A DNA stretch of 64,000 bases from Schaalia odontolytica (GTDB lineage: Bacteria; Actinomycetota; Actinomycetes; Actinomycetales; Actinomycetaceae). The position numbers and the translations under genes are program-made. The DNA is taken from assembly GCF_024584435.1 (NCBI RefSeq), contig NZ_CP102197.1, positions 1,426,001-1,490,000 of the forward strand, given 5' to 3'. Under the pieces are notes generated by a model, which searched no databases, was not told the DNA's origin, and saw only the letters and a program-made list of their open reading frames with translations. This document shows positions 1 to 64,000 of this stretch, in pieces; positions within the stretch are counted from its first letter, which is position 1; each line of letters starts with the position of its first letter.

Positions 1-2396
1 TCGTTCGTCCAGGTCGCCAGCATGTGCGTGCGGTTGGTTTCCTGGTCGTTGAGGGCGAAGTGCTTGAGGAAGGCGTACACGCCCTTGGCCTGCGCGCCCT
101 TGATTTCCTCGGCGACCAGCGTTCCGGCCAGGACCGGGTCCTCCGAGAAGTACTCGAAGTTACGTCCCGCGTAGGCGTAGCGGTGCGTGTTCGTGGCCGG
201 CGCGTACCAGCCGGACACCTGCATGTCGTGCGCCATCGTGCCGATCGCGTCACCGAAGGAACGCGCGAGTTCCTTGTTGAAGGTGGCCGCTACGGACACC
301 GCTGAGGGCAGGCCGATCGAGCCGACACCCGTGAAGTTGTTGTTCAGCGAGGCGGGGCCGTCCACGTCGGAGACGCGCAGCTTGCCGATCGAGGAGATCG
401 CCGGGGAGCCGTAGCCGCCCTTGGAGATCAGGGTGTTCATCTCCTTGACGGTCAGCTGGTCGAGGAGCTGGTCCCACTTCGGGTCGTCGTAGTCGAGGCC
501 CGCGAGGTCTCCCAGGACGAGGCCGTTCTTGGCACCCGTGGTGGGCATCGTCGCGGTGCTGTCGGCGTCGGCGGCTGCCGCGTCGTAGTTCGACGTCGCG
601 AGGAACGTCGCCTTGTTCGCCTCACTCATTTCGAAGCTCGTGGGGGCTGCAGTCGCCTCCGCGAGGTTGGCGAAGCGGCCGGCGCGGGACAGGTAGGTGA
701 CGTCGCCCGCCGCGTCGTCGAAGTGGTTGGTGGCCACGACCTGGTCACCGTCGTGCGTGCTGTCGGCGGTGTTGAAGGTCTGCGTCGCATCCACCGTGTA
801 CGTCTTCTCGTCGACGACGTCGTGCGAGTTGGAGCGCGCGGAGATCCTGTAGTCGCCGGCCTCAAGCACGTAGGCCTTCGCATTCACCGAGTCGTAGGAG
901 GCCAGCGCGTCGCGCTTCCAGGTGAGGGTCAGGGTCTGGGATTCACCGGGCTCCAGCAGCTTCGTCTTCTCAAACGTCAGCAGATTCGCGGCGGTCTTCT
1001 CGATGCCACCGTCCGAGTAGGGCGGGTTGTCATAGATCTGCACGACGTCCTTCCCGGCGACCTGGCCCGTGTTCGTCACGGTCACATCGGCGGACATGGT
1101 TCCCGTGGCCTCGTCGACCGTCATGTCGCTCATCGACTGGGAGAATGTCGTGTAGGACAGGCCGTAGCCGAAGGGATAGACGACCGCGTTCGCGTAATCG
1201 ATGACTCCCTCAGCGGCGGCAGTCTCGTACCAGCGGTAGCCGACGTAGATCGAATCCGAGTAGTTGACAAAGGACGGCTGCGTCTGGGTGCCCTTGTTGA
1301 AGGGGTCGTCCTGGGCGAACTCCGTCATGTTCGTGTACTGGAAGTCGCCGAAGTTGTTGGCTGCGGGGCCCGCCTTGATGTCGCGCGCGAACGTGTCGGG
1401 GGTCTTGGCCGAGGGGTTGACCTCGCCGTCCAGGATGCGCCCCAGCGCGTTGAAGCCAACCTGGCCGCCGGGGATCGCCCACACGATCGCGTCGATCTCC
1501 GGGTCATCCTGGAGCTCGCCCAGCTGGAACGCGTTGGCGGCGTTGATGACGACGACCGTCCTGGTCGAGGTTTTCTTCGCCAGCTCGATCATGTCCTTCT
1601 CGGGACGCGTCAGCTCGAGGTAGCCCTGGCCGTCCTCGAAGTCCGCGACCTCCTCGGAGTTGTTCGTGTAGCTGAAGTACGGGTTGCTCGCCATCTCCTG
1701 GTTGACGTCGCGGGGCAGGTCAAAGCCCTCACCGCCCGAGCGGGCGATCGTCACGATCGCGGTGTCACCGAAGGCTGTGGCATTGGAGAGCAGGTCGTCG
1801 GAGTACTTGTCCCGTGTGGGTTCGGGAAGCGACCAGTCGGCCTTAAACATGCCGACCTCGGGGCGCTCGCCGCGGTAGGAGGTGTACAGGTTCGTCAGCT
1901 CATCGTTCGTGGTGAAGCCAGCGTTGTGAAGGCCGTCCAGGAGGGTCGTCGTCGGGTTGTCCTTCGACAGGGAGCCCGAGCCGGTGCCGCCGTAGATCGG
2001 GTTCGTTGAGCCCCAGCCCCACACGTTGATCGCGGATCCCTTCGCCAGCGGCAGAGCACCGTTGTCGTTCTTCAGGAGGACCATGCCCTCGTCGGAGATG
2101 TCGTTACCCAGGGCCTCGACTTGAGCCTTCGACGCGGCAGTGAGGGCGCCCGTGCCTGCGGCGAGATCCAGTACCGTCTTGAAGCCGCCGTACAGCATCG
2201 ACACGATGGCCATGACGAACGCGACGAACGCCGCGACCCAGGCGGTCGAGCGCGCGAGCTTGCGGGCAGGCTTGCCCACCTTGACAACAGCGAGGGAGAC
2301 GATGATGGCGAGCGCCAGCGCCACGCCGATGACGATCAAGGGAACCTTGATCGACTCAACCATCTTCCACACATCAGACCAGTTGATGGAAAGCAT
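1..2396 (-). CDS. Glycoside hydrolase family 3 (beta-glucosidase-like), permuted domain order, membrane-anchored, 3' partial
   Basis: Probably hydrolyses beta-linked oligosaccharides at the cell surface. From the ATG at 2396 (AAAGAGGA upstream) about 798 codons are visible. Two hydrophobic segments (about residues 13-37 and 53-72) form an N-terminal membrane anchor. The part normally found second in GH3 enzymes then comes first: a GH3_C-type domain from DEGMVLLKNDNGALPL through an AIPGGQ/DGEVNPSAKTPDTF stretch. A fibronectin-III-like part follows (YPFGYGLSYT). The GH3_N-type (beta/alpha)8 barrel comes last (LTVKEMNTLISKGGYG, VSDVDGPASL, KHFALNDQETNR). This permuted order is known in some rumen and bifidobacterial GH3 enzymes. 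The catalytic aspartate of the GH3_N domain would lie beyond the left edge. Substrate cannot be assigned. Confidence 0.88.
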   Translation of the reverse strand, partial: MLSINWSDVWKMVESIKVPLIVIGVALALAIIVSLAVVKVGKPARKLARSTAWVAAFVAFVMAIVSMLYGGFKTVLDLAAGTGALTAASKAQVEALGNDISDEGMVLLKNDNGALPLAKGSAINVWGWGSTNPIYGGTGSGSLSKDNPTTTLLDGLHNAGFTTNDELTNLYTSYRGERPEVGMFKADWSLPEPTRDKYSDDLLSNATAFGDTAIVTIARSGGEGFDLPRDVNQEMASNPYFSYTNNSEEVADFEDGQGYLELTRPEKDMIELAKKTSTRTVVVINAANAFQLGELQDDPEIDAIVWAIPGGQVGFNALGRILDGEVNPSAKTPDTFARDIKAGPAANNFGDFQYTNMTEFAQDDPFNKGTQTQPSFVNYSDSIYVGYRWYETAAAEGVIDYANAVVYPFGYGLSYTTFSQSMSDMTVDEATGTMSADVTVTNTGQVAGKDVVQIYDNPPYSDGGIEKTAANLLTFEKTKLLEPGESQTLTLTWKRDALASYDSVNAKAYVLEAGDYRISARSNSHDVVDEKTYTVDATQTFNTADSTHDGDQVVATNHFDDAAGDVTYLSRAGRFANLAEATAAPTSFEMSEANKATFLATSNYDAAAADADSTATMPTTGAKNGLVLGDLAGLDYDDPKWDQLLDQLTVKEMNTLISKGGYGSPAISSIGKLRVSDVDGPASLNNNFTGVGSIGLPSAVSVAATFNKELARSFGDAIGTMAHDMQVSGWYAPATNTHRYAYAGRNFEYFSEDPVLAGTLVAEEIKGAQAKGVYAFLKHFALNDQETNRTHMLATWTN

Positions 2397-3062
2397 GTTG
2401 ATTGTCCTCTTTCAGTTCCAAAGCCCTGCATCCCAGAGCGGTGCCGCGCCCTGAACCACCCCTCATCTGTCCGCATCGACACGGGTCGCCTGAGACCTGA
2501 GGGCAGTTGGGAGCCGCCACGTCCTATCCAACCCTGCTGGTTCGCAGGGGAGGTAACGGGCCGTCTGATCTGTCGGATTGTGCGCACAATCTGTCACGCG
2601 GGAGGGTGGGGTAGGCACTTCCAGCTCGACCAGTGGCGTCGCCGGAACCCGTGGCGTCGCCGAGGCCGATGGCGCGTCCTCCCAGGAGGGCACATGCCTC
2701 GTGAATCACCCTCAAACCTGCCGGATCCCCTACGAGCCGACCGCTGGGCCCTCCTACCGGCAGCGTTAACCCCCAATGCGCAGCTAAACCCACCTAGTGG
2801 AGGCTGGGCACATGCGCCCACCTGCCACTCGGTGGGTTAACGTGCGCACAGGTGGGCTCATGCGGCCACCTGATGGGCCACCACGCAAGCACAACGTCGT
2901 TGCCCTCTGCAACACCCCCCTCCCGCCTTCGAGGCAGCCGACGCTCGTTCGGGCGACAAGGCCATCCCACACGTTGTCCACAGCTGCCGCGCCCAACAGC
3001 GTTTTCCACAGGCACGGTCGGAGCATTGGATTGCTCGCGCCGTTGTCGTCTATACCATCGAC
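2397..3062. other. Gene-free divergent intergenic region
   Basis: No convincing gene lies between the GH3 gene (leftward) and the DUF559-like gene (rightward). Open frames here are short, overlap each other on both strands and lack ribosome sites. The region holds one 141-bp repeat copy (2751-2891, listed separately) and a short GGCGTCGCC direct repetition near 2635-2660. Promoters for both flanking genes should be here. A TATACC hexamer at 3051-3056, seven bases before the ATG at 3063, could be a -10 box. Confidence 0.6.
2751..2891. repeat. 141-bp direct repeat, copy 1
   Basis: Nearly identical to 4253-4394: one extra C in the second copy and two substitutions near the right end. Internally it carries a CCACCT/AGGTGG core several times in both orientations (CCCACCTAGTGG, GCCCACCTGCCA, CACAGGTGGGC, GCCACCTGATGG) and a GTTAAC near each of two core copies. 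The two copies bracket the 3063-4082 gene. No transposase is present. Confidence 0.95.
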
Positions 3063-4082
3063 ATGATGATCATAGAGTCATTCCGTACGCATCGACACAG
3101 TCGACGCAACATCGTCAACGACCCGGAGGTTCTGACAATTCGGCGCGGCTACAGGATTCGGCTCCACAATGATGAGCAGGCTCCGCCCTGGAAGCTATGG
3201 AACATCATTAACATCTCTCGCCTCCACGCCCTTGCTTACCAGTGCACACAGCGCCTGGTCTTTACCGGTAACAGCGCTTTGTTGCTGCACGGAATCCCCA
3301 CATGGTCTGCCAATCCAGATGTCGAGGTATGGCCGAGCGAGACACGCCTTCGTGCGACACCCTTTCACGCGGTTCGACATCCTCGAACAACTGTCCCTCG
3401 GGCGAACATCATCAGCCGGGCACGGCGACCGAGGAATGTCACCACCGTTGACACACTCGAAGCCGAATCACCCATTGAAGCGGCTGTTCGCCTCGCGCTC
3501 AACGACGAACCACTCACCGGATTCGTTGCCACATGCATGGTCATGCACACGCTGTCACGCTTCGACCGCTTCGATCTGGAGGAGTCTCGACGCCGATGCG
3601 AACGCATACGCGAAGAGATGCATCAAGAACTATCCCGGCAGCCGCACCACCCACATTACCTCCGCGCACACACTGTTCTTCGTAAGGCTGATGGTGGATG
3701 CGACAACGTTTTCGAAGCAGCAATCTTGTGGTTCGTCAACACTCTGTACAGCGGCCGTATTGTCACTCAGCTCCCGATCACTGTTGAAGACCATACCTAC
3801 TTTGGCGACATCGTCCTGCCAGAACTGAAGCTGATGATCGAGCCGGATGGACGCTCCAAATTCGGTAGCACCGACGAGGAGGTACGCGATAACACCAACA
3901 AATGGCTGAAACGCCAGCACGAACTAGTGAACGACGGGTGGCGCATAATTCGGGTGAGCTGGCACAGCACGGATGACTTCGGCGCATTCCGCGAATACCT
4001 GGCGACACAACTGGCTATCGGGCACCTGAAAGTACCGCAAGACTGCCTGCGGCTGTGGCTTGAACAACACCAGATGCACTGA
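3063..4082 (+). CDS. DUF559 / AbiEi-like protein with predicted Vsr-type nuclease fold
   Basis: 339 residues. The N-terminal third, with IRRGYRI and VFTGNSALLLHGIP, resembles the winged-helix and middle regions of AbiEi-type proteins common in Actinobacteria. The C-terminal part (about 215-330) resembles DUF559, a Vsr-like PD-(D/E)xK fold: EAAILWFVNTLY, then FGDIVLPELKLMIEPDG, then HELVNDGWRIIRVSW. No toxin partner gene is adjacent. Base composition is more AT-rich than the flanking rpoC and GH3 genes, and two copies of a 141-bp repeat bracket the gene, which suggests a separately acquired cassette. No clear ribosome site precedes the ATG at 3063, so a leaderless message or the ATG at 3066 is possible. 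Function unproven: orphan antitoxin-like regulator or nuclease. Confidence 0.75.
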   Translation: MMIIESFRTHRHSRRNIVNDPEVLTIRRGYRIRLHNDEQAPPWKLWNIINISRLHALAYQCTQRLVFTGNSALLLHGIPTWSANPDVEVWPSETRLRATPFHAVRHPRTTVPRANIISRARRPRNVTTVDTLEAESPIEAAVRLALNDEPLTGFVATCMVMHTLSRFDRFDLEESRRRCERIREEMHQELSRQPHHPHYLRAHTVLRKADGGCDNVFEAAILWFVNTLYSGRIVTQLPITVEDHTYFGDIVLPELKLMIEPDGRSKFGSTDEEVRDNTNKWLKRQHELVNDGWRIIRVSWHSTDDFGAFREYLATQLAIGHLKVPQDCLRLWLEQHQMH

Positions 4083-4625
4083 CAGGCGGGCCGACTGATA
4101 CCTCGTGCCGACTGATGTGTCCCTCCTCATTCTCACGACTCCCCGTGATCGCTCTGGCAACACTCGTCGTTGCACCGCTATCCGCTCAGACATGTCTACA
4201 ACGTCCGGTAACTCCCGGCACCAGGGAAGCCCGGGAACTCATCCTCCGAACGCTCCTACCGGCAGCGTTAACCCCCCAATGCGCAGCTAAACCCACCTAG
4301 TGGAGGCTGGGCACATGCGCCCACCTGCCACTCGGTGGGTTAACGTGCGCACAGGTGGGCTCATGCAGCCACCTGATGGGTCACCACGCAAGCAGCCCGA
4401 TCGACGTTCCAAGTCGTACGCGGATCGAGGCCCAAACGGATCTCTCGGGGCTACGCGCGCATCGGCGGGTGCTAGGCGCCACGCATCGGGCGCGCAGTCC
4501 CACCTGACGGCCCAAGCCGCGCATGAACGAGGCCGTGGTCGCGTGGCGTTCACGCCGGCAGGGGCCGGGGCGACACCCGCATGCTCCCCCACCGCACGCA
4601 CCAACCGCAGCCGTACGCGCGCAAA
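4083..4625. other. Gene-free region between convergent genes
   Basis: Between the DUF559-like gene and the rpoC terminator no open frame has plausible coding character. It contains the second 141-bp repeat copy (4253-4394). The bases from 4395 to 4625 show nothing further that I recognise. Confidence 0.6.
4253..4394. repeat. 141-bp direct repeat, copy 2
   Basis: Second copy of the repeat at 2751-2891, same orientation, 142 bp because of one extra C in the run after GTTAA. The DUF559-like gene lies between the copies, consistent with tandem duplication or repeat-mediated insertion of a cassette. Confidence 0.95.
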
Positions 4626-4668
4626 GGGCCCCGACCTCGTCACGTTCTCACGGACGAGGCCGGGGCCC
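4626..4668 (-). terminator. Hairpin terminator of rpoBC
   Basis: Arms GGGCCCCG-A-CCTCGTC and GACGAGG-C-CGGGGCCC pair over about 15 bp around an 11-base loop, 20 bases past the rpoC stop. Reading leftward the stem is followed by a short CTTTG stretch, a weak U-tract. Confidence 0.85.
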
Positions 4669-4687
4669 CACGCGGTCATGTCACCGA

Positions 4688-8590
<3,903 letters not shown>

Positions 8591-8605
8591 AGTTATCTCT
8601 CCCTA

Positions 8606-12082
<3,477 letters not shown>

Positions 12083-12214
12083 AGGGGGTCCTTCCCTGCT
12101 TTTACGGTGCGCACGCGGCCTTATCCCCCATTATCTGACGCGTCCTGGTCCGCCAAGCGCCTGTTACGGCGGCTGGATACGGGTCACCTCGGGCATGATA
12201 AGGCGCAAATACTC

Positions 12215-12243
12215 AGGCTACCGTGAGTCGCGTCGCGAGTCAA
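12215..12243 (-). promoter_or_regulatory. Primary-sigma promoter of rpoBC
   Basis: On the minus strand TTGACT (12243-12238) and TAGCCT (12220-12215) are separated by exactly 17 bases, a good match to the housekeeping -35/-10 pattern. The predicted start near 12208 gives a leader of about 125 bases before the TTG codon. The ICE boundary lies only about 120 bases upstream of the -35 box. Confidence 0.75.
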
Positions 12244-12362
12244 GGCAGCTTGTGTTATGTGCAGGGATTCACGGGACGAGGCCGCGGCGGCGTGTCCCCC
12301 TCTCCTGGCGTCAAGAGGGTGCTCGCGCCTGACAGGCGGGCGCGCCCATCGCACCGCCCGGT

Positions 12363-12404
12363 CATTGGTGCCCCAAGTCGGGCTTGAACCGACGACCGAC
12401 GGAT
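12363..12404. repeat. attL (42-bp attachment repeat)
   Basis: CATTGGTGCCCC followed by 30 more bases, identical to 41269-41310. It is the 3' end of the tRNA gene including the encoded CCA, the T arm and part of the variable and anticodon region. The bases on either side differ (T/G before, A/T after), which defines the repeat ends. Confidence 0.95.
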
Positions 12405-12460
12405 ATGTCTCGGATTTCCGCGGTTTTTCTTTACTGGCAACCCTGGTAATCCTCGATGTT

Positions 12461-12541
12461 CTTGCCCATTTGCCAGCATTGCCACTTATGCCAGTGTTAC
12501 CGGCACTGCCAGCTACGCAAGCATTGCCACTATTGCCAGCT
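12461..12541. repeat. TGCCAGCA-type repeat cluster 1
   Basis: At least five copies of a TGCCA core, in the forms TTGCCAGCATTGCCA, TATGCCAGTGTTACC, GGCACTGCCAGC, AAGCATTGCCACT and ATTGCCAGC. The same core occurs in four other clusters up to 18.1 kb, around the parA/parB genes. Candidate partition-protein or replication-protein binding array. Confidence 0.85.
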
Positions 12542-12572
12542 GCGGACGCTGGGTCCCATCATTTCCACGTAG

Positions 12573-13478
12573 ATGGAAACGTTGAGGACTATGAACACTC
12601 AACGTCATCATGTCTTGGAACTACCGACCCCTCTCATGTGGGAGGGGCACGTTGACAACTTCATCGTCTTCCTGCGCTCTCAAGGGCTCGTTGCGACCTC
12701 AATCCACACCAAACGCAACCATGTACTCCAACTGGCCCGCGCGTTCCCCGATATACCTCCCACAGAACTCGATCCCGGGTCCCTGGTCGAGTGGTGCGGT
12801 ACACGAGCGTGGGCTAACGAAACGAGACATGCTTACTACAGCACGTTCCGGAAGTTCTTCGGGTGGCTCGACTCCACACACCACTGCGGCAATATTTCCA
12901 CGGTACTCCCCCGCATCCGCCGCCCCTCAGGAGTTCCACGCCCCATACCTGACTCCGTCCTGGTGGACTGCGTTGATAGCGCGAGTCCACGTGACGCCCT
13001 CATTTTGCGGTTGGCAGCTGAGGCCGGCCTGCGGTGCGTGGAGATCGCTCAAGTTGAGGCCGGCGATGTCTACGAGGATACCGACGGTTGGAGCCTTTTC
13101 GTGCGAGGAAAGGGCGGGCGCACGAGAACTGTGCCGATCACGGCCGACCTGGCACGGGCAATCATCACGCGCTGCGCAGCAACTGGACAGTACGCGTTTC
13201 CTGGGCGTTGTGGCGGACATATGGCCGCCAATTCCGTCTCGCAGATCGGACGCCGGATTTTGCCTGACACCTGGACACTGCACAAGTTGCGTCATCGCTA
13301 CGCAACGAAGGCGTACTCGGCCGAGCATGACCTGCTCACTGTGCGCGAACTCCTGGGCCATGCATCGCTCCAGACGACCGTCCGCTACGTCGCACCATCC
13401 CCCCGAGCTCGCGACGCGATTCTCGCTGCTACCCGCATCCAGCCGCCCACCACCAGCGGTGGCGCTGCAACCCAGTGA
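12573..13478 (+). CDS. Tyrosine recombinase, ICE integrase
   Basis: 301 residues. It inserts and excises the element at the tRNA 3' end. An N-terminal SAM-like core-binding domain (about 22-112) precedes the catalytic domain. All catalytic residues are present: Arg154 (AGLRCVEIA), Lys180 (RGKGG), His237 and Arg240 (HKLRHRY), His263 (LLGHAS) and the nucleophile Tyr272 (TTVRYVA). It lies 168 bp inside attL and reads into the element. ATG at 12573 gives this length; ATG at 12591 is an alternative. Neither has a good ribosome site. In the excised circle the gene would lie directly downstream of the repressor gene now at 40953. Confidence 0.93.
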   Translation: METLRTMNTQRHHVLELPTPLMWEGHVDNFIVFLRSQGLVATSIHTKRNHVLQLARAFPDIPPTELDPGSLVEWCGTRAWANETRHAYYSTFRKFFGWLDSTHHCGNISTVLPRIRRPSGVPRPIPDSVLVDCVDSASPRDALILRLAAEAGLRCVEIAQVEAGDVYEDTDGWSLFVRGKGGRTRTVPITADLARAIITRCAATGQYAFPGRCGGHMAANSVSQIGRRILPDTWTLHKLRHRYATKAYSAEHDLLTVRELLGHASLQTTVRYVAPSPRARDAILAATRIQPPTTSGGAATQ

Positions 13479-13488
13479 TCCCACACGC

Positions 13489-13558
13489 CGCCAGCATTGC
13501 CGGACCAGTCGGCAACGCTGGCATGCCCGGCAGTGCTGGCATTGCCAGCCACCAGCAA
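13489..13558. repeat. TGCCAGCA-type repeat cluster 2
   Basis: Immediately after the integrase stop: CCAGCATTGCCGG, GTCGGCAACGCTGGCAT, CCGGCAGTGCTGGCATTGCC and CAGCCACCAGCAA. GCTGGCATTGCCAGC is palindromic apart from its central base. Confidence 0.85.
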
Positions 13559-13582
13559 TTTCAACGGAAAGAGCGCAAACCC

Positions 13583-14344
13583 ATGAACGACGATAAGAAG
13601 ATACAGCAGCGGATCCGCGCGCTCCTGGCGCTCGCGCAGGACGAGGGGGCCTCGGCCTCGGAGCGCGAGGTCGCGATGAAGCGCGCCAGCGTCCTCATGG
13701 CGCGCCACGCCATCACGTCCCTGGACGTGGAGGCAGCGGAGCGCGAGCACATCGAGGTGCGCGAGCTCGTCCTGCGCGGCGGGCGCTCCACCGCGTCCCG
13801 CGCGACCCACACCGCGATCGAGAGGGTGGCCGACGCGGCGGGGCTGTGCGCGTACTACATGGACCGGCGCGACCGCCGGGGCGACCCCCACGTCCTGGTG
13901 CGCGTGGCCGGGTTCGGCTCGGACCTGGACTGGTTCATGCCCCTGGCCTCCGCGCTCGCCTCCTACACGGCGGCCGGATGGGCCTCGTGGAGGCGCACGA
14001 ACAGCGCGCGCTACAAGCGCAGCAAAGCCCCGCACCGGCGGCAGCTTCGCGACGGGTTCATCCTCGGATTCGGATTCGCCGTCGCCGACGCGGTGCGCGA
14101 AACCCGGACGACGGCCCTCACCGAGGCCTCCGACGACGGCGCCCCGACGCGGGCCCTCGTCGTACGCTCGCGCGAAGCGCGCCTCGCCGAATGGGCCGAA
14201 CACCTGGGCCTCGCGTACGGCGCCCCGATCACATCCAACAACGACACCCGCCGCGCGGGCTACAGCGCCGGGCGCGCCTCGGGCCTGGGCACCCGCACAA
14301 CCAATGTAGCCGGAACCGGCCCCCAGAGAATCACCTCCCACTGA
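13583..14344 (+). CDS. DUF2786 domain protein
   Basis: 253 residues. The N-terminal section (about 4-45: KKIQQRIRALLALAQDEGAS, EREVAMKRASVLMARHAI) matches DUF2786, a helical domain frequent on plasmids and ICEs. The middle part has conserved-looking hydrophobic and tryptophan residues (DLDWFMPLASALASYTAAGW) but no nuclease or ATPase motif that I recognise. It is the first gene of a rightward run ending in parA/parB. Molecular role unknown; a DNA-metabolism accessory of the element is a guess. Confidence 0.75.
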   Translation: MNDDKKIQQRIRALLALAQDEGASASEREVAMKRASVLMARHAITSLDVEAAEREHIEVRELVLRGGRSTASRATHTAIERVADAAGLCAYYMDRRDRRGDPHVLVRVAGFGSDLDWFMPLASALASYTAAGWASWRRTNSARYKRSKAPHRRQLRDGFILGFGFAVADAVRETRTTALTEASDDGAPTRALVVRSREARLAEWAEHLGLAYGAPITSNNDTRRAGYSAGRASGLGTRTTNVAGTGPQRITSH

Positions 14345-14359
14345 AAGGACAAGAAGACC

Positions 14360-14545
14360 ATGGATGACGACATCACAGAGGAGGAGCGCCGAGAGGCCAT
14401 GGAAGCGGCGTACGAGGCGGTGGAGGACGCCGTGGACGCCGCCGAGCGCGCCCTGGAGGAGATCGAGGGCACCCGCAAGGCCCCGCCCGAGGGCGCCAAG
14501 GGCGAGCTCGCGCTCACCCACAGGGCCGTTCTCGCGGGCGCCTGA
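14360..14545 (+). CDS. Small acidic helical protein
   Basis: 61 residues, very acidic in the first 40 (DDDITEEERREAMEAAYEA...) and probably one long amphipathic helix. GAAAGGA lies 11 bases before the ATG, and it sits 16 bases after the DUF2786 gene and 27 bases before parA, so it is probably co-transcribed. No family recognised. Confidence 0.6.
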   Translation: MDDDITEEERREAMEAAYEAVEDAVDAAERALEEIEGTRKAPPEGAKGELALTHRAVLAGA

Positions 14546-14571
14546 GCACGAAAAGAAAGGAAGGAACGGAA

Positions 14572-15360
14572 ATGCTGACTATCGCAGTGACCAACCAGAA
14601 GGGCGGGGTCGGCAAGACCACGACCACCTACCACCTCGCGCGTGCCGCGAGCCTGCGGGGTATCCGAACACTGGTGGTTGATTTGGACCCCCAGGGGAAC
14701 TTGACTGATTCACTGGCCGATCTCGCCGATGGAGACGCAGGAATGGCCGATGTCCTGTCGGCGGCCTCGCAACTCACGCTCGATGAGGTGGTGGCCCCCA
14801 CTCCATGGGAGGGGGTGCACCTGGCACCGTCGGGCGCCGACGCCCTCGCACTAGTACGCAACGAGCTGGTCACGGGAGGCCCGGGTAGGGAAATGCGGTT
14901 GCGCGAAGCCATCGCCCCCGTGTCCGGTTCATTCGACCTCGCGTTGATCGACTGCGCGCCAGCACTCGACACACTCGCCGTAAACGCCTTCGCGGCCGCA
15001 GACGGGATCCTCGTAGTCAGCCAGTCTCGCCTGTACTCAGCAACTGGGCTCGCCCACCTCCTGAACACGGTCGAGGCGGTCCGCGCCTACTACAACCCGT
15101 CCGTGTCCCTGATGGGCGTGATCGTCAACCAACACCGGGCGCGTACCCGTCAGGGCGCGCACTGGGTCGATGAACTGACGACCGCCTGCCGGAAACGGGG
15201 GCTGCGGCTCTTCGACCCGCCGATACCCGACGCGGTCGCCATTTCGGACACCGCAGAATCCGGGATGGGCCTCGACGAATGGCCGGGCGCCGCCAAACTC
15301 GCCAGCCTGTACGACGCCCACCTGTCGACTCTCCTCGCGGCCGGGAGCGGTGTCCTATGA
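14572..15360 (+). CDS. parA: ParA-type partition ATPase
   Basis: 262 residues. A Walker-type ATPase that would segregate the excised element on the nucleoid together with the next gene. The deviant Walker A motif QKGGVGKTTTT is at residues 9-19; the A' motif is VVDLDPQGNLTD; the Walker B segment is FDLALIDCAPAL. There is no N-terminal HTH, so it is of the short (type Ib-like) class, in which the partner usually does the DNA binding. GAAAGGAAGGA precedes the ATG. The stop overlaps the next start by four bases (ATGA). Repeat clusters 1-5 flank it and are candidate centromere sites. Confidence 0.93.
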   Translation: MLTIAVTNQKGGVGKTTTTYHLARAASLRGIRTLVVDLDPQGNLTDSLADLADGDAGMADVLSAASQLTLDEVVAPTPWEGVHLAPSGADALALVRNELVTGGPGREMRLREAIAPVSGSFDLALIDCAPALDTLAVNAFAAADGILVVSQSRLYSATGLAHLLNTVEAVRAYYNPSVSLMGVIVNQHRARTRQGAHWVDELTTACRKRGLRLFDPPIPDAVAISDTAESGMGLDEWPGAAKLASLYDAHLSTLLAAGSGVL

Positions 15361-15746
15361 GTGCTCGGCCACCGCGCAAGAAGTCCGCCCTGAACGCGTC
15401 GGTCGCGTCCGTGATCGCCCCCGTCCCGGCTCCCGGCAGCGTCGCTGGCAGTGCCGCACAAGCCAGCACTGCCAGCAAAACCGGCGGTGCTGGCACCGCT
15501 GGCAAAACCGGTTCCGGCGTCGGCGCGGAGGGCGAGCACGTCGTCAAGGTCACCGCCCGCCTCGGCTCGGCCCTGGCGGGCCGGTGCAGGGCGGCCTACA
15601 TCGACGGTCTCCTCCGAGGCGGGCCCGCGTCGTTCGAGGCGTGGATCGCGGAAGCGCTGGAGGAGAAGCTCGCCCGGGAGGAGGAGCGCCGGGGGCGGGC
15701 GTACGAGCCGGTGGGCACCGGCCGCGTACCCAGGGGCCGCCGGTAG
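15357..15746 (+). CDS. Small ParB-like centromere-binding protein (putative ribbon-helix-helix)
   Basis: 129 residues from the ATG that overlaps the parA stop (ATGA); a longer in-frame extension upstream inside parA is ignored. The first 60 residues are low-complexity Ala/Ser/Gly/Thr/Lys. The C-terminal part has a short beta-strand-like piece (HVVKVTARL) followed by two helices (GSALAGRCRAAYIDGLLRG, FEAWIAEALEEKLAREEERR), the layout of a ribbon-helix-helix DNA-binding fold as in small plasmid ParB proteins. The low-complexity stretch is encoded by copies of the TGCCAGCA-type repeat (15436-15512), so the gene appears to carry its own presumed binding site. Function inferred mainly from position behind parA. 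Confidence 0.78.
   Translation: MSARPPRKKSALNASVASVIAPVPAPGSVAGSAAQASTASKTGGAGTAGKTGSGVGAEGEHVVKVTARLGSALAGRCRAAYIDGLLRGGPASFEAWIAEALEEKLAREEERRGRAYEPVGTGRVPRGRR
15436..15512. repeat. TGCCAGCA-type repeat cluster 3, inside the parB-like coding region
   Basis: GTCGCTGGCAGTGCC, AAGCCAGCACTGCCAGCA, GGTGCTGGCACCGCTGGCA: the same TGCCAGCA/TGCTGGCA core in both orientations, here translated as Ala-Gly-Ser-Ala and Ala-Ser-Thr-Ala type peptides. Confidence 0.8.
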
Positions 15747-15771
15747 AGAGGCCTCCGCGGTGGCGCCCGGA

Positions 15772-15805
15772 ATCGCCAGCATTGCCAGCATTGCCAGCAT
15801 TGCTG
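15772..15805. repeat. TGCCAGCA-type repeat cluster 4
   Basis: Three perfect tandem 9-bp units (GCCAGCATT) plus a fourth imperfect one, directly between the parB-like stop and the next start. Confidence 0.9.
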
Positions 15806-15828
15806 CAAATGGTGGTATATTTCCTGGC

Positions 15829-16437
15829 ATGAATGACAAGGTTTTCCCTACTCGTGATGAGGTCCTCAATCAGCTCGGCGACGGTTTCGTCCGCGCATAT
15901 CTGGAAGCGCTGGGCGTGGCCCGCGCCCACTACGCCTCGTTCCGCTCGGGTCCCGATTTCCCGGCGAACCCGACACAGCGCATGGTCGCGTGCTTCATCC
16001 ACGACTGGATCTGGTCGGCGTTCGTCCCACGGATCGAAGGGGATCCCTCGATCAGCATTTACGACCACGAGCCGGAGCGCCAGCTCACACACGGCACGAA
16101 TATCCGCATCCGCATCAAACGCCATCAGCTCAACGATTCCCTGTCCTCCTATCCCACCGAAGGTTCGCGTGACTTTTGGACGCCAGCCGCCGCGGTCGCG
16201 CTTGACGGGCTGGCGGAGATCCCCCTTGCCCTGGGGTATCACTGGGACTCGGATGAGCGTGCTGTCGGGGATGCCGTTCTCACCCTCCGCGATGGTACGG
16301 ACAAGGCGGTGTGGGCGGCGGTCCTGACACCAGCGTCGGACAGCGCCCGTGGTTTCAGCGCCCGCGACGTGCCCGAGGCGCCGACGTGGGATCTTTCTGC
16401 TGTCGTGGACCCGATCCGGGAAGAGCAGGGGTCATGA
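15829..16437 (+). CDS. Hypothetical protein preceding the HTH-ImmA gene
   Basis: 202 residues, soluble, no signal peptide. Features include MVACFIHDWIWSAFVPRI, a basic IRIRIKRHQLNDS patch and an alanine-rich helix. The stop overlaps the start of the next gene (ATGA), so it is translationally coupled to the HTH/ImmA protein. In many actinobacterial elements an unknown gene of this length occupies this place, which suggests the pair works together, perhaps as substrate or partner of the protease; this is inference. The start was chosen as the ATG after repeat cluster 4. Confidence 0.7.
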   Translation: MNDKVFPTRDEVLNQLGDGFVRAYLEALGVARAHYASFRSGPDFPANPTQRMVACFIHDWIWSAFVPRIEGDPSISIYDHEPERQLTHGTNIRIRIKRHQLNDSLSSYPTEGSRDFWTPAAAVALDGLAEIPLALGYHWDSDERAVGDAVLTLRDGTDKAVWAAVLTPASDSARGFSARDVPEAPTWDLSAVVDPIREEQGS

Positions 16438-17474
16438 ACAGTATCGGCGACGTGTTGCACGTCCTGCGGATCTCGACGGGTCGTACTCAGGCCGAAGTTG
16501 CCGAGCGCTTGGGCATCACTCAGGCGGCTTTCTCCCGGTACGAGAACGACCTTCGGGAACCGGACCCTGATACGCTCGTGCGGATTGCCGACGCTTTCGG
16601 GGTCACCCCGGAGTTTTTGGCGCACAACTTCCGCGCCGTTGGAGCGGTGGCGGCCCACGCCCACATGCGCAGGCAGCGCACCGCCAGGCCCGGCGACTGG
16701 CGCCGCGTCGAGGCGAGGCTGAACATTCTGCGGATGCACGCCGCGTACATCGCGTCGCGCATCCCCCTGGACGCCGAGAACCACGTACCCAGCATCTCCT
16801 CGGAGTCCACGACCCCCGTACGCGCCGCGCAGGAGGTACGCAACGCGTGGAGGCTGCCGATCGGCCCGGTTCGGTCGCTCGTGCGTTGGCTGGAATCCGC
16901 CGGTGTCCTAATCATCGAGGAGGACCTCCACTCCCCGCGGATCGACGGGATGTCCCAGTGGGCGGGCGATGCGGCCGTGATCATAATCAACAGCGCACTC
17001 CCCACCGACCGCAAACGAATGACGCTCGCCCACGAGCTGGGGCACCTCGTGCTCCACAACCAGGCCGACAGCGACACTGATGTGGAGAGGGAGGCGAACG
17101 AGTTCGCCGCGGAGTTCCTCATGCCCGAAGCCGTGATCTCATCGCAGTTGACAAGACTGACCCTTGGGAGGCTCTCCGATTTGAAAGCGGAGTGGGGCGT
17201 CAGCATGCAAGCGCTCTTCGAGCGCGCCCACGGGCTGAAGAAGGCCACCGGGGAGGACCGCGCCCGCTTCTACCGGCAACTCAACTCGAAGGGCTGGAAA
17301 GTCCACGAACCAGGAAGCGACACGCTCCCGCCCGAGGAACCGGTGCTCGCGGCGTCCATCGGCCGCCAACTCGCGGACGCGGGCCTCACACACCACGAGA
17401 TCCACCTACTGATAGGCGCCGCGGACGACGCGGAAACCCCCTTCGAGCCGACAAGACTACGGCTCATCTCCTGA
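16434..17474 (+). CDS. XRE-family HTH / ImmA-IrrE metallopeptidase fusion
   Basis: 346 residues. The N-terminal HTH_3 domain (about 4-62: RTQAEVAERLGITQAAFSRY) is followed by an ImmA/IrrE (COG2856) zinc peptidase domain with the HELGH motif in MTLAHELGHLVLH and a downstream glutamate-rich EANEFAAEFLMPE, all as in active members. Such fusions cleave repressors or antitoxins after DNA damage or other stress; the ICEBs1 ImmA system is the model. A natural target here would be the repressor at 40953, but nothing in the sequence proves this. Confidence 0.88.
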   Translation: MNSIGDVLHVLRISTGRTQAEVAERLGITQAAFSRYENDLREPDPDTLVRIADAFGVTPEFLAHNFRAVGAVAAHAHMRRQRTARPGDWRRVEARLNILRMHAAYIASRIPLDAENHVPSISSESTTPVRAAQEVRNAWRLPIGPVRSLVRWLESAGVLIIEEDLHSPRIDGMSQWAGDAAVIIINSALPTDRKRMTLAHELGHLVLHNQADSDTDVEREANEFAAEFLMPEAVISSQLTRLTLGRLSDLKAEWGVSMQALFERAHGLKKATGEDRARFYRQLNSKGWKVHEPGSDTLPPEEPVLAASIGRQLADAGLTHHEIHLLIGAADDAETPFEPTRLRLIS

Positions 17475-17598
17475 ACCGGCTCCGGGCCGCCCGCGGCCAG
17501 CGCGCGAGACAGAATCCGAAAGTTCCCCGGTAACATCATTTTCGAGCGGGCGGGGTACCCGCCGGAGAAACTCAAGAAAAGACAGAGGAGTGAGCCGT

Positions 17599-18048
17599 AT
17601 GGATCTTGGTGGGTGGCTCGGTGTCGCCGGGGGCCTCGTCTCCGCTGCCTGCGCCGTCGTTTCGGTGTTTCAGGCACGCAAGTCGAAGGAAGAAAGAGAA
17701 GCAGCTGAGAAGGTTGCCCAATCTCTCGAGGTGCTGGCAGATGTCGCCGCAAGGCAGCAGCAAGCACCACCGTGGGAACTGCGCTGGATCGACGGGGCTC
17801 GTTACCTACTGGTGAACACGGGTGCGGAAACTGTTAACGATGTCGTCATTGAATGCCTCATAGAACCCGTTCGCTTCACTGTTGAGGGTGGCCCAGGCCC
17901 AAGGAGCATCGACTCTAACGCGTCTGTCTCCTTCATCTATGCAACATCACAGCAGACACGTGGATCAAGGAGTATCTGCATACACTGGACACGGCTCGAT
18001 GGAACGAGGGATACATGGGAGTCCTCACTTCCCCCAAAACATGACTGA
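17599..18048 (+). CDS. Single-pass membrane hypothetical protein
   Basis: 149 residues from ATG 17599 (AGAGGAG eight bases upstream; GTG at 17590 is an alternative). An N-terminal hydrophobic helix (GWLGVAGGLVSAACAVVSVF) is followed by a charged coiled-coil-like segment (RKSKEEREAAEKVAQ) and a beta-rich C-terminus. No family recognised. It stands alone, 125 bp after the ImmA gene. Confidence 0.6.
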   Translation: MDLGGWLGVAGGLVSAACAVVSVFQARKSKEEREAAEKVAQSLEVLADVAARQQQAPPWELRWIDGARYLLVNTGAETVNDVVIECLIEPVRFTVEGGPGPRSIDSNASVSFIYATSQQTRGSRSICIHWTRLDGTRDTWESSLPPKHD

Positions 18049-18084
18049 CACTATCCAAAAGGGGGAACGGACACCCCCAGTTGA

Positions 18085-18123
18085 ATGCCAGCAATGCCGG
18101 TATTGCCAGCACTGCCAGCAATG
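18085..18123. repeat. TGCCAGCA-type repeat cluster 5
   Basis: TGCCAGCAATGCC, TATTGCCAGCACTGCC and AGCAATGG in tandem. This is the rightmost of the five clusters, in the gap after the single-pass membrane protein gene. Confidence 0.85.
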
Positions 18124-18244
18124 GGATGTGGTGTCAGTGCCGTTGATGGGTGTGCGTGAGAGAATTGTGGGGCCTCCGCGGCGTCGACCCCGGACCAGCA
18201 GTATTCCTGCCGGGGAGTTGACACCGACGAGAGGAGGTGACTGG

Positions 18245-18394
18245 GTGATGACGAAAGGCCATCGGCCGTCTCGAGTGAGGCGGCTGGGTCTGGATGGGAA
18301 GCAGAAAGCCCAGATCGCTGTAGCAGTGGTAACGACACTGCCGCAGCTGATCTGGGCGATTGCATTCCTGCTCAGTGCCCTCATCGGGCGCTGA
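18245..18394 (+). CDS. Small membrane protein
   Basis: About 48 residues (GTG at 18245 or ATG at 18248) with an AGGAGGT ribosome site five to eight bases upstream, which is the main evidence that it is real. A basic N-terminus is followed by one transmembrane helix (IAVAVVTTLPQLIWAIAFLL). Unknown role. Confidence 0.5.
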   Translation: MMTKGHRPSRVRRLGLDGKQKAQIAVAVVTTLPQLIWAIAFLLSALIGR

Positions 18395-18532
18395 GACCAG
18401 CCCGGATACCCGGGGAGTCGGACAGGTGACGCTGTTCGGCTCCCCTTCAGTATGCCACATTGGCGTGGCCATGCGGAAGAGGGGGCATGTGCGTGCGTTC
18501 ACGGTGTTACGGGGAGGGGCGAAGGAGGAATC

Positions 18533-18874
18533 ATGATGAACCCTACCCCAGATGCCCCAATGCTCACGATCTACACGACGCCGAACTGCCCGTCGTGTCG
18601 TCTCACGCGCGACACGCTCGATCGCGCGGGCATCGCGTACACGATCGTCGACCTGAGCCAGCGCCCTGATCTCGTCGAGCAGATGCGCAGCGAAGGACTG
18701 CTGCAGGCTCCAATCCTTGACGATGGCACCTCGAGGAGCGCGGGTTTTCGCCCCGATCGGATTCGCGCGATCGTCGATGCCGCTACGCCGGCACACCTGC
18801 CTGCTCGAGGAACTCAGGTCCGTGTGTCTGCTTCGGCGGCCGAGGTGCAGGCTCATCGAGGCAGGGCACTGTGA
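18533..18874 (+). CDS. Glutaredoxin-like (NrdH-type) redox protein
   Basis: 113 residues. Thioredoxin fold: LTIYTTPNCPSCRLTRDTLD carries the CPSC active site near the N-terminus, followed by the helix and strand order of glutaredoxins and QAPILDDG in the cis-proline position (APIL instead of the usual VP). A basic C-terminal tail of about 30 residues is extra compared with NrdH. AGGAGG precedes the ATG. The stop overlaps the GTG start of the wall hydrolase. On T4SS-type ICEs of Gram-positive hosts such a gene often precedes the VirB1-like hydrolase. Confidence 0.85.
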   Translation: MMNPTPDAPMLTIYTTPNCPSCRLTRDTLDRAGIAYTIVDLSQRPDLVEQMRSEGLLQAPILDDGTSRSAGFRPDRIRAIVDAATPAHLPARGTQVRVSASAAEVQAHRGRAL

Positions 18875-19875
18875 AGAAGGGGCTGGGGGTCTTTGTTGTC
18901 GCGCTTTTTGTGCTTCCCGGGGCAGCTCTGATGCCTCTTGCGATGCTCAGTGAGTCGAATACGCCAGCTGGGAACGCTCGAGGCGGTAGCGGGCGCGTGT
19001 CGGGCGTGCCCGAGGAGTATCAGGACGCGGTGTGGCGCGCGGGCCAAGCGTGCGACGTCGTCTCGCCCTCGCTGATTGCTGCTCAGGCGGATCACGAGTC
19101 AGCGCATACCTGGGATCCCTCGATCACCAGCCCGGCCGGCGCGACGGGCATCAGCCAGTTCATGCCGGCAACGTGGGCCACGCACGGCCGCGACGGCGAC
19201 GGCGACGGCCGCGCCGACATCACCAACGGCGTGGATTCAATCATTTCTCAGGGCTACTACATGTGCGAGCTCGCCAAGAGTGTCGACTCCTGGCTCACCT
19301 CGGGCCTCGTTTCGGGTGATCGCGTCGACCTGACTCTCGCGTCCTACAACGCGGGTCCGGGCGCAGTGAGGTCTTGGGGCGGGATCCCTCCGTACAAGGA
19401 GACACAGGGGTATGTGAAGAGCATTCGTGAGGCGCAGGCCAGGTTTGTCGAGACAATGACCTCGGGGCCCTCGAGCGACGGAACCCTCCTTGCGCAGGCC
19501 CGCACCCACTTGGGTACTCCCTACGTGTGGGGCGGGGAAACCAGCAGTGGCGTGGACTGCTCGGGGCTCATTGTGTTGTCTTATGCTGAGCTCGGCCACC
19601 CGCTCCCGGTATCGGTTCGCACGGCCGATCAGATCACCAAGAACTCTGACGCGGCACCGATCGCCCGCGACCAGCTCACACCCGGTGACCTCATTGGCTT
19701 CTCGCACGCACCGGGAGGCCACGTGCACCATATTGGCGTCTATGCCGGCGCGGACGCCGACGGGCACCCGATCATGGTGCATGCGCCGGACGTCGGGGGC
19801 GTCGTCGAAGAGACGCGCCTTGATACACCGTATTGGCAGGGTATGGCGTGGTGGCCGGTCCGCAGGCCGGTGTGA
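18871..19875 (+). CDS. Bifunctional wall hydrolase: lysozyme-like SLT domain plus NlpC/P60 (VirB1-like)
   Basis: 334 residues from a GTG overlapping the previous stop. An N-terminal membrane segment or signal (VFVVALFVLPGAALMPLAM) is followed by a lytic transglycosylase-like domain (about 45-195) with catalytic Glu76 in DHESAHTW and the GISQFMPATWA and SYNAGPGAV motifs. An NlpC/P60 endopeptidase domain (about 203-334) follows, with catalytic Cys230 (GVDCSGLI) and the histidine motif GGHVHHIGVY. The enzyme would open peptidoglycan locally for assembly of the conjugation channel. Confidence 0.93.
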   Translation: MKKGLGVFVVALFVLPGAALMPLAMLSESNTPAGNARGGSGRVSGVPEEYQDAVWRAGQACDVVSPSLIAAQADHESAHTWDPSITSPAGATGISQFMPATWATHGRDGDGDGRADITNGVDSIISQGYYMCELAKSVDSWLTSGLVSGDRVDLTLASYNAGPGAVRSWGGIPPYKETQGYVKSIREAQARFVETMTSGPSSDGTLLAQARTHLGTPYVWGGETSSGVDCSGLIVLSYAELGHPLPVSVRTADQITKNSDAAPIARDQLTPGDLIGFSHAPGGHVHHIGVYAGADADGHPIMVHAPDVGGVVEETRLDTPYWQGMAWWPVRRPV

Positions 19876-19915
19876 GGTGGACGCACATGTGGGCCTGGTG
19901 GGGGATGATTGAGGC

Positions 19916-20533
19916 ATGAGTGTCAATGATGAGTCTCACCGCAAGCCAACCCCGCCCCAGTCCTCGCAGGTTGGAGGCGACCCAACGGCGCCTCGCGCCT
20001 TGTCGATCGATGAGGAATGGGCGGTGATGATGGCCCTCGAGGAGGAACGCGGCCGCGGCCGTACGTCGGAACCACCACCGGTAGCTGCGCCGGCGGCCGC
20101 GCATGAGGATCTGAGCTACCTCGAGCCGGTCGTCAACCCACCTTCGAGCACCCCGGTTAATCCATGGCGTGCGCCTGGCACCGCGCCCGTGCCGGCGAGG
20201 GATCGGTGGCGTTGGCGGTGGTGGCGCTTGTGTGCCCTGCCGAGTCTGGCGTTTCTTGCCGCCATCAGTATCGTCGTCGTTCGGCTCTATGGGCTTGCGG
20301 TCGACCGTGGCGATCCGAAGTCGCTGATCATGCCGTTGCTGTTTCTGGGGACTCTGTGGTGGAATTGCGTGATCCATGCCCTGTATGTCGCGTGCGTCAG
20401 ACGCATGAATCCGTCCATCGGCTTTCATATCGGCGCGGCGATCGCCACTTTCATCGCGTCCTCGATGGTGGCGTTCGTGTGCGTGTGGGTGTTCGTGACG
20501 CTCGTGAACGTTGGCGTGGTGTCGGGTGCGTAA
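19916..20533 (+). CDS. Membrane protein, hypothetical
   Basis: 205 residues. The first 90 are hydrophilic and proline-rich (probably cytoplasmic). Three or so transmembrane segments follow (LCALPSLAFLAAISIVVV, SLIMPLLFLGTLWWNCVIHA, AAIATFIASSMVAFVCVWVF). It follows the wall hydrolase by 40 bp with GGGGATGATTGAGG upstream. Probably part of the transfer cargo; no family assigned. Confidence 0.65.
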   Translation: MSVNDESHRKPTPPQSSQVGGDPTAPRALSIDEEWAVMMALEEERGRGRTSEPPPVAAPAAAHEDLSYLEPVVNPPSSTPVNPWRAPGTAPVPARDRWRWRWWRLCALPSLAFLAAISIVVVRLYGLAVDRGDPKSLIMPLLFLGTLWWNCVIHALYVACVRRMNPSIGFHIGAAIATFIASSMVAFVCVWVFVTLVNVGVVSGA

Positions 20534-20593
20534 ACGGCCGATATCACACCCGCCACGCAACAGCCCTGACGGCAACCGAAAGTCGCCAGAAAC

Positions 20594-20642
20594 AGGGTGC
20601 AGAAACCAGGTGCAAAACCAACGGTGCACAACGGTGGTACTC
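20594..20642. repeat. GGTGCA direct repeats, possible res site
   Basis: Three spaced copies: GGGTGCAGAAACCA, AGGTGCAAAACCAA and CGGTGCACAACGG, directly upstream of the resolvase gene, the usual place of the resolution site of serine resolvases. Repeat spacing has not been matched to any known res. Confidence 0.35.
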
Positions 20643-20688
20643 AACCGTTTCAACACCACCGGTCAAAGTCAATGAATGGAGTGGGCGG

Positions 20689-21279
20689 ATGGCGACCATC
20701 GGGTATGCGCGCGTGTCAACACGCGAACAGAATACGGATGCGCAGGAAGCAGAGTTGCGGGCAGCCGGCGCACAGCGGGTGTTCGTCGACCACGGCGTGA
20801 GTTCTCGGCTCGAGCACCGTCCCGCGTGGGATGCATGTATGGAGTACCTGCGTGAGGGAGATGTCCTTGTTGTCCGTGCGCTGGATCGGTTGGCAGGCTC
20901 GGAGAGAATCGCGATCGACGTGATCCGGGATCTGGGCAAACGTGGAGTGCGGCTCCGGTCGCTGACCGAACCGTTCCTTGACGTCGACGCGTCCACGCCG
21001 ATGGGGGAAGCGATCATTGGGATCATGGCCGTGCTGGCCCAACTGCGGGTGTCGACGATCCGGGAGAACACGCGCAGAGGTCTCGCGCATGCGCGCGCTG
21101 AGGGGCGTATTGGTGGGCGTCGGCCGCGAGTGACTGGGGATCGCCTGGAGGCTGCTGAAGCGATGTTTCAGGCGGGAATGACGCATCAGCAAATCGCATC
21201 GACGTTGGGGGTGCATCGGTCGACGGTGACGCGAGCACTCGCCAAGCGCAGGCAGGAGCGCGAGCTCGGGGGCGCTTAG
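20689..21279 (+). CDS. Serine recombinase / resolvase
   Basis: 196 residues. The N-terminal resolvase domain has the nucleophile Ser10 (IGYARVSTREQN) and the conserved VVRALDRLAGS and GEAIIGIMAVLAQLR helix; the C-terminal HTH is MTHQQIASTLGVHRSTVTRAL. Size and order are those of the Tn3/Gin-type small serine recombinases. It probably resolves multimers of the excised element or acts as an invertase. The stop overlaps the convergent nucleotidyltransferase gene end by four bases. Confidence 0.93.
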   Translation: MATIGYARVSTREQNTDAQEAELRAAGAQRVFVDHGVSSRLEHRPAWDACMEYLREGDVLVVRALDRLAGSERIAIDVIRDLGKRGVRLRSLTEPFLDVDASTPMGEAIIGIMAVLAQLRVSTIRENTRRGLAHARAEGRIGGRRPRVTGDRLEAAEAMFQAGMTHQQIASTLGVHRSTVTRALAKRRQERELGGA

Positions 21280-22076
21280 AGGGTGGGTCCCTGACCTTGT
21301 TGCGGGGGCACGGAGCTTGGGCTGGGAGTAGTCGGCAGCGACGGGTGCGCAGAGCGTGTGGGCGGCAGTGTGGGCTGTGGGATTGCTCGGAGAACGTCGC
21401 GCAGTCCTCGGGGCTGTTCGTTGCGTTGATCGTCGATGTCGTCGGCCCAGGCGCGGAAACGCTGTTGGATCGCGTGGAGCTGTGGGGCGTTGACGCCGTA
21501 GGCGGATACTTGTGTCAGGGTGATGTTGCATGCCCCGCGGAGGCATTCTGTGAAGAATCCTGCGTCGAAGCCTGCGTCGCGTTCCTGCAGGAGTTCGATG
21601 AGGCGCGTATCACTGATTGTTCTGGTGGATCGGATCGCGTCGACGTCGAGGTAGTCGCGTGGGTAGCTCCTGGAGTAGAGGGCGCTGAGTTTGTTGCCGA
21701 TGGCGTCCTCGAGGGTGAGGACGGGGCCGATGTCGAGGCGTACGGGTGTGTGGGCGCGCCAGTCGATAGCGAGATCGACGCTGAGTGGAGCTCCGTGTGG
21801 TGGGGTGACGGAGAGCTGGGCGAAAGAGGGACTTCTGCGTTCGACGGTGACATCGTAGTTGTTCGCGGTGAGGTGCTCGATGAGGCTGTCTACTGCGTGG
21901 GGAAACCGCGCGGAGGCTTGCATGACCGTGAACAGGTCAATGTCGTTGGTGGGGCGCTGTGTCATCCCGTGTTCACGGATCGCGCCCGAACCAGCGAGGG
22001 CGAAGTCCGCGTCTGCGAGGACCTCGAGCGCGCATGCGATTAGCTGGCGTTGCGTCTGCTGTACAGAGCGAGCCAT
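21276..22076 (-). CDS. Nucleotidyltransferase, AbiEii/AbiGii toxin family
   Basis: 266 residues. The DNA polymerase beta-type nucleotidyltransferase motif is intact: GSGAIREHG then RPTNDIDLF, with a third acidic strand in VDLAIDW. LEDAIGNKLSALYSRSYPRDYLD is typical of the AbiEii (COG2253/PF08843) family. A proline-rich tail of about 45 residues is extra. Type IV toxin-antitoxin toxins of this fold transfer nucleotides to tRNA or other targets. The start at 22076 has GGAGGAA upstream and lies inside the 3' end of the preceding gene (37-base overlap), so the two are coupled. Confidence 0.88.
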   Translation of the reverse strand: MARSVQQTQRQLIACALEVLADADFALAGSGAIREHGMTQRPTNDIDLFTVMQASARFPHAVDSLIEHLTANNYDVTVERRSPSFAQLSVTPPHGAPLSVDLAIDWRAHTPVRLDIGPVLTLEDAIGNKLSALYSRSYPRDYLDVDAIRSTRTISDTRLIELLQERDAGFDAGFFTECLRGACNITLTQVSAYGVNAPQLHAIQQRFRAWADDIDDQRNEQPRGLRDVLRAIPQPTLPPTRSAHPSLPTTPSPSSVPPQQGQGPTL

Positions 22077-22396
22077 TTGTTCCTCCCACGCAACGCCGTG
22101 AAGCGGTTTTCCCAGGCGGCCGTGATCGCAAGGTCAAGGCGCAGCGTCGGCCACATGTCGGTAAGGATGTCGCGGTTAAGGTAACGGCATTGGTCTTCCA
22201 CGCTGCCCTCACCGATGACGCATTGGTAGACCGTCGTTCGCTCGCCATCGTCATCGAGGTTAAAGGAGCCGTCCCCTGGCGCCCAGCTCAAGCGCACGGG
22301 GAGATGCACGATGCCCGTTGAGGGACCCGTGAGCTCATCGAGCGACGCGGGAATGCAGAAGGGTTTTGTATCGCGGTATGTGATCCGCCCACTCAT
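22040..22396 (-). CDS. Hypothetical partner of the AbiEii-type nucleotidyltransferase
   Basis: 118 residues. Not an AbiEi-type antitoxin: it lacks the winged helix and is only a third of the length. Beta-rich N-terminal half (PFCIPASLDELTGPSTGIVH, VHLPVRLSWAPGDG), then two helices. GAGAGGGG precedes the ATG. The 37-base overlap with the nucleotidyltransferase gene and the shared orientation indicate a functional pair, so it is the best candidate for the cognate antitoxin. Family unknown to me. Confidence 0.7.
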   Translation of the reverse strand: MSGRITYRDTKPFCIPASLDELTGPSTGIVHLPVRLSWAPGDGSFNLDDDGERTTVYQCVIGEGSVEDQCRYLNRDILTDMWPTLRLDLAITAAWENRFTALRGRNKWLALYSRRNAS

Positions 22397-22462
22397 GACA
22401 ATCCCCTCTCGTGACTGCGATCTGGCGGCCTGCTCGTGTGTCTAGTTTAGCCTGCGATGGGC

Positions 22463-22497
22463 GGTGGGGTGGCAGCCCACCGGTCTGCCACCCCACC
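22463..22497 (-). terminator. Hairpin terminator
   Basis: Perfect 13-bp arms GGTGGGGTGGCAG / CTGCCACCCCACC around a nine-base loop. It sits between the end of the leftward 22896-22504 gene and the start of the toxin operon. Confidence 0.75.
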
Positions 22498-22503
22498 ATC
22501 TAG

Positions 22504-22896
22504 TCACGGGAGGGTTGGGCCGCTGATGAAGAGGACGAGCCCGAGAACAACAACGGTGAGTGTATTTGTTCCGATGATTCGGCGAGGGCCTCGTGTGGTC
22601 ATCACGCGTATGCAGGCGACGATGACGAGTAGGGCGCCGGTGACGCATGTGAGCGCCCTGTAGTTGCTGTCGTCGGGACTGTGGGCGGCAAGGTAGGTTG
22701 CGCCAACGTAGATGGCTGTAGCCACTGCGAGGAAGATGCCGATACCGACGACCTGGTAGATCGTGGCGGAAAGGGAGTGCTGCAATACGGATCCCGAACT
22801 GTGCTCGGAGCGCATCGCTGGAATTCTGGTGATCAAGCATCCGGCGAGAGCGATGACGATACCGCATGCGATGTGGAAGAGAATGACGCTGTTCAT
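22504..22896 (-). CDS. Four-helix membrane protein, hypothetical
   Basis: 130 residues with four predicted transmembrane segments (SVILFHIACGIVIALAGCLI, YQVVGIGIFLAVATAIYVGA, ALTCVTGALLVIVACIRVM, LTVVVLGLVLFISG). AAAGGA lies eight bases before the ATG. It is downstream of the small 75-residue gene in the same direction. No family recognised. Confidence 0.6.
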   Translation of the reverse strand: MNSVILFHIACGIVIALAGCLITRIPAMRSEHSSGSVLQHSLSATIYQVVGIGIFLAVATAIYVGATYLAAHSPDDSNYRALTCVTGALLVIVACIRVMTTRGPRRIIGTNTLTVVVLGLVLFISGPTLP

Positions 22897-22927
22897 TGAT
22901 GTGTCCTTTCAGAAGTTGAGTGAGTCG

Positions 22928-23155
22928 TCAGGCTTCGGCGTCCGGGGTACGTCCCGAGGTCTTGGGGAGGCGGATTGGGTCGGGGAAGTCGGCCTTGGTG
23001 AGGTCGGCTTTGGGCCAGCCGATTGAGGTGGCTGCCTTGAATGCGCTGCGATAGGCCGCGATGGTTTCGTCGAGGGTGCTGTGAGCATCACCGAGTGCAC
23101 GAACCGCTGCCTCCCGGTCTTCGTCTTTCTTGAGCAGCTTGTGTAGAGGATCCAT
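22928..23155 (-). CDS. Small hypothetical protein
   Basis: 75 residues from ATG 23155, chosen because GAAGGGA is five bases upstream; a longer frame starts at 23194. Hydrophilic and helical at the N-terminus (HKLLKKDEDREAAVRALGDA), with a segment GWPKADLTKADFP. First gene of a two-gene leftward unit with the four-helix membrane protein. Unknown function. Confidence 0.55.
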   Translation of the reverse strand: MDPLHKLLKKDEDREAAVRALGDAHSTLDETIAAYRSAFKAATSIGWPKADLTKADFPDPIRLPKTSGRTPDAEA

Positions 23156-23288
23156 GTGTGTCCCTTCGATTAGTGGCACCACCGGGTGTGGCACCGGGTA
23201 CTAGTGCCGTGTCGCTGTGCGCGCACAAGGAGGATAAGGACGCAAGGAAGCTCCTGCGGGCCGGGCGAATGAGCGGGGCGACGCGGCA

Positions 23289-23316
23289 GCCGTGCCCCCT
23301 CCATTGGGGGCACGGC
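23289..23316. other. Strong inverted repeat (oriT or terminator candidate)
   Basis: Arms GCCGTGCCCCC / GGGGGCACGGC with a six-base loop TCCATT. No U-tract follows on either strand, so a structural role such as part of oriT is at least as likely as termination. Confidence 0.45.
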
Positions 23317-23538
23317 CCCACCCCAACCAAACCAAAACGACATGAGCGCATCGGGCCCGTGTTGTCTCCCAGCGTTTCGTCTGTTCACTCGAGCGATGCG
23401 AAGGCAACAAAAGCGTCGGCAAAGCACGCAAAGATCGGCACGAAAGAGCGCGGAGCGTAAGCGTCGAGGGCCCGGACGAACCACTGTCGTGGTCCGCCCG
23501 GAACGAAGAAACTGGGCTGAGTTTTCGGGTGCGAACGT

Positions 23539-23670
23539 CAAGGTTGTGTCCTTGCGTTGTCATGCGCGGTCTGCACTGTATCCCATTACCTGAGATTCGC
23601 GTAGCAAGGTTGTGTCCTTGCGTTGTCATGCGCGGTCTGCACTGTATCCCATTACCTGAGATTCGCGTAG
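23539..23670. repeat. 66-bp tandem duplication
   Basis: Two identical 66-bp units (23539-23604 and 23605-23670), starting CAAGGTTGTGTCC and ending CGCGTAG, with the first bases of a third unit. Located just before the mobC promoter. Confidence 0.95.
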
Positions 23671-23677
23671 CAAGCTG

Positions 23678-23698
23678 TATAATACCGATATCGGTATT
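23678..23698 (+). promoter_or_regulatory. mobC promoter -10 overlapped by an 18-bp perfect palindrome
   Basis: A consensus -10 box TATAAT (23678-23683) preceded by TG is followed by, and overlaps, the palindrome AATACCGATATCGGTATT (23681-23698). No good -35 is visible. A dimeric repressor bound to the palindrome would block this promoter, so regulated expression of the mobilisation genes is likely. The regulator is not identified. Confidence 0.6.
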
Positions 23699-23800
23699 AA
23701 GCTTTTGGCGAGACGCATAGGGCGTCGCGTGGCACACTGGAAGTGTGGTCCGAAGGATCGCTGCGCTGGCTTGAAGAACGTGTGAGGAGGGCCGGGTCAG

Positions 23801-24208
23801 ATGAGTAGTGAAGCAGTGTCGCATTCTCGGACGGCTCGCAGGTCACGGCGGTCGGTGCGAGGGTTTCAGCGGTCTCGCCTGCTTGTGTCGTTGACGTCGT
23901 CGGAGCGCGCTCTCATTGAGGAGGGCGCTCGTCTTCGTGGCGTGTCATTGTCTCGGTTTATGGTGGAGGCAGCGCTTCACCCGGTCACCACCTCTGAGGG
24001 GATTGCTGGGCCAGCTCATGCGGAAGAGTTGATTGAGTTACTTCGCGCCTATCGGCGTCAACTTGAGGGCGCAATGACGAACCTCAATCAGATTGCGCAC
24101 CATGCGAACACGGTGCACGAGGTGCCCGAGGATTTCGAGGCTGTCGTAGGGGGAGTGGCCGATACGATCGAAGAAATTAACGCTCGCCTCGATGGGGTAC
24201 GGCGATGA
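23801..24208 (+). CDS. MobC-family mobilisation accessory protein
   Basis: 135 residues. A basic N-terminus (ARRSRRSVRGFQRSRLL) precedes a ribbon-helix-helix-like segment (LVSLTSSERALIEEGARLRG) and the MobC signature region (LRAYRRQLEGAMTNLNQIAHHANT). Such proteins bind oriT and help the relaxase melt it. The stop overlaps the relaxase ATG (ATGA). Confidence 0.88.
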   Translation: MSSEAVSHSRTARRSRRSVRGFQRSRLLVSLTSSERALIEEGARLRGVSLSRFMVEAALHPVTTSEGIAGPAHAEELIELLRAYRRQLEGAMTNLNQIAHHANTVHEVPEDFEAVVGGVADTIEEINARLDGVRR

Positions 24209-26010
24209 TCCCTAACATCGTCACAGGCGGCGACACCGGTGGGCTCATGCGCTACCTGGTGGGACCAGGGCGCGCCAATGAGCACGAGAACCCGCACGTG
24301 ATCGCGGGCTCGCGCGACATCGTGCGCAAGTGGGGTGACTGGGAGACGATCAGCGTCTCGCAGGCCAGTGAGATCGCAACGCGCTTGGACGCGTATATGC
24401 ACGAGACAGGCACCTTCCCCACAGGCAAGGCACGCCGTTTCAATCCGGCCACCGGGCAGGTGGAGTGGAATGGCGAGATCGAGGCCAACCATGTCTGGCA
24501 CTGCTCGCTCTCCCTGTCACCAGAAGAAGCTGCCCTTGGTGATGAGGTTTGGGGACGTATCGCCGCGGACTTTATGAGTGAGATGGGTTTTACCGGCACC
24601 GACGGAAAAGCACCGTGCCGGTGGGTTGCCATTCACCACGGGAGTGCAAAAAACGGCGGTGACCACATCCATATCGCTGCGAACATCGTGCGTGAGGATG
24701 GCACGAAGTGGAGTCCGTGGTACGACCAGCGGCGAGCTCAGAAGGCATGCAACGTGCTCGAGCACCGTTATGGACTCCTGGTGGTGGAGTCACGCGAGCA
24801 CGGTCGCGGCTCGAGGTGTGATAGCGCGGCCGCACAAAACGCCGCGAAGCGCGCGGGTGCCTCGCGCACGGACCGCGCTGTCCTTGAGGAACGTTTGCGC
24901 GCTGCTGCTACGGCAGCTGATAGTGAAGCTGATTTCGTGCGTCGAGCTCGTCGCCTCGGGGTGCGTCTGCACCCCAGGTTCGCGCGCGGACGCACCGACA
25001 TCGTAGTCGGGTACAGCGCCGCGCTCCGGACCGAGGACGGGCAGCAGACCCGATGGTGGGGCGGCGGCAGGATTGCCCGCGACCTCACTCTCACACAGCT
25101 GCGCACGCACTGGGAGGACACTCCGACGAGCGCGCTCGAGGCGGTCGAAGCGTGGAAGGGGCATTACCCGAAGCGGGCGCCCTACGATGGGCCGCTGTGG
25201 GAGGACCGCATCCGCGCGCTCGAGAGTTTCCGCGCGCACCTTGAGCAGCTGTCCCCCACTGATCGTGTGGGGCTTGCGAACGCATCCGCCGACATCGCCG
25301 GACTCCTGCACGCCCAAGCGATCACGGCGCGCACGTCGGGCGGACGGGATATGCTCGAGCGCGCGGCCGTCCAGGTGGGCAGGTGCGCGCAGCTCAAAAC
25401 TCGGCCAGCCGACAAGCGATTGGTCGACGTGGGTGCCCGTCTGGCCTCAGACCTGGCACTGTCGATCGCCGCTACGTCGAGCCCCCGCATGGCGGCCGTC
25501 GCGCTCGCGCACGCGACCGTCGATCTCGTACAGGCGATCGCGGATCTGCATGAGGCTGCAGGCCAAGCAGCAACCGCCGCAGCGATTGAGCGCGACGCGC
25601 AAGCTGTTTTTGATCGCGTGAACACGTACCCGCGCGTCGACGTCGATGCTCTCACGTCTGCCTATGAGCGTCTTGAGCGAGCTTCCGCGCCCGCACAGCG
25701 CGAGGCTGCACCGCCTCTTCCCCCGCCGCCGGCACCCAGGGAGGACAGTGCGATCGTCCGCGACGCCCAGGCCCTCGCCAACGCGTCGGCTGATGATGCT
25801 CTTCACCGTGTCCGCGCCGTATTAGACGCGGCCGGCATGCCGCTCGCGTCTTCTCGGCCTCGCGGTGCGCGATCGGGTATTCCGCGTGACGTTCTGGGCG
25901 GCCAGCCACGCGCGTTCAAGCCCGCGGCAATAGGCACGGATGAGGCCCAGTGCCGCGCAGCCGAGGCCGCCCAGCGGGCACAGCACAAGGACAACGGCCC
26001 AACCAGGTAG
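24205..26010 (+). CDS. Relaxase / mobilisation nuclease
   Basis: 601 residues. The relaxase domain (PF03432-like) fills the first 230: HVWHCSLSLSPEE, then APCRWVAIHHGSAKNGGDHI with the metal-binding histidine triad motif HIHIAAN at 154-160. The early tyrosine at residue 17 (MRYLVG) or Tyr64 could be the nicking nucleophile. The rest is long helical sequence with arginine/alanine-rich stretches, probably oriT binding and recruitment to the coupling protein. It starts at the ATG overlapping the mobC stop. It would nick oriT and pilot the single strand into the T4SS. Confidence 0.92.
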   Translation: MIPNIVTGGDTGGLMRYLVGPGRANEHENPHVIAGSRDIVRKWGDWETISVSQASEIATRLDAYMHETGTFPTGKARRFNPATGQVEWNGEIEANHVWHCSLSLSPEEAALGDEVWGRIAADFMSEMGFTGTDGKAPCRWVAIHHGSAKNGGDHIHIAANIVREDGTKWSPWYDQRRAQKACNVLEHRYGLLVVESREHGRGSRCDSAAAQNAAKRAGASRTDRAVLEERLRAAATAADSEADFVRRARRLGVRLHPRFARGRTDIVVGYSAALRTEDGQQTRWWGGGRIARDLTLTQLRTHWEDTPTSALEAVEAWKGHYPKRAPYDGPLWEDRIRALESFRAHLEQLSPTDRVGLANASADIAGLLHAQAITARTSGGRDMLERAAVQVGRCAQLKTRPADKRLVDVGARLASDLALSIAATSSPRMAAVALAHATVDLVQAIADLHEAAGQAATAAAIERDAQAVFDRVNTYPRVDVDALTSAYERLERASAPAQREAAPPLPPPPAPREDSAIVRDAQALANASADDALHRVRAVLDAAGMPLASSRPRGARSGIPRDVLGGQPRAFKPAAIGTDEAQCRAAEAAQRAQHKDNGPTR

Positions 26011-26097
26011 CCCGCCGTCGTGCGCGCACGTGTCCACGATGAGTGGTGAGAGGTGCCCAACGCGGGTGCCTTTGTACCGCACATTGGAGGGACTCGT

Positions 26098-27021
26098 ATG
26101 AACGCAATCGACGCGGGCCGCAATGAGCTTGCGTGCCTTGGTCTACAACGGGGAGCGCGGCATCCAAATGTCGCTGATTCAACTCCGGTCCAGGACGAGG
26201 ATTCCACGATCTTCTACGACTACTGGACATTCAACCGCCCAACCGTCATCAAAACGAGCGAGACCGGCCGTCTCCTCGAAGCAACCGTATACGATCCCAC
26301 GACAAATGATGACGAACAGGCGATCACCGTGACCGGTGAGGCAGCTTGTCAAGAGTATGTACGCCAGGCTGTTGCCTGGGAAAGCGAGGATGCAGATCGT
26401 ATTCGCCACGACGCTGCGCACGCACGCATCATGGCGCGCATCACCGAGTTAGCCGAGGAGAGCACCGCCCTCACTACGTGGGCGCTCGCCCACGTTCCCG
26501 TCGTCGACATCGACGGCGAAGATCTCACCATCTCCCTCAGCGATCTTGATGGCGACCCGATGATTGATCTGCACACCTCTGGCATCGCTGGTGGTGGATG
26601 GGCCCGCCTCCCCGGACATGCGCTTGAAGAGATCGACACCGTTATCGCCGGTCCCGATTTCTCCCGTCTCCCCCACAGGGTGGGAATGCGGCGTGAGAGT
26701 CTCACGGCGCTGCTCACCGCGCTTTCCGACGACCTGGACAAGATCCACTACGATGCCTTGCATGCGCCGGGAGTTCCCACCCTCTCCCAAGCGATCGAAG
26801 CGGCCAAGAGAGCACAACCCACCGCTGAGGCAGGTCCGCAGGAAAACACCCACGTTGGTGAAGCTACTGAAGCAGCTGCTCGAGCTACTCAGCGTTCGTC
26901 TATTCCCCCTGAGATGCTCGGAAAGAGCGCTCCACATGTCGGAACTCAGGCGTTCGCAACGAGACCCATGCGCTGGGTTCCATCGTCTGCGATTCACGAA
27001 GCTGAAGGGCGATCACTGTGA
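26098..27021 (+). CDS. Hypothetical protein downstream of relaxase
   Basis: 307 residues, acidic, soluble. GGAGG precedes ATG 26098. A beta-rich N-terminus (STIFYDYWTFNRPTVIKTS) is followed by helices (ARIMARITELAEESTALTTW) and a low-complexity tail. The last bases overlap the GTG start of the next gene. No family recognised; its place in the mob unit suggests a transfer-related or host-interaction role. Confidence 0.65.
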   Translation: MNAIDAGRNELACLGLQRGARHPNVADSTPVQDEDSTIFYDYWTFNRPTVIKTSETGRLLEATVYDPTTNDDEQAITVTGEAACQEYVRQAVAWESEDADRIRHDAAHARIMARITELAEESTALTTWALAHVPVVDIDGEDLTISLSDLDGDPMIDLHTSGIAGGGWARLPGHALEEIDTVIAGPDFSRLPHRVGMRRESLTALLTALSDDLDKIHYDALHAPGVPTLSQAIEAAKRAQPTAEAGPQENTHVGEATEAAARATQRSSIPPEMLGKSAPHVGTQAFATRPMRWVPSSAIHEAEGRSL

Positions 27022-27494
27022 ATGGGCATGACCCGTACGAGGATGTCCCTCCGATTGACGTCGAGCCGCCCAGCGACCTCGAGGACGTGGCGCCCGGTGA
27101 TCCCTCGAGGGACGAACCGAAGCTGTACTACTCGAGTGTTCACAAGTTCGTTGAAGAGTTCTTGACACAGATTTACGACCGGTCCCTCGGAACCGGCCTC
27201 AACTGGTGCTCTGAGTGGTGGAAGCATACCGAGGCAGTCTTCTACTTGACCGCTTTGTGGCACTCATGGGAGGGCCTGCGAGCGTCAGGGGAGCTCACGG
27301 CGATGGCCACCTGGTCCGTGCAGTACCTGTACCCGATCATGGATCGCCTTATGTCCGAAAATGGCCCTTTCAAGGGGTGCCAACCCGATGAGCGACACCG
27401 CAAGGGCGAACACAAAGATGAGTCTGCACCCCATCCGGGGCGCGTGCTACCGACGACGCCACCGCCTCCCGAGCTCGTCGACGAGCGCCAATAG
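27018..27494 (+). CDS. DUF4913 family protein
   Basis: 158 residues from GTG 27018 (GTGA overlap with the previous stop). The core LNWCSEWWKHTEAVFYLTAL followed by WHSWEGLR matches the DUF4913 signature (W-C-x-x-W-W, then A-L-W-x-x-W-E) found next to relaxase and T4SS genes in actinobacterial elements. Acidic N-terminus and disordered proline-rich C-terminus. Function unknown. Confidence 0.78.
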   Translation: MNGHDPYEDVPPIDVEPPSDLEDVAPGDPSRDEPKLYYSSVHKFVEEFLTQIYDRSLGTGLNWCSEWWKHTEAVFYLTALWHSWEGLRASGELTAMATWSVQYLYPIMDRLMSENGPFKGCQPDERHRKGEHKDESAPHPGRVLPTTPPPPELVDERQ

Positions 27495-27504
27495 CGGACA
27501 CAAA

Positions 27505-27545
27505 CGTGGGGGTGGGGTAGCCATATTGGCTACCCCACCCCCACG
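27505..27545. terminator. Bidirectional hairpin terminator between convergent genes
   Basis: Perfect 18-bp arms CGTGGGGGTGGGGTAGCC / GGCTACCCCACCCCCACG with a five-base loop, between the DUF4913 stop and the convergent stop at 27554. Confidence 0.88.
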
Positions 27546-27553
27546 CGTTCACT

Positions 27554-28483
27554 CTATCGGTTCAGTGTGTGCACGTCCTCGAGGGGCGCGGCCGACACTC
27601 GGCCGGCCGGCACGCTCGCCGGTGTCGCCAGCATGTCCTGTGCTGGCGCAGGCTGCGCCTGCGATGCGACCGTGAAGGCCCGCACCCCATCGGCGTCGAC
27701 GCCAGCATCAAGTAGATGCTGTGCCCAGGCTTGACGTGCCTGCGGTGTATCCCACGCTATCGCGGTAGAGGTGTTGGCGGTCAGCTCAGGCCCATCCAGC
27801 ACCTGGGCAGGCACTGGGGTATCCGGCGCGGTAGCCAGCATTTGTGTCGCCGTATACACATCCCCTCGGCCGGGTTCCGGTGCTACCACAGCAATGTCGG
27901 TTGACTGCAGATCAGCGAATCTCGTATTGATTGCTCGCGCATCCACGCGGAGCTCGTCGAGGAGCTCCGCGGCGGACTGCTCGAGTTGTTCACCATCGAC
28001 GAGAGGCATGGCTGCAGCCAGGGCAGGCAGGGACAGCAACGTCATGTCAACGAACTCATCCTTACGCTGGTCTCGGAATGATGGTGGGTTGCGGGATTCC
28101 TCGTGAGCTCGCGCCTCGGCCGCCTCCCGGGCACGCGCCTCGGCTTCCAGGCGCAGATGTGCCTGTGCAGCTACTTCTCGAGCATCCTCGTCGACGTGCG
28201 CGAAACGCTCGGCTAAGCCGACTGCTCGAGCTCTTTCTGCAACGCTGATCGTGGGGTCATCCCACCAGCCGTCGCGGCATGCCGCACGATAGATCGGCGC
28301 TGCGAGACGCCGCTGCTGTTCGGTGACTGCGCGCAAGGCGCGCGCGTGCTCGAGGGAAGCACGCGCGGCCGCGCGGCGAGCGTCCGCCTCACGCACAGCG
28401 AACGCGCGAGCAATCATGATGGCGGCGCGCATCAGTTGCGCGGTCTGCATGGATAGTTGTTGTTCGATTTGGTCGGCACTCAT
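27554..28483 (-). CDS. Coiled-coil hypothetical protein, last gene of the T4SS operon
   Basis: 309 residues. A long alanine/arginine/glutamate-rich helical section (about 20-145; ADARRAAARASLEHARALRA, AEARAREAAEARAHEES) suggests a coiled coil. The second half is acidic with low complexity. It directly follows the VirD4-like gene (10 bases between). It may be a T4SS accessory or relaxosome adaptor; no family recognised. Confidence 0.65.
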   Translation of the reverse strand: MSADQIEQQLSMQTAQLMRAAIMIARAFAVREADARRAAARASLEHARALRAVTEQQRRLAAPIYRAACRDGWWDDPTISVAERARAVGLAERFAHVDEDAREVAAQAHLRLEAEARAREAAEARAHEESRNPPSFRDQRKDEFVDMTLLSLPALAAAMPLVDGEQLEQSAAELLDELRVDARAINTRFADLQSTDIAVVAPEPGRGDVYTATQMLATAPDTPVPAQVLDGPELTANTSTAIAWDTPQARQAWAQHLLDAGVDADGVRAFTVASQAQPAPAQDMLATPASVPAGRVSAAPLEDVHTLNR

Positions 28484-28492
28484 GGGTTTTTC

Positions 28493-30145
28493 CTATCGTT
28501 TCTTGGTTTCCCAGTAGGGCACGGTGCGCACGTAAACAGCAGGCGCTCCCGAGGCAAACACCCACGCGCGGTTGGGGGGCATGGCCATGAGCTCCGAGAC
28601 CGGCGCGATCGAGCGCTGAGCCGCTCCTACAGACACGCTCCTCGAGGTCCCCTGCCGCCCCGAAGACGTTTGCACCTGGTCCACGTACTCCATGCCAATC
28701 AGCGTCGATAGCGACTGGAGGAATTTGTCCTCTGAGACACCGCCACCGTAGGCTTTCACGTTCGACGCTGACCAGAGTTTGTTCATGCCAGCGTCGCCCC
28801 AGACGCTCACGCCCTGGCTCCACGACTGGAGAACAGTGTCCACAACGATGCCCCGAGAGCCAAAGTGCGAGTACAAATCGGGGAGTTCACGCCACCGACA
28901 CACGTTCGCCGCCTCATCGAGGGCAACGAACAATGGGAGTGCAAGCCTGCCACCTGGCTGGGTTTTTGCATGCTCGAGGGCTGCCTCAATGACTGCGACG
29001 GTCAGTGCCGTCACAATCGGGGACGCACTACCACGGCCTTCCTGCGACAGGCAATACAGTGTATCGGTTGATGCCACAAAGTCGGTGGGGCGAAACTCCA
29101 TCACGTTCTCACTATCCTTCGCCACCGGTGGCACGACCCAGCGCAACGCCTCGTCGTTGAGCAGGAACGACATCGTTTGGGAGGCACCGCCATACACGCC
29201 ACCTCGGGTCTCGGCTGGCAGATTCATCATCCCGCGCAGCGATTGTGCGGTCATCATCTGGCCGGCGCGCTCCAGGATCCGCACCGGCTCATCATCGAGG
29301 GGCCGCGTCAGCCACTCGTGCACCGCACGAATGTCTCGGCCACCGAGGGCGGCCGCCAACAAAAGCGCAGCGACCAGGTCCTTCGAGGCCCCATCGAAGT
29401 AGGCATTCGTCATGGCACCTGGATCGCGCTGGGAATCGATGAAAACCTCGGCCAACGAAACAGCATCAACAGGTGTTCTCACCCCCGCCAGGATATTCCA
29501 CCACCACGATTGATCTTCCCCCGCAATGCCCTGAGGATCGAAGACCCACGTCGTTCCATTCTGAGCTCGCTGCCCACGAGTAATGTCAACGACGTCTCGT
29601 TTATTCGACGTCGTGAGGACTGCACCAGGTGCAGCGAGAATCCGCGGGACAACGAACGCAGTCGTTTTACCCGTCCTCGGGCCTGCAATCATCAGGCACA
29701 CGAACTCCCATGACGAAAACAGCCACGCGTTTCCTCGCACCATGCGCCCGATCGGCAAGCCTGGAGAATCAGCCACGACACCCAGCCGGGATGCCTGCGA
29801 GGCCGCCGCCCGTTCCCCCAGGACAGCGACCTCGCGCCGCGACGCACTCTTGCGCGCAACGCGATCCCCACGCTTGCGCCGACGCGGACCGCGGTGCCGC
29901 CACCTGGCTATACCGACTACGCCTGCGACGCCGGCAAGGAGAATGAGGAGCGCGAGAACGGCCACCGCGCGCGGCTGCTGACCCCGAATAATCCCGCCTG
30001 TCAGTTCCAGAAGATTCGAGGGTAACTCGATCCCCGTCCACCAGGTGTACAGCGTCCTCGCGCCGTACAGGCATCCTCCGCCGACCCCGAGCGTGATGAG
30101 AAGAAGCCAGATGCCTCGGCCGCTATCGCTCATGGAATCCCACAT
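28493..30145 (-). CDS. Type IV coupling protein (VirD4/TraG-like)
   Basis: 550 residues from ATG 30145, which comes one base after the previous stop; upstream in-frame sequence lies in the VirB4-like gene and is ignored. Two N-terminal membrane helices (about 10-32 and 58-80). Walker A is GPRTGKTT at 155-162 and Walker B is LFVALDEAANV in the C-terminal third. RGGVYGGASQTMSFLLND and SHFGSRGIVVDTVLQSWSQG are typical of TraG/VirD4 pumps. It would receive the relaxase-DNA complex and feed it to the T4SS. Confidence 0.92.
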   Translation of the reverse strand: MWDSMSDSGRGIWLLLITLGVGGGCLYGARTLYTWWTGIELPSNLLELTGGIIRGQQPRAVAVLALLILLAGVAGVVGIARWRHRGPRRRKRGDRVARKSASRREVAVLGERAAASQASRLGVVADSPGLPIGRMVRGNAWLFSSWEFVCLMIAGPRTGKTTAFVVPRILAAPGAVLTTSNKRDVVDITRGQRAQNGTTWVFDPQGIAGEDQSWWWNILAGVRTPVDAVSLAEVFIDSQRDPGAMTNAYFDGASKDLVAALLLAAALGGRDIRAVHEWLTRPLDDEPVRILERAGQMMTAQSLRGMMNLPAETRGGVYGGASQTMSFLLNDEALRWVVPPVAKDSENVMEFRPTDFVASTDTLYCLSQEGRGSASPIVTALTVAVIEAALEHAKTQPGGRLALPLFVALDEAANVCRWRELPDLYSHFGSRGIVVDTVLQSWSQGVSVWGDAGMNKLWSASNVKAYGGGVSEDKFLQSLSTLIGMEYVDQVQTSSGRQGTSRSVSVGAAQRSIAPVSELMAMPPNRAWVFASGAPAVYVRTVPYWETKKR

Positions 30146-30146
30146 G

Positions 30147-31570
30147 TCACCACCTCTTGTTCGTGTTCGACAGGTCATACTCAGCTGCCGTGAAGTCGAC
30201 CTGGAATGGGTAGGCCGGGGCGTCCGACGTTTTGAGAAGGAACTTCCCGCGGCCGATGGGGGCAGAGCTTCCCCCTGTGATCGGGTCATATTCACCGGGA
30301 GCGTTCCATGATGAGACGAGGGCTTCCTCACGGCGTGAGAACGCCATGACAGATCTGAGTTCACGCACCTCTTTGGGTGGAACACCGCCGATGAACAGCA
30401 TTTTCGATCGCTCAATAAACCCTTGGGCTTTCTGGCGATCGGATACGGACGGTAGGGCCTGGAAGTCTGCCACGGAGTGGGTGATCATGATTTGGCCCAC
30501 ACCCACCGTGCGGTTGAGGCGGGTGAGGGCGTCGACGCGCTCGACCATGCCGGAGAGGACCGAAGGATCCGCCAGAGTTCATCCATGATGAGTTGGTAGC
30601 GCTGCCGCGCGATCAGGCCCGTGTCGGCGAGAACCTGGGTGACCTCGACGGTGGCAAAACCGTATGACCAGCATGACAGTAGGACCGCTGCTTGCAGGTC
30701 TTCGTCGGCGTACATGAGCGAGGAGACGTCGAAAACGACGGAGGCATCCATGCGCATGGACACGGTTTTCTTCGCTGCAAATAGTGAGCCAAAGCGGCCC
30801 ATGAGCAGCGCCTGGAGTGAGGCCTCGAGGTCATTGGTCAACCGCTCATACTCTCCAGGTTTTCCTTTATCGAGGGCGGCCGCATGGAGCTGCTCAGGCC
30901 CCTCTTGGACGATACGAAGAACATCGGCGAGAGTCGGCGTGCCCACGTATGTTTCCTCGAGGACACGGATAGCGGCATCCACGATTGTTTCCTCGCGATC
31001 CGTGGGTGGCTGGCGTCGAATGATCTGGATCAGTGAACACACCAGCTGTTTCTTGCGCTCGTGAGCTGCTTCCGTCACTTCCTGGGCTTCGCGGACGTAC
31101 CCGGCTGCCAGCAGCATCTCCGCCGCTTCGTCGGCATTACCACCATCAAGTGGGTTCAGCCCCGTCTTTCCGTGTCCGATGGAGATGATCTGCCCACCCA
31201 GGGCATCAATGACGTCGGCGTATTCGCCTTTGACGTCTCCGACAACCATGGAGTGGATACCGAATGCTTCGGCCCCCAAAACCATCCTCCTAATCAGCGA
31301 GGATTTCCCCAAACCATTCAGGCCCAGAACCATGGCAGATGGGGCGGAGATCAATCCCGTCTGAAACCAACTAATCGGGTCGGCGCACACCGCGCCGGTC
31401 CCATCCGTCGCTCTCCCCAGAGGAACACCCACGGGTGGCGGGGTTCCACCCGCGACGAATGGATACAGACCGCACACCTGCACGCTTGTCCCGCGATAGT
31501 CATGAATGCGGGGAAGCGGCGTCACGCCGCCACCACCAGGGCGGTTGAGATCCGCGATCGTGACGCTCAT
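30147..31570 (-). pseudogene. VirB4-like T4SS ATPase, frameshifted
   Basis: Starts at ATG 31570 (ATGA overlap with the SCO6880-family gene). Walker A is LGLNGLGKSSLIRR at about residue 85, and Walker B is QLIMDELWRILR near residue 340. Just after Walker B the frame breaks: the first frame runs on into unrelated residues, while the second frame continues with MVERVDALTRLNRTVGVGQ, MITHSVADFQALP and ends YDLSNTNKRW. One missing G (CCGGC where CCGGGC is expected, plus-strand 30550-30551) accounts for it exactly. There is no slippery heptamer. If real, the ATPase loses its C-terminal 130 residues and conjugation should fail; a sequencing error is possible. Confidence 0.88.
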
Positions 31571-33051
31571 ACTGCCCACACTTTCTGCCAGGACGGCACG
31601 ACACCCAGCGGAAGCCCGAGGGCGAACGCTGAATCCTGCGCTCCGAAGGCAGGCCTCATGCGCAACTTCGACGCGGACGCAAGTGAAGTGATGGCCGCAG
31701 CTGTGTCGTCAAGGTCCTCCCCCGTCACTGTGGCAGTGACCAGGACTGTGAAGTCGACCAGGCCCGCACCGGAGGCTTCCTCCTGAGCGTTCTTCCTGGC
31801 GATCGCTACCTCACGAGCGGCGCGCGCCGTGACATTTTTCGACATACCGGCCGCTGCTCTGGCCGTCGTCGTATCGCGCTCGACGATGTCACCCGTCATG
31901 GCGGCATCAATGGGCCGAAGCAAGAGGGTCACGCGCTTACGCTCCACATCCCGCGAAATGGACATGAGCCGTGACAGCACGCCAGATTGTACGACGCCCG
32001 ACGGTGCCTTGGTCAGCACCCATGTGCGTGACAGGCCCGAATCATGACGGAATGAATCGAAGGAAGTGTGGGTGCCGACGGGGCCAGCATCCTCCCAGTC
32101 CAGGTCAATCTTCTGGCCAGCGGCCGTTGCTTCTTCGAAGAGCGGTTCGGACGCCGGGTCGTAGGCGACACGCACCAAGCGAGTCACGTCGGTGGCTGTG
32201 AGGAGGTGGGCAGGTCCCGTTCCGGCTGCTTCCAGCGAGTGCGTCAAGTAGGGCAGGCGCGTCCCGATCTCGCGGGCAATCTGGTCGGCCGCGCGCTTCT
32301 TCACGCTCATGCGCTTGGTATCGAAGGTGAGGGTCACTGTGCAGCGCAGCTGCGCCGCACCCGCGCGGTACTGCGAGACAGCGTCGCGCACAACGCTCAG
32401 TGCGATCGCCGGAGCAGTTGCGTCGAGGCGAGCGTTCACCTGGCGCTCAAGGGCACCGCCGGTATCGGGCACTGTCTCCACGCAGACACTGGCCTGAGCG
32501 ATGCCGATTTCGCTTCCCAGGTCGGCAAGCCAGACACCCCAGTGTGCAACCTGTTGGTCGATGCGTTCCTGGTCAACCAGGGCAATACCCGACGGAGCGA
32601 CGCCCATAATGACGCTCACGTGAGCGCTGCCGTGGTGGATGAGGGCAAACGGTCGATCATATGAATCAACATGTTCGCTGATGCGCGATCCTGAGAGCAG
32701 GCCAGGAAGGCGCGCGCGCCCACCCGGGACAACGCCGATCGGTCCGGACCTATACACGGTGCGGCGAGCTCGACGGCGCCGAGCAAACGACACCCGCTCA
32801 ACCATCTTGTCCCACACACTCACGCCATGGGCGTCGCGGATGTCCATCGCCACCAAAATGGACAGCCCCGACAGCAACAGTACCGCTGCGCGCGCGAAAC
32901 CAAACGATCCATACACGAGGATCGATGCGATAAGCAGCGCCAGCAGCGCCATCGTCTCGAAGAAGCTCGACTTGCCCATGCCCGCCAGCCGCGGGTGCCG
33001 CCAGTTCCCATACGTGCGAATCTCCGTCTCTGTTGCACCGATCGTGCTCAT
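31567..33051 (-). CDS. SCO6880-family T4SS protein
   Basis: 494 residues. Two hydrophobic segments near the N-terminus (FFETMALLALLIASILVYGS, AAVLLLSGLSILVAM) resemble a VirB3/PrgI-like anchor. A soluble part similar to the N-terminal domain of VirB4 proteins follows; this is the family called SCO6880 in actinobacterial ICEs. It overlaps both neighbours by four bases (ATGA), so expression of the T4SS genes is translationally coupled. Probably the inner-membrane base of the channel paired with the VirB4-like ATPase. Confidence 0.85.
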   Translation of the reverse strand: MSTIGATETEIRTYGNWRHPRLAGMGKSSFFETMALLALLIASILVYGSFGFARAAVLLLSGLSILVAMDIRDAHGVSVWDKMVERVSFARRRRARRTVYRSGPIGVVPGGRARLPGLLSGSRISEHVDSYDRPFALIHHGSAHVSVIMGVAPSGIALVDQERIDQQVAHWGVWLADLGSEIGIAQASVCVETVPDTGGALERQVNARLDATAPAIALSVVRDAVSQYRAGAAQLRCTVTLTFDTKRMSVKKRAADQIAREIGTRLPYLTHSLEAAGTGPAHLLTATDVTRLVRVAYDPASEPLFEEATAAGQKIDLDWEDAGPVGTHTSFDSFRHDSGLSRTWVLTKAPSGVVQSGVLSRLMSISRDVERKRVTLLLRPIDAAMTGDIVERDTTTARAAAGMSKNVTARAAREVAIARKNAQEEASGAGLVDFTVLVTATVTGEDLDDTAAAITSLASASKLRMRPAFGAQDSAFALGLPLGVVPSWQKVWAV

Positions 33052-34226
33052 GCGCGTGCTCCTTCCGCACTGCTCTCAACCATGTCACTGATGCCTTGTT
33101 GCGCTTGTGAAGCGCCTTCTGCGACGGCCTGCGCGACGAGGGCCGCGCCGCCTGTAGCAGCCCCAGCAGCTGCGCTACCGGCAGCGGCCCCACCTTCGGC
33201 CGCCCCGCTAGCCGCTCCGCCGGCAGCGCTGTTACCTGCGCCGACGGCACCGCTCGAGCCCACCGCTCCCGCGTCGGGGGCAGTTGTTGCTCCCGACGGA
33301 GACCCAGATCCTGTTCCGCCACCGCCACCGGATGGTGACGACGGTGCGGAGTCTGCAGCGACGTTCCCCCTGTGCACCACGTCGACCGCGCCCGAGGCGA
33401 TCGATGCTGCCCCCGCGGCCACAGCGCCACCCCCGCCCATCGAGGATGCAATCATCGCCCCCGTGGGCATCAACAGCCCCACGAGCGCAAACGGACACAC
33501 GGCCGCGAATACCATGAGCATGACGCCGACGAGAAACGACACAAATCCGTCCAGGCCACTCTCCGACGTCAGGAAAAGAATCGTTGTCGCATAAATGATC
33601 GACACAGCCAACTTGTATAAGACAAGCCCTGAAAAGAAGCCCAGAATCTTTCCGGCCCAGGCGCGGCCCCAGGATGTTCCAATCGTCGAGGCAATGATGG
33701 GTGCCAGCCCCATGATCACCATGAGTAGGACGGATCGAATCCAGATCATTGCCATCTGGATAACGTTCGCGAGGATCCCTGCCAACGCGAGCAGGAGAAC
33801 CGGGACTGTTCCCCCCGGAATACGGGTACTCTCCCACAGGGCCGGAATGATTCGCTTTCCGAAGGTTTCGGCGCTTTGTTCCGTGACCGTATCCAAGAGC
33901 CACACCGCCGTCTCGTCAAAGATACTAATGAGAGTTGATGCCAGCGTGAGCCCAGCGCCCGACACAACCACGACTGTGACAAGGGATTGTGCGACGTGGC
34001 GCAGTGAATCACCACGACCGTCAATGACGACTCGGATGCCCGCGACTATCAGCGATGCAATCATCACGGCGGCCAGGAGAAAACGCAGGTAGTCCTGCAG
34101 CCGGTAGGCTGGTGATGTCGTAACGAAGAGCGAGGGAACAGGTGCCTTCACCCACCACGTTCCCAAGTTGAGAATGATCTCTCCCAGCGACTTAGTTACT
34201 TCGCTGACAAAGGAATCGAGTCCCAC
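33048..34226 (-). CDS. TrbL/VirB6-like polytopic channel protein
   Basis: 392 residues. About six transmembrane segments occur between residues 44 and 260 (LRFLLAAVMIASLIVAGIRV, VPVLLLALAGILANVIQMAM, GFVSFLVGVMLMVFAAVCPF). A 130-residue Ala/Gly/Ser-rich tail follows (SSMGGGGAVAAGA..., PSGGGGGTGSGSPSG). This profile is that of TrbL/VirB6 and the actinobacterial conjugal-transfer TrbL-like proteins. It lies between the SCO6880-family gene and a VirB8-like gene. Confidence 0.82.
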   Translation of the reverse strand: MGLDSFVSEVTKSLGEIILNLGTWWVKAPVPSLFVTTSPAYRLQDYLRFLLAAVMIASLIVAGIRVVIDGRGDSLRHVAQSLVTVVVVSGAGLTLASTLISIFDETAVWLLDTVTEQSAETFGKRIIPALWESTRIPGGTVPVLLLALAGILANVIQMAMIWIRSVLLMVIMGLAPIIASTIGTSWGRAWAGKILGFFSGLVLYKLAVSIIYATTILFLTSESGLDGFVSFLVGVMLMVFAAVCPFALVGLLMPTGAMIASSMGGGGAVAAGAASIASGAVDVVHRGNVAADSAPSSPSGGGGGTGSGSPSGATTAPDAGAVGSSGAVGAGNSAAGGAASGAAEGGAAAGSAAAGAATGGAALVAQAVAEGASQAQQGISDMVESSAEGARA

Positions 34227-34227
34227 G

Positions 34228-35052
34228 TTAGTTCACACTCCACGGAGTGATTCGTGTTTTTGCTTCATCCGTGAGCTCGCCAACTCCCCATGCGTCAGGA
34301 GTTTCGGGGTAGACAACTTTCCAGTCTTTCACCCACGTCATGCGAATTGGAATGGTCAGCGTCTTAGGGTCATCTCCAAGGGTGAAGGTATAGACAACAA
34401 GCACATCATTTTCACCCCGAATTTCGTAGTAGTAACCCGCGATATGTGCCTGCCGCATGGAGTAAACCCCGGCATGCGAGCGACTCGAGTCAAAGACCTT
34501 ACCCGCGAGGGTCCCATCGGAATTGTCCGCAAGATCCATCGCGATCGAATCGCGATGGTCAACATCCCATGTTGAATGCAGGAGGAAGTTCGCCCCAGAG
34601 GTAATCGCGCCTTCCACCGTATGGGAGTAGCAATACGAAAGATTCGTGCGATCCATCGCGGCAAAGGGTCCCGCCTCAGTTGCAACCTCAGCCGACCGGC
34701 CCCCCTGGACAGTACTCACCCGCGTCGCGCGCGGAGTTTGCCCCAACGGCAACATATTGACCTCATCGACGTAACACGGCTGAGAGACGTAATCCATTCC
34801 GAGCACCCCCTCCGTGGGGGTCGGGGAGGGCATGAACGATGGCGATGTGCTCGGCGACGGCGTGAGCACCGTCGGAGTGCCGGTCGGCAGGCCTGACTGA
34901 CTGGACGGCTGCGTCGCTGCAGAGCCGCGCACTGCCAGCCCCACTCCCAGCCCAATCCCCATCGCCACAACGACAATGACAACAAGACCGGAGGCAATCA
35001 CCCATGGGGATGCGAATGGACTCCGTTCTCTTACCTCACCACTATCGCTCAT
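34228..35052 (-). CDS. Single-pass membrane T4SS component, possibly VirB8/TcpC-like
   Basis: 274 residues from ATG 35052 (AAAGGAG seven bases upstream; GTG 35055 is adjacent). A short charged N-terminus, one transmembrane helix (PWVIASGLVVIVVVAMGIGL), a Ser/Thr/Pro-rich linker (TPTVLTPSPSTSPSFMPSPT), then an extracellular alpha/beta domain of about 180 residues. The topology and size fit VirB8-type assembly factors (TcpC in clostridial plasmids), but I see no family-specific motif. Confidence 0.65.
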   Translation of the reverse strand: MSDSGEVRERSPFASPWVIASGLVVIVVVAMGIGLGVGLAVRGSAATQPSSQSGLPTGTPTVLTPSPSTSPSFMPSPTPTEGVLGMDYVSQPCYVDEVNMLPLGQTPRATRVSTVQGGRSAEVATEAGPFAAMDRTNLSYCYSHTVEGAITSGANFLLHSTWDVDHRDSIAMDLADNSDGTLAGKVFDSSRSHAGVYSMRQAHIAGYYYEIRGENDVLVVYTFTLGDDPKTLTIPIRMTWVKDWKVVYPETPDAWGVGELTDEAKTRITPWSVN

Positions 35053-35064
35053 CACATCGCTCCT

Positions 35065-35352
35065 TTAGACAAACTGCCTGATGATAATCGGTGCCGACAC
35101 GACGATGAGGACACCAGCAATACCCCACCCAACCTTTTCAACGGCTTCGCCACCAGCTCCAGGCCCTTGCCGATTGTGAAGGGCAATCATCCCGCCTGCG
35201 ATAATCAAGCCGAGCACACCGCAGATAATGCCAATCCACATGGCATTGCCCAAAAGATCATTGATCTTGTCCATCAGGCCTTCAATCGCCTTCGGTGACG
35301 GGTTCGGAACCACATCGGTCCCAAGTAGTGCAGAAATGCGCGATGCAAACAT
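35065..35352 (-). CDS. VirB2/TrbC-like small membrane protein (pilin-like)
   Basis: 95 residues from ATG 35352 (TGATG overlap with the upstream stop; AAAGGA seven bases before). Two hydrophobic helices (AMWIGIICGVLGLIIAGGMI, VGWGIAGVLIVVSAPIII) separated by a short loop with HNRQGPGAGGEA, the pattern of VirB2/TrbC-type pilins in Gram-positive T4SS. Directly upstream of the VirB8-like gene. Confidence 0.75.
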   Translation of the reverse strand: MFASRISALLGTDVVPNPSPKAIEGLMDKINDLLGNAMWIGIICGVLGLIIAGGMIALHNRQGPGAGGEAVEKVGWGIAGVLIVVSAPIIIRQFV

Positions 35353-35942
35353 CAGGCTGTCCTTTCGGTCCATGCCGCCACGGTGGCGGCGATCTTGTTG
35401 ATACGGCGCGAACGATCAGCATTCACGTCGTTTTCCTGGGCAAAGCGCCACTGCGCTTGCCACGGAACAAATGTGCAGTGAGGGAATGCTCCCGACGAGA
35501 TCTGGAATTGATCGCGGAGCGAACGCGGGAGACGGCCAGGGGCATCGGCCCCGACGACGAGGCCAACGAGTTGTCCCGGCAGTGCTCCCGACGCCCACTC
35601 GATGGCGACATCCTGCGCGGCACGCAGCCCCGCCGCAGTTGATCGACAACAGACCACGACCCTCAACGCTCGCGTTGGGTCGACGTGCTGCGGCCACGAT
35701 GCACCGGCATCGCCGCCGCCGAGGATACTTGCCCAGGTCGAGGTTCCGGCACCACCGTGAGCGCCCACGGTCCACAGGAGAGGCGCGCCGTCGACGGCCG
35801 ATCGCCGGATACGACGCCGAACCGTGAGTCCATCAACGCCCGGAGCCCACGGACGCGCAGCGGCCACAGCAGGAGGCGGCGGGATCGGCACCGACGGACC
35901 AACAGGCGCCATCCAAGCACCCTCAGCAGGCTCAAACGACAT
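35352..35942 (-). CDS. DUF6668-like P-loop protein
   Basis: 196 residues from ATG 35942 (GAAAGGAA five bases upstream). A proline-rich N-terminus is followed by LLWTVGAHGGAGTSTWASIL, which resembles the P-loop of MinD/ParA-like ATPases, and by LRVVVCCRSTAAGLRAAQDV. The family occurs next to T4SS genes in actinobacterial ICEs (DUF6668 by my recollection). First gene of the leftward T4SS operon; perhaps positions the channel or supports DNA transfer. Confidence 0.68.
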   Translation of the reverse strand: MSFEPAEGAWMAPVGPSVPIPPPPAVAAARPWAPGVDGLTVRRRIRRSAVDGAPLLWTVGAHGGAGTSTWASILGGGDAGASWPQHVDPTRALRVVVCCRSTAAGLRAAQDVAIEWASGALPGQLVGLVVGADAPGRLPRSLRDQFQISSGAFPHCTFVPWQAQWRFAQENDVNADRSRRINKIAATVAAWTERTA

Positions 35943-36106
35943 GTGCGTTCCTTTCTCTACGAAACATCCGTAGGCTTGTACACGCACACCAATCCACGCC
36001 GCCACTCACACGCGTCAAGCCGTTCACGCGGCAGCCCCACTCCCCCTTCACCCACCCCACAATGGCATCATTGCATTATGAGCATGACAACTAATCAGGA
36101 GCACTC

Positions 36107-36418
36107 ATGACAAACAAAGAACCCCAGACCAGCACATGGTGGGCCGCCACCTTCAACGGACGCACACCCAGCGAATCCAGCCCCTTCGACTACGCCCCAA
36201 ACATCGACCGAGACTACGTCATCGCCGACGCCGCCAACACCGCCCTACGCGAGGGCATCGACATGAGCCGCATGCGCCTCTTCCATATGCACCGCACCGT
36301 TATCGAAACCGAATGGGTCGAAGAAGAAGACCTCACCTACGACACCGAAACCATCGCCCAAATCCAAGAAGAACTCGCCGAGCTCGACGAAACCATCGAC
36401 AAACTCAACCAACCCTAG
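36107..36418 (+). CDS. Small acidic hypothetical protein
   Basis: 103 residues. TSTWWAATFNGRTPSESSPF, then a helix with IADAANTALREGIDMSRMRL, and an acidic coiled-coil tail (IAQIQEELAELDETIDKL). The start follows a GGAGCACTC stretch. It is isolated, divergent from the T4SS operon. Unknown. Confidence 0.55.
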   Translation: MTNKEPQTSTWWAATFNGRTPSESSPFDYAPNIDRDYVIADAANTALREGIDMSRMRLFHMHRTVIETEWVEEEDLTYDTETIAQIQEELAELDETIDKLNQP

Positions 36419-36502
36419 ACTTACCTGAAAATTACACTGCAATTGCAAGGAAAAACAATAAGGCTGACACTTTCGCCACCCACCCACAACCACTTACGTG
36501 AA

Positions 36503-37594
36503 CTACGCCACTAGTCGATGGGTGCTATACGCGTCCACCACCAACCGGGCCGCGTCAGCCAGATCCTCCTCAGTACCATCGATTGCCGAAGGGGTGACCC
36601 CCCTGCGCGATCCCACCAGGAGCGTCATCCACGCTCGAGCTGCCTCAGGACTCACACCCAGGGCAGCAAGCATCCCATCACGCCCAGCGCGCGTGTGACG
36701 CTGACTCACTGTTTCCGTCACCGCGATCTGAACAATACGCGCCGTCCCCGCCCACGCCAACGTCTGACACATGCCAGCCGAGCGCAGCGCCGCCACCACG
36801 CACCCCAGCTTCCCCTCAAGCTCGTCCAAACCAGCATCACGCAGCTCACGATCCACCGCAACGATTGGACACGCGTCAGGAACTACACCCAAAGCCGTAA
36901 CCGCATCACGATCCGCCTTACTAGCCACAGACTCAGCCGCACACTGGCGCACCACTGCCTGAGTCCACGCCGCCCACGGCCGCCCAGCCGCAATAATCGA
37001 CGCTGAAGACTCGCGCGCAACCAACCACGACGTTGTCAACACATCCGCGACCGCATCCGCACCGTACACACCATCAAAGGCGCGCCGACGCGCCACCGCA
37101 TGCCAAAACTGGGACGGGCCACTCTCCACCGCGCTCAGCGCAATCCTCATCGACGCAACCCCACGCCACCCCTCACGCTCGGCCGCACGAAACGCATGAC
37201 GCAACCCATCATTATCCTCCCGACCAATCGGCTTCAACCCCTGCACCGAAGGCAGACCTTCACCCTGGCACCGCACCTCAAGGGATGCCCGCGCCAGCGC
37301 CTGTCCAACATTCACGCCACGCACCAACTGGACACGAGATGGCGCCTGATGACCCTCCTCCCAGCGTGCTTCACGCACGATCAGCAAGTGCTCTTCCAAC
37401 GTGGCAAGAGCACGCCGAATCGTGCGCGGATGACGCCCCAGAACATCCGCCAACCAACCAATCTCAACGATCGCCGCTCCACGCGTATCCACCAACGCAG
37501 CAAGCTCAACAAGCACACCACGCGCAGAGGCCCCCAAACCCCGCTGGACCCGCGCCCACGCAGGCCAACTCACAAACTCCGACGCATCACCCAT
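36503..37594 (-). CDS. Winged-HTH protein, second gene of replication-type pair
   Basis: 363 residues from ATG 37594, which immediately follows the preceding stop (TGAG-ATG) with GGAGG nine bases upstream. The N-terminal winged helix (ARGVLVELAALVDTRGAAIV, WLADVLGRHPRTIRRALATL) resembles those of plasmid replication and helix-turn-helix Rep-like proteins. The rest is helical with conserved tryptophans (FWHAVARRR, WAAWTQAVVRQC). Probably works with the preceding gene; could be a replication initiator accessory. No catalytic motif is visible. Confidence 0.6.
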   Translation of the reverse strand: MGDASEFVSWPAWARVQRGLGASARGVLVELAALVDTRGAAIVEIGWLADVLGRHPRTIRRALATLEEHLLIVREARWEEGHQAPSRVQLVRGVNVGQALARASLEVRCQGEGLPSVQGLKPIGREDNDGLRHAFRAAEREGWRGVASMRIALSAVESGPSQFWHAVARRRAFDGVYGADAVADVLTTSWLVARESSASIIAAGRPWAAWTQAVVRQCAAESVASKADRDAVTALGVVPDACPIVAVDRELRDAGLDELEGKLGCVVAALRSAGMCQTLAWAGTARIVQIAVTETVSQRHTRAGRDGMLAALGVSPEAARAWMTLLVGSRRGVTPSAIDGTEEDLADAARLVVDAYSTHRLVA

Positions 37595-37595
37595 C

Positions 37596-38954
37596 TCAGG
37601 CCCCCTCCCCGTCCACATGCTCAGCAATCACACGAGACGCGATCTCCTCACCAGATGCCGTGAGCACGTCCAGCAGCGCCGCCGGCGACGGCTTCCCGCC
37701 CCCAGGGTTCTCCCGACGCCACGCATCCGCGAGAGCCTGCTGAACCGCCAGCTCAACCACCGCGCACCGAGCACGCGACAAACCCGGAGCCAGCTCCGTC
37801 ACCAGGTCATGAATCCTCATGTGCAACAACGACGGAGCCGTCTGTGCCACACGCTCATCCTCGGCAGCAGCTCGCTCAGCCGCAAGGCGCTCACGCTCAC
37901 GCTCGGCCGCCGCAACCTGAGCCCGAGGAGACTCCCCCACAGCCACCAAACGCTCCAAACGCTTAGCAACAAACCGGGACATGAACTTCACACCTTCCGC
38001 CGGCGGCGGTGAATCCAGCAAACGCTTAATCTCCGCTGGCCTCCAGCCAGCGTCAAGCCGTTCACGCAGCAAACCAACCACGACCGCGAGCCCACATGCG
38101 TCCATCACCCGAAACTGCTCGGGCACACACGCCGCCAGAATCGCCAGATCGCCGTCTGAGGCGCTTTGAGCACCCTGACCACCCCCAGGGCGCCTCTGAG
38201 GGCCTCTACGGCACTTCCGGGGCGCTGACGTCGCCACCGGCGACGCAGCGGCCACCTCGGCAACCGCCTCATCGCCAGAGTCATTCCCCGACCCAACCGA
38301 ACCCTGCCCCTCACCCGGCGAGGTCGGACTGGTCGACCTCTGGGGCGGGTGGGGGTGGGGTTGGGTTAGGTCTTCTTTAGAAGACTTGGTATCCCGTAGG
38401 GATAGTGCCGCGCTCGACCGTGCTACGGTGGAGCGCGGCACGGTGCGACCAGGACTTTTACCCTGTTTTCCCTGGTCAGACCGTGCGGCACCTGTTGCCG
38501 CACGGTGAGAGGCGCGCCCGTCAGACCGTGCGGCACCTGTTGCCGCACGGTGCGACCTGCGCAAACGCTCCCCCTCATCAGCAAGCACCGGATCCGGGGA
38601 CGCTGCCCCCTCCAACAGGTAATCCCCCCGCGACTGTTCGAGGGCCACCACGCGCGCTTGCTGCGGGCTCATCGGCTCGTCGGAGAAGATCGTGAGCGTA
38701 CGCACCCGCCCCGACGACTTGCGCAACGTGAAACGGAACCGGTAACCCACCGACTCCAACTCCCGCATCGCCGCCCGCACAGCCTTCTCACCCAGCCCCC
38801 GGCCAACGAACGCCCGATACCCCAAGTTCGCGCCCTCCGGCGACGCCAACGCGCGCGCCAGGATCCCCAGCGCCGCATACGAGATCCGCTCATCAAAAAC
38901 GACCTCATTACGCAACGCGGTCGCCCCACGCCGCACGACGAAGTACTCGCCCAT
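37596..38954 (-). CDS. HTH protein with internal repeats, putative replication initiator
   Basis: 452 residues from ATG 38954 (GAGAGGGGAG upstream). The N-terminal winged helix (ISYAALGILARALASPEG, GLGEKAVRAAMRELESVGYR) is of the kind found in actinobacterial plasmid and ICE replication proteins. A low-complexity middle contains the duplicated peptide SHRAATGAARSD, encoded by two perfect DNA inverted repeats (see 38476-38552). The C-terminal half is helical with a long charged segment (AAERERERLAAERAAAEDER). Initiator function is inferred from the layout and the embedded repeats, not from a catalytic motif. Confidence 0.58.
   Translation of the reverse strand: MGEYFVVRRGATALRNEVVFDERISYAALGILARALASPEGANLGYRAFVGRGLGEKAVRAAMRELESVGYRFRFTLRKSSGRVRTLTIFSDEPMSPQQARVVALEQSRGDYLLEGAASPDPVLADEGERLRRSHRAATGAARSDGRASHRAATGAARSDQGKQGKSPGRTVPRSTVARSSAALSLRDTKSSKEDLTQPHPHPPQRSTSPTSPGEGQGSVGSGNDSGDEAVAEVAAASPVATSAPRKCRRGPQRRPGGGQGAQSASDGDLAILAACVPEQFRVMDACGLAVVVGLLRERLDAGWRPAEIKRLLDSPPPAEGVKFMSRFVAKRLERLVAVGESPRAQVAAAERERERLAAERAAAEDERVAQTAPSLLHMRIHDLVTELAPGLSRARCAVVELAVQQALADAWRRENPGGGKPSPAALLDVLTASGEEIASRVIAEHVDGEGA
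38476..38552. repeat. Two perfect inverted repeats in tandem, inside a coding region (iteron or origin candidate)
   Basis: ACCGTGCGGCA-CCTGT-TGCCGCACGGT occurs at 38480-38506 and again at 38525-38551, with identical 11-bp arms and loop, at a spacing of 45 bp. A related half-site (GCGGCACGGTGCG) lies near 38435-38450. Confidence 0.92.
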
Positions 38955-39048
38955 CACTGCTCCCCTCTCACAGCACATCCGAACGCGGGACTCAGACGCG
39001 CGCGGCCGCGATACGCGGGACGCAGGTGCGCATGACGTGTTCTACGGT

Positions 39049-39082
39049 GGCCTCGGGGGTAGTGCCACCTACCCCCGAGGCC
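39049..39082. other. Perfect 13-bp-arm hairpin in divergent promoter region
   Basis: GGCCTCGGGGGTA / TACCCCCGAGGCC with an eight-base loop, in the 248-bp gap between the leftward replication-type genes and the rightward 39203 gene. It could be an operator, part of an origin, or a transcription barrier. Confidence 0.6.
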
Positions 39083-39202
39083 AGCACCCGGCCGCCAGAC
39101 GCGACCGCGGTGCCGATGGGCGCACCCCGAAGGTCGGGCGGCACCCGTTGGGACGGAAGGCCCGTCCCACATGCCCCAGACAAGCGATAGGAGATCTGGA
39201 AC

Positions 39203-40126
39203 ATGTTGACCGCTCTGAACGCGCACACCGGCGTGCCCATCAGTGTCTACGCCTATAAGGCCATGGCCCCCCACAACCGCCCCGGTGCGCTGGTATGCCC
39301 GGGGCAGAGCGTCGAAGGCGACGCCTGCACCGCACCCGTGACCGCAGCCGCCCTCAACTCCGACCACGTCCACCCCTACTTCCGCGTGGGCCGCATCAAC
39401 GACCACGTGGAGGGCTGCACCGAGGTCGCCGGGACCACACCCACACCCACCGGGGACACCGACCCCGACGGCATCAAAGGCGTCCAGGGGCCGCGCGGTC
39501 CCGAAACCATCGTGCGCATCACCCTGAACAACCCAGCCGCCTCCGCCGCCGCCGCAGCAGGCGCCGCCACGACCAGCGCCACCACGACGGCAGGGCACCA
39601 CCGCGCCCCCAAACCCAGCGGCAGCGACCAACCTCTCACCGTGCGCTGCGGCCTGCGCAAAGCCGCGCTCGACCACGCCCGCGGCGTCATCGCCGACACC
39701 GACACCGTCACACTCGGCACCACCACCGCCCCCGCCCGCGAGATCATCCACCCCGCCGAACGCCTCATCAACGCCCCCTACAACGGCCACGAGGTCATCG
39801 CCTACGGCCACCTCCACAGCGTCATGCAGGGAAACAAGGGACGCACACACTTCATCCGCCTGCGCCTGCCCGACGGCCGACCCACCAAGGTGCCCATCAT
39901 CATCAGCACCACCCACTACAACCAACTTCGCACCCGCTTCACCCAGGTGAAACACAACCCAGGCTCGTGGACCCTGATCGCGTGCGGCACGATCAAAGGC
40001 CCCAAGTACGCCCAGCGCTACCTCGCGCCCCTCGACACCAACTCCATCCACTTTCAACGCTCCTCCACCGCCTCGCCACTATCCCGACCATCCCCCTCAT
40101 CGGTGCCAGAAACGCCGTCAAGGTAG
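39203..40126 (+). CDS. Hypothetical protein of the ICE right arm
   Basis: 307 residues. Motif-like stretches: ALNAHTGVPISVYAYKAMAP, a cysteine pair (LVCPGQSVEGDACTAP), HVHPYFRVG, an Ala/Thr-rich linker, then a C-terminal part (HEVIAYGHLHSVMQGNKGRT, FIRLRLPDGRPTKVP). AGGAGAT is ten bases before the ATG. It is convergent with the 40054-40560 gene and overlaps it by 73 bp at the ends. I recognise no family; the N-terminal cysteines and histidines might bind metal. Confidence 0.6.
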   Translation: MLTALNAHTGVPISVYAYKAMAPHNRPGALVCPGQSVEGDACTAPVTAAALNSDHVHPYFRVGRINDHVEGCTEVAGTTPTPTGDTDPDGIKGVQGPRGPETIVRITLNNPAASAAAAAGAATTSATTTAGHHRAPKPSGSDQPLTVRCGLRKAALDHARGVIADTDTVTLGTTTAPAREIIHPAERLINAPYNGHEVIAYGHLHSVMQGNKGRTHFIRLRLPDGRPTKVPIIISTTHYNQLRTRFTQVKHNPGSWTLIACGTIKGPKYAQRYLAPLDTNSIHFQRSSTASPLSRPSPSSVPETPSR

Positions 40127-40560
40127 CTGAAAGACTCCTCCATCTCCATGAACACCGCCAGGTCGCCCTCCGTGGGCTCCCCAAGAGTCGTGTCCGCGGC
40201 CGACAGGTCCGCCGCCATGCCCCTGTGGAGGGCGACCAAGCGGTCACTGCACGCCCCATCCCTGCCCCGCATAAGTTCCACCTGCGCCTGCGACAACGTC
40301 AACAAGTGCGCCCTGTAGGCATTGCCCAAGTGGTACAGCACACCCACGTACTCCTGAGAACTCCACTCCACCCACGCCACCCTCCGGCGAAGGCGCTCCA
40401 CCTCCGCCGCATACCTGCTCACAACCTCCGCGAACAAGCCGCGCACCCCCTCCAGGGCCTCGCTAGCACTCGAGCCCTCCAAACCCAGCGCCCCAACCAG
40501 CTCCGCCAACATCGAATCCGCGCGCTCAACCAGCGCCACCACCGACTCCCTGCGCTCCAC
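40054..40560 (-). CDS. Coiled-coil hypothetical protein
   Basis: 168 residues from GTG 40560, two bases after the stop of the Xis-like gene, so co-transcribed. Mainly helical and acidic (SEALEGVRGLFAEVVSRYAA, YHLGNAYRAHLLTLSQAQVE). The last 73 bases overlap the convergent 39203 gene. No family recognised. Confidence 0.58.
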   Translation of the reverse strand: MERRESVVALVERADSMLAELVGALGLEGSSASEALEGVRGLFAEVVSRYAAEVERLRRRVAWVEWSSQEYVGVLYHLGNAYRAHLLTLSQAQVELMRGRDGACSDRLVALHRGMAADLSAADTTLGEPTEGDLAVFMEMEESFSYLDGVSGTDEGDGRDSGEAVEER

Positions 40561-40562
40561 GG

Positions 40563-40874
40563 CTACCGCCCCGCCTTCCCCAGGCCCGGCAACGTCGCCG
40601 GACCTTCCGCACCACCCTTGCCGGGGACCGAACCAGATTCCACAGCACCATCAACTGCCCCGAGATGTCCGACTTGCCTCGCAAGCAGAGCACTGATGTC
40701 TGACCGCCGAAACCAGCGCGGTCCCCGTGGTACGTATTGCACGGACGGCACGGTGCCCTCGCGCGCCCACCTCATGAGCTGCGCGTAACTCACCCCAGGG
40801 AGCATTTTGACGGCCGCATGACTCGTCAATAAATCGCCGATCACCGATTGATCGTTAGGATTTCGTTCACTCAT
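40563..40874 (-). CDS. Excisionase-like / helix-turn-helix protein
   Basis: 103 residues from ATG 40874 (ATG 40880 also possible). The core TSHAAVKMLPGVSYAQLMRW followed by REGTVPSVQYVPRGPRWF and RRSDI has the pattern of MerR/excisionase-type winged helices (position-specific W-A-R-E-G, then R-W-F-R-x-S-D). It lies close to attR and is divergent from the repressor gene, the standard arrangement for an Xis that directs excision with the integrase. Confidence 0.75.
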   Translation of the reverse strand: MSERNPNDQSVIGDLLTSHAAVKMLPGVSYAQLMRWAREGTVPSVQYVPRGPRWFRRSDISALLARQVGHLGAVDGAVESGSVPGKGGAEGPATLPGLGKAGR

Positions 40875-40945
40875 AAGCATATGATGCACAGCTCTTACAT
40901 GAATGTCAAGGAGTCGATTGTTAGCGTTTCGTTCATCTGTTACGC
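40853..40945. repeat. Pair of imperfect direct repeats in the xis/repressor control region (operator candidates)
   Basis: GTTAGGATTTCGTTCAC (from 40854) and GTTAGCGTTTCGTTCAT (from 40921) share 14 of 17 bases. The second overlaps the spacer of the repressor promoter; the first covers the start of the Xis-like gene. This suggests binding sites of one regulator acting on both divergent genes. Confidence 0.65.
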
Positions 40946-40946
40946 T
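40918..40946 (+). promoter_or_regulatory. Promoter of the repressor gene, probably giving a leaderless message
   Basis: TTGTTA (40918-40923), 17 bases, TACGCT (40941-40946). The expected start falls at about 40953, the A of the ATG codon, and there is no ribosome site before that ATG. Leaderless repressor mRNAs are known for phage repressors and common in Actinobacteria. Confidence 0.65.
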
Positions 40947-40952
40947 AGGCTC

Positions 40953-41315
40953 ATGGTCAACAAGCGAAGCGCAAGCAACGGGTCCCTCAGCTTCGACGCG
41001 GCTGTCGGAGCAACGGTGAACCAGTACCTGCTGATTCATGGCCTCACGCGTGCCGAAATTGGCAAACTGCTAGGGGTTGCAGGGTCGAATGTCAGCCAAC
41101 GTCTTCGAGGACAAATTGGCTGGCCAGCACACGACCTGTTCGCACTTGGGCGAACCTTCGGCGTCCCCGTTGATGCCCTCATGCCGTCCCCGGACGGCGC
41201 GGGCGGGTGGGTGCCCGCGCCGTACGCGCCCGCCTCGCGGGCCCTGGCGCGCGACTCCGCCGGGGAGGCATTGGTGCCCCAAGTCGGGCTTGAACCGACG
41301 ACCGACGGATTATGA
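40953..41315 (+). CDS. XRE-family HTH repressor whose 3' end is formed by the attachment site
   Basis: 120 residues. One HTH_3 domain (about 17-72: LIHGLTRAEIGKLLGVAGSN, VSQRLRGQIGWPAHDLFALG). The C-terminal 15 residues are encoded by attR and the frame ends TTATGA inside the tRNA gene. After excision the same frame would continue through the left end of the element for another 83 residues and stop at the position now numbered 12655. Likely immunity or lysogeny-type repressor of the ICE, divergent from the Xis-like gene; candidate substrate of the HTH-ImmA protein at 16434. Confidence 0.78.
   Translation: MVNKRSASNGSLSFDAAVGATVNQYLLIHGLTRAEIGKLLGVAGSNVSQRLRGQIGWPAHDLFALGRTFGVPVDALMPSPDGAGGWVPAPYAPASRALARDSAGEALVPQVGLEPTTDGL
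41269..41310. repeat. attR (42-bp attachment repeat)
   Basis: Identical to 12363-12404. It overlaps the 3' half of the tRNA gene at 41272-41348, so the integrated element leaves the tRNA sequence intact. Confidence 0.95.
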
Positions 41316-41348
41316 GTCCGCTGCTCTGACCGACTGAGCTATTGGGGC
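41272..41348 (-). tRNA. tRNA-Met (anticodon CAT; tRNA-Ile2 not excluded), ICE target
   Basis: 77 bases including encoded CCA. Acceptor GCCCCAA / TTGGGGC, D-arm GCTCAGTCGGTCAGAGC, anticodon stem-loop CGGACTCATAATCCG with CAT, T-arm with GGTTCAAGCC. A CAT anticodon reads Met, or Ile if the C is lysidine-modified; the sequence does not decide which. It lacks the initiator-type unpaired first base, so it is not tRNA-fMet. Confidence 0.93.
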
Positions 41349-41489
41349 CCTGCCATCCTAACGGAGGAAGGCGCGAGTCTTCCACCGACACCCCTCGCTG
41401 ATCCATCGATCACGCTATAGCGACACGGGACCTTAGTCATACCTATTGTGATTTTGCAAGGTTTGACCCAAACAAATTAAGGAGATGAC

Positions 41490-43232
41490 ATGAACGTCGC
41501 AGAACAGATCGTCGGGCAGCTCGTCGACGCGGGCGTCCACCACATCTACGGCATCGTCGGCGATTCACTGAACCCGATCGTTGACGCAGTGCGCAAGACC
41601 GGCGGCTCAAAGAAGGGCGGCATCGACTGGATTCACGTCCGCCACGAGGAGGCTGCGGCGTTTGCCGCGTCTGCGGAGGCTCAGTTGACGGGCAAGCTCG
41701 CGGTGTGCGCGGGTTCGTGCGGCCCGGGCAATCTTCACCTCATCAACGGCCTGTACGACGCAAACCGCACGGGCGCACCCGTCCTGGCCATTGCCTCGCA
41801 CATTCCGAGCGTCCAGATCGGGTCGATGTACTTTCAGGAGACCCACCCGGACCGCATCTTCGAGGAGTGCTCGGTCTACAACGAGCTGATTTCCTCCGCG
41901 GCGCAGTCGCCGCGCACCGTGAACTCGGCGATCCGCCACGCGGTTGGCCTGGGCGGCGTCGCCGTCATAACACTTCCCGGTGACGTGTCCGACCTCAAGG
42001 CCGTCGATCACGTTCCCACCTACGCGCCTGCTCGCCCCGCTACGCTGGCCCCCAATGCGGCGGACATCGAAGAGGCGGCCGCCCTGCTCAACAAGGCGGA
42101 CAAGGTCGCGATCTTCGCGGGTGCGGGCGTCGAGGGCGCCCACGACGAGGTGATCGCGCTGGCGGATGCACTCAAGGCGCCGATCGGTCATTCGCTGCGC
42201 GGCAAGAACTTCATCCAGTACGACAATCCCTTCGACGTGGGTATGACGGGCCTGCTGGGCTATGGCGCGGCTGCGGAAGGCATGAGCGACGCGGACGTGC
42301 TGATCCTGCTGGGCACGGATTTCCCCTACGACCAGTTCCTGCCCTCTACTCCAACGATTCAGGTGGATACGCACGCCGAGAAGCTGGGTCGCCGCACGGA
42401 CGTGGGCCTCGCGATTCACGCCCAAGTGAAGCCTTTCATCGAGGCTCTCCTCCCCCACCTGCGGCAGGATCGTTCCGACGCCTTCCTAACAGCCAAGATC
42501 AAGAAGCATTCGGAGATCATGCACGCTCCCGTGGGCGCCTACACGCGCAACGTCGAGAAGATGCGCCCGATCCACCCCGAGTACGCCGCCCACCTGCTGA
42601 ATGAGACGGCCGCGAAGGATGCGATCGTCACGGCAGATACAGGCATGTGCAACGTGTGGACTGCTCGCTACATTGACCCACTCGGCACACGTCGCCTCAT
42701 CGGTTCGCTGCTGCACGGCTCCATGGCGAACGCTCTGCCGATGGCGCTGGGCGCTCAGGTCGCCTACCCGGATCGACAGGTCGTGTCCGTGTCGGGCGAC
42801 GGCGGCCTGTCGATGCTGCTGGGCGAGCTCATCACCGCGAAGATGTACAACCTGCCCGTCAAGGTGGTTGTGTTCAACAACTCGACGCTGGGCATGGTCA
42901 AGCTGGAGATGCTGGTCAACGGCATTCCGGACTTCCAGACTGACGTGCCCGACACAAATTACGCGGAGATTGCCCGCGCAATTGGTTTCCACGCGGAGCG
43001 CGTCAAGGATGCGCCACGCCTGGCGGACGCCTATCGCGAGGCGTTCGCGGCGCCCGGCCCCGCCCTCGTCGAGGTCATCACCGACCCGAACGCTTTGTCG
43101 CTGCCTCCGGCCATCACGGGTGGCCAGGTGGTTGGTTTCGCGACGGCGATGAGCAAGATCGTACTCAACGGCGGCATCGCTGAGGCATTTTCGATGGCAA
43201 CCTCCAACATGCGCAATATCCCGCGGCTGTAG
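41490..43232 (+). CDS. poxB: Pyruvate oxidase / pyruvate:quinone oxidoreductase (ThDP-dependent)
   Basis: 580 residues, close to Escherichia coli PoxB (572). Oxidative decarboxylation of pyruvate to acetate with ThDP and FAD; electrons go to the quinone pool. N-terminal ThDP-binding glutamate in HVRHEEAAAFAA, the GSCGPGNLHLINGLYDA loop, central FAD-binding domain (AIFAGAGVEGAHDEV, LILLGTDFPYD), and the C-terminal ThDP motif GDGGLSMLLGELITA ending in VVFNNSTLGMV. The last residues could be the membrane/lipid-responsive tail of PoxB. AAGGAGAT precedes the ATG. Acetolactate synthase is less likely because PoxB-type segments fit throughout. A strong terminator follows. Confidence 0.9.
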   Translation: MNVAEQIVGQLVDAGVHHIYGIVGDSLNPIVDAVRKTGGSKKGGIDWIHVRHEEAAAFAASAEAQLTGKLAVCAGSCGPGNLHLINGLYDANRTGAPVLAIASHIPSVQIGSMYFQETHPDRIFEECSVYNELISSAAQSPRTVNSAIRHAVGLGGVAVITLPGDVSDLKAVDHVPTYAPARPATLAPNAADIEEAAALLNKADKVAIFAGAGVEGAHDEVIALADALKAPIGHSLRGKNFIQYDNPFDVGMTGLLGYGAAAEGMSDADVLILLGTDFPYDQFLPSTPTIQVDTHAEKLGRRTDVGLAIHAQVKPFIEALLPHLRQDRSDAFLTAKIKKHSEIMHAPVGAYTRNVEKMRPIHPEYAAHLLNETAAKDAIVTADTGMCNVWTARYIDPLGTRRLIGSLLHGSMANALPMALGAQVAYPDRQVVSVSGDGGLSMLLGELITAKMYNLPVKVVVFNNSTLGMVKLEMLVNGIPDFQTDVPDTNYAEIARAIGFHAERVKDAPRLADAYREAFAAPGPALVEVITDPNALSLPPAITGGQVVGFATAMSKIVLNGGIAEAFSMATSNMRNIPRL

Positions 43233-43254
43233 GTCGCGCATCGCCCCCGAAGGC

Positions 43255-43296
43255 GAGGCTGGGGTCGGGTCGTTCACACAACCCGCCCCCAGCCTC
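43255..43296. terminator. Bidirectional hairpin terminator
   Basis: GAGGCTGGGG-T-CGGGT / ACCCG-C-CCCCAGCCTC with a ten-base loop, between poxB and the convergent membrane-protein gene. Confidence 0.85.
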
Positions 43297-43304
43297 ACGC
43301 ACAT

Positions 43305-43901
43305 TCAGCGTGAGGATCGTGTGCCGGACCGCGAACGCACGAGCTTGGCCACGCACCACAAGCCCCCGCCGCACAGGAGAAGTCCAAGGGCTGCGGGGAC
43401 AATGACGGAGGCCCCCGCCTCACCCGCAAACGCCACGCTCCACAGGGATTTTGCAATGGCGATCAGCGCCATGACCGCTAGACCGAGCCAGAGATTGCGC
43501 CGCCACAATGCTGCCGCTAGCGCCGCCAACGACAGTGGAACCATGACCGTGAGGAGGACCTTACCGGGCGTCCAATCACCCTGCAGGTACTGCTGCTCAA
43601 ACTGGAGGAACTGCTGCACGCGCGGGCTCACCTGACGCGGTGGGGGAAACCATCCCATGCTGGTGAGGAGGAGGAGCACCGTCGCCATAATCCCCGCGCC
43701 GCTGCGCTTGTAGGCGAACCAGCACAATGGAATAAGGAAAAGCGGCCGAATATACCAGCTCAGCTGGTTCTGGTGGCGCTGCCATAGCCAGTCCCAGAAG
43801 CTCGGTACCGTGAATGCCGCACCGATGAACGCGACAATCAAGGCACCACAGACGAATGCGATAGCTGTGTCATACTTTCGCAGCGCCACCAACATGCACA
43901 C
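43305..43901 (-). CDS. Polytopic membrane protein, hypothetical
   Basis: 198 residues with about six hydrophobic segments (IAFVCGALIVAFIGAAFTV, IRPLFLIPLCWFAYKRSG, IMATVLLLLTSMGWF, VLLTVMVPLSLAALAAALW, LWLGLAVMALIAIAKSLW, VIVPAALGLLLCGGGLWCV). Start ATG 43901 or 43895. No family recognised; no signal of horizontal transfer. Confidence 0.7.
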   Translation of the reverse strand: MCMLVALRKYDTAIAFVCGALIVAFIGAAFTVPSFWDWLWQRHQNQLSWYIRPLFLIPLCWFAYKRSGAGIMATVLLLLTSMGWFPPPRQVSPRVQQFLQFEQQYLQGDWTPGKVLLTVMVPLSLAALAAALWRRNLWLGLAVMALIAIAKSLWSVAFAGEAGASVIVPAALGLLLCGGGLWCVAKLVRSRSGTRSSR

Positions 43902-44055
43902 AGACTAGCACTCCCGTCGAAACGTCACCATCACGCATCCGTCGTCGGGTTGGTTGTTTGCGCCGCGCATGCACGTGCACGGGGTCAGCAATCGGCCGTA
44001 TCGCAGTCAGTCGGAGCGCGCCATGCACTCCGGCCCGGCGCGAAGGCATCCCCTT

Positions 44056-44352
44056 CTAGCTATAGCGTCGGGCGATCGAGACGGCCTCGGGCACGTAGGA
44101 GCGACCGAAGAGGGCGCAGTGAACCATGATGATGTGCATCTGGTGCAGGGCGACGCGCTCGCGCCACCCGTCCGCCAAGGGCGAGGCCTCGTTATAGGCG
44201 GCGAGTATGCGTTCGTAGTGCGGGCAGCCGAAGACCGCGAGGGCCGCCAGGTCCTCCTCGGCGTGGCCGCCCTGCGCGGCGGGGTCGATGAGGACGGCGC
44301 CCTCGGGGGTCCACATGACGTTGCCGGACCACAGGTCGCCGTGGGTGCGGGC
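44056..44352 (-). pseudogene. Fructosamine kinase family, 3' fragment (duplicate)
   Basis: Encodes only the last 98 residues of the protein at 54056-54964, beginning at ARTHGDLWSGNVMWTPEG and ending IARRYS. 281 bases (44072-44352) match 54078-54358 with five substitutions. The homology ends abruptly at 44352, where the nucleosidase fragment begins. No start codon; not expected to be expressed. Confidence 0.92.
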
Positions 44353-44745
44353 AGGCCGACGCCACGGCCTTCGGCTACGCGCTGGGGCAGATTCCCCCGG
44401 ATGCCCGTCGACTACTCCTCCTCCGAGCGCGCCGCCGCCAGGTGCGACGCCCTGGCCGGCCTCGTCAACCACCCGGTGCGGGTCGGGCGGATCGTCTCGT
44501 CGGACTCCTTCTGCACCGAGCAGGTGGCCGAGCCGATGCGCCAGCGCTTCCCCGACGCCATGGGCGCGGACATGGAGACGTGCGCGATCGCCCAGGTCGC
44601 GTGGAGCTGCGGCGTCGATTGGATCTCGCTGCGCGCAGTGTCCGACCTGTGCGGCCCGGGCGCCGACCAGGCCTTCCACATGGACGGCGAACGCGCGGCC
44701 GCCCACAGCGCCGAGGCCGTCCGCGCCTACCTGGCCCTGCTGTGA
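44352..44745 (+). pseudogene. 5'-methylthioadenosine/S-adenosylhomocysteine nucleosidase, truncated and frameshifted
   Basis: C-terminal half of an MTA/SAH nucleosidase: ADATAFGYALGQIP, then after a frame change RMPVDYSSSERAAA, VGRIVSSDSFCTEQ and the conserved GADMETCAIAQVAW with ISLRAVSDLCG. The 5' half is missing at the repeat junction, and one extra C in a run of five (ATTCCCCCGG) shifts the frame. Normally it would cleave MTA and SAH; here it should be inactive. The phosphatase gene follows 10 bases later, so they were probably one operon. Confidence 0.88.
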
Positions 44746-44755
44746 GGGGGGTTCG

Positions 44756-45244
44756 ATGCGCGTCCTCATGGTGTGCACCGGCAACATCTGCCGGTCGACG
44801 ATGGCCCACCAGGTGCTCGACGAGGCCGTGGCGGCCGGTGGGCTCTCCGGCGCCGTCCGCGTGGACTCCGCGGGCGTGTCCGACGAGGAGCACGGCAACC
44901 CCATCGACCCCCGTGCCGCCCGAGTGCTGCGCGCCCACGGGCACGGCGTCCCCGACCACCGCGCCAGGCAGGTGCGCGCCGACGAGCTGGCCGACTGGGA
45001 CCTGGTCCTGGCGATGACGTCGTCGCACTACGCGGCGCTGTCGCGGCTGCGCGACCGCGCCCGCCCCGGCGGGAGGGCGCCGGAGATCCGCATGTTCCGC
45101 GACTTCGACCCCCAGTGCGCGCACCTGCCCGAGGGGCCCGGCCGGGACAAGGACCTGCCCGACCCCTGGTACGGGGACTTCGTGGACACCCTGGCCGTTA
45201 TCGAGCGCTCCACACCTGCGCTGGTCGACTACGTGCGCCCCTAG
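44756..45244 (+). CDS. Low-molecular-weight protein-tyrosine phosphatase
   Basis: 162 residues. The P-loop CTGNICRS (residues 7-14, the CX5R(S/T) signature) follows the first strand, and the general-acid aspartate lies in LPDPWYGD. Length and order are those of the LMW-PTP family (PtpA-like). GAGGGGGG precedes the ATG. It follows the broken nucleosidase gene, a pairing seen in other actinomycetes. Confidence 0.92.
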   Translation: MRVLMVCTGNICRSTMAHQVLDEAVAAGGLSGAVRVDSAGVSDEEHGNPIDPRAARVLRAHGHGVPDHRARQVRADELADWDLVLAMTSSHYAALSRLRDRARPGGRAPEIRMFRDFDPQCAHLPEGPGRDKDLPDPWYGDFVDTLAVIERSTPALVDYVRP

Positions 45245-45436
45245 GGCGTATCGCGTGTGCGGGTGCGGTGGGATCTTTCGGGTATTGTGCCCCCCGGCAA
45301 GGCCCACTTCCGGCGGGGGTGCCCGCGCCAGGCCTCGCGCCCGCCATGCCGCGGCCTCGGCTCCCGACGACCCGACCAGGTGGCCGGTCGGCGAGGTGAC
45401 CCGACCCGGCGGGCTGTTTTGCAAGCGTTGTTCCGC

Positions 45437-45524
45437 ATTGGGGTAGGAAACAGGTCATTCGGGCAGGTTAGTAACCTGCCCCAATGAGGGCTAACCTGCC
45501 CCAATACTTGGTTTCCTACCCTAG
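45437..45524. repeat. ATTGGGG(T/C)AGG(A/T)(A/T)A motif array
   Basis: Copies: ATTGGGGTAGGAAAC (plus), GGGCAGGTTAG (plus), TAACCTGCCCCAAT (minus), CTAACCTGCCCCAAT (minus), GTTTCCTACCCTAG (minus). Five related 13-15-bp words in mixed orientation within 88 bp. Confidence 0.85.
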
Positions 45525-45620
45525 TGTCGTCCGCTGGGCACTGGAGGGCGCGGCTGTGGTGCGGCGGCACGGCTGCGCCTGGCCCAAGGGCGCCTGGGTC
45601 CGGGTGCGCGCCCGCGTCTG

Positions 45621-45760
45621 CGCCACTTGGGCATTGCCCGCACCACTTAGGCCCCCGACACGCCGGGAGAACCAGGGCCCATTTGGGCCTAAGTGGCGCA
45701 GTGGAGCCCTAAGTGGTGTAGCGGTGCGCTAAGTGGTGCAACGGCGGGCTAAGTGGTGAA
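45621..45760. repeat. CTAAGTGGTG motif array
   Basis: Two inverted copies (GCCACTTGGGC, CACCACTTAGGC) are followed by four direct copies (GCCTAAGTGGCGC, CCCTAAGTGGTGT, CGCTAAGTGGTGC, GGCTAAGTGGTGA) spaced 20-22 bp apart. Confidence 0.85.
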
Positions 45761-45863
45761 GCGGCGCACGAAGCCGCGCAACCGCGAGCGAATCCCGCAG
45801 CACAGCGTACGAAGCCGCCCAAAGCATCGACAACGAGCCGCACACGCAGCCCCTCCCCACAAC

Positions 45864-46012
45864 CACGCACACAAAAGGACCGGAATCAGACAACACGGCC
45901 TAGTCGGGCACGCACGTAAGGGGACTGATTTCCGAAACACACTGCGCATACAACGGCTTGATTCCGCCCTTGTACGCGGTCGCATGTTGCGTAATTCCGA
46001 TCCTTGTGTGCG
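45864..46012. repeat. TTGATTCCG..CCTTGTGTGCG motif array
   Basis: Inverted copy CGCACACAAAAGGACCGGAA (from 45866), partial copy CTGATTTCCG (45924), direct copies TTGATTCCGCCCTTGTACGC (45959) and AATTCCGATCCTTGTGTGCG (45993). Confidence 0.8.
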
Positions 46013-46036
46013 TAAAACGGGGCTGCGCGGCGCCGT

Positions 46037-46951
46037 CTACACTGCGCCCGATTGCCCGTCAGATGATCGTCCCCCGTCCCAGGTGGGCGCGGTTGAGGGG
46101 GAGGGCGCCCCTCCCGGGGCCGGTCCGCTGTCCGGTGTGGGCGCCCCTCCCGGGGTGGGGGCCGGGTCCGGGGCCCCGACGCGCAGGACCACCAGGGGCT
46201 CGCCCGTCGGCTGGGCGGACCCGCCCTGGGGCTCGAAGGTCAAGAAGATCTCACTGCCCGGCTGGGGCATGATGTCCACGAAGGAGTAGTCCCCGCCCCG
46301 CCGCTCGTAAACGCCCAAGGATTCGACGGTGTTTCCGTGGCGCGCCCACACCTGCATCACCTGTCCCTCGGGTGCCCGCAGCGCCGAGGGCGTGGTGATC
46401 GCGGTCATCCCCATTTCCGGCGACCAGGTGAGGGTGACAACGTGCCCGTCGGGCATGGTGTCGGTGGAGCGCCGTACGTCTTGCGCCTGGTTGAGGGCGG
46501 CGTAGTGACTGGTGGACTCCATTGAGGTCATCGTGGTCCACCGGCCCACGCCGATCCCCGCTGCGAAGAGCGCGACCGCCGCAGCCGCCGCGGCGAGGAC
46601 GCGCGCGAACATGGGGATGGCCCTGCGGTCGCGCGCGGGGGCCTTCCCGTGGGCACCTCCGCGGCTTCCGGATCCGGAGTCCGCCCCGGTCTCGGCCGCC
46701 ACCCCGGAGCCGGAGTCCGCCTCTGATCCTGCCCCCGCCGCAGTGGGCGCCGCCATGCGGACGAGGCGCGGGCCGGCGCCGGGGCCGTCCTCCGCTGCGG
46801 CCTCCTCAGGGGCCCCCGTCCGCCGCTCCTGCTCGACCTCCTCGATCGCGGCCAGGAGGGCGTCGCGCACGCGCGCCGACGGCTCGACGGGGGCGAGGGA
46901 GGCGCCGAGGCGGGCAGCGGTCTCGTCGTCGTCGAAGATGTGGTCGCTCAT
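46037..46951 (-). CDS. rskA: Anti-sigma-K factor, RskA family
   Basis: 304 residues. A short cytoplasmic anti-sigma domain at the N-terminus (ETAARLGASLAPVEPSARVR) is followed by a long low-complexity linker, one membrane helix (FARVLAAAAAAVALFAAGIG) and an extracytoplasmic RskA domain (LTWSPEMGMTAITTPSALRA, VMQVWARHGNTVESLG). A Pro/Ala/Gly-rich tail is unusual. ATG 46951 overlaps the sigK stop (ATGA). It holds SigK inactive until cleaved; in mycobacteria the pathway responds to redox/copper-type signals. Confidence 0.9.
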   Translation of the reverse strand: MSDHIFDDDETAARLGASLAPVEPSARVRDALLAAIEEVEQERRTGAPEEAAAEDGPGAGPRLVRMAAPTAAGAGSEADSGSGVAAETGADSGSGSRGGAHGKAPARDRRAIPMFARVLAAAAAAVALFAAGIGVGRWTTMTSMESTSHYAALNQAQDVRRSTDTMPDGHVVTLTWSPEMGMTAITTPSALRAPEGQVMQVWARHGNTVESLGVYERRGGDYSFVDIMPQPGSEIFLTFEPQGGSAQPTGEPLVVLRVGAPDPAPTPGGAPTPDSGPAPGGAPSPSTAPTWDGGRSSDGQSGAV

Positions 46952-47508
46952 CGTTCCTCCAAGATGGTGCGCAGGCGGGCGAGGGCCTGGCGGATCGTGC
47001 TTTTCACGGTGCCGAGCGGCAGTCCCGTCGCGTCGGCGATCCTCGAATGGCTCAGTCCCCCGAAGTACGACAGGAGGATGACGGTCTTGTGCGGCTCCCC
47101 CAGGGAGCCGAGCGCGCGGCGGACGTCTCCGCCCGCGATGCGGGACTCCGCCTCCTCCGCCGTCTGGTCCCAGTCCACGTCCGGGGGCGAGGCGAGTTCG
47201 CGGTCGCGCGCCGCCTGGGCCGAGCGCACCCGGTCGATGGCCCGCCTGCGGGCGATGGTGGTGAGCCAGGCGCGGACGCTGCCGCGGCCGGGGTCGTAGG
47301 AGGGGGCGCGCCTCCACACGTGGAGGAACGTGTCCTGCAGGACCTCTTCTGCTTGGGCGCGGTCCTTGAGGACGCAGCGGATGAGCGCGAAGAGCGTGGG
47401 CGCCCAGGCGTCGTAGAGCCTCGCGAACGCCCGTTTGTCCCCTTCGGCGACCAACTGCAGGTCTTCGCGGCCCAGGTCGCGTGCGGCGGTGTCAGTCACG
47501 GTGCTCAT
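46948..47508 (-). CDS. sigK: ECF RNA polymerase sigma factor SigK
   Basis: 186 residues from ATG 47508, the length of mycobacterial SigK (187). Sigma-70 region 2 (FARLYDAWAPTLFALIRCVL, QAEEVLQDTFLHVWRRAPSY, RAWLTTIARRRAIDRVRSAQ) and region 4 (LLSYFGGLSHSRIADATGLP, GTVKSTIRQALARLR) are both complete. It lies 103 bp after dipZ and is coupled to rskA. Two matching promoters in front of dipZ and the Met-rich lipoprotein gene suggest its regulon. Confidence 0.9.
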   Translation of the reverse strand: MSTVTDTAARDLGREDLQLVAEGDKRAFARLYDAWAPTLFALIRCVLKDRAQAEEVLQDTFLHVWRRAPSYDPGRGSVRAWLTTIARRRAIDRVRSAQAARDRELASPPDVDWDQTAEEAESRIAGGDVRRALGSLGEPHKTVILLSYFGGLSHSRIADATGLPLGTVKSTIRQALARLRTILEER

Positions 47509-47611
47509 GGTAGAACGCCGTGGCGCCCGGTGCCGGGGGACGCCCGGCGCCGGGCGGGGTCTCCGCCGGGGCGGCGCCGCGAAGGCCACCTGTTCCTCCG
47601 CGGCCAAGCCG

Positions 47612-49351
47612 TCACCCGAAGGTGAAGGAGTAGAGCGCCAAACCCTTGCTGGCCGTGACGGTGAGCAGCCCTGAGGAATCGGTGTCCCCGCTCACCAGCG
47701 TCATCGAGTTCGGGGTGCCGCTCACATGCTGGGTGTGGGACTGGCCGTCCATCTCCCAGGTGAGGTCGCCCTCGCCCGAGACCACCACGTCCACGCGGCG
47801 TCCGCGCCACATGAGGCGCAGTTCCGCCTCGTCGTCGGCGGGGCTGATCGACTGGGCGCCGATGGTCCACCGTCCCTGCAGGGCGAAGCGGTCCGCGCCT
47901 AACGAGGCCGGGGCCGCGTAGTCGCGCGTCCCGGCGGAGTAGGCCTCCGTCCCCGCGAAGCTTGCTGCACGTTCGTGGCCCAAGTAGGTCTCGGGCGTGC
48001 GGTGAAAGGCCACTCCTTCGACGCCGTCGTCGGTGAAGAGCGGGTCGGGCAGCGCGTTGCCCTGGTCGGCCAGGAGCCGGCGGATCAGTGACTCCAGGGT
48101 CGCCTCGCCGCCCTCTCCGAAGTGCGTGTAGCGCAGTTGCCCGTGCGCGTCCGCCAGGTACTGGGCGGGCCAGTAGTGGTTGTCGAAATCCGTCCAGGTC
48201 TCCAGGTCGGAGTCGACGGCGATCGGGTAGGTGATGCCCAGCTTGTCGCCCCCGGATTGGACGTTCGCGGTCTCCTTCTCGAAGGCGTACTCGGGGGAGT
48301 GGACGCCGATGACTTGGAGCCCGTAGGGGTGGTACGCCTCGTAAAGCCTTTCGATCCCGGGAATGGAGCGCTGGCAGTTGATGCACGAGTACGCCCAGAA
48401 GTCGACCAGGGTCGCTCCACTGCCCTGGGGGGCCGCCCCGCCGTCCGTGTTGAGCCACGCGGTGGGTTTCAAGGAGGGGAGCGCGCCGCAGTCCGCCAGG
48501 GTCGTCGCGCCGTCGACGCAGGCTGAGCGCTGGCCTCCGCCCCTGCTCAGACCCGGATCGGCGCTGCGCTGCAGCGTTGACGTGTAGTCGGGCAGCGCCC
48601 TTTGGAGAACGGCGGGCAAGTCGGTGACGATCCCGGCGGCCAACGCCAGGACGGTGGCGCCCGCGGCGATGCGCACGCGCCGCTGGTGGCGGCTGAACGC
48701 GGAGACGCGCTCGGTGAGGCGGCGCCCCGCTAGGGCGAAGGCCAGGAGGGGGATCGCTGTGCCCGCGGCGAAGGAGAGCGCCAGGGCCACGGTGTCGGCC
48801 CCGATGCGGCCGGTGGAGCCGGCGACGCTCACCGCCGCCAGTACGGGTCCCGCGCAGGGCACGTAGGCGGCGCCGAGGACGATGCCCAGGCCGAAGCCGT
48901 TGGTCCCCGTGCGCCTACCGGCCTTGGAGAACACGGCGAAGGGCTTCTCCAGGACGTGCATGAACCGTGGGACGATCATGCCCACACCGATGAGGACCAG
49001 CAGGACCACCCCAGCCCACCGGATGAAGTCCTGGGGCAGGTGGAGCGCCGTGAGCAGTGTCGAGCCGAGCAGCGTGAATGCTGTGAAGCTGAGGACCAGT
49101 CCCGCGACGACCTGGTAGGGCCGCCATTTCGAGGGGGCGCGGGGCACTGGCCGTGTCGCGCGGTGGTCTTCCTGTGCGCCGGAAGTCCCCCCGAGGGAGA
49201 TGCCGGTGCCCGGAGCAACAGCGAAGGAAGGGGAGGGGCGCGCCGAAGCGGCGCCACCCGCCATGAAGATGACGGGGAGGACGGGGAGGATGCACGGGGA
49301 GATGCCCGTGATGAGGCCACCGAGGAATCCGATGAGGACCAGGGTTGTCAT
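47612..49351 (-). CDS. dipZ: DipZ-like cytochrome c biogenesis/thioredoxin fusion
   Basis: 579 residues from ATG 49351 (GAAAGGAG upstream; the open frame extends further but without a site). The N-terminal CcdA-type membrane domain has LITGISPCILPVLPVIF and GAAYVPCAGPVLAAV with the two conserved cysteines. A thioredoxin-like periplasmic domain follows with the CxxC in DFWAYSCINCQRSIP, then a DipZ-type C-terminal beta domain (YLGHERAASFAG, LRLMWRGRRVDVVV). It passes reducing equivalents across the membrane to exported proteins. Same gene set (dipZ with sigK-rskA) as the mycobacterial SigK regulon. Confidence 0.92.
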   Translation of the reverse strand: MTTLVLIGFLGGLITGISPCILPVLPVIFMAGGAASARPSPSFAVAPGTGISLGGTSGAQEDHRATRPVPRAPSKWRPYQVVAGLVLSFTAFTLLGSTLLTALHLPQDFIRWAGVVLLVLIGVGMIVPRFMHVLEKPFAVFSKAGRRTGTNGFGLGIVLGAAYVPCAGPVLAAVSVAGSTGRIGADTVALALSFAAGTAIPLLAFALAGRRLTERVSAFSRHQRRVRIAAGATVLALAAGIVTDLPAVLQRALPDYTSTLQRSADPGLSRGGGQRSACVDGATTLADCGALPSLKPTAWLNTDGGAAPQGSGATLVDFWAYSCINCQRSIPGIERLYEAYHPYGLQVIGVHSPEYAFEKETANVQSGGDKLGITYPIAVDSDLETWTDFDNHYWPAQYLADAHGQLRYTHFGEGGEATLESLIRRLLADQGNALPDPLFTDDGVEGVAFHRTPETYLGHERAASFAGTEAYSAGTRDYAAPASLGADRFALQGRWTIGAQSISPADDEAELRLMWRGRRVDVVVSGEGDLTWEMDGQSHTQHVSGTPNSMTLVSGDTDSSGLLTVTASKGLALYSFTFG

Positions 49352-49376
49352 GATGCTCCTTTCGTGTGGTGCTACT

Positions 49377-49407
49377 CCTGATTCGTCGCAGTCGCAGTCG
49401 TGGATCA
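49377..49407 (-). promoter_or_regulatory. Putative SigK promoter of dipZ-sigK-rskA
   Basis: On the minus strand TGATCC, 15 bases, ACGAATCAGG. It shares the -35 word and spacing with the divergent promoter at 49444-49473 and a CGAAT-type -10. My recollection of the mycobacterial SigK -10 is CCGAATAGG. Predicted leader about 20 bases. Confidence 0.65.
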
Positions 49408-49443
49408 GCGGATGTCGTGTGTTGTATGTCACTGATGGCTGGG

Positions 49444-49473
49444 TGATCCGTGGCGCTGTTCGCGCCGAATAGG
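49444..49473 (+). promoter_or_regulatory. Putative SigK promoter of the Met-rich lipoprotein gene
   Basis: TGATCC, 15 bases, CCGAATAGG. The -10 word equals the mycobacterial SigK -10 as I recall it; the -35 shares ATCC with CCATCC. Confidence 0.7.
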
Positions 49474-49520
49474 AGGGTGAAGGCGCTAACGGAGCGCCCG
49501 TCAACAGAAGGAATCACGCA

Positions 49521-49745
49521 ATGAGTATTCGCCGCGCGGCTCTGGCAGCCGCCCTGTCCGTCGTCTTCGCCGCTGGTTTGGCGGCCTGTGGGAACTCCGC
49601 CAACGACAAGATGGAGAACCCGTCGTCGCCGTCGATGACGCAGGACACGAAGATGGAGAACTCGATGTCGGGCGATGGCATGAAGGGGGGGATGGACGAC
49701 GGCAAGATGGACGACGGCAAGATGGACGACGGGAAGGAGGGGTAG
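49521..49745 (+). CDS. Small Met/Asp/Lys-repeat lipoprotein (MXKDX-type)
   Basis: 74 residues. A lipoprotein signal with lipobox (FAAGLAACGNS, Cys at about 23) is followed by a mature part made of repeats with methionine every five to six residues (MENPSS, MTQDTK, MENSMSGDGMKGG, MDDGK three times). AAGGA precedes the ATG. Methionine-rich exported peptides often bind copper; that role is inference. Divergent from dipZ with a matching SigK-type promoter, so it replaces the mpt70/mpt83 position of mycobacteria. Confidence 0.82.
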   Translation: MSIRRAALAAALSVVFAAGLAACGNSANDKMENPSSPSMTQDTKMENSMSGDGMKGGMDDGKMDDGKMDDGKEG

Positions 49746-49945
49746 CAGTAGGCCGCGGCTCGGGGCGTCCCAGAATCCCAAGGGCGGCGGGCTGATCCAT
49801 GTGATGTCCCGCCGCCCAGGGCCTATCGATGGGCGCTGGCGGCGCAGTGGGGCGAGCGGGTGCTGTTGCGTGAGTCAGCGCTGTGGGCACCGGGTGCGAA
49901 ACTGCCTCACGCCGCCACTTACTCTGGCCGCACTGTGGCGCCTGC

Positions 49946-50683
49946 TCACACGTGCCCCTGGATCTGCGCGAAGACGCGGCCGATGGGCTCGCGGATGATC
50001 AGGTCGGCGCGCCCGTCGTAGGGGGTGGGCGTCGCGTTCATGAGGACGAGGCGCCCGCCCTGGTAGTAGTCGATGAGCCCGGCCGCCGGGTAGACCGCCA
50101 ACGACGTGCCGCCCACGATCAGCATGTCCGCCCCCGCTATGGCCAGGACGGCCCCCTCCAGCGTCGCCGGGTCCAGAGCCTCGCCGTAGAACACGATGTC
50201 CGGGCGCACCACGGCGGAGCACGACGGGCAGTGGGGCACGCGCCCGGCCCGAGCCTCGTCGAAGTCGTCGATGGTGGAGCGCGCGCCGCACCCCGTGCAC
50301 TCCAGCCTCGTCCAGTTCCCGTGGAGCTCGAGCACGCGCTTGGAGCCCGCGGCCTGGTGGAGGCCGTCGATGTTCTGGGTGACCACCGCCTTCAGTTTCC
50401 CGGCGCGCTCGAGGCCGGCGAGGAAACGGTGGGCGGCGTTCGGGGCGACCCCCTCGCGGGCGGTCTGCTCGGCGAACCAGGCGTAGTAGGCCCCGGGGCA
50501 GGCGGAGAAGAAGTCTATGGACAGCACCCGTTCGAGGGGGATCTCGCGCTCCTGGTGGTAGAAGCCCTTCGCGCCCCGGAAGTCGGGGATCCCGGACTCC
50601 GTCGACACCCCCGCGCCCCCGAAGAACACGATGTCGTGCGAGCCGTCGATCCATTGCGCCAGCGTGGACGCGTCGTCACTCAT
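49946..50683 (-). CDS. Sirtuin, NAD-dependent protein deacylase (Sir2)
   Basis: 245 residues. NAD-binding GGAGVSTESGIPDFRG (about 22-37), TQNIDGLHQAAG, catalytic histidine in LELHGNW, a complete zinc site (CTGC and CPSC), RPDIVFYGEAL, and GGTSLAVYPAAGL. Typical bacterial class length. ATG 50683. Transcribed alone on the minus strand; it marks the end of backbone-like sequence before the AT-richer 51-54 kb module. Confidence 0.95.
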   Translation of the reverse strand: MSDDASTLAQWIDGSHDIVFFGGAGVSTESGIPDFRGAKGFYHQEREIPLERVLSIDFFSACPGAYYAWFAEQTAREGVAPNAAHRFLAGLERAGKLKAVVTQNIDGLHQAAGSKRVLELHGNWTRLECTGCGARSTIDDFDEARAGRVPHCPSCSAVVRPDIVFYGEALDPATLEGAVLAIAGADMLIVGGTSLAVYPAAGLIDYYQGGRLVLMNATPTPYDGRADLIIREPIGRVFAQIQGHV

Positions 50684-50751
50684 GATGGCCCCCTTCGGAC
50701 ACGGTGCCGCCTACGGCAACGGTAGCATCGCCTGGGCGCGCCGGCGGTGCA

Positions 50752-51036
50752 TCAGCTGTTCCCGGCTATCGCTTTCGCGATCTTGCCCGACCCGAGGACC
50801 ACCATCATGAGGATCACCGGCGTGATGAGGATTGGAAGGTAGTTGCCCACCAGCCACGCCAGGGGGTCGTCCGAGCCGATCGGACTCACTTCCAGGAAGG
50901 AGCCGTTCTCAGCATTGGAGGCCACGCTGATGATGCCTTTGTAGATGTGGATGCTGACGATGATGCACACGCACACTAAGGCGGACTGCAGTCTGAACAA
51001 TATTGCGTATTTCTTTGAAGGTATCACCTGGCACAA
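50752..51036 (-). CDS. Two-helix membrane protein or C-terminal remnant
   Basis: 94 residues, with two membrane helices (LQSALVCVCIIVSIHIYKG and ILITPVILMMVVLGSGKIA). The first 20 residues lie over the 3' end of the GHKL gene in another frame, so the true 5' end may have been lost at a recombination junction near 50.98 kb and this may be only the tail of a larger backbone gene. No ribosome site. Confidence 0.45.
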   Translation of the reverse strand: MCQVIPSKKYAILFRLQSALVCVCIIVSIHIYKGIISVASNAENGSFLEVSPIGSDDPLAWLVGNYLPILITPVILMMVVLGSGKIAKAIAGNS

Positions 51037-52272
51037 ATCCCTCTCTATTGATTAGACTCTCAAGGCTAGGCGCACCCGCTTCGGTTAAAAATACGGCGCC
51101 AAAGTAGGAATTCTGTCCTAGAGCATGCAAGCCTTCTCTCTTATCGAGATCCACATAGTCACTCAGCTCATCATCTACATCGATACTATAGTAGCGCGAA
51201 CCACTCCGATAGTCACGATCAATGCTTAGCCAGTCATCAGAACCATCGCCGTACGGAAGAACACGAAAACCCTCGAGATACACTCGAATGCCGCGTTCAC
51301 CTCGCACAAAACCTTGTAGTGGCCCACGATTAGCACTTGCGCCGGGATACACAAAGAAGCGCGCCTGAAAGCGGAGCTGATCCGACGTTCGTTTCTCAAA
51401 ACGATATGTGCGGGCAAACCTATTATCACTAACTTCTGAAACAGTTGGAGTAATTTGAACTCTTGCCCGCCCGCCCTCGACATCCACTTCAACGCACCAC
51501 CTGAAGTTTAACCGAGCCTGCTCCCAGTAGTCATCGCCCTGTTCAAACTCACCCATGAAAGCGATGCTAAAACCCGGATCATTCACGGAGGACAGGCGTG
51601 CAAAAGGCACGCCAAACAACGGTTCATCCACAAGGCCAAGCGACCTAGCATCGCCGCTCATAATAAAGGGAGGTGGTTGCGCTGACCGAACCTCATGAAC
51701 GAACCTCGAGATTTCGAGGCATGTCCATTGCCGCTTTAGCGACGACATTGACAATACCGCGCCCGCAGAAGCACTAATTGCAGCCGGCAGAGGCTCAACA
51801 GTGAGCCCCTGCTCTAACTCATTCGAGGTGTCTTGCTGATCAATAACTTTCCAATCGATGCGCGCATATACACCCAAGTCTTCTTGAGCAGCTACTACAC
51901 TATTTGGAATACTGCGAACGTGAAGAACATTGCAAGCTTTTGACTTGCAAGACGCCCGATGCCCTTTTGTCCCGTGTACGCACGACTATAACGCGGTGAC
52001 CCGCGAAAACCTTGCTCCTTATCCCGGCCAGCAATACGAAGGAACGCAGTTTTGAAACGGTTAAGTGTCATACCATTACCATCATCCTCAACGGTGAGCA
52101 TAGCAGCAGACGGATCACCGAGATCACTTGCATCAAGCCTTACAAATGTAGCATCAGCATCATAACTATTTTTTACAAGCTCAATGATCGCTGTACTATC
52201 ACGACCCACAAGAAGGTCGCCCAATTCGCGCAAAAGATGCGTCTCAACGGTGAAACTCATTCCATCAGTCAT
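50909..52272 (-). pseudogene. GHKL (HSP90/gyrase-type) ATPase of a methyltransferase-linked module, frameshifted and 3'-truncated
   Basis: Starts ATG 52272. The Bergerat ATP-binding fold is clear: N-box IIELVKNSYDADATFV, G1 VEDDGNGMT and G2 GQKGIGRLASQKLA. The frame breaks right after G2; one missing A (GCAATG for GCAAATG, plus-strand about 51932) restores continuity to NVLHVRSIPNSVVAAQ and on to the 51877-50909 frame. At FKEIRNIVQTAVRLSV the sequence runs into unrelated residues near 50.98 kb, so the 3' end is probably lost. AT-richer than the flanks. Resembles ATPases of restriction-like and other defence operons. Confidence 0.82.
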
Positions 52273-52293
52273 CGATTTGCCTCCTTTGGAGCA

Positions 52294-53873
52294 TCAAGAG
52301 CACTCTTTCGAGCTAGATCCAACAGTACCACAACATACTGCCCGGTTAATCTTGATTAGACCAACTCGTCGCGGACTTAACCGGAGGAGACCATACCCCT
52401 CTTCAGATGAGCAACGCCGGAGAGCATCTTGCCCGTCGCATGATCTCAACCAGCACAGAATCGACTCTTTGAGCGACTCGCAAATCCCCTCCTTCCAGTA
52501 GAGGCCAAATAGGTTGTTTGAAATGGCTAACTTATCAACGTTCACCATGACATGAAAGCGCTCTTTCGCAAACGTTGAAATAATGACGTCGGGCCGACGA
52601 AACTCCTTACTGAGATCATACCACTTCGGCCGACTTGAGCACAAATAACCACGATCAACACCATCTCTTTCACCCATCGCAATTAGTAGATCAACATTTT
52701 TGTTCTCTCCTTGCTTATACATTTCAAGACAGAGTAACTCAGCAATATCCGGCACAGACTCTTCCCGCCCTTCGATCGCACGTAGACGCCTCGCTAAAGG
52801 AGTCCTATAGGCCTCATCAATCTCAAAGTCTCTCCATTGCTCCGGGGCACGTATAAAGAAGCGATTGGCTCCGGTCGCAGTTCCCCGAACAATGCGGGCA
52901 TACTGCTCGAGTAGCACTTCCGATCGAGACGAGGTATCTGGCGAATCTCCAGATTCTGCGAACCGAATCGCCTTTTCTCATCCTGTCGTTGCACCGCAAA
53001 ACAGCGATCCACTTTCCAGCTCGATATTGCCATCTGCTGCAGCCCCCGACACTGTGGACCAACTTCGACTGATACGGCGTCTACCATGGCATCATCAAAG
53101 CGCCACGAGTCGGCTCGTCTTAACACGATTTTACGATTGACCTGCTTTCTCAGCCACGCGCGAAGTTCTCGCGCGTAACGCGCATGCATCCAATTGGAGG
53201 GGAGTATCATAACAAGCCCATCATCTTGAGTAAGCTTCACCAGAGACATCCCAAAGAACAATGTTGAAAGGTTCGCAAGAGGACCGACTAGGCCTAAAGC
53301 ATCCGCAACAAGCTGTTGCCTATTCTGCTTTGGTATCAGCTGCCAACGCGTGTATGGCGGATTGCCGAGATACAACGTCGGTCCGGCTTTGCAATTCTGT
53401 TTGAGCCAATCTCTATAGTCACCTAGAACGAGACGTGTTTTTAACCGGCACCGCTGCGACATCGCCACTGCTTGTAGGCCGAGGGTAAACGGATTCACAT
53501 CGACCGAGAATACTTCGGCCGTTTTCCAGTAGCGAGCAGCCAGTTCCGAGAAAATACCAACACCTGCTCCGACATCAACGACTACCTTGGGGTCATCATA
53601 TTGGTTCGCGTAATGCTCCACCATCGATTCCGCATATTCACGCGGCGTGAAGAATGTTCCGAGGAATCTTCGATTTTCCGCCGCAACAACTCGGGAGTAT
53701 AAGTAGGCTAGACTGGCCGTCGGATCTACTGCCACCATTGTTTCGAACATATCAAGAACAACCGGGGGTACCACGACGTTTCCGTACACAAGAAGTGCGG
53801 CTTTCAGCTTGTCAGGGAGCTCCAGGCCTCTTTTGGAAAGAATTAGTGCCGCAAGTCGCTGAAGTTTTGGCAA
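52294..53873 (-). pseudogene. N6-adenine DNA methyltransferase, frameshifted
   Basis: First frame: TGTFFTPREYAESMVEHY, the SAM-binding VVDVGAGVGIFSELAARYW, and the catalytic motif IV LYLGNPPYTRW (N/DPPY), as in Eco57I/type IIG-like enzymes. After QDEK the frame breaks: one missing A in an A-run (plus-strand T-run 52973-52976) moves translation to AIRFAESGDSPDTSSRSEVL and GTATGANRFFIRAPEQW, continuing to 52294. The start is uncertain: TTG at 53873 or a lost upstream part, since an in-frame stop lies near 53940. The GHKL gene follows after 21 bases, so they form one operon. Confidence 0.85.
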
Positions 53874-54055
53874 ATCGACATCCGCAATTCCATGTGCACC
53901 CCTGGCAGAAATGGCAGCACGATCCGATGAAGAGCATATCTAATTCGCTACGCAGCGAAGGGAGCTATTCGGTTCAGCCATCCTCTAATCTTTCGTTTGA
54001 CACGTCGTCATTCTAGTTTTTTCCATCCTATCAGTCGCTTGGAGTCGCCTTTCTC

Positions 54056-54964
54056 TTAATGGTACACGTATCGGCGTGCGATCGAGACGGCCTCGGGCAC
54101 GTAGGAGCGACCGAAGAGGGCGCAGTGAACCATGATGATGTGCATCTGATGCAGGGCCACACGCTCGCGCCACCCGTCCGCCAAGGGCGAGGCCTCGTTA
54201 TAGGCGGCGAGTATGCGTTCATAGTGCGGACAGCCGAAGACCGCGAGGGCCGCCAGGTCCTCCTCGGCGTGGCCGCCCTGCGCGGCGGGGTCGATGAGGA
54301 CGGCGCCCTCGGGGGTCCACATGACGTTGCCGGACCACAGGTCGCCGTGGGTGCGGGCCGCGCCGACGCCTCCGGTACGGGCGATCGCGTCGGCGACGAG
54401 GCGCGGCTGGCCGTGGTCGAGTGCCCCCGATTCGAGGCGCTCGCACAGGCGCTCAATGAGAGCCCTGTCGGACGCGCTGAAGGCCGGGGCGTCCAGGTAG
54501 GGGGCGATACGTTCGCGCGCGTAGAAGGCGCCCCAGGATTGGGACGAGACCGGGGCCGGGTACTGCGCTGCCTCGCCGCGCGCGGCCCATCCGGGATCAG
54601 CTGCTTCACTGGGCACGCTGCTCCCCATTTGAGGTGCGACGCCATTGCCGGCTTTCTTGGGAGCACGAGGCAGGGACAGGTGCGCCTCCCCCATCCAACC
54701 GTCACCCTCGAACCCGGGCGGTGGCACGCCCAGGTGACTGGCGCCCGCGGCGTGCGTGTGGGCGAGGGCACGGCCGAACCGCTCGGCGGCCTCGGCAGTT
54801 GGCGGGACGGAGACCAGACGCGGTTCCTCGAGCCACGTCGCGCCGTGATCGAGGACGGGCACGACGGCGACCCCCGGGTCCGAGGCCTCGGCAAGCCACG
54901 CGAGGCCCGCGACCTCGTAGGTGATCCGCCCGCGGCGGCTGCCCCTCTTCCTGATGGTGTCCAT
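54056..54964 (-). CDS. Fructosamine kinase / ketosamine-3-kinase family protein
   Basis: 302 residues from ATG 54964 (further in-frame ATGs upstream; no strong ribosome site). Kinase-like fold of the Fn3k family: early RGRITYEVAGLAWLAEA, VVPVLDHG, the catalytic HGDLWSGNVMW loop and the metal-binding IDPAAQGGHAEEDLA. Members phosphorylate sugar-amine adducts for deglycation. It carries a long insertion (PQMGSSVPSEAADPGW...) in the middle. Its last 281 coding bases are duplicated at 44072-44352. Confidence 0.88.
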   Translation of the reverse strand: MDTIRKRGSRRGRITYEVAGLAWLAEASDPGVAVVPVLDHGATWLEEPRLVSVPPTAEAAERFGRALAHTHAAGASHLGVPPPGFEGDGWMGEAHLSLPRAPKKAGNGVAPQMGSSVPSEAADPGWAARGEAAQYPAPVSSQSWGAFYARERIAPYLDAPAFSASDRALIERLCERLESGALDHGQPRLVADAIARTGGVGAARTHGDLWSGNVMWTPEGAVLIDPAAQGGHAEEDLAALAVFGCPHYERILAAYNEASPLADGWRERVALHQMHIIMVHCALFGRSYVPEAVSIARRYVYH

Positions 54965-55169
54965 CGTTGCACCCCGCATTCTTAAGGCCGCCCGGTCGCC
55001 CACAGCCACTCCTAGATTCTTTCTCCCATGTTATCTGCAACTGTCCACGCGCCCGACCGATCAGAGCCGCCGACCTGCCCGGGCTCCCCCCTTAGACACG
55101 TGCCGCGAGAAGATCGTTATACTTCCTCGTGAAGTACTTTCTGTCGCTAATTCAGGATGTAGGCGCTCC

Positions 55170-57196
55170 ATGACCCTTTCGACGACGCAGAAGTCCATCG
55201 GCCAGCTGTTAACCGGCGATCGACAGTACCAGATCCCCGACTTCTAGCGCCCCTACGTGTGGGAGGAACAGCAGGCGATCACCCTGGTGAGCGATCTGCT
55301 TGACGCGTGGCGCACGGACGACGGCGACTACTTCCTGGGGTCCATCGTGCTCGTGCAGCGCCCAGACAGCGACGACATTGACATCATCGACGGCCACAGC
55401 AGCGCCTCACGACCCTGTGCATCCTGATCGCCTTACTGCGCCACCTCACGACGGATGGCCGCCTACGAGACGAGCTCGGCGAGCTCCTACGCATTCCCCA
55501 ATCGCGCATTAAGGGACTGGATGAACGAGCCCGCCTGTCCGTGCGCAAATGCGACCGCGATGCCTTCGACACGTTCATCGTCGGCGACAACATCGACTCC
55601 CTGTTCGACATGGTCGTCGACTCCACCGCGCACGTCGACGGCAACTTCTCGACGCCTTCCTCCATTCGCCGGATCCACGACAACGCGCGGGCAATGTTCG
55701 AGGCACTGATTGACCCGGATACTCTGTCCCCCGGCGACGTCCAGAACTTCGTTCAATACCTCATCCTTAACGTCTCTCTCATCGAGGTCCTCACCGACTC
55801 CTACCAGTCTGCCCACCGCATCTTCTCGGTCCTCAACACGCGCGGCGTCCCCCTTTCGGCCGCCGACATTTTCAAGGCTCGCGTCCTGTCGCATGTCGAT
55901 GCGAGTTCCCGTGCGCGCTACGCGCGCCTGTGGGAGGCGTGCATCACCTCGCTTGGCACCGAGAACCCCGACGCTTTCTTCGGCCACCTCCTGACCCTCA
56001 CACTCCGCTCGCCCGCAAAGCGCGCCCTCATTGACGCCTTCGGCGAGGGGGTTCTCGATCCCTTCTTCGCATCCAAGAGCGGCGAGGAGTTCATTGACGA
56101 GGTTCTGGCCCCCGCCGCCCGCGCCTACACGCTGACTACCCTGGAACCGCTTGACGGGCACTGCGCTGCCACGGCCCTCGAGCTGCTGCGCCTCTACGAT
56201 TCCTCCGACTGGAAGCCAGCCGCAATGAGTATCCTGACGGCGAATTTCGGCGACGAGGAGAAGGCCCGAAGGCTGAGCGCCCTCGAACGTCTCTATGGCA
56301 CCGCCGTCGCCGCGCGCCTCACCCCGGGGCAGCGGTCCACTATCATCGCCAAGTTCCTGAGCGCATCGGAGGACAACAAGCCCATCGACGTCGCGGCTGC
56401 GGTCTCCGACGATATTTGCCGCCGAGCGGCAGCAACTTTCGCCAGGCCCCTGCCGCGGTCTTCCATCCGAAAGGTGCTGCTCTACCACGCGATGGTCACT
56501 GAGCGCGGGATGTACCCGCGTCGGCTGCCACGCAGCCTGGGCATCCTATCCGGCCTCCCCAACTCACACATTCGCGGCGTCGACGGAGCCATCGACCTGG
56601 ACACGTGGGGCAAGCGCCTGGGAGGACTCGTCCTCTGCGTCAACAGATCGCGGACCATCAACCAGGCTCCCGACTGGGACACCGCATCGCGGGCATGTCG
56701 CGATATCGCATTGCTCGACGGCCTCGCGGTTGCTTCGCTCCCCTCACGCGGCGGCGAGATTCATGCCGCCGACCTTGAGCAGCGCCAGGCGCACCTCACG
56801 CGACTGATCCTCGACTATTGGAACATTCGACGCGACACTGAAGGGATCGACCTGTCGCGCCTCACCCGGGCTGAACTCGACGCCGTCGTGGATAATCGCT
56901 CCGCGGCACGCGGACGCCAGGTGCGGCTCGCGGACGTCGTCTCGACCGGCATCATCTCCCCTGGGGATACCTTCACGTGGCGGAGACGCAACCTCGGCAA
57001 CGTGTACGTCGTGACGATCTCGCCGGAGAGTACCATCGTACTTCCCGACGGCCAGGAGGTGTCCTCTCCCTCTGCCGCCGTCAGTGCCCTCACCGGCAAC
57101 GGCAGCGCCGCCGCCCTCGACGTGTTCGTGCGAGAGTCCGACGGCAAGAAGCTGCGCGACCTGTGGAACACATACCGCGATCGCTTCGGAGCATAG
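55170..57196 (+). pseudogene. DUF262 (GmrS-type) protein with C-terminal RAMA-like domain, disrupted
   Basis: Starts ATG 55170. The DUF262 motifs are recognisable: QYQIPDF then a TAG at 55245-55247 where glutamine is expected before RPYVWEEQQAITLV; then DIIDG and, after a two-base CA insertion at about 55396, QQRLTTLCILIALLRH. From there the frame is open to 57196. DUF262 proteins include the NTP-hydrolysing half of the GmrSD modified-DNA restriction enzyme. The last 100 residues (LADVVSTGIISPGDTFTWRR, SSPSAAVSALTGNGS) resemble the RAMA domain, a predicted reader of modified DNA. One TAG and one two-base insertion are the only lesions. Confidence 0.85.
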
Positions 57197-57622
57197 AGCG
57201 TTGAGATCGAACTCGCCGTCGGGGTGCTCTCATTCCCATGAGTTCTAGGACGGCATTCGGGGCCGGAGCGATCCTTCTCGGGGCGCGTCGCACGATGCCG
57301 CACTCAGCTGAAAGCCACCACGAGTCCTGCGAGCCCTGGCCGCAGCCTCAACGGGCGGCTGCGCCATCTGGGAGCGGCGACGCTTCCTGGCGAGAATTCA
57401 GGCATAGCCGCTTGTCTGCACGTCGGCCCGTTAGCACTGTGCGTACGCGGACAGGCCCGCCCACGCACCTGTTGAGGGGTTAACGCGCGGTGGGTGCCGA
57501 TTGTGCTAGGGCAGCCCGCAGCGCAGAATGGGTAGGCCACTACAGCCGATTCGCGGCTCTTGCCGCCCGATGGGTCTTGCAGGTTGGGCGTCGCATCTGT
57601 TCTCTGCCGCCACGTAACGGGG

Positions 57623-57696
57623 GGGGAATTTCTACATCTTTGTGTCGACACGCCGGTACTCGCGGGGGCATGCAAGCAAGATGTAGAAAAATCCCC
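57623..57696. repeat. Long inverted repeat GGGGAATTTCTACATCTT
   Basis: GGGGAATTTCTACATCTT (from 57625) and AAGATGTAGAAAAATCCCC (57678-57696) are inverted copies about 36 bases apart with one or two mismatches. No terminator-like U-tract. Confidence 0.8.
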
Positions 57697-57784
57697 ACTG
57701 TCGCATCATGGACGGGTGCCACATTGCCCGCGGGGTATGGCGGCAGGGCACGTGGGCGCCAACGGGAGCACATCAGCGCATTCG

Positions 57785-57886
57785 CGGATAGGTTATGGTC
57801 AGACGGATAGGTTATTGGCTTGCGGATAGGTTATAAGGCTATCCGCGTGCTCATAACCTATCCACGTAGTGACAACCTATCCGTGT
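57785..57886. repeat. CGGATAGGTTAT motif array
   Basis: Three direct copies (from 57785, 57804, 57823) are followed by two inverted copies (ATAACCTATCC from 57853 and ACAACCTATCCG from 57872), spaced about 19 bp within each orientation. A short inverted half (CTATCCGCG) lies between them. Confidence 0.88.
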
Positions 57887-57914
57887 ATGAGCCAGAACTG
57901 CCTATTTGGAAGCC

Positions 57915-58145
57915 GTTGCAAAACCTGCGAGGCCCGACCACGGCGCCGGTCGGCGGTGGCGGGAGGGCCAACACTACGCGCAAGCACTATGCCCACCCGG
58001 CTTGAGGAAGTTGCCAAACCTGCGAGGCCCGACCACGGCGCCGGTCGGCGGTGGCGGGAGGGCCAACACTACGCGCAAGCACTATGCCCACCCGGCTTGA
58101 GGAAGTTGCCAAACCTGCGAGGCCCGACCACGATGCCGGTGGGCG
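57915..58145. repeat. 95-bp tandem repeat, about 2.4 copies
   Basis: Units start GTTGC(C/A)AAACCTGCGAGG at 57915, 58010 and 58105. The first two are nearly identical over 95 bases; the third diverges after about 40. GC-rich, no open frame conserved across units. Confidence 0.92.
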
Positions 58146-58434
58146 GCAAGCTGAGCCTGACTGGGCTTCGAGACGACACACCAAACCACATCGGCCACCA
58201 CGGTGCCGCCGGTGCGGAGGGCGCCGGAGGGACCAGGAGCCCGGCCGCGGTGCCCGTGGGCGGCGGCGGGCCTGGCCGGGCTTCGAGGCGACGCTCCGGG
58301 CGAAGCTCGCGGCGCGGACGGCTCGCGGGCGGGCCGCCGCCCACGGGCACACCAAGCAGCCCGGCCCAGCAGGCGCCCGGAACAGCAGCGGCGCCACAAG
58401 CAACACGGCACCGCGCCAACGCGCCCAGGCATAC

Positions 58435-58462
58435 AAAAACCGACATCCGGATCGGATGTCGG
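58435..58462 (-). terminator. Rho-independent terminator of tRNA-Ala
   Basis: Arms CCGACATCC / GGATGTCGG with a five-base loop; reading leftward the stem is followed by TTTTTG. Seven bases beyond the tRNA 3' end. Confidence 0.9.
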
Positions 58463-58469
58463 CCTGCGG

Positions 58470-58542
58470 TGGAGCTAGGGGGATTCGAACCCCCGACCTT
58501 CTCATTGCGAACGAGACGCGCTACCAACTGCGCCATAGCCCC
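58470..58542 (-). tRNA. tRNA-Ala (anticodon CGC)
   Basis: 73 bases without CCA (the genome has CCG there). Acceptor GGGGCTA / TAGCTCC, anticodon loop TTCGCAA giving CGC, T-arm GGGGGTTCGAATCCCCC. Decodes GCG. Confidence 0.95.
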
Positions 58543-58992
58543 AAGGACTCAAGTAGTCTAGCACCCTGGCCTGCGCCCACGCAAGCCGACCACCGCCGCG
58601 TGCGCGAGTCGACGAAGCCGCAGGCGAGACGCAATTCCACGGGCCGACAGGAGCTCCGGCAACGGCCCGCGCTGGCGTGAGGTGAACCAAGAAACGGCGT
58701 GCCATACCTGAGGAGCCGCGCACACAGTCGCCGCGCAGAGCGCCGGGAAACGCACCAGCACGCCACCGCCGCCACGCAGGCCACCGGGGAACGCGACGGC
58801 ACGCCAACACCGTCGCATATGCGCCACCGCCGCAGGCCACCGGGGAACGCACCAGCACGCCACCACCACCCCACAGACCACCGGGGAACGCGACGGCACG
58901 CCTCCCCCCGCGCATGCGACCCCACCACCGCGCATGCGACCGCGCCGCGGGCCCTCAGGTCCGCGGCGCGGCATCACAACAACGTTCGCTTC
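58543..58992. other. Gene-free region with GC-rich repeats
   Basis: No supported gene in 450 bp between tRNA-Ala and the membrane-protein stop. It contains four copies of a 24-bp GC-rich motif (58741-58902). The tRNA promoter should lie just above 58545. Confidence 0.6.
58741..58902. repeat. Alternating 24-bp repeat, four copies
   Basis: CACCGGGGAACGC-ACCAG-CACGCC and CACCGGGGAACGC-GACGG-CACGCC alternate (58741, 58782, 58838, 58879), i.e. a 97-bp higher-order unit duplicated once. The first copy is slightly degenerate. Confidence 0.85.
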
Positions 58993-59976
58993 CTATTGGG
59001 CGCGCCTCGCGTCCAGGACGGCATCCAGGTCGAGGGCGACCACCTGGTCGGCGACGACCTCGGCGGTGGAACGAGCTCCGGCCTGGGCGGTGGCAGCGAT
59101 CGGGCGGGCCGGAACCGCTGCGGCGATGCGAGGAATGCCTCGCAGGTCGGTGTCGGCGTGGACGATGCGCCCACGGATGCGCTCACGCGACGCGTAGGTG
59201 GGAGCGGGAACAGGGGCAACCGTCCAGGCGCGGGCCGGGGTGTCGGCGACCTCCACCACCTCGGGAACATCAACGCTAAAGACCAGGGAGGTCGATCCCG
59301 TCGAAGGCTCGGCGGCGTCGCCGTTGCGCTCACCCTCCGAAGCGGATGCGCCGTCCCGGCCGCCGACGCCAACGCGGGAGCCCTCGGAGTCGGCCGACGC
59401 GCGAGGGGTGGTGCGGCCGCGCACGTCGCCACGCAGCTTCGTGAGGAGTTCAAGCTCGCGTTCGGACGCGCGCTGGGAGCGGACGGCGGCTACGCGCGAG
59501 GCCCCCAGGGAGGCCACGAGAGCGACCACGGGAACGAGGATCCAGGCGACGGGCAGCGACGCCACCGCGATGACGATGCCGAGGACGAGGGTCGCGAGGG
59601 CACAGACACCGGCGACAACCATGCGGCGTCGGCCAGCCGCGCTTTCGGCCGCCAGGCGCGCCGCGCGGCGGGCACGGAGCTTGGCGATATCGCGGACCGC
59701 CTGGTTATTGCGACGGTCGATGACGGGCCGAATACGCCCCCTGGTCGTCTGATGCATGCTCTCTCCGCTCGTCACTGCGCGCCTGGCCAGGAGCGTTCCG
59801 CTGGCCTGGTCGCACGTGTCTAATTCTGGCTCATTCGTGTCAATGATGCGCAGCCTCGGCGAAAAACGGTCGATCTCTCGGGACTGGGCGATGGCCGAGC
59901 GACGCGCGACCAGCGACGGCACAGTCGCCAGGAGCGCGACGAATACCGCTGCGATAACGAGTCCACCAATCTCCAC
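58993..59976 (-). CDS. Conserved membrane protein, candidate GlpR (receptor of the MoeA-like Glp)
   Basis: 327 residues. An N-terminal membrane helix (IGGLVIAAVFVALLATVPSL) is followed by a basic cytoplasmic stretch, a helical hairpin (RMVVAGVCALATLVLGIVIA, PVAWILVPVVALVASLGASR) and an acidic, disordered C-terminal half. It is separated from moeA by one acetyltransferase gene. The equivalent actinobacterial locus (galU, moeA, rimJ-like, membrane protein) contains Glp and its receptor GlpR in Corynebacterium, where they link to FtsZ. Assignment is by position and topology only. Confidence 0.65.
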   Translation of the reverse strand: MEIGGLVIAAVFVALLATVPSLVARRSAIAQSREIDRFSPRLRIIDTNEPELDTCDQASGTLLARRAVTSGESMHQTTRGRIRPVIDRRNNQAVRDIAKLRARRAARLAAESAAGRRRMVVAGVCALATLVLGIVIAVASLPVAWILVPVVALVASLGASRVAAVRSQRASERELELLTKLRGDVRGRTTPRASADSEGSRVGVGGRDGASASEGERNGDAAEPSTGSTSLVFSVDVPEVVEVADTPARAWTVAPVPAPTYASRERIRGRIVHADTDLRGIPRIAAAVPARPIAATAQAGARSTAEVVADQVVALDLDAVLDARRAQ

Positions 59977-60121
59977 CCCTTCAACGTACGGGTCTTTCCC
60001 GCCTTCACCCCCGCGCGCTGCACGCGTGTCGAGTTCTTGGGCCTCTTGGTCGGCTCACCATCGTTAACAGTTGTCACATTCGCAACACGCGCCTCGCGAG
60101 CATCGCCACGCACGCCGCGAC

Positions 60122-60820
60122 CTAGTCGATGGCCGAGCTACCCCACCGTCGCCGCACCAGGCCCCCCTCGGGCAAAGACTCGGCATCGATGAAGAAGGCA
60201 AGGTGATCGGCCCACGCTCCACCGATGTGCATGAAGCGCGGGCGCAACCCCTCCTCGACGAGGCCGAGGCCACGACACACGCCCAGCGAGCGCTCGTTCT
60301 CGGGGCGCACGCACACCTCGACGCGATGCAGGCCGAGTTCGCCCACGACGAGGTCAAGGATGAGGGCGGCGGCCAGCGAGCCGAGGCCTCGCCCCGCCCA
60401 CTCGCTGAGGACCCAGTAGCCGAGCATGCCCGTGGACATTGCCCCCCAGTGAACGTTCGAGATCGAGAACTGCCCGACGTACGCACCGTCAACCTGAACG
60501 CCGAAAATCAGCCCGGTGCCCTCCCGGTGGTCGATATCGGCGCGGCGCACGTACTGGGCGAAGGTCGGCACGTGCTCGAGGCTATCGGGAGGCAGGGTCG
60601 CCTCCCAGCGGCGCAGCCAGTGGCCGTCGGCGCGACGCACCGCATCGAGCGCGCGATGTTCCTCCCCCTGGACGGGGCGGATCACAAGCTCGCGCGGCAC
60701 GGGATTGGCCGCCGAGCCCGAGCGCAGAAACCCTCGACCCACGGGGTCGCTCACCCTCAGGGTGAGCATGTCGATGTCACGACCCCACACGCGGCTACGC
60801 CGAGAGAACAGGCGCCTCAT
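60122..60820 (-). CDS. GNAT acetyltransferase, RimJ-like
   Basis: 232 residues from ATG 60820, overlapping the moeA stop (ATGA). GNAT landmarks: VGQFSISNVHWG strand, the acetyl-CoA loop GYWVLSEWAGRGLGSLAAAL (Q/RxxGxG/A type), and LGLHRVEVCVRPENERSLGV with the asparagine of the RimJ/RimL family. Predicted N-terminal or ribosomal-protein acetyltransferase. Conserved with moeA and galU in Actinobacteria. Confidence 0.88.
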   Translation of the reverse strand: MRRLFSRRSRVWGRDIDMLTLRVSDPVGRGFLRSGSAANPVPRELVIRPVQGEEHRALDAVRRADGHWLRRWEATLPPDSLEHVPTFAQYVRRADIDHREGTGLIFGVQVDGAYVGQFSISNVHWGAMSTGMLGYWVLSEWAGRGLGSLAAALILDLVVGELGLHRVEVCVRPENERSLGVCRGLGLVEEGLRPRFMHIGGAWADHLAFFIDAESLPEGGLVRRRWGSSAID

Positions 60821-62043
60821 TCGAGGACCAGGCACTGGAGGAGATCTCCGGCCCGAACGGTGGTCACGTCCTCGGGAACGACGGCCAGCGCGTTGGAGTC
60901 CGCGAGCGCCGACAGCAGAAGGGACGCGGGTGTTCCCATGACTGCCGCGCTGTACCCCGAACGAGGAGTCCCGGTGAGGCGCACGCGCACGAACTCGCGA
61001 CGACCTCGCGGGGAGTACCACGAGCGATCAACGGCCGCGCGCACCACGGGACGGTTGACGCCGGTCCATCCCTGCATGTGGCGCAGGGCGGGGCGCACGA
61101 AGACCTCGAAACAGACCTGGGCGGACACGGGGTCGCCCGGGAGGCACACGATGGGAGTGCCCGCGCGCCCGTCCTGCCCGCCGACGGTTCCCACGCCCAT
61201 GATGTGTCCGGGCCACGCGGCGACGTTGTCGAAGCGGACGGTGCCCAGGGCACCCAGCACCTCGCGGACGGTGTCTCCGCTGCCGTAGGAGATTCCCCCC
61301 GTCGTCAGGACGAGGTCGGCTCGCACCAGCTGGTCCTCGATGGTTTCGCGCAGGCGCGCACGCTCGTCGGGGACCGCCGCGACCCGGAAGGTCTGCGCCC
61401 CGGCGTCGGCAACCGCCGTCGCGAGGGCGTGTCCGTTTGCGTCGAAGACGGTACCGGGGCGCGCCTCGCCACCCGGTTCGACGATCTCATCCCCGATGGA
61501 GATGATGACGACCCGCGGGCGCGGGTGCACCAGGACGCGATCACGGCCCACGCCGGCCAGGAGGGCCATCTGGCGGGCACCAATGCGGGTCCCGGAGCGC
61601 AGCACGGTGTCCCCCTGGGCGACGTCCTCCGCGCGACGGCGAATGTTCTCCCCGCCCGCGGGGCTTGTGCGCAGCGCGACCTGAGCGACGCCGTGGTCCG
61701 TGAACTCCAGGGAGACCACGGCCTCGGCGCCGGTGGGAAGGGGCGCGCCCGACGCGATGCGGATTGCCGTTCCGGGGACCAAGGCGGCGGGATCGACGGC
61801 TCCCGCGCGAATCTCCTCCGTCACGGGAAGCGTCACCGGCTTCTCCAGGCTGGCCCCCTCGCAGTCCCGGATGCGCACGGCGTACCCGTCGCATGCCGCC
61901 AGGTCGACGACGGGGAGGTTGAAGGGGGCCTGCACGTCCTCTGCGAGCACGCAGCTCACCGCATCCGCGAGCTTGACGTCAAGGGGCGGGAGGGCATCGG
62001 CGCACGCCATGCAATCCTGGTAGAAGTCGGCAACGCTACGCAT
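60817..62043 (-). CDS. moeA: MoeA-family protein (molybdopterin molybdotransferase or Glp)
   Basis: 408 residues. Domains as in MoeA/gephyrin E: an N-terminal part with PFNLPVVDLAACDGYAVR, a beta-barrel, the MogA-like domain (VVIISIGDEIVEPGGEARPG, TTGGISYGSGDTVREVLGAL, LPGDPVSAQVCFEVFVRPAL) and a C-terminal beta domain. No other molybdenum-cofactor gene is in the window. In Corynebacterium the paralogue at this syntenic place (Glp) acts in cell division with FtsZ, so that role is possible. Four bases separate it from galU. Confidence 0.88.
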   Translation of the reverse strand: MRSVADFYQDCMACADALPPLDVKLADAVSCVLAEDVQAPFNLPVVDLAACDGYAVRIRDCEGASLEKPVTLPVTEEIRAGAVDPAALVPGTAIRIASGAPLPTGAEAVVSLEFTDHGVAQVALRTSPAGGENIRRRAEDVAQGDTVLRSGTRIGARQMALLAGVGRDRVLVHPRPRVVIISIGDEIVEPGGEARPGTVFDANGHALATAVADAGAQTFRVAAVPDERARLRETIEDQLVRADLVLTTGGISYGSGDTVREVLGALGTVRFDNVAAWPGHIMGVGTVGGQDGRAGTPIVCLPGDPVSAQVCFEVFVRPALRHMQGWTGVNRPVVRAAVDRSWYSPRGRREFVRVRLTGTPRSGYSAAVMGTPASLLLSALADSNALAVVPEDVTTVRAGDLLQCLVLE

Positions 62044-62047
62044 GTGT

Positions 62048-62971
62048 TCAGTCCTCTAGCTTGGAGCGCAGGAACTCCCTGAGTTCCGCTCCAAGCGCCG
62101 GATCCTCAAGGGCGAGCGTAACGTTGGCCTCGAGGTAGCCGAGTTTGTCCCCGGTATCGAAGCGACGCTCGTCAATGACTACACCGTACAACCCCCCGCC
62201 CGCTTCTTCGGGGAGGTCAATCATGCGCGCGTACCCGTCTGTGAGCTGATACTCACCTCCGGCGCCCGGTTCGATGTTTTCGAGGGCGGTAAACACCGCC
62301 GGATCGAGGAGGTAGCGGCCCACGACCGCGTACTCGGACTTGACCTCGTTGAGCGGGGGCTTCTCGGTGACGTCCGTGATGCGCATGAGCTGCCCCTCCT
62401 CGAGGTCGACTCCCTCGGGGACGGGCAGCGGCTCGACCGCGGTGGAGGCATAGGCCGTCGCCTGCTCGGGGGTAACCTTGAGGAGGGCCACCACGGTTCC
62501 GCCCAGCGCGCCGCGCACCTGGATCATCTTGCGCAGCAGCTGCGACCCCGGCTCCATGAGGTCGTCGGGAAGCAGGACGGCGCACGGGGCGTCACCGACG
62601 TGGGACTTAGCCTGCAGGATTGCGTGCCCCAGGCCCAGGGGATGGCCCTGGCGGACGGAGTGGACACGGGCGTACTTCTTGTACTCGTTGACGTACTCGA
62701 GAGCCTTCTCTTTGCCCGCCTTCTCGAGGTCCGCCTCGAGGCCCGGTTCGGCATCGAAGTAGTCCTCGATGGACTGCTTGCCCGCGCGGGTGACGAAGAG
62801 GATGTCCTCGATTCCGGCGTCCGTTGCTTCGCGCACGATGTACTCGATCGAGGGACGATCAACGACGGGTAGCATTTCCTTGGGCACCGACTTGGTGATC
62901 GGCAGGAAGCGGGTTCCGCGACCGGCAGAGGGAACAACGGCGTGCACTACTGGCTGCTTTTTCTTTGACAT
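62048..62971 (-). CDS. galU: UTP--glucose-1-phosphate uridylyltransferase
   Basis: 307 residues from ATG 62971. Makes UDP-glucose for wall and capsule polysaccharides. The signature VVPSAGRGTRFLPITKSVPK, followed by EMLPVVDRPSIEYIV, is near-canonical; LPDDLMEPGS, ITDVTEKP and VVGRYLLDP complete the active site. First gene of the leftward galU-moeA-acetyltransferase unit; divergent from the cyclo-ligase gene with only 40 bp between. Confidence 0.96.
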   Translation of the reverse strand: MSKKKQPVVHAVVPSAGRGTRFLPITKSVPKEMLPVVDRPSIEYIVREATDAGIEDILFVTRAGKQSIEDYFDAEPGLEADLEKAGKEKALEYVNEYKKYARVHSVRQGHPLGLGHAILQAKSHVGDAPCAVLLPDDLMEPGSQLLRKMIQVRGALGGTVVALLKVTPEQATAYASTAVEPLPVPEGVDLEEGQLMRITDVTEKPPLNEVKSEYAVVGRYLLDPAVFTALENIEPGAGGEYQLTDGYARMIDLPEEAGGGLYGVVIDERRFDTGDKLGYLEANVTLALEDPALGAELREFLRSKLED

Positions 62972-63011
62972 ACTGCACAGCGTAGCGAATAAACGACCCG
63001 AAAGGGAGACG

Positions 63012-63644
63012 ATGACCACAAAAACAGCCCTTCGGGCCGAGGCTCGACGCAGGCGGCGAGGAAGGCGCCGCGACGCCGATTCACGCCCTTTTGAGGCCTC
63101 TGGCTCCGCGCCGATTCCGGTTCGAGACCTCGCCGAGGCTCGGGGAATCGCGGGCCGGGTGCTCGCCTTCGCCTCATCGCTGGGCGGGACCACCCTACCG
63201 GCCCTGTTCGTCTCCACCCCGTTGGAGCCAGACCTGTCGCTCACGCTCCCCCTTTTTCCACGGGCGCTCCTGCCCGTTCTCGTCAGCGAGGCCGGAGGCG
63301 AGCTTGCCGAACCCAGCTGGGGCATCTGGGAGGGCGGCCCGCTCGCGCACCCACCGGGCAAGCCCGCCCAACCCACCACGACGCCCCTGCCCGTTCGGGC
63401 CATCGGGGAGGCGGATCTCATCGTCGTTCCCGCACTCGCGGTGTCCCTCGACGGGACGCGGCTGGGCCAGGGCGGGGGCTGGTATGACCGCACGCTCCCC
63501 CACCGGGCGCCGTTAGCCCCGGTGGCCGCCGTGGTCTTCGACGAGGAGGTCCTCGCCCCCGGGTCGATTCCCCGGGAGGAACACGACGTGCGCGTCGACG
63601 CAATCATCACGCCGACACGCGTCATCGACATCACACGCTCGTAG
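63012..63644 (+). CDS. 5-formyltetrahydrofolate cyclo-ligase
   Basis: 210 residues. Converts 5-formyl-THF to 5,10-methenyl-THF using ATP. A basic N-terminus (RAEARRRRRGRRR) is followed by LSLTLPLFPRALLPVLV, DLIVVPALAVSLDGTRLGQG and GGGWYDRTL, the family nucleotide/folate-binding motif. The N-terminus is slightly shorter than in some homologues. AAAGGGAGA precedes the ATG. Divergent from galU, an arrangement conserved in Actinobacteria. Confidence 0.9.
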   Translation: MTTKTALRAEARRRRRGRRRDADSRPFEASGSAPIPVRDLAEARGIAGRVLAFASSLGGTTLPALFVSTPLEPDLSLTLPLFPRALLPVLVSEAGGELAEPSWGIWEGGPLAHPPGKPAQPTTTPLPVRAIGEADLIVVPALAVSLDGTRLGQGGGWYDRTLPHRAPLAPVAAVVFDEEVLAPGSIPREEHDVRVDAIITPTRVIDITRS

Positions 63645-63948
63645 GGGGCGAGAGAAGGGACGGCGCAAGCGGCGACGCGGCCGCCTAGCACGCCATGCCC
63701 ACTTTTGTCGCCGACATCTCATCGTGAGGTTTTCCGCCCAACAGCGCGGATTTCTGACCACATTATAAGGAACTGCGACGAACATTACCCTCGTCCCTCT
63801 GTATTCGCGCCGCAAGTCCCCCTACTGTTTCTCACGGTACCCGAGCGCCCATCAGGCGCGCGTTCCTCGGCGGCTCCAGGCCGCCACGCCGAGTCCACTC
63901 GGCGCTCAGACTTGTCGGCTCGCGCCGACCACTCACACAGGAGAACCC
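63645..63948. other. mscL upstream region
   Basis: 304 bp without a gene. A GC-rich hairpin-forming stretch (CTCGGCGG ... CCGCC..GCCGAG, near 63868-63893) lies about 55 bp before mscL; its function is not evident. Confidence 0.5.
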
Positions 63949-64000
63949 ATGATCCAGGGATTCAAGGACTTCATCTCTCGCGGTAACGTCGTCGAGCTGG
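63949..64000 (+). CDS. mscL: Large-conductance mechanosensitive channel MscL, 5' end only
   Basis: 17 codons are visible: MIQGFKDFISRGNVVEL, the canonical amphipathic N-terminus of MscL, with CACAGGAGAACCC before the ATG. The gene continues beyond the right edge. MscL releases solutes on hypo-osmotic shock. Confidence 0.88.
   Translation, partial: MIQGFKDFISRGNVVEL

Follow-up and report, generated by a model that had tools for sequence, protein, structure and literature searches.

At the right end of an integrated element of Schaalia odontolytica, a short gene for a helix-turn-helix (HTH) protein, here named rep, ends within a host tRNA gene, and the question raised by this locus is what becomes of the protein when the element leaves the chromosome. 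The genome is 2.39 Mb in length and consists of one contig; the window is the whole stretch of 64,000 nucleotides that was analysed, and all positions are counted from its first letter. The limits of the element, its integration target and the genes which bear on its type are the following:

12363..12404, plus strand: attL core, 42 bp identical to the attR core
12573..13478, plus strand: int, tyrosine integrase (Phage_integrase 6.3e-19; PHROGs integrase 4.2e-31)
24205..26010, plus strand: relaxase (Pfam Relaxase 1.1e-14)
28493..30415, minus strand: TraG/TraD-type coupling protein (TraG-D_C 8.8e-30)
30485..31579, minus strand: VirB4-like ATPase (best E 3.3e-11, below the NCBIfam cut-offs)
31567..33051, minus strand: SCO6880-family protein (NF042935 1.7e-150)
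35065..35373, minus strand: T4SS pilin-like protein (T4SS_pilin 2.1e-4, TrbC 3.8e-4; below the Pfam cut-off)
41269..41310, plus strand: attR core, the longest exact match between the two ends of the element
41272..41348, minus strand: tRNA-Met(CAT), the integration target, intact at attR and antisense to rep (ARAGORN)

The 42-bp core is the 3′ part of the tRNA-Met(CAT) gene, and attL is the only second match in the genome to a 431-nt query ending in the core. The translational start of int probably lies at 12591, downstream of a GAGG motif, and its product is 90% identical to the integrase of Actinomyces sp. HPA0247. Because a tyrosine integrase, a relaxase, a coupling protein, and VirB4-like, SCO6880-family and pilin-like proteins are all encoded between the cores, we regard the element as a conjugative one (ICE) of approximately 29 kb; the domain scans took in part of its open reading frames, one among them with NCBIfam only. 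A phage carrier is not indicated, since the two portal matches of the genome both lie outside the ICE. The cargo includes an AbiEii-type nucleotidyltransferase (21276-22076, minus strand; Pfam 7e-13).

The surroundings of rep, and the left-end sequences which it would meet in an excised circle, are as follows:

40563..40874, minus strand: xis-like gene, divergent from rep (PHROGs excisionase and transcriptional regulator, phrog_66, E 2.4e-4)
40850..40869, plus strand: candidate operator-like repeat, copy 1, over the 5′ end of xis (20-nt direct repeat, 85%)
40881..40909, minus strand: promoter-like TTGACA-17-CATCAT before xis (consensus scan, 1 found against 0.2 expected)
40916..40935, plus strand: candidate operator-like repeat, copy 2, upstream of rep (20-nt direct repeat, 85%)
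40953..41315, plus strand: rep, HTH repressor-like protein of 120 amino acids when integrated, its stop codon in the host tRNA gene
12405..12655, plus strand: DNA for the 83-residue circle-only tail of Rep (in silico join and translation)
12533..12562, plus strand: weak promoter-like site upstream of int, present in both states (consensus scan, 9/12, 0.2 expected)

Rep contains a BetR domain above the Pfam cut-off, together with weak matches to HTH_31 and to the PHROGs transcriptional repressor, and a profile built from its relatives matches 434, P22 C2 and SinR (E 0.002-0.01). Single-sequence folding of the short form gave a mean pLDDT of 54.5, with helices between residues 16 and 76 and the rest unconfident. 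As the first-pass annotation had stated, the integrated frame crosses the core and stops just inside the tRNA-Met gene, the stop codon ending 5 nt beyond the core, and rep on the plus strand runs antisense to the tRNA gene on the minus strand. The uninterrupted frame which it had proposed for the circle was also recovered upon joining the two ends in silico: Rep becomes a protein of 202 residues, 119 of them common to both forms, the last residue of the short form (Leu) being lost and 83 being gained, and the frame closes at 12655, overlapping the 5′ part of the int ORF. In the joined circle attP lies within the repressor ORF, the two states give different C-termini, and the tyrosine integrase is located downstream of rep on the same strand, the gene order read from the sequence being xis-like gene, operator-like repeats, rep, attP and int. 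No terminator-like sites were found on the plus strand between 40700 and 41500.

The start codon of the xis-like gene is our choice, and its HTH_17 match (0.0034) is below the cut-off. The promoter-like site before this gene sits between the two operator-like repeats, to which Rep may bind. The motif has two matches in the window, where 0.01 are expected, and no further target promoters carrying it were found in the window beyond these two copies.

We consider it most probable (roughly 0.6) that this is the ICE counterpart of the integration-dependent immunity of phages, with attP placed within the repressor gene. In the chromosome the host tRNA gene supplies the stop codon of rep, and the short Rep made there would be the working repressor, silencing xis and the transfer genes. 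In the circle the tailed Rep would be weak, unstable or inactive, leaving xis and the transfer genes on, and the rep promoter would drive int up to the point at which re-integration brings back the short form.

For this mechanism a precedent has been published in phages; the first-pass annotation had not named it. In mycobacteriophage BPs, according to the parts of the experimental account covered here (PMC4557955), the long form of the repressor is degraded via an ssrA-like tag and the short form represses, DNA binding being similar in both. In BPs as described there, as in the ICE, attP is within the repressor ORF, a tyrosine integrase gene follows on the same strand, a small gene is transcribed divergently and the integrated repressor is the shorter one. 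Systems of this kind have a divergent gene of cro-like or similar type, with operators between it and the repressor gene; in the window the divergent gene is xis-like and the two repeats are candidates. Unlike BPs, the carrier is an ICE, and the tail is 83 residues long rather than 33, has no ssrA-like end and overlaps int; furthermore, a single residue is peculiar to the short Rep, whose stop codon is in the tRNA gene. The long form in the window ends GGAR, which is not an ssrA-like tag, and the tmRNA tag of the host ends VLAA. Such tags are typical but not universal, for some of the prophages of M. abscessus with integration-dependent immunity are without them; in the same prophages int is adjacent or 3-5 genes away and the tails are of 20-35 residues (PMC8092301, in the parts covered). 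These systems are prophages with short tails, whereas the window holds an ICE with a tail of 83 residues. Since most tails in the ICEs examined lack an ssrA-like end and many extend into int, any inactivation must work differently there, and since the carrier is not a phage and the usual (though not universal) tag is absent, we speak of a variant of integration-dependent immunity.

Like layouts have been described in about half of one set of Gordonia phages (PMC5559632) and in two Bifidobacterium prophages (PMC6109161), in the sections of these papers covered here. Rep matches gp33 of Gordonia phage Dogfish, annotated as an immunity repressor (33% identity over 58% of the query), and gp38 of Gordonia phage Pipp (31% identity over 54%). 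In both phages the homologue is located directly upstream of a tyrosine integrase (Dogfish gp33 and gp32, Pipp gp38 and gp37), as in the ICE circle; these are virion genomes, and their Rep homologues end AAA, unlike the GGAR of the window. Two circular Corynebacterium records filed as plasmids (L187 and L188) were found through int; they contain portal and terminase genes and look like small phages. In each the 3′ end of a short HTH gene reads through a tRNA-like core, recognised by eye, and the int open frame follows 13-15 nt after this gene; the HTH proteins, which end GVRAA and RPVA, are likened to Rep by layout and not by homology.

Within the Actinomycetaceae, a match to rep was found in 88 of 213 genomes and a match to int (E ≤ 1e-30) in 44 of 213. 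The rep matches fall at 123 places, from which overlapping sets of 42 and 45, picked for a strong match or for int nearby, were examined, followed by 18 more. In these overlapping picked sets the Rep homologue ends within a tRNA gene, and antisense to it, at 39 of 42 and 44 of 45 places. The three misses of the 42 are contig 6 of G117, where the contig ends and no tRNA gene is present, and weak matches in G159 and G156. When the query was deprived of its tRNA-derived end, all eight matches at E < 1e-10 (the window included) ended in a tRNA gene, as did 19 of 30 over all loci. The genes concerned are those for tRNA-Met, -Lys, -Thr, -Arg and -Asn, with two frames used for Thr and Lys, from which it follows that the layout recurs and not one sequence.

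Candidates for attL were recovered for 30 of 44 places and kept at fewer than four mismatches of 38 (G017, G061 and one G151 element, with 7-8 mismatches, were dropped); the 27 kept and five from the later 18 give 32 elements. The attP-spanning frame, which it had been proposed to compare in related ICEs, recurs in this set: in 31 of the 32 elements, the window included, rep runs through the core and stops after it, the exception being G374, where the stop lies inside the core. Of the two remaining frames, one passes through the core in 20 of the 32 and the other in 21, so that crossing alone is only mildly unusual for any one element. Stops right after the core on the left side, expected by the first-pass annotation if its reading were wrong, are absent in the nearest kin, with tails of 82-85 codons (G155, G161, G145 and one G151 element), and another G151 element, whose core match is poor, has a tail of 85-91 codons; elsewhere, shorter tails of 7-12 codons occur (one G009 element, both G082 elements and G054), in addition to the stop of G374. 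In 24 of the 32 elements a xis-like divergent frame precedes rep, as judged by eye from the longest divergent frame.

In G271 (L223-L225) two copies of approximately 14.5 kb lie in tandem at tRNA-Lys, and their inner junction contains the predicted attP verbatim (357 nt tested), a full attP with the long repressor frame. In G564 (L203) a chromosomal repressor homologue passes through a tRNA-like core and ends in a hydrophobic tail; no intact tRNA gene was found over its stop. Scans of viral contigs with int and with rep revealed no relative. Judged by sequence comparison, the layout is genuine and belongs to an architecture which recurs.

The alternative which survives best is that the promoter alone is switched. 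The rep promoter would drive int in the circle, both forms of Rep would be equally active, and the tail would be the passive result of one translated rep-int transcript. We regard this as unlikely, although several observations fit it well. Among elements with int adjacent, the rep frame is open into int in 13 of 19, where dinucleotide shuffles expect 3.2, and the other two frames are open in 5 of 38; int starts were estimated from the profile match, may be off by some codons and leave the frame flag of G060 inconsistent. Counted by lineage the figures are 7 of 13 against 2.5 expected (P 0.003) and, for ICE lineages, 7 of 10 against 1.7 expected (P 1.2e-4), the lineages being our own grouping rather than derived from a tree. 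Both sets of counts speak for the preferred reading as well. The excised rep frame even continues in frame through int in G113 (L104/L115/L261), G122 (L105/L120), G159 (L139-L140) and G134 (L166-L168), and likewise in G117, with a cruder pairing and no intact tRNA gene on the contig; the circles of these lineages would encode a repressor-integrase fusion. Four of the six elements not open into int end in the ssrA-like [AV]A (G079, G070, G082 and one G009 element), in G082 and G059 the rep frame closes 2-3 nt ahead of the estimated start of int, and neither feature is present in G054. In the window alone shuffling keeps the rep frame open to int in 8% of trials, which makes this case only mildly unusual. 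When substitutions were simulated at random to the divergence observed, 0.43-0.65 of the runs still had an open frame; taken alone, the three closest elements therefore carry little weight.

The substitution pattern of the tail also fits a passive extension. The hydrophobic LLATLVILDVL and the LP-rich part to which the first-pass annotation had drawn attention are both present, the LP-rich part coinciding with direct repeats at spacings of 27, 18 and 45 nt. In the part before int, comparison of the window with its two nearest relatives gives substitutions of 11/13/8, 7/8/8 and 15/14/14 by codon position; this even distribution means that the tail residues are not detectably constrained, and a coded function for them was rejected as unsupported. 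Thus, of the view that integration state changes both the form of Rep and integrase expression, the change of C-terminus and the placing of the rep promoter upstream of int, which excision would bring about, are retained, and a specific role for the hydrophobic or LP-rich residues is not. Repeats of the GCCAGCATTGCC type flank int (12472-12540 and 13490-13549), the left ones encoding the LP-rich tail, and may serve as arm sites for the integrase. In 18 of 27 elements neither of the other frames is as hydrophobic as that of rep, and in 16 of 27 neither stays open for longer; this bias is suggestive, but no weight is placed on it, since the elements are not independent and composition can produce it.

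A switch of the int promoter with integration state has precedent in ICEKp1, ICEEc1 and ICEclc (PMC13023037), and excision would in the same manner put a right-end promoter upstream of int here. In the ICEKp1 type the tRNA promoter drives int when the element is integrated (PMC13023037); in the window, the intact tRNA gene is located at the end opposite int, on the other strand and antisense to rep. That account, in the parts covered, describes no change of a repressor protein.

The ends of the tails bear on both sides. The 27 elements were typed with two Pfam models, match positions being compared with element limits by hand: 22 have a coupling-protein match (weak in G079, 2e-9), two a phage portal match and three neither. 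Tails ending [AV]A were found in 1 of 22 ICEs, 2 of 2 phage-type elements and 2 of 3 of neither type, as well as in 4 of 4 named phage records. Their scarcity in the ICEs favours a mere promoter switch; against it, such ends occur in the rep frame of 5 of the 27 elements and in none of 27 for each other frame (background 111 of 8881 stretches). Together with the 44 of 45 ends in tRNA genes, this excess suggests that for some of the family, at least, the C-terminus itself is important. Where int is at least 1.4 kb away, the rep frame is mostly not the longest and is not favoured; the layout is retained there, a further point against a promoter switch alone. What the comparison supports is where rep ends and what comes next, and not the composition of the tail; selection may act on the coupling of rep to int in the circle.

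That the last gene of the ICE merely runs into the tRNA attachment site for lack of space, its open frame being due to chance in GC-rich DNA with repeats spaced in multiples of three and involving no switch, is improbable: the 8% of shuffles open to int, these repeat spacings and the 20 and 21 of 32 crossings by other frames are in its favour, but at 44 of 45 places the Rep homologue terminates in a tRNA gene, five kinds of which are represented, 31 of 32 stops lie beyond the core, rep frames open into int are in excess, and phage homologues share a layout for which related phages have a published, functioning switch (PMC4557955 and PMC8092301, in the parts covered).

Returning to integration-dependent immunity in an ICE, a survey of actinobacterial ICEs (PMC3218068) mentions nothing of such a switch in the passages covered. 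Among the matches listed from the open-access literature, mostly titles and the starts of abstracts, none describes one for conjugative elements or islands; an account may exist in papers under subscription. A wider generalisation is tentative and, we think, doubtful, namely that Actinomycetaceae ICEs as a class alternate between two repressors, a short one and one which exists only in the circle, with a tail extending into the integrase or joined to it in frame, excision disarming the repressor and turning on the integrase in one step without an ssrA tag, and integration cutting the fusions in two.

The preferred reading predicts one gene with two repressor proteins, selected by excision. If it is true, a phage switch has been carried over to conjugative elements; recombination itself would rewrite the repressor, and gene expression would be bound to follow the integration state.
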